A stretch of 33,782 bases of DNA from Anaerolineae bacterium (GTDB lineage: Bacteria > Chloroflexota > Anaerolineae > Aggregatilineales > Phototrophicaceae), in assembly GCA_025454725.1 (NCBI GenBank), contig JALONW010000006.1, forward strand, positions 1 through 33,782. The letters are read 5' to 3'. This document shows, one piece after another, positions 1-33,782 of this stretch. The notes beneath the pieces are model-generated. The model worked only from the letters and a program-made list of their open reading frames with translations. It made no database searches and was not told where the DNA came from. The translations under genes and the position numbers were made by a program. The stretch's first letter is position 1, and each line of letters starts with the position of its first letter.

Positions 1-983
1 TGCAGGTTGATGTCCTTGTAGCCGCGTGCGGCGCGCTCGACGTGCTGCTTGCTCTGCGCGAACTTGGGCGGGTCGAGGACAATCATGTCGTAGGTGCTGT
101 TCTGCTCGATTTCGGCGCGCAGGAACGAGAAGGCGTCGCCTTCGACCATATCGCCGCCTTCAAGCCCGTTCAGTGTGTAATTGGCATCAGCCACGTCCAA
201 CGCTTCCGCCGACGAGTCAATGTTGACGGTCTCCGCGCCGTTCTTGGCCGCGTGAAGGCCGAACGCGCCAGTATAGCTAAAGACGTTCAGCACGCGCTTG
301 GCGGCGGTGCGCGCCACGAGCCGCCCGGCCAACGCACGGTTCTCGGCTTGGTCAAGGTACATCCCGGTCTTGTGGCCGAAGCGCACATCGACCAATAGCC
401 GGACGCCGCCCTCCTCGACGATTTCGAGCTGGGCGGGCGGCTCCTCGCCCCACAACACCTCTTTGACGGTCGGCAGGCCTTCCAGCCGCCGCACATCAAC
501 ATCGCTGCGCTCATAGACGCCCTTGGCCTTGACCAACCCGGCCAGCGCCTCGGCAATCATCTGCTTACGCACGTCAATGCCCAGCGTGAGCGCCTGAAGC
601 ACCAACCAATCGCCATACTTATCGACAATCAGGCCGGGCAGGAAGTCATTTTCGGCGTTGATGAGCCGGAAAGCCGCGTCTGGCCCACGGTCGAAAAACT
701 GGCTGCGTGAGGCGACGGCTTTTGCCAAGCGGATGCGCCACCATGTGTCGGTGATGGCCTCGTCCTCATTCCACGTCAGCAGACGCGCCTGAATCTGCGA
801 CTCGGCGTTGTAGTAACCGCGTGCGAGGAAACGCCCGTCGGCTCCAAGCACATCGACCAGCCCACCGGGTTCCGGCGTGCCGTCACGCTTCTTGATTCCG
901 CCAGAAAAGACCCACGGGTGGCGGTTGCGGATGGGTTTCTCGCGCTCGGCGGCGAGAGTAATTGTTGGGAGGGTATTGGTCAT
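1..983 (-). CDS. rlmI: Class I SAM-dependent 23S rRNA (cytosine-C5) methyltransferase, RlmI-like; 3' end lies outside the window
   Basis: Minus-strand reading from ATG at 983: MTNTLPTITLAAEREKPIRNRHPWVFSGGIKKRDGTPEPGGLVDVLGADGRFLARGYYN...GHKTGMYLDQAENRALAGRLV...VLNVFSYTGAFGLHAAKNGAETVNID...YDMIVLDPPKFAQSK. Has the PUA-like N-terminus, the GHKTGMYLDQ and FSYTGAF motifs, and the LDPPKF motif. Absent from the ORF track because no stop falls within the window. Confidence 0.9.
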   Translation of the reverse strand, partial: MTNTLPTITLAAEREKPIRNRHPWVFSGGIKKRDGTPEPGGLVDVLGADGRFLARGYYNAESQIQARLLTWNEDEAITDTWWRIRLAKAVASRSQFFDRGPDAAFRLINAENDFLPGLIVDKYGDWLVLQALTLGIDVRKQMIAEALAGLVKAKGVYERSDVDVRRLEGLPTVKEVLWGEEPPAQLEIVEEGGVRLLVDVRFGHKTGMYLDQAENRALAGRLVARTAAKRVLNVFSYTGAFGLHAAKNGAETVNIDSSAEALDVADANYTLNGLEGGDMVEGDAFSFLRAEIEQNSTYDMIVLDPPKFAQSKQHVERAARGYKDINL

Positions 984-1103
984 GTCTGCCTTGCTGGTTT
1001 GTCCACGTTTAGGGGTTTTTAAGATACCCCCTATTGTCTCACCAGCGGCGGCGTTTAGTAGCCCAAAGATTGTGGAGCTTTCACATGCCAGCGCCCAATC
1101 CCA

Positions 1104-2408
1104 CTAATCCCCAGTTGTCCACACCTTGAGTTCATTGCTGAACACCTCAAAACTATGCGACGGCTCGGCCACAGTCAGGAGTTGATTCCCGTCAGGACGC
1201 CACGCCACATACGAGATGAGCGTCGGTTCGCCCGTTGCGGTAAGCTCACCGTCGTGCTGACCTGTTACCACCGTCTCGCCGCTGCCCAAGTCAAAGACGA
1301 TGATGTCGCGGCTAAAGCCTGCCGACACCACATAGCGATGGGTCGGGTCTAACACAAAGTGGGCGGGGCCGACTTGGCTGGTATGCAGCAGCCCGTCACG
1401 CACAAACACTGCTTCACCAGAAGCGCCGTTAATCCGCGCCCCCTTCCCGTCGATGGAGGCCGTGATAAAGTCTTCACTGTCCGGCAGCCATACGCTGCCC
1501 ATCACCCAGCGACTGGCATCACCTTCTGTATAAGGGATGTGCAGGCGCGCCGTGTCAATGCCGGAAAAACTCCCCTCTACAACCTCAAAAACGTAAATGT
1601 CGTTAAGGTTGTTTGCCAGAACCAAGCTGCCATCGACGTTTAGGCTGGCAAGGTCCACGGTTACGTCCTCGGTGGTCAGCGAAAAACCGGTTTCGCCCGT
1701 CTCAATGTCGATGACCGACGCCGTGAACGGGAACGCCGTCCAACCGAGCAGCGCGCCGCCGTCCGTGCTCCACGATACCTGTTCGACCGCGCCCACGGCT
1801 GCCTCAATACGGGTGTCGCCCGATTCAGCATCGAGGACAAGCATGGTCGCGCCTGAGAGGAGCGCCGCAATAGAGTTACCCTCCGGCGACCAAACGGGCG
1901 ATGCGATTTGCCCACCAAAATCACGCGACCACAACGGCTCTTGGTCGGTCATATCCCACAGCGACAGCGTACCTTCGGTGTGGAACAGGATGCGGTTCGC
2001 GCTGGGATGCCAAAGCGTCGTGCTTTCTGAACGTGCTTCGGCCTCCGTCCAGCGTGTGCCACTTTCGACGTGCCATATCTGTTTGGTGTTCTCCAATAGG
2101 AGATACTGACCGTCGGCGCTGAACTCAAAATCACTGTAGTAGTTGGCAACGCCGCTTTCCTGCTGTTCAAACGTGCCGATGGGTTCAAAGGTCTGGGCGT
2201 CGTATCGGGTGAAGGTGTAATCCGGGCAGTCCTCACACGTGTAGGGTTCACGGGTGACGACCATCAGCTCTGACGCGCTGGGCGTCCACGCCGCCCAGAG
2301 GATGCCGCCCGCATACTCAAGGGTAAAAAGCGGCTCATCATTTTGAGCCGCTGCCGGGCTGACGATAAAAATCAGGAGCAACCAAAAATGATATTTCAGA
2401 CGGTGCAT
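1104..2408 (-). CDS. Secreted WD40-like beta-propeller repeat protein
   Basis: Signal peptide MHRLKYHFWLLLIFIVSPAAAQ, then repeated blades (WSPEGNSIAAL, WSTDGGALLGW, WRPDGNQLLTV). Confidence 0.8.
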   Translation of the reverse strand: MHRLKYHFWLLLIFIVSPAAAQNDEPLFTLEYAGGILWAAWTPSASELMVVTREPYTCEDCPDYTFTRYDAQTFEPIGTFEQQESGVANYYSDFEFSADGQYLLLENTKQIWHVESGTRWTEAEARSESTTLWHPSANRILFHTEGTLSLWDMTDQEPLWSRDFGGQIASPVWSPEGNSIAALLSGATMLVLDAESGDTRIEAAVGAVEQVSWSTDGGALLGWTAFPFTASVIDIETGETGFSLTTEDVTVDLASLNVDGSLVLANNLNDIYVFEVVEGSFSGIDTARLHIPYTEGDASRWVMGSVWLPDSEDFITASIDGKGARINGASGEAVFVRDGLLHTSQVGPAHFVLDPTHRYVVSAGFSRDIIVFDLGSGETVVTGQHDGELTATGEPTLISYVAWRPDGNQLLTVAEPSHSFEVFSNELKVWTTGD

Positions 2409-2688
2409 GTTGTATGTCCTCCATGTTGGATGTTGTAGAGATATGCAGCCTATCCAACTGACTTATGAGCGATTCGACTTTCGGCATGGACAGGTTTATC
2501 TAAAACCATACGACCACCCTAAATTTTGGACAAACGACTTCGCCCTACGGCTGATGCGCTACTCCCCTACGGTGGTCAAAAACACGTCCCACAGCCGAAA
2601 AATCAGCCACAAGGACTACCTTAAATAGGTCGGTAGACCCTCCCTAAAGACACAGGATGCACCTATAGTTAATGGTGTTCGTCATGTT

Positions 2689-2716
2689 TTGATTCCCCTC
2701 AAAAACAAGCTATAAT
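2689..2716 (+). promoter_or_regulatory. Sigma70-type promoter for the 2821 gene
   Basis: TTGATT (2689-2694), 16-nt spacer, consensus TATAAT (2711-2716), about 100 nt before the ATG at 2821. Confidence 0.6.
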
Positions 2717-2820
2717 CACAGTCATTCGGCCCATTCAAAACGACATATACCTTTGATAAACATCCCCCCAGCCCAAAGAGGTGGTCAAGCCACCTGAAAC
2801 ATAAGAAACGGCGGTTCCCC

Positions 2821-4398
2821 ATGCAGCGCTCCTCTAGGGTCTATCTCAAGAAACCCATCTACACCTTCAGCCTTTTGGCGCTTGCCCTCGCTGTCGCCGT
2901 CCTCGTAGTGGCGACAGAACCCCCAACCCTTTCCGCCCAACCCGGACCGATGGCAACTTGTGGCGCGCAAATCCGCGCAGCCTTAACCACCGCTATCTCC
3001 TACTGCGAAACCCTAGGCCGAAACCAAGCCTGTTACGGCCATACGCTCGGCGCGGTCTCCATGCGAAACGAAGCCGAGCCTTCCCCATGGGTCAACGTCG
3101 GCGATGTCGCCGACCTGACACGCATCCGGGGCGTGAGCCTCAGCCCGATGGACACCCAGACCGGCGATTGGGGCGTCGCGCTGATGGAAGTGCAGGGCAG
3201 CCTCCCCGACACACTGCCCGGCCAAAACGTGACGGTGGTTGCGTTCGGTGATGTCGCTCTCGAAGATACGGTCAATGAAACAGTACGTATTCCCGCCCAA
3301 GTGCTGGCCTCGGCCAATGTGCGCGTCAAGCCGTCTGTGGGGAGTTGGGTGATTGGCGGGCTGGCTGAGGGTGAAGCTGTCACCGTGACCGGGCAAGCCA
3401 CCACCGCCGCTGGCGAGGTCTGGCTTCAGGTCAAATATGACGGCTACCGCACCCGCACCGGCTGGGTTCTAGCGAGTCTGGTCAATGTGGGTGGACAACC
3501 CGTGCCGACCGTCAGCGAAAACTCGCTGGTCTATGGCAACATGCAGGCTTTTTACTTACGGACGGGGCTGGGTGTCCCCCAATGTGCCGAGCTTTCTAGC
3601 AGTGGGGTCATCCTCCAAACCCCGGAAGACGCTGGCCTCGTCAGCATCAACATCAACGGCGTTGACCTATCGCTGGGGTCTACGGCCTTCATCAGCCTGT
3701 CTGGTACCGGGGCAAGCAGCACTCTCGACATCACGCTGCTCGAAGGCCACAGCTTGGTCGAATCGATGGGCGAGGAACGAGTACTCATACCCGGCAGCCG
3801 CACCTCAGTTACGCTTGACCCCTCCGGCCACGCGGCGGGTTCTCCCAGCGAAGCGGTCGATTATCAACCGCTGGCGATGGAACCCTATAACGACCTGCTC
3901 CGCGACCTGAGCGTCGAACTGCCCGCCCCGGCTGGCGACTTTAATGACGAGTGGGACAGCGACATTAACGGTGATTTTGGTGAGGCCGTTGGCTATGGTA
4001 CGGGTGTCAATCGACCGGGAACACAACCCAACCCGCCCGGAGCAAATCCACCGCTGCCGGGGTCAAATGGCGCGCCTCAAGAGTGGAATGAAAATGCAAG
4101 CTGCGACAATCCCCCACCCGCACATGCACCTGCCAACGGTTGGCGTCAGCGCTGCGAAAACAGCGGAGGCGGTGACAACGGGGGTAATAATGGTGGCGGA
4201 AACGGCAACGGTGGCAACACCAATGGAAACGGCAACGGCAATGGGAACGAAAATGGCAACGGCGGCGGAAACGATAATGGAAATGGCGGTGGTAATGGAA
4301 ACGGTAACGGCAATGGCGGTGGAAACGGCAATGGGAACGGTAACGGAAATGGCGGTGGAAATGGGAACGGTAACGGAAATGGCAAAGGTGGCAATTGA
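2821..4398 (+). CDS. Exported protein with SH3-like domain, FecR-like region and Gly/Asn-rich repeat tail
   Basis: Hydrophobic N-terminal signal. SH3-like: VLASANVRVKPSVGSWVIGGLAEGEAVTVTGQ...GWVLASLV. FecR-like: LGSTAFISLSG...ITLLEGHSLV..GEERVLIPGSRTSVTLD. C-terminal (G/N)n tail. Confidence 0.8.
   Translation: MQRSSRVYLKKPIYTFSLLALALAVAVLVVATEPPTLSAQPGPMATCGAQIRAALTTAISYCETLGRNQACYGHTLGAVSMRNEAEPSPWVNVGDVADLTRIRGVSLSPMDTQTGDWGVALMEVQGSLPDTLPGQNVTVVAFGDVALEDTVNETVRIPAQVLASANVRVKPSVGSWVIGGLAEGEAVTVTGQATTAAGEVWLQVKYDGYRTRTGWVLASLVNVGGQPVPTVSENSLVYGNMQAFYLRTGLGVPQCAELSSSGVILQTPEDAGLVSININGVDLSLGSTAFISLSGTGASSTLDITLLEGHSLVESMGEERVLIPGSRTSVTLDPSGHAAGSPSEAVDYQPLAMEPYNDLLRDLSVELPAPAGDFNDEWDSDINGDFGEAVGYGTGVNRPGTQPNPPGANPPLPGSNGAPQEWNENASCDNPPPAHAPANGWRQRCENSGGGDNGGNNGGGNGNGGNTNGNGNGNGNENGNGGGNDNGNGGGNGNGNGNGGGNGNGNGNGNGGGNGNGNGNGKGGN
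4162..4395 (+). repeat. In-frame low-complexity Gly/Asn-coding repeat tract
   Basis: GGN/AAY codon repeats. The 24-nt unit aatgggaacggtaacggaaatggc occurs at 4330-4353 and 4360-4383. Confidence 0.9.
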
Positions 4399-4610
4399 TA
4401 AGAATTTTTAAGGCTCGGAAAATTTAGTTGAATTCAAAAGATGACGAGGTGACACGCAGTAAGAAAAGCATTGAATTTTGATGTTATGTCCGTAAATATA
4501 CTAATTTTAGATTTAATAATATATTAATGTTTTTGTTAATCTATTAAGTTATAATAACGTTTACTACCTACTTTTTCTACCTGTCATAACACTCTTAGGA
4601 GAAACACGCG

Positions 4611-4949
4611 ATGAAATTCGCCTTGCTGTATTATTATGATCCTACTCAAGCTGGCCCCACCGAAGAAGAAGTTGCTGATTGGATGAGGTTCGATCAATCG
4701 GTCAGAGATGGTGGTGCGTTCGTTTACGAAGCAGGTTTTCACCCCGGCAATACAGCTCAGCGTGTAAGTGTTCGCACCGGGAGTGCTGTTAATGAAAACG
4801 GCGCATTTGTCAGTGATGGTAATGTGCTGGCGGGCCTTTATGTGGTTGATGTGACAGACGCCACTGTTGCCGCCGAGTGGGCACAACGTATCCCAACTGC
4901 GCGCTATGGCATGGTCGAAGTTCGTCCGATTGTAGAATTTATCGAATAG
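4611..4949 (+). CDS. YCII-related domain protein
   Basis: 112 aa MKFALLYYYDPTQAGPTEEEVADWMRFDQSVRDGGAFVYEAGFHPG...YGMVEVRPIVEFIE; SD-like AGGAG at the 5' side of the ATG. Confidence 0.75.
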   Translation: MKFALLYYYDPTQAGPTEEEVADWMRFDQSVRDGGAFVYEAGFHPGNTAQRVSVRTGSAVNENGAFVSDGNVLAGLYVVDVTDATVAAEWAQRIPTARYGMVEVRPIVEFIE

Positions 4950-5002
4950 CGCAGGTATCAGACCCTTTAGTATGGGCGACAACCTAGCTGCACTGTAAAC
5001 GA

Positions 5003-5033
5003 AACGGTCATTCTTGTTCAGAATGGCCGTTTG
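5003..5033 (+). terminator. Hairpin downstream of the YCII gene
   Basis: AAACGGTCATTC / GAATGGCCGTTT, 12-bp stem with one G-T pair and a 7-nt loop. Confidence 0.6.
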
Positions 5034-5118
5034 AATTTCGGTGAGCGTCAAGCTCTTGCAGGCTTAAATTAATTCAATATTTGAAACACTCTAATATCAG
5101 GCGCAGTTCGACCCTCCC

Positions 5119-5884
5119 CTATCCACCCGTGAGCGCCAAGAACAGCGTCCGCAAGCTAAGCAGGGTTAAAATAACGCCGACCGCGCCCATCAGCTTCTTG
5201 ACCGGCAGACGGTTGGCAATCAGGGCGGCAATCGGCGCGGCAGGAACCCCGCCGAGGATTAGACCCACAACAGCGGTGGTGACCCACAACAGCGGTGGTG
5301 TCGAACTCATGCAGCAGGACGAAGAAGGCCGCCGCCTGTACGACGGTCACGAACCACTCGGCCACACTGGATGAACCGACCACCCGGCGCGGCATCCGCG
5401 TGCCTTTTGCCATCATTGTCCCGGTGACAATCGGCCCCCACCCGCCGCCGCCAATGGCATCAAAGAAGCCGCCAATGCCGCCGACTGCCTCTTTCTGGAT
5501 GAACGCGAGGTTCAGCCCCGCGCCCCAAATCGCTTTGGTAACAAGCAGCAGTCCCAACCCCAGCAAATAGACCGCCACCAACGGTTTAATAATCTCAATC
5601 GGCAGCCATGTCAGCACCAGCACGCCCAAGACCGCGCCGAACATGCCGGGTATCATCAGGCTGAGGGTCAGCTTCTTATGGACGTTGCCCAACCGCCAAT
5701 GCGAGAACCCACCCGCCGCGCTGGTGAAGATGCCCGCCATGTGGACGGTCGCGCTGGCGACGACGGGCGAAATCCCCGTGCTGAGGAGGAAGGTCGTCGA
5801 GCTGACCTTGTAGCCCATGCCGAGGCTGCCATCGACCAACTGGGCGAAGAACCCCACCAAGATGTAGATGAGCAGTGGCTCCAT
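5119..5884 (-). pseudogene. Sulfite exporter TauE/SafE family permease, frameshifted by a 19-bp tandem duplication
   Basis: ORF 5156-5884 reads MEPLLIYILVGFFAQLVDGSLGMGYKVSSTTFLLSTGISP...LLHEFDTTAVVG. The remainder (LILGGVPAAPIAALIANRLPVKKLMGAVGVILTLLSLRTLF) is in the frame of ORF 5119-5310. Removing one 19-bp copy restores a 249-codon ORF. Confidence 0.85.
5262..5299. repeat. Perfect 19-bp tandem duplication (gacccacaacagcggtggt x2)
   Basis: Copies at 5262-5280 and 5281-5299. Confidence 0.97.
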
Positions 5885-5975
5885 CGCGGCGTAAACCTTT
5901 GTGTGAAGAATATCACCACCTTATCACCACCCTTCCCTACCGACCAGTCACAGGGCGGTTACGGGTTTGGGGTGC

Positions 5976-6010
5976 AAAAAAGCGGGGCAACCGTTATGGT
6001 CGCCCCGCTT
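5976..6010 (-). terminator. Intrinsic terminator of the minus-strand ncRNA
   Basis: Minus strand AAGCGGGGC-(13 nt)-GCCCCGCTT followed by T tract (plus-strand AAAAAA 5976-5981). Confidence 0.8.
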
Positions 6011-6019
6011 GTCAGCATC

Positions 6020-6200
6020 ATTAGACCCCCCGCGATGCCGTGTGCCACTCTGTTTGAACCTGCTGTCGCAGGTGGGAAGCCTTGCCGCTACGTCTGTCTT
6101 GACCAACGCGGGTCTATCACAGCCGCAACATGCAATCCGGCCTCCCGTGATGTGGGTGTTGGCCCAAACGCGATATGACATCACGTACATCGCAGGTTAC
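6020..6200 (-). ncRNA. ssrS: Structured ncRNA gene, candidate 6S RNA
   Basis: Promoter at 6206-6234. Closing stem CCTGCGATG (6196-6188) with CATCGCGGG (6037-6029). Internal arm GGCCAAC/GTTGGTC, ATCAC/GTGAT, GCCG/CGGC. 3'-side hairpin ACCTGC-GACA-GCAGGT followed by TTCAAAC. Terminator downstream. About 180 nt and no supported ORF. The 6S assignment rests on size, architecture and partial resemblance to 6S sequences. Confidence 0.6.
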
Positions 6201-6205
6201 GGCAA

Positions 6206-6234
6206 ATTCTAGCAGAGTCGTCCCTCACCCACAA
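6206..6234 (-). promoter_or_regulatory. Sigma70-type promoter of the ncRNA
   Basis: Minus strand TTGTGG (6234-6229), 17-nt spacer, TAGAAT (6211-6206); predicted start near 6200-6198, next to the closing stem. Confidence 0.65.
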
Positions 6235-6286
6235 GGTGAAATACGGTTAAGACTGTGCAACATCTGCCACCAGTAGGACGAAAACC

Positions 6287-6897
6287 CTACCCAGCTTTGA
6301 ACAGCTCCGCCAGCGGAAGCGAAAACCCGGCCAGCACGTCCTCGCCGGTCAGAGAGGCGTCATCGGCCAACCGCTGCGAGGTCTGGTCAGGGTAATGGAC
6401 GCTGACCGCCTTTCCCTGCACATCAACCACCCACACCAGTCGCACGCCGTCGGATAAGTACAGCGCCACCTTCTTCATCACGTCGGCATATATATCGGTC
6501 GGGGAAATCACTTCAATCACAAGGTCGGGATAACCGCAAAAGGATAGCCCGGCCTATCGGGTTTATTGGCTTTATAACGGTCGATTTTGTCCTGTGAGAC
6601 CACCATAACATCTGGGATACGCGAACCCGTCACCCAGTTGGAGTCGGCGCGGTCAGGTAGGATGAAGGTCGCTTCTTTGTAAACGCGCCCAAACGGGTGT
6701 GCTTTAAGGTAATCGTACAGCGCGTCGTACATGAGCTGGGACAGTTCGATGTGGTCATAACCGTTGGGAGTCTTATAGACCTTCTCCCCGTCTAACAGCT
6801 CATAAGGGCGCTCGTCTGTGTCCGCGATAAACTCGTCCAGCGGCATCCCCACGCGGGCGGGCGCATCAATCATCATGGCGGCCTGCCCTTTCCTCAA
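6287..6897 (-). pseudogene. Uma2 family (DUF820) nuclease-like protein, frameshifted
   Basis: N-terminal ORF 6517-6897 ([23 protein letters not shown]...GSRIPDVMVVSQDK...GYPFAVIPTL*) and C-terminal ORF 6287-6520 (VIEVISPTDIYADVMKKVALYLSDGVRLVWVVD). One extra G in the GGG at 6527-6529 would give ...AVIPDLVIEVISPTD.... Confidence 0.75.
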
Positions 6898-7061
6898 CTT
6901 GCTTGGTCAGAGTTTTTGTATTATACCCCCAAACAACCCCACCCAATCCTCGCTCAAAACAATCTCCCCGTGGGCGGATAGGCGCGTCCGTGCTATGCTT
7001 TCCGGCGGATTATCCACCGACAACCGTCCTCTCATCCAGCATAAACGGAAGCTGCGTCCCC

Positions 7062-8802
7062 ATGCACAAAACACACACCTGCGGAGAACTGCGCGAATCA
7101 CACGTCGGCCAGACGGTGACACTGGCGGGCTGGGTTAACCGCCGCCGCGACCAAGGCGGCCTCATCTTCCTCGACCTGCGCGACCGCTGGGGTCTGGTGC
7201 AGGTCGTGGTGGACGAAGCCGAAAACCCGACCGCCCACGCCGTCGCGCACACCGTCCGCAGCGAATACGTCTTACAAATCACAGGAACGGTGCGCCGCCG
7301 CCCCGAAGGCACCGAAAACAGCGAGCTTGCCACTGGCGACATCGACATCGTGGCCGACAGTATCATTTTGCTCAACGAGTCGAAGCTGACGCCGTTTCTC
7401 ATCAACCGCGAAGAAAACATCGACGAGGCGCGACGGATGCAGTATCGCTACCTCGACCTGCGCCGCCCGGCCATGCGCGATAACATCATCCTGCGCCACC
7501 GGACGATCAAGTTCCTGCGCGACTACCTCGACACCGCCGAATTTCTCGAAATCGAGACGCCGATCTTGTTCAAGACCACGCCGGAAGGCGCGCGCGACTT
7601 CCTCGTGCCGTCGCGCCTTCAGCCCGGCAAATTCTACGCCCTGCCCCAGTCACCTCAGCAGCTCAAGCAGCTTCTGATGCATGGAACTCAGCTTCGTCGA
7701 GCGCGAAGACATGCTCCAGTTCATGGAAGAAATGGTGCTGGCGCTGGCGAAAGCGGTCGTCCCGCACAAGACGCTGAAATATCAGCCGCTGCGCCGCCTG
7801 ACCTACACCGAAGCGATGGAAAAATACGGCAGCGACAAGCCCGATCTGCGCTACGACCTCGAAGCGGTGGACGTGACCGAGTTGGCCGGTCAGTCGGCCT
7901 TCCCCATCTTCCAGCAGGCGGTCGAGGCCGGTAAGCCGGTCAAGGTGCTGCGCGCGCCCGGCCTGCACACCAAGCGCGATAACCCATCTGAGCTGGTGAC
8001 CGGTGAAGGTCTCAAGCGCCTGATGAAGGAACTTGAAGACCTCGTTAAAACCGTCGGCGCAAAGGGATTGGCCTACATGGCGCTCCCGCTGGACGAGTCC
8101 GGCGAGGTCAAGGGGCCGATTGGCAAATACTTCACCGTCGAGCAAAAATTGGCGCTGTTCGAGCAGACCGGCGCACAGCCCGGCGATATTTTGATGTTCA
8201 TCAGCGACAAAACCGAGGTGGTTTACGCCAGCGTCGATAAGCTGCGCCGCCACGTCGCGGACATGCTCGGCCTCGCTGACCCGAACGTGTTGGATTTCGC
8301 GTGGATCATCGACTTCCCCATGTTCTATTGGGACGAAGAAAATAAGCGCTGGGACCCGTCGCAGCATATGTTCACCATGCCCATGCCCGAAGACATCGCG
8401 ATGCTGGACACCGACCCCGGCAAGGTGCGCGGCAGCCAATATGACCTCATCTGCAACGGCTACGAAATCGGCGGCGGCAGCATCCGCATCCATGAGCGTG
8501 CGCTGCAAGAGAAAATTTTCCCGCTGATTGGTCAGACCATGGAACATGCCCGCGAGCAGTTCGGCCACATGCTGGAGGCGTTCGAGTACGGCGCGCCCCC
8601 GCACGGCGGCATGGCGTGGGGCATCGACCGCTTAGCGATGATTTTCGCGGGCGCGCCCAACATCCGCGAGGTGATCGCCTTCCCCAAGACGCAGAACGGC
8701 GGTGACGCGATGGCGCACGCGCCGTCTGAGCCGGAGCCGCAGCAGCTCAAGGACCTATACATCCAAGTCCTACCCGTTCCCAAGAAAAACGAAGAGGCAT
8801 AA
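7062..8802 (+). pseudogene. aspS: Aspartyl-tRNA synthetase with internal frame-shifting deletion of motif 2 (gene disrupted in this sequence)
   Basis: Frame 1 reads [33 protein letters not shown]...[16 protein letters not shown], then switches near 7679 to [19 protein letters not shown]...[27 protein letters not shown]. The conserved block equivalent to E. coli [31 protein letters not shown] is absent. Confidence 0.9.
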
Positions 8803-8810
8803 GGGATAAC

Positions 8811-8849
8811 AAAAAAGGGGACGGCGTGCTTACGCTGTCCCCTTTTTTA
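8811..8849. terminator. Bidirectional intrinsic terminator between convergent aspS and map
   Basis: AAAAAAGGGGACGGCGT-GCTT-ACGCTGTCCCCTTTTTT. Confidence 0.9.
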
Positions 8850-8912
8850 TAGACTAAATGCACACAGGCGACCCACCGGGTCGCCCATAGGCATCCCCCC
8901 ATCGCTTTCCAC

Positions 8913-9731
8913 CTACAGGCGAGTCATGATCTGTGGGCCGTCCGGCGTGATGGCGATGGTATGTTCAAAATGGGCGCACAGCGACTTATCTTTGGTCACC
9001 ACCGTCCATTTGTCGTCGAGTTCTTTCACGTCAGGCCGCCCGGCCATCACCATCGGCTCGATAGCGTAGGTCATGCCCGACATCAGCGGCACATTGTCAA
9101 AACGCAGATTGCGACTGGGCTTATTCGGCCACCAGTTGGGGACCTGCGGGTCTTCCCACATGGCCTGCCCCACCCCGTGACCGGTATACTCGCGGGCGAG
9201 GCCGTAGCCCTGCTTCTCGATGTACTGCTGGATTGACCGGGCGACCGTCCGAAGGTCATTCCCGATGACCGATGCTTCAATGCCGACGTACAGCGCTCGC
9301 TCAGTCACATCCAACAGGCGCTGGACGTTCGGGCGAACATCACCTACCACATACGTCCACGCCGAGTCACCGACAAAGCCTTGATAGAAGCACCCAGTAT
9401 CGAGGCTAACAATATCGCCCTCTTTCAGGATGCGGTCAGGGCGCGGGATACCATGCACCAGTTCCTCATTGACCGAGGCGGTGATGGTGGCTGGGTAGCG
9501 CGGCGAATTGGGCTTCTCCTGCCCCAAAAAGGCCGGACGTGCGCCGTGGTCGCGGATGACCGCCTCAGCGATTTTGTCCAGTTCGGCGGTCGAGATACCG
9601 GGGCGCAGCGCGGCCTTCATCGCTTGGTGCGCCAGCGCGACGATGCGCCCGGCCTCGCGCATCAGCGCCAGTTCCTCGGCGTTCTTGAGGTAGATTTCGA
9701 CCCCCTCAACCGGGGTGATGCGTGTGGTCAT
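8913..9731 (-). CDS. map: Type I methionine aminopeptidase
   Basis: EELALMREAGRIVALAHQAMKAALRPGIST...SVNEELVHGIPRPDRILKEGDIVSLDTG...YTGHGVGQAMWEDPQVPNW...YAIEPMV. Confidence 0.95.
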   Translation of the reverse strand: MTTRITPVEGVEIYLKNAEELALMREAGRIVALAHQAMKAALRPGISTAELDKIAEAVIRDHGARPAFLGQEKPNSPRYPATITASVNEELVHGIPRPDRILKEGDIVSLDTGCFYQGFVGDSAWTYVVGDVRPNVQRLLDVTERALYVGIEASVIGNDLRTVARSIQQYIEKQGYGLAREYTGHGVGQAMWEDPQVPNWWPNKPSRNLRFDNVPLMSGMTYAIEPMVMAGRPDVKELDDKWTVVTKDKSLCAHFEHTIAITPDGPQIMTRL

Positions 9732-9759
9732 CGGTCATCCTTTGTGTTTTAGGGGGATT

Positions 9760-10485
9760 CTACCCCTTGCGCCGGTTCTTTGCGGCGTCGATGAGTCCAA
9801 AAATTTGGTCGCGGACGGTCTCAATGGGCTGGTCAGCGTTTACCTTGTGCAGCACGCCCTCGGCCTCATAGTGCGGCAGGACGGGGCGCGTCTCGTTCAG
9901 GAATTTTTCGATGCGCCCGATGACTGCGAAGGCGTCGGCGTCGTCGGCGCGGCGGTTGAGCGCCGTCCCGTCGGCGCGCTGGGCGACCAAGCGCGGCGGG
10001 AACATCTTGTTGGCGTCCTGCTCAAACGTCCACGAAATGCCGTCGTGGTTGCTGTAGATGTTGTAAGCCGCGCCGTCTGCCCCGGTCACGCGGCCAAAGC
10101 TGCGCTTGAAGGCGGTGTATAGGTCGAGTTCCAGCACCAGCACCGCGTCGATTGCCCTACCCTGCCCTGCGAGATAATCGGTCAGCCACTTGGCCTGTGG
10201 CTCATTGCGCGGATAGCCGTCCAGCAGCACGCCGCCATAATTTTTCACGTCATCCTGTTCGAGGCGGTCTTTCAGCACAGCATTGGTGGTCTCATCATCG
10301 ACCAAAATCCCAGCGTTGATGGTGGCGATGACGTGCTTGGCGAGTTCGTCGGTGCGCGACTTCATGGCGCGGAACAAGTCGCCGGTCGAGATGTGCAGCA
10401 GGTTGTATTTGTCACAGATATATTTGGCCTGCGTGCCTTTACCAGCGCCCTGCACGCCCATAATCAAGAGGAATAAGCCGTCCAT
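9760..10485 (-). CDS. adk: Adenylate kinase (divergent LID region)
   Basis: MDGLFLLIMGVQGAGKGTQAKYICDKYNLLHISTGDLFR...VLLDGYPRNEPQAKWL. The start is placed at MDGLF (SD GGAGA upstream) rather than the longer 10536 start. Confidence 0.9.
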   Translation of the reverse strand: MDGLFLLIMGVQGAGKGTQAKYICDKYNLLHISTGDLFRAMKSRTDELAKHVIATINAGILVDDETTNAVLKDRLEQDDVKNYGGVLLDGYPRNEPQAKWLTDYLAGQGRAIDAVLVLELDLYTAFKRSFGRVTGADGAAYNIYSNHDGISWTFEQDANKMFPPRLVAQRADGTALNRRADDADAFAVIGRIEKFLNETRPVLPHYEAEGVLHKVNADQPIETVRDQIFGLIDAAKNRRKG

Positions 10486-10544
10486 CAGCGGAATCTCCGT
10501 TTGAGGATGTAAAAAAACGCACGAAAAAAATGTCACGAAAACAA

Positions 10545-10588
10545 GCGATGCCCGCGCCCGGCTGATTGTGCCACGGCGCGGGCATCGC
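10545..10588 (-). terminator. 14-bp perfect inverted repeat between secY and adk; terminator-like
   Basis: GCGATGCCCGCGCC (10545-10558) / GGCGCGGGCATCGC (10575-10588); on the minus strand followed by TTGTTTTC. Confidence 0.7.
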
Positions 10589-10627
10589 CCTACTTACGAC
10601 TGGAAAGCCACACGTCCTAGCAGCAGC

Positions 10628-11956
10628 CTACTTGAGGAAGCCGCGATAGTTCCGCATGACAAGCTGGGCCTCAAGCTGGCGCATGGTCTCAATGACCACG
10701 CCGACCAAGATGATGAGACCTGAGCCGGTGATGACGTTGGCGGCGTTGATGGACGTGCCGGGCGTGAACTGCCCCGCGAACAACACCGAGTTCAAGAAAT
10801 CGACAATGCCGGGGGTCACAGCAATGATACCAAGGAACAGCGCGCCAACCAGCGTGATACGGCGCGTCACGCGGGTGATGAAATCCTGCGTCTGCTTACC
10901 CGGACGGATGCCGGGGATGAAACCGCCGTTGCGCTGGAGGTTGTTGCCGAGGTCTTGGTTGCCAATCATCACGTCCGAGTAAAAGAACGTGAAGAACACC
11001 GTCAGCAGGAAGAACGACAGCCAGTACAGCAACCCCTGTTGGTTGCCGAAGGCGGTGCGGATGCTGTTGCCGAAGTCACCCTCTGGGAAGAAGCTGACGA
11101 TAACGGCGGGCAGCGTGATGATCGCCTGAGCGAAGATCAGGGGGATCATGCCGACCGGGTTGACCTTCATCGGGATGTAAGTGCGCGCCCCGCCGTACTG
11201 CTTGCTGCCGCGCACGCGCTTCCCATACTGCACCGGGATACGCCGCTCACCCTCTTGGATGTAGATGATGACGACGATGCTCACCAGCGTCAGGATGATG
11301 AACAGCGCGAGGTTCCACAGCAGCGGAATCGATGTGTCACCGATCATCTGCGAGAGGTTGGTCGGGACCTGAGCCACGATACCGCTGAAGATGATCATCG
11401 AGATACCGTTGCCGATACCCTGCTCGGTGATCAGCTCACCCAGCCAGACGGCAAACATCGTCCCGGCAGTCATACTGAACAACACCGAGATCGTCAGCAA
11501 GAAATCGCTGCCGAATCCGGGGATGATCTGCGTGCCACCTAAGAGCGAGTTAAAAATTTGAATCTGGCCGAAAGCCTGAAGGAACGCCATCGGGATGGCG
11601 AGATAGTAGGTGTAGCGCGTGATGACATCGCGGCCACCCGGCTCCTTCTGGAGTTCCGCGAGGCGTGGGATCAGCGGGACGAGCAGTTGGAGGATGATCG
11701 ACGCGGTGATGTATGGGTACACCCCGTTGGCGATCACGCTGAAGTTACGCACTGCGCCGCCAGAGAGCAGGTTCAGCACGTTGATGAGGCCAGCGCCCTC
11801 CTGCCCCGGCTGGAGCAGCGCCTCGATGGCGTTACCATCAACGCCGACTACGGGGACATGGGCCGCGAACTGGTAAACCAGCAGGATTAGCCCGGTAATC
11901 AACAGCTTGTTGCGGACATCCGGCAAGCGCCAGATGTTGCGGAACGCCTGTAACAT
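10628..11956 (-). CDS. secY: Preprotein translocase subunit SecY
   Basis: 442 aa MLQAFRNIWRLPDVRNKLLITGLILLVYQFAAHVPVVGVD...; multi-TM, QEGERRIPVQYGKRVRG. Confidence 0.97.
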   Translation of the reverse strand: MLQAFRNIWRLPDVRNKLLITGLILLVYQFAAHVPVVGVDGNAIEALLQPGQEGAGLINVLNLLSGGAVRNFSVIANGVYPYITASIILQLLVPLIPRLAELQKEPGGRDVITRYTYYLAIPMAFLQAFGQIQIFNSLLGGTQIIPGFGSDFLLTISVLFSMTAGTMFAVWLGELITEQGIGNGISMIIFSGIVAQVPTNLSQMIGDTSIPLLWNLALFIILTLVSIVVIIYIQEGERRIPVQYGKRVRGSKQYGGARTYIPMKVNPVGMIPLIFAQAIITLPAVIVSFFPEGDFGNSIRTAFGNQQGLLYWLSFFLLTVFFTFFYSDVMIGNQDLGNNLQRNGGFIPGIRPGKQTQDFITRVTRRITLVGALFLGIIAVTPGIVDFLNSVLFAGQFTPGTSINAANVITGSGLIILVGVVIETMRQLEAQLVMRNYRGFLK

Positions 11957-12031
11957 AAGTTCCTCAAATCCTCTTAACGGCGTGAAAAGACCAACGGGCC
12001 GGTGGCAGCGCCTCCGACCCGGTATGCCTCA

Positions 12032-12556
12032 CTACGCCTTGTCGGCCAGCTTGGCGAGGTCTTCCTTACGCAGTTTCTTGACCGTAGCGTGTGCGCCCTT
12101 GACCAGCAGCTCCAGCTTCTCGGTCTTGCCACCCGCAGCTTCGATGGCGGCCAGCGCCGTCTTGCTGAAACGGTGTGCCTTGATGGTCAGAGCGATTTTC
12201 AGCTCACCGCCGCCCAGCACCGCATAGGGCTGGTTGGCTTTGCGGATCAAGCCCTTCGCGGCCAGCTCAACGCCCGAGATGGTATCGCCAGCGGCGAACA
12301 CATCGTTCAGGTCGCCGATGTTGACCTCTTGGTATTCAATGCGGAAGATGTTGGTGAAACCCCGCTTGAACGGTAGACGGCGCACCAGCGGGAGCTGGCC
12401 ACCTTCAAAGTAGTTGGGGACGCCGCCGCCGGTACGCGCACCCATACCCTTGATACCGCGACCCGCGTAACGACCCTTACCAGCGGCGATACCACGGCCC
12501 ACGCGGGTCCGCTTGCGACGCGCGCCCTTGTCTGCCTTTAATTCATGCAGCTTCAT
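12032..12556 (-). CDS. rplO: 50S ribosomal protein L15
   Basis: MKLHELKADKGARRKRTRVGRGIAAGKGRYAGRGIKG. Confidence 0.97.
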   Translation of the reverse strand: MKLHELKADKGARRKRTRVGRGIAAGKGRYAGRGIKGMGARTGGGVPNYFEGGQLPLVRRLPFKRGFTNIFRIEYQEVNIGDLNDVFAAGDTISGVELAAKGLIRKANQPYAVLGGGELKIALTIKAHRFSKTALAAIEAAGGKTEKLELLVKGAHATVKKLRKEDLAKLADKA

Positions 12557-12559
12557 CGG

Positions 12560-12754
12560 TTAGCCCTCTTGCTCGACTTCTTCCACGCGCACGAGGTGCT
12601 TGATCTTCTCGATCATGCCCCGGATCTGCGGTGTGTCGGTGTGGGTCACGGACGTGTTCAGCTTGCCCAGCCCCAGCGTTTTGACGGTCACGCGCTGGTT
12701 CTGGCCGTAGCCGATCACGCTGCGGACCAGCGTAATCTTCAGTGCCTTAGCCAT
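12560..12754 (-). CDS. rpmD: 50S ribosomal protein L30
   Basis: [48 protein letters not shown]. Confidence 0.95.
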
Positions 12755-12757
12755 TGC

Positions 12758-13336
12758 TTACTTCGCCTCCTCGGCGCTGACCTTCTGGGCGCGTGAGGCA
12801 CGCTCCCAGAAGGGGCGCATTTGCTCGACGGGCTTGCCGCGCATGGCGGCCAGCTCCTCGGCGCTCCGCAGCGAACGCAGTGCCTCGATAGTCGCCATCG
12901 CCACGTTGAGCAGGTTGCTGCTCCCCTGCGACTTGGTTAACACATCGCGGACACCGACGGCTTCCAGCACCGCGCGCACACCACCACCGGCGATAACGCC
13001 GGTACCGGGCGAGGCGGGCTTGAGCATCACCTTCGCACCGCCCCACTTGGCCGTAACCTCGTGGGGGATGGTCGTGCCGCTCAGGGCGACCTTGTGCAGG
13101 CGGCGGCGAGCGCGGTCGCTGCCCTTACGGATGCTGTCCGGGACGGCGCGGCTCTTGCCCACGCCGATGCCGATGCGGCCCTTGTTGTCGCCCACGATCA
13201 CCACCGTGCGGAAGGCGAAACGACGGCCACCCTTAATCACCTTAGCGACGCGCGTAATATCTACGACGCGCTCATCAAGCTCCTCGCGATCGTCGTCGCG
13301 GTCGCGGCGCTCTCTTCTCTCACGCTTTTCGGCCAT
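12758..13336 (-). CDS. rpsE: 30S ribosomal protein S5
   Basis: ELDERVVDITRVAKVIKGGRRFAFRTVVIVGDNKGRIGIGVGKSRAVPDSIRKG. Confidence 0.97.
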   Translation of the reverse strand: MAEKRERRERRDRDDDREELDERVVDITRVAKVIKGGRRFAFRTVVIVGDNKGRIGIGVGKSRAVPDSIRKGSDRARRRLHKVALSGTTIPHEVTAKWGGAKVMLKPASPGTGVIAGGGVRAVLEAVGVRDVLTKSQGSSNLLNVAMATIEALRSLRSAEELAAMRGKPVEQMRPFWERASRAQKVSAEEAK

Positions 13337-13355
13337 ACGAATACTCCGTCGTTTC

Positions 13356-13730
13356 CTAGAACTCTAGGCCGCCCTCGCGGGCCCCTTCAGCCAGAGCCGC
13401 AACGCGGCCATGATAGCGGAAGCCACCCCGGTCGAACACGACCTTGGTGATGCCGGCATCTTTGGCGCGCTGCGCCACGATTTGACCGACGATCTTGGCG
13501 ACCTCAGACTTAGTCTTGCCCTCAACCTGCGGCGCGACCTCGGTATCGATGCTCGACGCCGAGACCAAAGTGCGGCCAACGGTATCGTCGATCACCTGCG
13601 CGTAGATGTTGGCTACGCTGCGGTAAATGTTCAGGCGCGGGCGCTCGCTGCTGCCTTCGACGCGGGCGCGCACCCGTGCGTGGCGGCGTTCACGCCCCTC
13701 GCGCTTCTGCTTTGCGTTCTTCTGGTTCAT
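13356..13730 (-). CDS. rplR: 50S ribosomal protein L18
   Basis: [37 protein letters not shown]...[28 protein letters not shown]. Confidence 0.97.
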
Positions 13731-13747
13731 CGTGATGCGGCCCTAGT

Positions 13748-14305
13748 CTACTTCTTCTTCGCAGCGCCGGCCTTACCGACCTTGCGACGAACAACTTCAT
13801 CGGAATAACGCACACCCTTGCCCTTGTACGGCTCGGGCGGACGCAGCTTGCGGATGTCGGCTGCAACCTGCCCCACCACCTGCTTGTCGATACCATCGAC
13901 ATGCAGGACGGTGCCACGGCGGTCTGCCGGGACCTCGAACGAGATACCCTCAGGCGCAGGCACCGGGATCTCGTGGGAGTAGCCCAACTTCATCACCAAC
14001 TGGCCGCTGCGCATCTCGGCGGTGTAACCGGTACCTTCGATGATGAGCGTCCGGCGGAAGCCGGTGGACACGCCCGTCACCATGTTGCTGACGAGAGCGC
14101 GGGTCAGACCGTGCAGCGCACGGTCGGTCCGCGTCTCGGTGACGCGCTCCAGCTCGAGGGTGCCATTGTCCTGCTTGAGGTTAATGGCATCCGGCATGGT
14201 GTGCTTCAGTTCGCCCTTAGGCCCCTTCACCGTCACGGTCTGACCGTCGACTTTGATGTCGACCTTGGCCGGGACGGGGATGATTTTCTTACCTACACGC
14301 GACAT
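13748..14305 (-). CDS. rplF: 50S ribosomal protein L6
   Basis: MSRVGKKIIPVPAKVDIKVDGQTVTVKGPKGEL...PPEPYKGKGVRYSDEVVRRKVGKAG. Confidence 0.97.
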   Translation of the reverse strand: MSRVGKKIIPVPAKVDIKVDGQTVTVKGPKGELKHTMPDAINLKQDNGTLELERVTETRTDRALHGLTRALVSNMVTGVSTGFRRTLIIEGTGYTAEMRSGQLVMKLGYSHEIPVPAPEGISFEVPADRRGTVLHVDGIDKQVVGQVAADIRKLRPPEPYKGKGVRYSDEVVRRKVGKAGAAKKK

Positions 14306-14315
14306 TATTCACCCC

Positions 14316-14720
14316 TTACCACACGTAGCAGATCACCTCACCGCCGACGCGCTCACGCTTGGCTTGGGCTGCCGTCATCACACCACGCGGGGTGGTCATG
14401 ATGGCGATGCCCGTGCCGCTCAGCACGCGGGGGAGGTCAGTGCTACCACGGTACACACGGCGACCAGGCTTGCTCACGCGGGTCATGTTTGAGATGACCG
14501 GGCGGCGCAGGCGGCGCGGACCGTGGTACTTCAGCTCTAGCTGGATCATCGGGACGGGGGCTTCATCACCCACCGTATAGCTTTCGATATAGCCTTCCTC
14601 GTGCAGGATACGGGCTATCTCGATCTTAATCTTGCTCTTCGGCACCACGACCGAGGCCTTACCGGCCATCAAGGCGTTGCGGATGCGCGCGAGCATATCC
14701 CCAATCGGATCAGAAACCAT
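14316..14720 (-). CDS. rpsH: 30S ribosomal protein S8
   Basis: MVSDPIGDMLARIRNALMAGKASVVVPKSKIK...GTGIAIMTTPRGVMTAAQAKRERVGGEVICYVW. Confidence 0.97.
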   Translation of the reverse strand: MVSDPIGDMLARIRNALMAGKASVVVPKSKIKIEIARILHEEGYIESYTVGDEAPVPMIQLELKYHGPRRLRRPVISNMTRVSKPGRRVYRGSTDLPRVLSGTGIAIMTTPRGVMTAAQAKRERVGGEVICYVW

Positions 14721-14731
14721 CGCGCTTCTCC

Positions 14732-14914
14732 TTACCAGCTCGACTTGACAAGGCCGGGGATCTCACCGCGCAGCGCCATCTCACGCACGCAGATGCGGCA
14801 GAGACCAAAGCGGCGGTAGAAACCACGGGGCCGACCGCAGCGGTTGCAGCGGTTACGGACTTGGACGGCGTGCTTACGCCGACCCTCACGGATAATCATC
14901 GACTTCTTAGCCAT
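14732..14914 (-). CDS. rpsN: 30S ribosomal protein S14 type Z (zinc-binding)
   Basis: 60 aa with CNRC...CRIC motifs: [39 protein letters not shown]. Confidence 0.97.
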
Positions 14915-14926
14915 CGTATCGTCCCC

Positions 14927-15493
14927 TTAATTTTCCTTGAAGGGCATGCCCATCAGCTTCAGCAAACGGCGGCCCTCCTCGTCGGACTGGGCCGACGTTA
15001 CGATGGTGATCTCCATACCACGAACCTTGTCGATCTTATCGAACTGGATTTCGGGGAAGATCAGCTGCTCGCGCAGGCCGATGGTGTAGTTGCCACGACC
15101 GTCCAGCTTGGACGGGATACCACGGAAGTCGCGGATACGCGGCAGCGCAATGTTGATCAGGCGGTCGAGGAACGACCACATGCGCTCGCCACGCAGCGTC
15201 ACCTTGACACCGATGGCGCGGCCCTCACGCAGCTTGAACTGCGCGATACTCTTCTTGGCGCGGGTAACAACCGGCTGCTGGCCGGTGATGATCCGCAGGT
15301 CCTCGACCGCAGCGTCGATGGTCTTGGGGCTGTCCAGCGCTTCGCCCATCCCGATGTTGATGACAATCTTCTGGATGCGCGGCGTCTGCATGACGCTGGT
15401 GTAGCTAAATTCGGTCATCAAGGCCGGGGCGACTTCCTCGCGGTAGCGAGAGACCAGCACCGGCACAACTTTCTTCTCGGCGTTCTCAGCCAT
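14927..15493 (-). CDS. rplE: 50S ribosomal protein L5
   Basis: [54 protein letters not shown]. Confidence 0.97.
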
Positions 15494-15514
15494 CGTTATC
15501 TACCTTTACCCCGG

Positions 15515-15838
15515 CTAATCGATGTCAGCATTGCACTTCTTGCAGAAGCGCACCTTGCTGCCATCTTGCTTGAAACGATAGCCGATGCGGGTCGTCTTAC
15601 TGCACGACGGGCAGATCAACATCACGTTGGAGAGGTCCAGCGGGGCGCTGAACTCCACGATCTGCGCGGGGATCTGCCGACCACCGACCTGCTGGGCCTT
15701 CTTGTGGCGCTTACGGAGGTTGATGCCCTCCACGACCACGCGGTTGTCCTTGTTGAGGACTTCAACGACTTTCCCCTGCTCGCCGTTGTCACGGCCTGCG
15801 ATCACCATCACGGTGTCGCCACTCTTGATGCGCTGCAT
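15515..15838 (-). CDS. rplX: 50S ribosomal protein L24
   Basis: MQRIKSGDTVMVIAGRDNGEQGKVVEVLNKDNRVVVEGINLRKRH...CPSC..CKKC. Confidence 0.96.
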   Translation of the reverse strand: MQRIKSGDTVMVIAGRDNGEQGKVVEVLNKDNRVVVEGINLRKRHKKAQQVGGRQIPAQIVEFSAPLDLSNVMLICPSCSKTTRIGYRFKQDGSKVRFCKKCNADID

Positions 15839-15852
15839 GGTCTATACTCTCC

Positions 15853-16236
15853 TTACAGCGTCTCAGGGGCCAGCGACACGATGCGCGCAAAGCCCCGCTC
15901 ACGGAGTTCACGGGCAACCGGGCCGAAGACGCGAGTCCCCTTGGGACCCCACTGCCCGTCCTTGTCTTGGTCGGCAAGGATCACGGCGGCGTTGTCATCG
16001 AACCGGATGTACGACCCGTCCGGGCGGCGGAATTCCTTGGAGGTGCGGACGATTACCGCCTTCACCACCTCGGACTTCTTAACGCTGCCATTGGGCGAGG
16101 CCGACTTGACCACGCCGACAACGATGTCGCCGACGTAGCCGTAGCGGCGGCGCGAACCGCCCAACACGCGCATGACCAACAGCTCCTGAGCGCCGGTGTT
16201 GTCGGCAACCTTGAGGCGGGATTCGGTCTGAATCAT
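15853..16236 (-). CDS. rplN: 50S ribosomal protein L14
   Basis: [44 protein letters not shown]. Confidence 0.97.
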
Positions 16237-16239
16237 GGC

Positions 16240-16533
16240 TTAGACCTCCCCGTCGATGGTCTCAGGGGCGGGGATGGGCTGACCATCGGCACCCTCAAGC
16301 ACGGCCTCGACCACCCAGCGCTTGTGGCGGCTGAGGGGCTTGCTCTCGACCACGCGCACCAGCGACCCGGTCTTGACCGCGTTGCTCTCGTCGTGCGCCA
16401 TAATCTTCTTGGTCGAGATGACGATCTTCTTATATACCCGGTGCATCGTGCGGCGCTCGATGGCGACCACGACGGTTTTATCCATCTTGTCGCTCACCAC
16501 GCGCCCGACCAACCGGCGGCGATCATTGGTCAT
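16240..16533 (-). CDS. rpsQ: 30S ribosomal protein S17
   Basis: RRRLVGRVVSDKMDKTVVVAIERRTMHRVYKKIVISTKKIMAHDE. Confidence 0.96.
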   Translation of the reverse strand: MTNDRRRLVGRVVSDKMDKTVVVAIERRTMHRVYKKIVISTKKIMAHDESNAVKTGSLVRVVESKPLSRHKRWVVEAVLEGADGQPIPAPETIDGEV

Positions 16534-16536
16534 CGC

Positions 16537-16746
16537 TTACTTCCCCTTACTTTCGCTGCCGGCCTTGCGCTGGCCCAGCACGGTCTTGAACCGGGCGAGG
16601 TCGCGCCGGTTGGCCTTGATGAGGTTGGGATTCTTCAGCTCGCCGCTGGCCTTCTGCAGGCGGAGCTTGTACATCTCTTCCCGGTTGTCCTCGATGGCAT
16701 CAAGGAGTTGCTCGTCAGACAGCTTGGTGATCTCACGAATATCCAT
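16537..16746 (-). CDS. rpmC: 50S ribosomal protein L29
   Basis: MDIREITKLSDEQLLDAIEDNREEMYKLRLQKASGELKNPNLIKANRRDLARFKTVL. Confidence 0.96.
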   Translation of the reverse strand: MDIREITKLSDEQLLDAIEDNREEMYKLRLQKASGELKNPNLIKANRRDLARFKTVLGQRKAGSESKGK

Positions 16747-16747
16747 G

Positions 16748-17176
16748 TTAGCTCACCTCCTGCCCCGAGATCGGGTCGATCCGCTTGATGATCTTGGTCT
16801 TGCAGGGCAGCTTGAACCCGGCAAGGCGCAGCGCCTCAAGCGCTTCGGCCTCACTCACGCCGCCCATCTCGAACAGGACGCGGCCCGGCTTGACGACCGC
16901 TGCCCAATATTCCACCGAACCCTTACCGCTACCCATGCGGGTCTCGGCGGCTTTCTGGGTGATGGGCTTGTCCGGGAACACCCGGATCCAAATCTTACCA
17001 CGGCGCTTGATGTAGCGGACCATCGCACGGCGGGCGGCCTCGATCTGGCGGCTGGAGAGCCAGATTGGCTCCAGTGCCTGAAGGCCGTACTCACCGAACT
17101 GGACCGCCGCGCCCCGAAGCTCAGTCCCCTTACGGCGACCGCGCATTTGCTTACGGTATTTGACACGCTTTGGCAT
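16748..17176 (-). CDS. rplP: 50S ribosomal protein L16
   Basis: [52 protein letters not shown]; start placed at MPKR. Confidence 0.96.
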
Positions 17177-17224
17177 CAACATGCTGATTGCTCCTCTATC
17201 CTTACGCCCAGACGCGCCCGGGGG

Positions 17225-17902
17225 CTACTGGCTGATGTACACGCCGGATTTTTCTTCCTTGCGCGCCGCGTCTTGCTGCAGGATTTCCCCCTTGTAGATC
17301 CAGACCTTGATGCCAAGCTGGCCGAAGGTCGTCAGGGCTTCCGTCCGACCGTAGTCGATGTTGGCGCGGAGGGTGTTGCGCGGAACGCGACCCTCGCTGA
17401 CCATCTCGCGGCGGCTCATGTCGCCACCGGCCAGACGGCCGCAAACCTCGATACGGATGCCCTGAGCGCCGAGACGCATGGCCTGCTGCACCGCACGCTT
17501 CATGGCGCGGCTGTGACCGATACGACGGATGAGCTGGCCGGCGATGTTCTCGGCAACCAACTGCGCGTCGGCATCGGGCTTGTCGATCTCATTGACCTCA
17601 ACCTTAACCTTCTTGCCGGTCAGGGTTTCGAGGTCGGTCTTGAGCTTCTTGACCGCCTTGCCCTCACGCCCGATGATGATGCCGGGGCGCATGGTGTGGA
17701 TGGTCACCACGACTTGGTTGGGGAAGCGCTCGATCTCGGTGCGGCTGACCCCGGCCTTCTCGGCCTCGGTCTTGATGAACGCACGGATCTTGCGGTCTTC
17801 CTTCAACAGGTCAACGTAGTCACGGCCTTCCGCATACCAGCGCGACTCCCAGTCGCGGTTGATCTTGAGGCGGAATCCGATAGGATGGACTTTACGACCC
17901 AT
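17225..17902 (-). CDS. rpsC: 30S ribosomal protein S3
   Basis: MGRKVHPIGFRLKINRDWESRWYAEGRDY...RPGIIIGREGKAVKKLK...RVPRNTLRANIDYGRTEALTTFGQLGIKVWIYKGE. Confidence 0.97.
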   Translation of the reverse strand: MGRKVHPIGFRLKINRDWESRWYAEGRDYVDLLKEDRKIRAFIKTEAEKAGVSRTEIERFPNQVVVTIHTMRPGIIIGREGKAVKKLKTDLETLTGKKVKVEVNEIDKPDADAQLVAENIAGQLIRRIGHSRAMKRAVQQAMRLGAQGIRIEVCGRLAGGDMSRREMVSEGRVPRNTLRANIDYGRTEALTTFGQLGIKVWIYKGEILQQDAARKEEKSGVYISQ

Positions 17903-17908
17903 AGAGCC

Positions 17909-18256
17909 TTACTCCTGTGTACTCTGGCGTGGGGCAAGCACGACGGTCAGGTGCGACATGCGCTTGATGCGGGGCTTGTAGCGCCCGCGTGCGCCTGCCT
18001 TGACCCGGCGCAGCCGCGTACCCTCATCGGCCCAGATTTGCGCCACAATGAGCGTGCTGGGGTCGATGTCGTGGTTGTTCTCGGCATTAGCGAGGGCCGA
18101 GTTCAGGGTCTTGAAGACGAAACCCGCGCCCTTCTGGGGCATGTATTCCAAGACAGTCTTGGCTTGGAGCGCGTCCAGCCCGCGAACCTTGTCACACACG
18201 AGGCGCAACTTCTGGGGCGAGATGGGCAGGTGCTTGGTGCGTGCGTTGACTTCCAT
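17909..18256 (-). CDS. rplV: 50S ribosomal protein L22
   Basis: MEVNARTKHLPISPQKLRLVCDKVRGLDALQAKTVLEYMPQKG...GRYKPRIKRMSHLTVVL. Confidence 0.96.
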   Translation of the reverse strand: MEVNARTKHLPISPQKLRLVCDKVRGLDALQAKTVLEYMPQKGAGFVFKTLNSALANAENNHDIDPSTLIVAQIWADEGTRLRRVKAGARGRYKPRIKRMSHLTVVLAPRQSTQE

Positions 18257-18270
18257 CGTTCAGCCGCCCC

Positions 18271-18543
18271 CTACTTCTTCTTCTTCTCGACGACGTGACC
18301 CCGGAAGCTGCGCGTAGGCGCGAACTCACCGAGCTTGTGACCGACCATGTTCTCGGTCATGAAGATGGCGACGTGGCGTCGGCCATCGTGAACTGCGATG
18401 GTGTGACCGACCATCTGCGGGAACACGGTGCTGTCCCGGCTCCACGTGCGGATGACGGTCTTCTTGTTTTCCGAGTTCAGCTTCTCGACCTTGGCCAGAA
18501 GCTTGGGGTCAATAAAAGGCCCCTTTTTCAGCGAACGGCTCAT
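18271..18543 (-). CDS. rpsS: 30S ribosomal protein S19
   Basis: [58 protein letters not shown]. Confidence 0.97.
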
Positions 18544-18569
18544 ATCTTACGTCCTCGTCTCGTGCGCTT

Positions 18570-19397
18570 CTACTTGTTGCGGCGGCGCACGATGAACTTG
18601 TCCGTGCGCTTGTTCCGGCGGGTACGGTAACCGAGGGCAGGCTTGCCCCACGGGGTCTTGGGACCGGGCATACCGATACCCGAACGGCCTTCACCACCAC
18701 CGTGGGGGTGGCTGCCGGGGTCCATCGCCACACCACGGACCGACGGGCGGATGCCCATCCAACGCTTGCGCCCGGCCTTGCCGAGGTTCACGTTACCGTG
18801 GTCGACGTTGCCGACCTGCCCGATGGTCGCCATGCAGCGCTCATGCACGAGGCGAACCTCGCCGCTGGGCAGGCGGATCTGGGCGTAAGTGCCTTCCTTC
18901 GCCAGCAACTGAGCCGAGACGCCCGCCGAGCGCGCCATCTGGCCGCCCTTGCCGGGCAGCAGCTCAATGTTGTGGATTTCCGTACCGACCGGGATGTCAC
19001 GGATGATCATCGCGTTGCCGGGACGAAGGATGGCCTGCTCGCCGTTGCCGACCACATCACCGACCTTGAGGCCCAGCGGCGCGATAATATAGCGCTTCTC
19101 GCCGTCCTCGTACTGCAACAGGGCGATGCGGGCGCTGCGGTTCGGGTCGTACTCAATCGCCGAAACGGTGGCCTTGCAGTCGAACTTGTTGCGCTTGAAG
19201 TCGATCAGGCGGTAACGGCGCTTGTGGCCGCCGCCGCGGTGGCGGATGGTGACGTGGCCTTGGTTGTTACGGCCACCCTTCTTCGGGAGCGCTTCGGTCA
19301 GGCTGCGCTCCGGCTTGCTCTTGGTGATTTCTTCAAAACTGTGGCCCGTCATTCCTCGGCGGCCAGCCGAGGTGGGCTTGTAGACCTTAACAGCCAT
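18570..19397 (-). CDS. rplB: 50S ribosomal protein L2
   Basis: [33 protein letters not shown]...[28 protein letters not shown]...[22 protein letters not shown]. Confidence 0.98.
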
Positions 19398-19409
19398 CGG
19401 TTATGCCCC

Positions 19410-19703
19410 TTATACCTCAAACAGGTCGATCTTATCGCCCTCGGCCAAGGTTACCACTGCCTTTTTCCATTGCTGGGTACGGCGGTAGAACTTGCGACCA
19501 CGGCGGCCCCGCTTGTAGGGCATGACCATTGTGTTGACCTTGACGACCGACACGCCGAAAATAGCGCTGACGGCCTCCTTGATCTGGACCTTGTTAGCGC
19601 CCGTTGCGACCTCGAACACATACTGGTTGTTCTCAGACAGCAGGTTCGTCTTTTCGCTGACGATTGGGCGACGGATTACGTCGTACAGGTGTAGACTCGT
19701 CAT
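19410..19703 (-). CDS. rplW: 50S ribosomal protein L23
   Basis: MTSLHLYDVIRRPIVSEKTNLLSENNQYVFEVATGANKVQIKEAVSAIFGVSVVKVNTM; start set at MTSLH. Confidence 0.95.
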   Translation of the reverse strand: MTSLHLYDVIRRPIVSEKTNLLSENNQYVFEVATGANKVQIKEAVSAIFGVSVVKVNTMVMPYKRGRRGRKFYRRTQQWKKAVVTLAEGDKIDLFEV

Positions 19704-19708
19704 CTTCC

Positions 19709-20356
19709 TTAGGCCTCCGTCGTCCCAAGCCAATTGCTGATGATGGGCAGGGCGTCGAGCGGCAGGACAACGCGGTTGTACTGGAGCAGGTCACGCACGT
19801 TGAGGTACATGGCACGCAGGTAGTAAGCGCGGTCAAGGTTGCGGACGCTGCGCTCCACGTTCTCGTTGCGGTCAGCCAGCACGACTAGCGCACTGTTATC
19901 GCCCACCAGCGCCTGAAGAACCTTGGCCATTTCCTTGGTCTTGGGCTGGATGCTGCTAACGCTGTCAACGACCACAAGCTGGCCGTCTAGAACAAGGCTG
20001 CTCAACGCATGGCGGATGGCCTTGCGGTGCATCTTCTTGGGGAGCGCCTTGGTGTACTTGTGAGGGATGGGACCGTGTGCGATACCACCACCAACGAAGA
20101 TCGGGGCGTTGCGCGACCCGTGGCGGGCGCGGCCCGTACCCTTCTGGCGGTAGACCTTAGCGGTCGTGCGGTTGTTCTCGCTGCGGGTCTTGGTCTTGTG
20201 CGTCCCCAAACGGGCGTTGGCCTGTTGGCGAACGAACGCTTGGTGCATCAGACCAATGTTCAGGTCTTCCTTAGCGATTCCAAAAATCTCGGCGGGCAGG
20301 TCAACCGTAGAGACCTGCTTACCGTTGATATCCATGACAGGGAACTGCATGGTCAA
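19709..20356 (-). CDS. rplD: 50S ribosomal protein L4
   Basis: GIAKEDLNIGLMHQAFVRQQANARLGTHKTKTRSE...YRQKGTGRARHGSRNAPIFVGGGIAHGP. Confidence 0.97.
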   Translation of the reverse strand: MTMQFPVMDINGKQVSTVDLPAEIFGIAKEDLNIGLMHQAFVRQQANARLGTHKTKTRSENNRTTAKVYRQKGTGRARHGSRNAPIFVGGGIAHGPIPHKYTKALPKKMHRKAIRHALSSLVLDGQLVVVDSVSSIQPKTKEMAKVLQALVGDNSALVVLADRNENVERSVRNLDRAYYLRAMYLNVRDLLQYNRVVLPLDALPIISNWLGTTEA

Positions 20357-20374
20357 GTCCTCCTTTAGGCCCGC

Positions 20375-21016
20375 TTACTTCTTGCGTGCCTTGACCGACG
20401 GCTTAATCATAACGATGCCGTTTTTGTGGCCCGGCACAGAGCCGCGAATAGCTAACAGGTTGCGCTCTGCATCGACCAACACGACTTCGAGGTTCTGGGT
20501 GGTCACACGTTCGTTGCCCATGTGACCGGCCATACGCTGCCCCTTAAGGGTGCGACCGGGGAATGAACGCTGGCCGATAGAACCCGGAGCGCGCTCGCGG
20601 TCAGACTGACCGTGCGTCTTGGGCTGGCGGTTGAAACCGTGGCGCTTAATCGCGCCGGCAAAGCCGCGTCCTTTGGACGTACCAATCACGTCCACGCGCT
20701 CGCCCTTGTTGAAAACATCGACCTTAATCTGGTCGCCTTCTGCAACGTCCGCATCGCCTTCTTTGATGCGGAACTCGCGCAAAACGCGCAGCGCAGGCAG
20801 GTTGTTGCGCTTGAGGTGGCCGAGCTGGCCCTGTGTCAAGCGCTGCGGCTTGGTCTCCCAGTAGCCCAACTGGATGGCGACATAGCCGTCCTTGTCCTTG
20901 CTACGGATCTGCGTGACGTGGCACGGCCCAGCTTGGATGACGGTGACAGGGATGACATTCCCCTGCTCGTCAAAAATCTGGGTCATACCCACCTTTTTAC
21001 CAATCATGCCCTTCAT
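20375..21016 (-). CDS. rplC: 50S ribosomal protein L3
   Basis: MKGMIGKKVGMTQIFDEQGNVIPVTVIQAGPCHVTQ...GTSKGRGFAGAIKRHGFNRQPKTHGQSDRERAPGSIG; start set at MKGMIG. Confidence 0.97.
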   Translation of the reverse strand: MKGMIGKKVGMTQIFDEQGNVIPVTVIQAGPCHVTQIRSKDKDGYVAIQLGYWETKPQRLTQGQLGHLKRNNLPALRVLREFRIKEGDADVAEGDQIKVDVFNKGERVDVIGTSKGRGFAGAIKRHGFNRQPKTHGQSDRERAPGSIGQRSFPGRTLKGQRMAGHMGNERVTTQNLEVVLVDAERNLLAIRGSVPGHKNGIVMIKPSVKARKK

Positions 21017-21187
21017 AGTGTGGCCTCCAGAGGGGTGCTGCGCGGGCTGCGCGCCGGGAACTCGATAAGCCCCCGCCCCCATTCTGTCCTTAGCGTACTT
21101 CCCTGTACACCCGCAGCGGCGGACCTGAACGTTGCCCGCTTGCGTTGAGCGTGTGTGGGGATAGAAACGAACTGGGTGGAAAATGGA

Positions 21188-21502
21188 CTAAAGCTTGATC
21201 TCGATGTCAACACCAGCCGGAAGGTTCAGGCGGGTGAGGTTCTCGATGGTCTTGCTATCGGGGTCGATCACGTCGATCAGCCGCGAGTGGGTGCGGATCT
21301 CGAAGTGTTCGTGCGAGTCCTTGTCGATGAAGGTGGAACGACGCACGGTGAAGCGCTCTAGCTTGGTGGGCAGCGGGACTGGCCCGACCACCCGCGCACC
21401 CGCGCGCTCCGCCGTCTCTACGATCCGCTGCGCCGACTGGTCGAGGACGCGGTGGTCATAGGCCTTGAGGCGGATACGGATCTTGTTCTTCGCTGCTGCC
21501 AT
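21188..21502 (-). CDS. rpsJ: 30S ribosomal protein S10
   Basis: [73 protein letters not shown]. Confidence 0.98.
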
Positions 21503-21529
21503 TGTTGGCTCCCGTTCTTTCCGTTAGAA

Positions 21530-21561
21530 ATGCCGGGGGGCGGGTTGCTGCCCCCCGGCAT
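21530..21561 (-). terminator. 12-bp perfect inverted repeat in the tuf-rpsJ gap (terminator/attenuator or processing hairpin)
   Basis: ATGCCGGGGGGC (21530-21541), 8-nt loop, GCCCCCCGGCAT (21550-21561). Confidence 0.6.
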
Positions 21562-21593
21562 TACCTGATCGGTTCGCTACGCTTTAATGGGCG

Positions 21594-22790
<1,197 letters not shown>

Positions 22791-22879
22791 TGTGCTTTCC
22801 TCGTCCTTCTTTTGTTTGAGGTCTTGCTTTGGGGTCTAACAAACTAGCCTAACGAAACTGCGGTGTGGGGCCAGCCGGT

Positions 22880-24979
22880 TTAGCGGCCAGCCTTGATGAC
22901 CTGCTCCGCCACGCTGTTAGGAGCGATGGTGTAGCGGTCGAATTCCATCGTGAACTGGCCACGACCCTGCGTGATGTTGCGGATGTTGGTGGCGTAGCCG
23001 AACATCTCGGCCAGCGGGACATACGCGCTGACGGCAGTTGCGCCGACACCGCGCGCTTCCATGCCGTTGATGATACCACGGCGGGACGACAGGTCGCCCA
23101 CCACCGCGCCGGTGAACTCGTCAGGCACGAACACTTCGACCTTCATCGTCGGCTCCAGCAGAACTGGGGCAGACTTCTGAACGCCTTCCTTCAAGCACAT
23201 CGAACCGGCGATTTTGAACGCCATTTCGCTCGAGTCGACGTCGTGGGATGCGCCGTCCACGAGGCGGGCGCGGACGCCAACCACGGGGAAGCCCGCCAAC
23301 ACGCCGCCAGCACACGCTTCGCGCATACCGTTCTCGGTCGGGCGGATGAACTCACGGGGGATGGTACCACCGCGGATTTCATCGACGAACTCAAATTCGT
23401 GCTTAGCGTTCTTGAGTTCTTCTTCGGTCATCGGCTCAAATTCGGCGACGACGCGGGCATACTGGCCCGAACCGCCCGACTGCCGCTTGAAGATCATGTC
23501 AACACGGGCCGTGCGCGTGATGGTCTCACGGTACGACACGCGGGGGCGGCCAACGGTCGCCTGCACGCCGAATTCGCGCATCAGGCGGTCAACCAACACC
23601 TCAAGGTGAAGTTCACCCATGCCGCGCAGCTTGGTCTGGTTGTCCTCGACTTCGACCTTGAAGGTCGGGTCTTCTTCAGCCAGACGACGCAGCGCCTCAC
23701 CCATCTTGTCTTGGTCGGCCTTACTGTTCGGCTCAACCGCAACTTCGATCACCGGCTCAGGGAACTTGATGTTCTCCAGCTTGATCGGCTGATCGGGGTC
23801 AGACAGGGTGTCACCGGTGAACGTCCCCTTGAGGGCGAGGATCGCGGCGATGTCGCCCGCGTGAACCTCGGTGATGTCCTCACGACGGTCGGCGAACATG
23901 CGGACAATACGCCCGATGCGCTCGCGCTCACCCTTGGTGGTGTTGGCAACGGTCGTACCGCTGCGCAGCACACCAGAGTAGACGCGCACGAAGGCGAGAC
24001 GGCCAACGAACGGGTCGGTAATAATCTTGAAGACCAACGCCGACAGCGGCTGGTCGTCCGAGGCGGTGCGCTCCACCGGCTCCTCGGTCTTGGGATGGAT
24101 ACCCTTGGTCGAGGCGATATCCAGCGGCGACGGCAGCAGCGCAACAACTTGGTCCAGCATCAACTGAACGCCCTTGTTCTTGAGCGCCGAACCGCACAGA
24201 ACCGGCTGGATGCGCCCAGCGATGGTTGCAGCCCGCATAGCGGCCTGAATCTCATCGTCGGAAATCGCTTCTTCCATCAGGTACTTCTCGGTGAGAAGCT
24301 CGTCGTTTTCGATGATCTTTTCGATCATTTCCTGACGGGCGGTTTCCGCTTGTTCGCGGTAGCTCTCCGGGATCGGGTGACGGGTGACGTTCTGACCGAG
24401 GTCGTCAGCGTAAGTGATCAGTTCCATCGTCATCAGGTCGATGATGCCCTTGAACTGGTCACCTTCGCCGAACGGCATCTGGATGGGTACGGGGTTACCG
24501 TTCACGCGCTCGATGATCATGTTGACCGTGCGGGTGAAGTTTGCGCCCATCCGGTCCATCTTGTTGACGAAGCAGATGCGCGGAACCTTATACTGGTCGG
24601 CTTGACGCCAAACAGTCTCGGACTGCGGCTCTACACCGGCCACCGCGTCGAACACGACAACGCCACCGTCAAGGACGCGCAGCGAACGCTGCACCTCGGC
24701 GGTGAAGTCCACGTGGCCGGGGGTGTCGATGACGTTGACCTGATAACCCTTCCACTGGGCGGTAACGGCGGCGGAGGTAATGGTGATACCACGCTCGCGC
24801 TCCTGCTCCATGTAGTCGGTCGTCGCGCCGCCCTCGTGTACTTCACCGATTTTGTGAACCATACCGGTGTAGTAGAGGACGCGCTCAGTCGTGGTGGTCT
24901 TGCCAGCATCAATGTGAGCAATGATGCCGATGTTGCGGACCTTGCTCAGGTCCAGTTTTGGGTCGAGCGTTTTAGCCAT
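22880..24979 (-). CDS. fusA: Elongation factor G
   Basis: [59 protein letters not shown]...; 699 aa. Confidence 0.98.
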
Positions 24980-25025
24980 GCTATGCTCTGTTGCGCTTTG
25001 TGTCGTGGGCTAGGCGGGGCAAAAG

Positions 25026-25493
25026 CTACTTGTAATGCGCGAAGGCGCGGTTAGCTTCAGCCATACGGTGGGTCTCGTCTTTTTTCTTGATCGAGTTCCC
25101 TTGTCCATTGGCGGCATCGAGCAGTTCAGCCGCAAGCTTGTTGGGCATGCCCTTCCCCGAACGGGAACGGGAGTTTGCCAGCAACCAGCGCATCGCCAGT
25201 GACAGGCCACGCTCGTTGGTGACCTCAACCGGCACTTGGTAGGTCGAACCACCGACGCGGCGGGGCTTGACCTCAACGGCGGGGGTCACATTGCGGAGAG
25301 CCTGCTCAAACACCTCTAGGGGGCTGCGCTTGGCCTTCTCTTCAATGATGTCCAACGCTTCATACATAATGCCCAGCGACGTGCTACGCTTGCCGCCGTA
25401 CATCATCCGGTTGATAAACATCGTCAAGCTGACGCTGTTGTACTTGTTGTCCGGAGCGACCGGGCGCTTCGGGGGGGAATTGCGTCTCGGCAT
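25026..25493 (-). CDS. rpsG: 30S ribosomal protein S7
   Basis: MPRRNSPPKRPVAPDNKYNSVSLTMFINRMMYGGKRSTSLGIMYEALDIIEEK. Confidence 0.97.
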   Translation of the reverse strand: MPRRNSPPKRPVAPDNKYNSVSLTMFINRMMYGGKRSTSLGIMYEALDIIEEKAKRSPLEVFEQALRNVTPAVEVKPRRVGGSTYQVPVEVTNERGLSLAMRWLLANSRSRSGKGMPNKLAAELLDAANGQGNSIKKKDETHRMAEANRAFAHYK

Positions 25494-25515
25494 GGTCTTG
25501 GTTCACCCTGTTCCG

Positions 25516-25965
25516 TTACTTCTTCTTCGCCGGGGCAGCCGCAGCGCCAGCCTTCGGGCGCTTGGTGCCGTACTTGCTGCGCGCCTGAAGGCGGTTCTTC
25601 ACACCGTCCGAGTCGAGCGTCCCACGAACAATGTGGTAACGCACACCCGGAAGGTCCTTGACACGGCCACCACGAACCAGCACGACGCTGTGTTCCTGAA
25701 GGCTGTGACCTTCACCGGGGATATAGGCCGTAACCTCGATCCCGTTCGACAACCGCACACGAGCTACCTTACGCAGCGCCGAGTTCGGCTTCTTCGGCGT
25801 CATGGTACGCACAACCGTGCATACCCCACGCTTCTGAGGCGCACCGGCGGGCTGCTTGGTCCGCCGACGAGCGTAGGCGTTCCACGTGTACTGCAACGCA
25901 GGGGCCTTGCTCTTGAATTTCTTGCTCTGGCGACCTTTACGCACCAACTGGTTGATGGTCGGCAT
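25516..25965 (-). CDS. rpsL: 30S ribosomal protein S12
   Basis: [25 protein letters not shown]...[69 protein letters not shown]. Confidence 0.98.
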
Positions 25966-26007
25966 AACCTCTCCGTCCTGCTAAATCGTCTCTGGCGGCA
26001 GGCGTGC

Positions 26008-26183
26008 AAAAAGGCGAATGCGAGTCTTTACCCGCCGTTCGCCCAGTGCTACCTGCCGTAACGAGCCTCAGCACTTATCCCGCGCTGCACTTTCGTCACA
26101 TACACTCGGTTCAGCGCGGTCATCCATTGCCTCTCTGGGTCTTAACCCGAACAAGAGGTTGGCTGCTGCGCCGGTATTGATCG
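26008..26183 (-). promoter_or_regulatory. Structured 5' leader of the rpsL/str operon ending in an intrinsic terminator (candidate attenuator)
   Basis: Hairpin CCTCT..GGGT-TAAG-ACCC..AGAGG (26158-26130). Stem CCGCGCTG/CAGCGCGG (26119-26112 with 26087-26080). Terminator GGCGAA-CG-GCGGGT-AAAG-ACTCGC-A-TTCGCC-TTTTT (26043-26008). Confidence 0.65.
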
Positions 26184-26189
26184 GGCGGT

Positions 26190-26219
26190 ATCGTATCAGT
26201 CAGCCTAGGGGTGTGTCAA
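26190..26219 (-). promoter_or_regulatory. Sigma70-type promoter of the rpsL operon
   Basis: Minus strand TTGACA (26219-26214), 18-nt spacer, TACGAT (26195-26190). Confidence 0.7.
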
Positions 26220-26365
26220 GCTATGGCCTCGCTTATCGCCCGCTTTTTAATGCGGTTCTCATAATTAAGCGTCTTCCACCCTTTTTGGTCGTGCATACTC
26301 GGCGGATACAGGTTAGAATAGGATTAAGCGGGCGGCGTGATGCGGCCCGATTGAGGGGGATACTT

Positions 26366-26797
26366 TTGAACAGCCACGCAGTCACACCCGCACGCCAGCG
26401 GCGGCGGGACAACCTGCGGCGGGCGGTGTTGGTATTGGCCTTTATCCTATCGGCCTGCCGCGCTGCGCTAACACCCCCAGCCGCTAAATTACCGATGACC
26501 GTCCCATACCAGCTCATCGCGGGTCAAAGTGTCACCGTACAGGTGGGCCCGACCGACGCAGCCGACGGGACCGATGTCGGCCTCGTGATGGTCGGCAGCC
26601 TCGGTCCACGGGTCTACCAAAGCACTTTCATACGCGGGATTGCGACCTTCGTCATCCCCGGCGAACACACCCTCCAGACCGGCACACTGGCCTTCGTCGC
26701 CGCTGCCGAAGCGGCACGCGGCGAGGCTGGCCTAATCCTGCGGACGGGCGCACGCTTCCAGATGCCCGGCATCGTGGTCGCGTGGGCGCAGTTCTAA
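26366..26797 (+). CDS. Small putative lipoprotein of unknown function (TTG start)
   Basis: SD-like GAGGGGGA then TTG at 26366. Signal ...RRAVLVLAFILSAC with LSAC lipobox, then VTVQVGPTDAADGTDVGLVMVGSLGPRVYQSTFIRGIATFVIPGEHTL. The upstream extension to 26018 overlaps the rpsL promoter/leader and is not supported. Confidence 0.55.
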   Translation: MNSHAVTPARQRRRDNLRRAVLVLAFILSACRAALTPPAAKLPMTVPYQLIAGQSVTVQVGPTDAADGTDVGLVMVGSLGPRVYQSTFIRGIATFVIPGEHTLQTGTLAFVAAAEAARGEAGLILRTGARFQMPGIVVAWAQF

Positions 26798-28248
26798 GCG
26801 GTAACAGTTGAAGGGGGCGTGTGCGGTAGCCAGATGGTGAAGGTCGCGCCGCGCCCCTCCCCCGCGCTCTCGGCTTGGATGCGCCCGCCATGTGCGTGGA
26901 TAATCTCACGAGAGATTGCCAGCCCCAAGCCCGTCCCGCGCTGCGGCCCGCGTGCCTTATCCACCTGATAGAAGCGCTCGAACACCCGCGCCAGTTCCGC
27001 CTGTGGGATGCCGATGCCACTGTCCTGCACGCTGACCTCAACCCCTTGGTCAAGTGGGCGCAGGCGGATTAACACCTCGCCGCCGTCGGGGGTGAACTTC
27101 ACGGCATTGCTCAACAAATTGGTGATGACCTGCGCCAATCGGTCGCCGTCGGCATGGACGACCAGCGCGCTGGCCGCCTCAACCCGCAGCGTGACATTCT
27201 TCTTCTGCGCGACAACCATCAGCCGCTGCGCCAGCGCCGACGTCAGCGCCACCACATCGACCCGCGCCAGCTTGAGCGGGCTGCGTCCGCCCTGCAAGCG
27301 CGCTAGGTCGGTCAGTTCAGACACCATGCGCGCCAGTCGGTCGGCTTCAGAATAAATCACCTCAGCGGCGGTCACCGGGTCGCGCACGGCCTCATCGATA
27401 ATGGCCTGCGCGTAGCCCTGAATCGAGGTCAACGGGGTCTTGAGGTCGTGGCTGACGTTGGCGAGGAAGTCGCGCTGCGCCTGCTGGGTGGACTGTACCT
27501 CCGACACCATCGTATTAAAGGCCTGTGCGACGGCGCGCACCTCGGCGGGGCCGCTGTTGTCGGGGACTTGATGCGAATAGTCGCCGCGCGCCACCGCTCG
27601 CGCCGCGCCGCCCAACGCCGAAAGTTGCTTGATGAGCTGACCGCTGATGACCGCTGCCAAAATGAACGCTACTCCCAAGCCGAACAGCGCCGCCTGTAAA
27701 ATCGGCCCGGCCAGCGGCCCACCAAACTCTGCCAGCGTCTCTTGCAGCGTGCGCGTCGAGCGCTGTTCGGCCAGCAGCAGTGCAAGGTCACGCACAGGGC
27801 CGCCCCGGATGCCGATAAACAGCCATTCTGTGCCGTCAGGGTCATAGAACGTCCCGAACACGCCATCAATCAGTTGGTTGGGCATCCCCACACCGCGTCC
27901 GCCTTCATACTCGTCGTCAAGCTCATAGAAAATACCATCGCCTGCCGAGAACACGCCTGACGTATCATGGCTGACTGTGCTGGCTGACCAGCGCACGACG
28001 AGGATGCGCGCGCCGTAGTCCTCAGCCCGCTCCGTCAGCTCCGGGAAAGTCAGTCGGTCAAGTCCCTGCCGCGTCAGGTCAGTGATGAAGGTGCGCGCTA
28101 ACTGGCCGAGGCGGTCATATCCGACCATCGGCGGCTCTGGGCGCGCACCAAGCGCGGTAAACAGCACCACACCGCCTACCCCCAGCGTCACAACCAACAG
28201 AAGGAAATATGAGCTAAATAACCGCCAGCGCAGCGACCCAAACTGCAT
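26794..28248 (-). CDS. Sensor histidine kinase (TM, HAMP, HisKA, HATPase_c)
   Basis: DFLANVSHDLKTPLTSIQGYAQAIIDEAV...VITNLLSNAVKFTPDGG...VQDSGIGIPQAELARVFERFYQVDKARGPQRGTGLGLAISREIIHAHGG. Confidence 0.95.
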   Translation of the reverse strand: MQFGSLRWRLFSSYFLLLVVTLGVGGVVLFTALGARPEPPMVGYDRLGQLARTFITDLTRQGLDRLTFPELTERAEDYGARILVVRWSASTVSHDTSGVFSAGDGIFYELDDEYEGGRGVGMPNQLIDGVFGTFYDPDGTEWLFIGIRGGPVRDLALLLAEQRSTRTLQETLAEFGGPLAGPILQAALFGLGVAFILAAVISGQLIKQLSALGGAARAVARGDYSHQVPDNSGPAEVRAVAQAFNTMVSEVQSTQQAQRDFLANVSHDLKTPLTSIQGYAQAIIDEAVRDPVTAAEVIYSEADRLARMVSELTDLARLQGGRSPLKLARVDVVALTSALAQRLMVVAQKKNVTLRVEAASALVVHADGDRLAQVITNLLSNAVKFTPDGGEVLIRLRPLDQGVEVSVQDSGIGIPQAELARVFERFYQVDKARGPQRGTGLGLAISREIIHAHGGRIQAESAGEGRGATFTIWLPHTPPSTVTA

Positions 28249-28252
28249 CAGT

Positions 28253-28385
28253 CCTACCGTGCCTCCCTTATGTTAAAGTCGAAAGTGATGGGTGATGAGT
28301 GATGAGTTTTTCCCATAAATCACCGTTTAAGCCTTACAGGGTGGTTCGGGTTAATTCAACGAACCTCACCCCCTACCGTGCCTCC
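28253..28385. repeat. 14-bp direct repeats (cctaccgtgcctcc) flanking a 105-bp insert
   Basis: Copies at 28253-28266 and 28372-28385. The second contains the response-regulator stop codon; the first lies at the ribosome-binding region of the kinase. Confidence 0.85.
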
Positions 28386-29053
28386 AACTTATACCCCACA
28401 CCCCACACCGTTTCGATGGTTGGGGTCATGCCATCCAGCTTGTGGCGCAGGTGTGCGATGTGGACATCGACCGTGCGCGTCTCCCCGGCGAAGTCATAAC
28501 CCCACACCACCTCTAACAGACGCTCACGGGTAAAAACCTTGCCAATGTTGCGCGCCAGCAGCAGCAAGAGGTCAAACTCTTTCATCCGTAAATCGACCGA
28601 CCGACCGCTAATCTCCACGGCGCGCCGGTCGGGGTGAATATTCACATTGCCAACGCTGACGGAGCCGCCCGCCGGAGCAGAATCGGCGCGCTGTGTCCGC
28701 CGCATAATGGCCTTCACCCGCGCCAGCAGTTCACGCGGGTTAAACGGCTTGGTCAGGTAATCGTCTGCGCCCAGTTCCAGCCCGACAATTTTGTCGATGT
28801 CATCGCTGCGCGCCGTCAGCATGATAATCGGCACGTCCGAAGTGGCACGGACCTTGCGGCAGACCTCTAGGCCATCCATCCCCGGCAGCATCAGGTCGAG
28901 GACGACCAGCGCCGGGTTGGTCTCGACAATTTGGCGGTAACCGTTCAGGCCGTCGGTGGCGCTGCGGACGGTGTAGCCCTCTTTTTCGAGGTACATCGTC
29001 GCAAGGTCGATGATGCGCTGTTCGTCATCTACGATTAAGATGAAGTCGCTCAT
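28373..29053 (-). CDS. OmpR/PhoB-family response regulator
   Basis: ILIVDDEQRIIDLATMYLEKEGYTV...LVVLDLMLPGMDGLEVCRKVR...LTARSDDIDKIVGLELGADDYLTKPFNPRELLARVKAIMRR plus winged-helix C-terminus. Confidence 0.96.
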   Translation of the reverse strand: MSDFILIVDDEQRIIDLATMYLEKEGYTVRSATDGLNGYRQIVETNPALVVLDLMLPGMDGLEVCRKVRATSDVPIIMLTARSDDIDKIVGLELGADDYLTKPFNPRELLARVKAIMRRTQRADSAPAGGSVSVGNVNIHPDRRAVEISGRSVDLRMKEFDLLLLLARNIGKVFTRERLLEVVWGYDFAGETRTVDVHIAHLRHKLDGMTPTIETVWGVGYKLEAR

Positions 29054-30258
29054 GGGGTATCGTTGCTCTCCGGCAAATCAGCCAGCCAAGCGGACAATAA
29101 ATCGGCCAGCGCCGCATTGCCCGCCGCATTCAAATGCATATCATCGGCATAGTACAGCGGCGGCGACGTGACCGCGAGGTCGTACAGCACGTCGGTCGGG
29201 TCATAGCAGTCCAGCGCCAATTCCACGCACAGGTCGGCCAGCGACCGGCGCGGCCCGCCCAGCAGATTAAGCGTCTCTGGCGTCAGAAAATTAGACGTGA
29301 TGCCGCTGTAGACCTCCTCACGGGTCGGGATGACGACCACCACCAGCCGCCCGCCCCACCCCTCGACCAGCGCCTTAGCCTCGGTCAGCGCCTGCCGGGT
29401 GGTATCAATCCCGTACTGGTTGACATCACGCGACATATCCAGCGCGGCCAGCTCATAAGGTTTGGCGAACAGAAACGGCGACCCGTCCGGGTAGGTCGCT
29501 TGGTGCTGCGCGACGAAAGCCGGGTCTTCGCCCGGCAGGCCGCCCCATGACCCGGTGGTCAATAATTCGAGGATGGCGATACTCACCAAATTCTGGCTGA
29601 ACCAGTTCCCGCCAGCGGCCTGCACCTCCCCCACTGACGCCGAAACATCACCCGGCAAACGGTCGATGTCGCCGCGCCAGCTCAACAGCGCATAATCGTC
29701 ATTGAAGTCGTTGCCGAAAAACTGCCAGATGACTAGCGGGGGCTGAAGCGGTACGCCGAAGTCGGCCAAAAACTTTCCGTGGCTTAGACTTCCCGTCACC
29801 GGCGTCGATAAATTGACCGCGCCCCAGTTGTTGGCCGCCGACAGCCGGTTAACCCAGCAGTCGGCCTGCTCGGTGAAACAGAAGCCAAACGAGTCACCGA
29901 CCACGACCACATCCACGCCATAATCAACCGGCGGGTTGCGGAAGCCGATGCCCTCATCGGGCGGGAGACCGTCATCCCACAGCTTGGCGGTCGTCAGCCG
30001 GAATGCGACCGAGGGGCTGCCATACTGCAAAACATCGGTCAAACCGGGGCGCAGCGTGTAATAGTGGTCGCGGTTTTCGCGCCATGCCGGGGTCCACGCC
30101 TCGGAATACGGCGAACCGGTCGTGATGGTGCGCGCCACCAGCCCAATCTGGCCGCCCAGCCCCGGCGCGGTCAGCCGCAGCAGGATTTCCAACAGGCCAA
30201 AGCTGACCAGCAGCATGAGGATGAAGGCCAGCAGCACACGGACAAGACGCCGCATCAT
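29050..30258 (-). CDS. Membrane-anchored SGNH/GDSL-type hydrolase
   Basis: N-terminal TM helix; block I VVVVGDSFGFCFTE; later LYYADDMHLNAAGNAALADLLSAWL (D-x-H-L-N block). Confidence 0.75.
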   Translation of the reverse strand: MMRRLVRVLLAFILMLLVSFGLLEILLRLTAPGLGGQIGLVARTITTGSPYSEAWTPAWRENRDHYYTLRPGLTDVLQYGSPSVAFRLTTAKLWDDGLPPDEGIGFRNPPVDYGVDVVVVGDSFGFCFTEQADCWVNRLSAANNWGAVNLSTPVTGSLSHGKFLADFGVPLQPPLVIWQFFGNDFNDDYALLSWRGDIDRLPGDVSASVGEVQAAGGNWFSQNLVSIAILELLTTGSWGGLPGEDPAFVAQHQATYPDGSPFLFAKPYELAALDMSRDVNQYGIDTTRQALTEAKALVEGWGGRLVVVVIPTREEVYSGITSNFLTPETLNLLGGPRRSLADLCVELALDCYDPTDVLYDLAVTSPPLYYADDMHLNAAGNAALADLLSAWLADLPESNDTP

Positions 30259-32465
30259 TCGTTGTTTCCCCCGAAGAAGTAGTATTCCATCATCTCACGC
30301 ACCAGCGGCGCAGCCGTGCCGCTGCCCTCGCCCGCGTCCTCGACAATCACCACCACCGCGATTTCGGGGTCGATGCGCGGGGCATAAGCTGCAAACCATG
30401 CGTGGGTAGTCGGGCCGGGCAGGTTCTGCGCCGTGCCGGTCTTGCCGCACACGCCCAGTGTCAGCAGCGGCGACCCTTCAAAGACATAGGTAGCCGTGCC
30501 GGTGAAGCCGGTCGTCACCTCGCACATGCCGCGCCGGATGGTGTCCAGCACCTCGGAACGGACATTGATATTCGACAGCGGGTTCGGTTCAGCCGTGTAG
30601 ACAAAATCGTTGAACAAGCCAGCCTTCTCGACGAGATACGGCTGCCACAATACGCCCCCGTTGGCGACCGCTGCCGTCAGCCGGACGATTTGCAGCGGCG
30701 TGACCTCAACCTCGCCCTGCCCAATCGACATGCTGACCGCATCGACAAACGACCACGGGATACCGGTCTTAATCCGGTAGCTGTCCGGGTCACCGATATT
30801 GCCGGGGTCTTCCGGGATGTCGGTCAGGCCGGTCGGGACGCCCATCCCGAACTGACGCAGGTAGCGCGGCAGCAGATAGGGGTCAACGAGGTTCATTTGA
30901 TAGCCGACTTCATAATAGTAAGGGTTGCAGCTGTTGGTAATCGCCCCGGCGAGGTCTTGTGTCCCGTGACCAGATGGCAGCCAGTCGGTGCGCGTCACGC
31001 CGTCACGGTTCCAGACCCCGGCGCACGAGTAGCGCTGATTGGTGCTGTAGACGCCGCTTTCGGCCACCGCCAGCGAAACAGCAATTTTCATCACCGACCC
31101 CGACGGGTAGCGCCCCTGAGTCGCCCGGTTGAGCAGCGGCAGGCGCTCATCGGTACCGGTCTTGGCGATGATGTCCTGCGCCGCCTCGCGCCCCATCACC
31201 GGGAAGGGGGTAAAGGCGTTGCCGTCGTAAGTCGGGTAGCTGACCATGGCAAGGATTGCGCCGGTCTGCACGTCCATGATGATGGCCGCTGCACCCCGGC
31301 TGCGCTGTCCCCACCCCTCGGCATTTTGGGCATAGGCGTTCGACAAAATATCCAACACCCGCTGCTGTAAATCGCTGTCGATGGTCAGCCAGACCGCCTG
31401 CGCGGGTTCGGCGGCGCGCTCGGCCAACAGGCGGCGCTGCACGCCCGATGTGTCTTCAATCACCAACTGGGCGCGGGGGACGCCGCGCAAATAGCTGTCC
31501 CACTGACGTTCGATTCCGCTGCGCCCCAAAATCGCGTCTTGCTGGAAGCCTTCGGAGGTCACGGCGGGCAAATCAGCAGCGTCGAGGTAGCCCACCGACC
31601 CGATAATATGCGGCATCAGGCTCCCGTTGGGATAGTGGCGCGCTGGGCGCGTCCCAAACTCTGCGGCGCAGTCGGTTTCCAGCGCGCTGCCATACTGTTG
31701 ATACGCCTGCGGCTCGATAATCGCCAGCTCGTTGACCCAATCGGACGGCTGCGAGTTCAGCCGAGTTTGGAGCTGTTCCAGCGTCAGGTTAGACGCTTCA
31801 ACAATGCGCGCCAAACACGCCGCCTCATCGGGGATGTCCATCCGCACGACCTGAACGGTGATAATGAGGCGCTCGTCCTGCATCGCCAAGACTACGCCGT
31901 CGCGGTCATAGATATTGGCGCGGTTGACCGGCGTCGTGACGAGGCGCATCCGCCCGCCGTTTTCCAACTCACGGAAGAAATCGCCGCGTGACCACGCCAC
32001 CCGCCAATTGCTGTCGCGTTCATCGAAGACCAGTGTCATCTGGCGGGCGCTGTCGGTGAATGAGCCGACCAGCCGAGTCTGAAACGTGGCGTCATAGGTC
32101 AGATTCGCCACACGCGGCGCGACCGGGTCGCGGGCCAGTGCCCGAATCTGCGCGCTGACCTGTTCCAGCGACAGGGTGGCGGCGGATGCTTCGTAGAACG
32201 CCGTGAACTGCTCGAACGGAGTGGCCTCGCGGCTGGTGAAGTTAATCAGCGCGTACATCGCGGCGTAATCCGCCGTCTGCCAGCCGTAGAGGAACTCGCC
32301 CGCCACCCGTTCTGCCCCGTCGATGTTGAAGCCGGGCGGGGTCGGGGACGGGAACAGCGTCGGCAGCGGCTCAACCGACTGGGGCGGCGCAGGCTGGCAC
32401 GCCCCCAACACAGCCGACAGCACCATCAGCAGGGCGATAAACACGGCGCGGGGTGGGTATGGCAC
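30255..32465 (-). CDS. Class B penicillin-binding protein / transpeptidase with NTF2-like MecA_N-type domain and lipobox signal
   Basis: Lipobox LMVLSAVLGAC; NTF2-like VAGEFLYGWQTADYAAMYALINFTSREATPFEQF; transpeptidase motifs SGSVMK (SxxK), NSCN (SxN), CGKTGTAQN (KTG). Confidence 0.92.
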   Translation of the reverse strand: MPYPPRAVFIALLMVLSAVLGACQPAPPQSVEPLPTLFPSPTPPGFNIDGAERVAGEFLYGWQTADYAAMYALINFTSREATPFEQFTAFYEASAATLSLEQVSAQIRALARDPVAPRVANLTYDATFQTRLVGSFTDSARQMTLVFDERDSNWRVAWSRGDFFRELENGGRMRLVTTPVNRANIYDRDGVVLAMQDERLIITVQVVRMDIPDEAACLARIVEASNLTLEQLQTRLNSQPSDWVNELAIIEPQAYQQYGSALETDCAAEFGTRPARHYPNGSLMPHIIGSVGYLDAADLPAVTSEGFQQDAILGRSGIERQWDSYLRGVPRAQLVIEDTSGVQRRLLAERAAEPAQAVWLTIDSDLQQRVLDILSNAYAQNAEGWGQRSRGAAAIIMDVQTGAILAMVSYPTYDGNAFTPFPVMGREAAQDIIAKTGTDERLPLLNRATQGRYPSGSVMKIAVSLAVAESGVYSTNQRYSCAGVWNRDGVTRTDWLPSGHGTQDLAGAITNSCNPYYYEVGYQMNLVDPYLLPRYLRQFGMGVPTGLTDIPEDPGNIGDPDSYRIKTGIPWSFVDAVSMSIGQGEVEVTPLQIVRLTAAVANGGVLWQPYLVEKAGLFNDFVYTAEPNPLSNINVRSEVLDTIRRGMCEVTTGFTGTATYVFEGSPLLTLGVCGKTGTAQNLPGPTTHAWFAAYAPRIDPEIAVVVIVEDAGEGSGTAAPLVREMMEYYFFGGNNE

Positions 32466-32551
32466 GGGGACTAAGCTCCGAAAACTTCCTCAGACCCTAA
32501 AGATACGCCATTTGCGCCGAAAGCGGTATAGGGCGTGTGCCTGCGCTTGGC

Positions 32552-33601
32552 CTATGGTTGGGGGTATTGGCTTGTTATGGTAAGGGGGTGGACAATCTCT
32601 CCTACATCAACGATGGTCGGCGCAGCCTCATCGCCACCTCTGCCGCCATAAGCCAACTGTGTCCCATCGAGACTCCAATCAACCGTATAGACTTCCCCAT
32701 TAGGATTAGTGTAAGTTTCTAACAGTTCACCAGTAGATACATCCCAAACTTGTACTGTTCCATCCCTGTTAGAAGTTGCTAAACGCACACCGTCAGGGGC
32801 AAATGAAATATCGGTAAGTGTGGCTTCGTGGCCTGAAATCACCCGCAACACCTCTCCCGTTGCTGCATCCCATATATAAATTTGAGACTCTAAATTTTCA
32901 TCGAGAGCGGTGGTCGCAATCCAATTGTGTGTTAATGACCAATCGGCCCAAGCTCTCAGACCCAAATTAGGGTGAGAGATGTGTCTGATTTTCTCAAGTG
33001 TCTCATTGTCCCATATCACAACACCTTGGTTATGTGCTGTGACAAATTGCGAACCATCGGAATTCCAAGCAATATCAAATGTCTGACCAAAACCTATTGC
33101 GTATGGGTCTAATTGAGTAAAAATTTCACCCGTAACAGGACTCCAAAAATCAATCGTGCCTAAGCCACTGACATGGGCTATTTTTGTGCCGTCAGGATGC
33201 ATACGATCCACAAAACTTATCGGCATATTTGTTGTTGGTAGCGCAGTTTGATACGAGTAGGTCGCTATATTCCAGATAACTGTCATGGACTGATTGCCAT
33301 AATTAGCAATCAATAACTGGCTGTCTGAAGACCAATCTAAAGAAATGATGGGACATACATTATTTTTAAAAACATGAATAAGCTCTCTGGTGACCGAATC
33401 AACAAGGTATATTCCAAAACTATCTACATCATCATATTCACAATGATCATATCCAATTCCATAGGCCAGCATCGTCCCATCAGGACTCCATGCTACGGCA
33501 TAAATGTTTAGTGCTTCTGTTGACGACTGCGCCCCCACCCCAACAATAGACATTGCCAACAGCACAAAACACAGCGCCAATCTATAGATATGTTTCATCA
33601 C
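32552..33601 (-). CDS. Secreted WD40 repeat protein
   Basis: Signal MMKHIYRLALCFVLLAMSIVGVGAQ; repeats WSPDGTMLAYG, ISFAPDGVRLATSNRDGTVQVWDVSTGELLETY, WSLDGTQLAYG. Confidence 0.9.
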   Translation of the reverse strand: MMKHIYRLALCFVLLAMSIVGVGAQSSTEALNIYAVAWSPDGTMLAYGIGYDHCEYDDVDSFGIYLVDSVTRELIHVFKNNVCPIISLDWSSDSQLLIANYGNQSMTVIWNIATYSYQTALPTTNMPISFVDRMHPDGTKIAHVSGLGTIDFWSPVTGEIFTQLDPYAIGFGQTFDIAWNSDGSQFVTAHNQGVVIWDNETLEKIRHISHPNLGLRAWADWSLTHNWIATTALDENLESQIYIWDAATGEVLRVISGHEATLTDISFAPDGVRLATSNRDGTVQVWDVSTGELLETYTNPNGEVYTVDWSLDGTQLAYGGRGGDEAAPTIVDVGEIVHPLTITSQYPQP

Positions 33602-33700
33602 CTATCCCCTTAAACTTGTCTCTCCTTTATCCCCCATCACCCGACTCACCGCAAGCCCGCGTCGGAATCGCGCCGAACGGGCGGAGGGTATCCGCCTATC

Positions 33701-33782
33701 TCACCCGCGCCGCAGCACGATGATCGCTGGGTGGCTGCCAAACAAGCTGATGGTCTGCGACGACTCGACCGACAAGCGCGGA
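33701..33782 (-). CDS. C-terminal fragment of an unidentified protein (rest outside the window)
   Basis: Minus-strand open frame ...PRLSVESSQTISLFGSHPAIIVLRRG* running off the window edge. Confidence 0.3.
   Translation of the reverse strand, partial: PRLSVESSQTISLFGSHPAIIVLRRG

Follow-up and report, generated by a model that had tools for sequence, protein, structure and literature searches.

The question raised by this locus is whether the minus strand between positions 5976 and 6234 of the window (the whole 33,782-nucleotide stretch of contig JALONW010000006.1 that was analysed) carries a complete, stand-alone RNA gene and, if so, to which family the RNA belongs. The initial annotation had proposed 6S RNA with some reservation and had called for a search with cmscan against RF00013 and a check of covariation in relatives. 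6S RNA, a well-known small RNA, mimics an open promoter and thereby blocks RNA polymerase. The family call turned out to be right: cmscan over the whole window returned a match to RF00013 (6S/SsrS) at 6201-6023 on the minus strand, with 64.6 bits against a gathering cut-off of 46.4 bits and an E value of 9.3e-11, and the match was positive along the entire model (positions 1-187 of 187). No other Rfam family scored above its cut-off in the window. A lineage model, R1, built from 40 6S sequences of the order, gave 132.4 bits for the same feature (6023..6201, minus strand), a score to which the window sequence contributed as a member of the training set. The matched length of 179 nt lies inside the published size range of 6S genes, 153-237 bp with an average of 183 (PMC7726162). 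Judged by its sequence, the single 6S RNA gene of this uncultured Chloroflexota (an Anaerolineae-type MAG) is an ordinary member of the family.

The fold of the RNA agrees with this assignment. A 183-nt stretch folds at -83.2 kcal/mol, compared with a mean of -63.6 kcal/mol for shuffled sequences (z = -4.55), and none of 200 shuffles was as stable. Alignment of 40 sequences with MAFFT and prediction of a consensus structure with RNAalifold gave 43 pairs, 23 of which show change on both sides, and standard pairs occupied 94.5% of the consensus-structure cells; when the partners were slid by one column, pairing fell to 42-44%. Cells with a double change numbered 166, versus 54 (sd 8) in shuffles, where pairs were counted on the alignment from which the consensus structure had been derived and the shuffle control leaves shared ancestry in place. 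The homologues thus covary in the 6S structure, and the covariation supports a shape composed of closing stem, central region and interrupted terminal arm. The 9-bp closing stem put forward in the initial annotation, CCTGCGATG (6196-6188) with CATCGCGGG (6037-6029) on the minus strand, is present and conserved, and forms part of an extended stem whose 5' arm (6182..6196, minus strand; alignment columns 6-20) and 3' arm (6029..6042, minus strand; columns 174-187) are paired in 98.8% of cells. Likewise recovered was the small GACA-loop hairpin followed by TTCAA; CCTGC-GACA-GCAGG (6059..6072, minus strand) flanks the central region on its 3' side, as expected for a 6S RNA, and is paired in 96.5% of cells, being so nearly invariant that it shows little covariation of its own. 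The pairings suggested for the long irregular arm (GGCCAAC/GTTGGTC, ATCAC/GTGAT and GCCG/CGGC) had to be given up: across the 40 sequences only 54% of their cells are paired, against 94.5% for the consensus structure.

The GGCCAAC segment is instead part of the 6S central region, with its GGCC inside GTTTGGGCC (6161..6169, minus strand), the 5' strand, which pairs with GGTTCAAAC (6052..6060, minus strand), the 3' strand. This pairing is found in 97.8% of cells, includes four pairs with change on both sides, and is also contained in the Rfam consensus. One might read the resulting 9-bp helix as largely shutting the central region in this order and, because both structures would claim the same two G residues, as competing with the 3'-side hairpin, such that a lineage-specific switch would control the release of the polymerase; we consider this unlikely, and since the same pairing already stands in the Rfam consensus, it would be a variation at most. 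Within the 5' strand of the region, 55 of 56 copies carry the motif CCAAC, which aligns with the start of the pRNA of B. subtilis 6S-1, 5'-GUUCGGUCAAAACUA (PMC12005410). On account of this near-invariant motif, a pRNA 5'-GUUGGCCCAAACGC (6158..6171, plus strand) is predicted, with this strand as its template; the commonest predicted form in the order is GUUGGCUCAAAAC.

A promoter precedes the RNA, with TTGTGG as -35 element (6229..6234, minus strand), a 17-nt spacer and TAGAAT as -10 element (6206..6211, minus strand), all exactly as proposed at the outset and placed as in the relatives. Just upstream of their 6S RNAs, the latter mostly carry TTTACA, a spacer of 17-18 nt and an extended -10 element such as TGGTATAA; the -10 place itself is occupied by TGNTATAA in most relatives, and two genomes of the same genus have TTGCCG/TTGTTG at the -35 place. 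At least nine of the twelve sigma-70 consensus positions are matched in 86% of copies, versus 3% of shuffles. The promoter in the window, with 8/12 matches, is weaker than that of most relatives, which explains why a generic promoter scan misses it. At the other end, an intrinsic terminator (5976..6010, minus strand) consists of AAGCGGGGCGACC-ATAAC-GGTTGCCCCGCTT and a T run (T6); its 13-bp stem has no mismatch, encloses a 5-nt loop and is worth -25.6 kcal/mol. Terminator-like hairpins follow the 6S RNA in 39 of 55 copies, where 1.7 would be expected. Promoter and terminator patterns alike are thus found in matching positions in the relatives, much more often than in shuffles. A generic scan for terminators passed over this one; the likely cause is that two Ts are bound up in its stem. 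Two weak Rfam matches overlapping the terminator, Thr_leader and P31, lie far below the cut-off and were discarded.

With promoter, 6S RNA and terminator all in place, the minus-strand transcription unit is indeed complete. Its anticipated length of about 180 nt holds for the 6S part (179 nt), but not for the primary transcript; the T run ends ≈ 45 nt past the 3' end of the 6S RNA, and therefore a primary transcript of ≈ 224 nt with 3' trimming is to be expected. These dimensions bear on the relationship to Ms1, a structurally 6S-like RNA whose partner is the core RNA polymerase, sigma being absent. It has the same rod interrupted by a central bubble (PMC9130861), and binding to core or to holoenzyme would be indistinguishable from sequence. 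However, Ms1 measures ≈ 300 nt, has extra hairpins at its 5' and 3' ends and has been described from Actinobacteria (PMC9130861), whereas the RNA in the window, at 179 nt (≈ 224 nt from promoter to terminator), matches RF00013 and no other Rfam family above cut-off. An Ms1-like RNA is consequently regarded as extremely improbable, and 6S RNA is retained as the identity of the transcript.

Rfam 6S matches were obtained in 56 of 61 sampled genomes of the order, the source genome included, 51 of them above cut-off. R1 recovered two of the five genomes without an Rfam match (G044 and G055); their RNAs scored 59.8 and 47.4 bits with the lineage model only and are below the Rfam cut-off. Phylum-wide, 44 of 201 sampled genomes gave an Rfam 6S match, and detection by Rfam is thus patchy outside the class. 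In a contig collection, a pattern derived from the 6S RNA retrieved 42 loci; methionine aminopeptidase, used as a query of the same collection, found no relative. As 6S RNA in Chloroflexi has been reported before (mentioned in PMC7726162 with reference to Wehner et al. 2014), the biology is not new; what the locus adds, for a group known largely from metagenomes, is a well-supported 6S RNA together with its predicted pRNA and an alignment spanning the order.

The gene neighbourhood was surveyed by all-against-all BLAST of the flanking reading frames from 56 loci, with families assigned by Pfam on a single locus (L029). An aspS-like frame lies upstream of the 6S RNA on the same strand in ≈ 25 of the 56 loci, a convergent LytR-CpsA-Psr (LCP) gene lies downstream in 30 of the 56, and many relatives keep the order aspS-6S-LCP. 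At 6023-8802 of the window, the 6S RNA is found on the 5' side of aspS; the two genes diverge and are separated by a Uma2-family gene, and the closest LCP gene of the source genome is on another contig. Either the region has been rearranged locally or it was misassembled. The aspS frame itself is broken at 7660-7700, where about 30 codons are missing (residues 77-106 of the fragment of a relative, including FRDEDLRGDRQPEFTQLD) and the frame changes. An intact second aspS was not found in the assembly; given the essentiality expected of aspS, the break is probably an assembly error. Two more genes, TauE/SafE-like and Uma2 (5119-5884, 6287-6897), also look frameshifted or split, and three broken frames within ≈ 3 kb suggest local sequence errors. 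Elsewhere in the window, 2821-4398 encodes an SH3-domain protein whose C-terminal tail is of low complexity and rich in Gly and Asn.

Could the 6S RNA be a decayed or silent copy left behind by a local rearrangement? Its position outside the order kept in many relatives and the broken aspS, Uma2 and TauE frames around it would fit a pseudogene. Against this, the helices of the 6S RNA and its terminator are intact, as is the position of the promoter, the broken neighbours look like assembly or sequencing errors, and the Rfam 6S search of the assembly gave one match only, with no second copy found across it. Decay or silencing of the gene is accordingly judged very unlikely.

With its observed family membership, conservation, covariation and conserved promoter and terminator positions, the locus is best explained, at a probability of roughly 0.97, as a stand-alone 6S RNA gene whose product likely binds the holoenzyme and is released by pRNA synthesis. 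The gene would be transcribed from its own promoter to its own terminator, and the RNA would fold into a rod whose central region imitates an open promoter. As growth slows, it would most likely bind the housekeeping sigma-RNA polymerase holoenzyme; when nutrients return, the polymerase may copy a short pRNA (predicted 5'-GUUGGCCCAAACGC) from the 5' strand, upon which the 6S RNA would be released. Polymerase binding, pRNA synthesis and the growth-phase role we infer from the 6S RNAs of E. coli and B. subtilis, on which the work on holoenzyme binding and pRNA release is summarised in PMC9130861.

Compared with 6S/SsrS (RF00013) in general, the RNA shares the full-length covariance match, the size, the closing stem, the central region, the 3'-side hairpin, and a promoter and terminator of its own. 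In many Proteobacteria, ygfA adjoins the 6S gene; the gene in the window is without an adjoining ygfA, and in this order the 6S gene often stands beside aspS. As to B. subtilis 6S-1, the commonest predicted pRNA of the order, GUUGGCUCAAAAC, resembles the published GUUCGGUCAAAACUA. B. subtilis carries two 6S paralogues, in contrast to the one copy in the source genome. Finally, Ms1 of Actinobacteria is likewise rod-like with a central bubble and binds RNA polymerase, but is longer, bears extra terminal hairpins and binds the core enzyme (PMC9130861).
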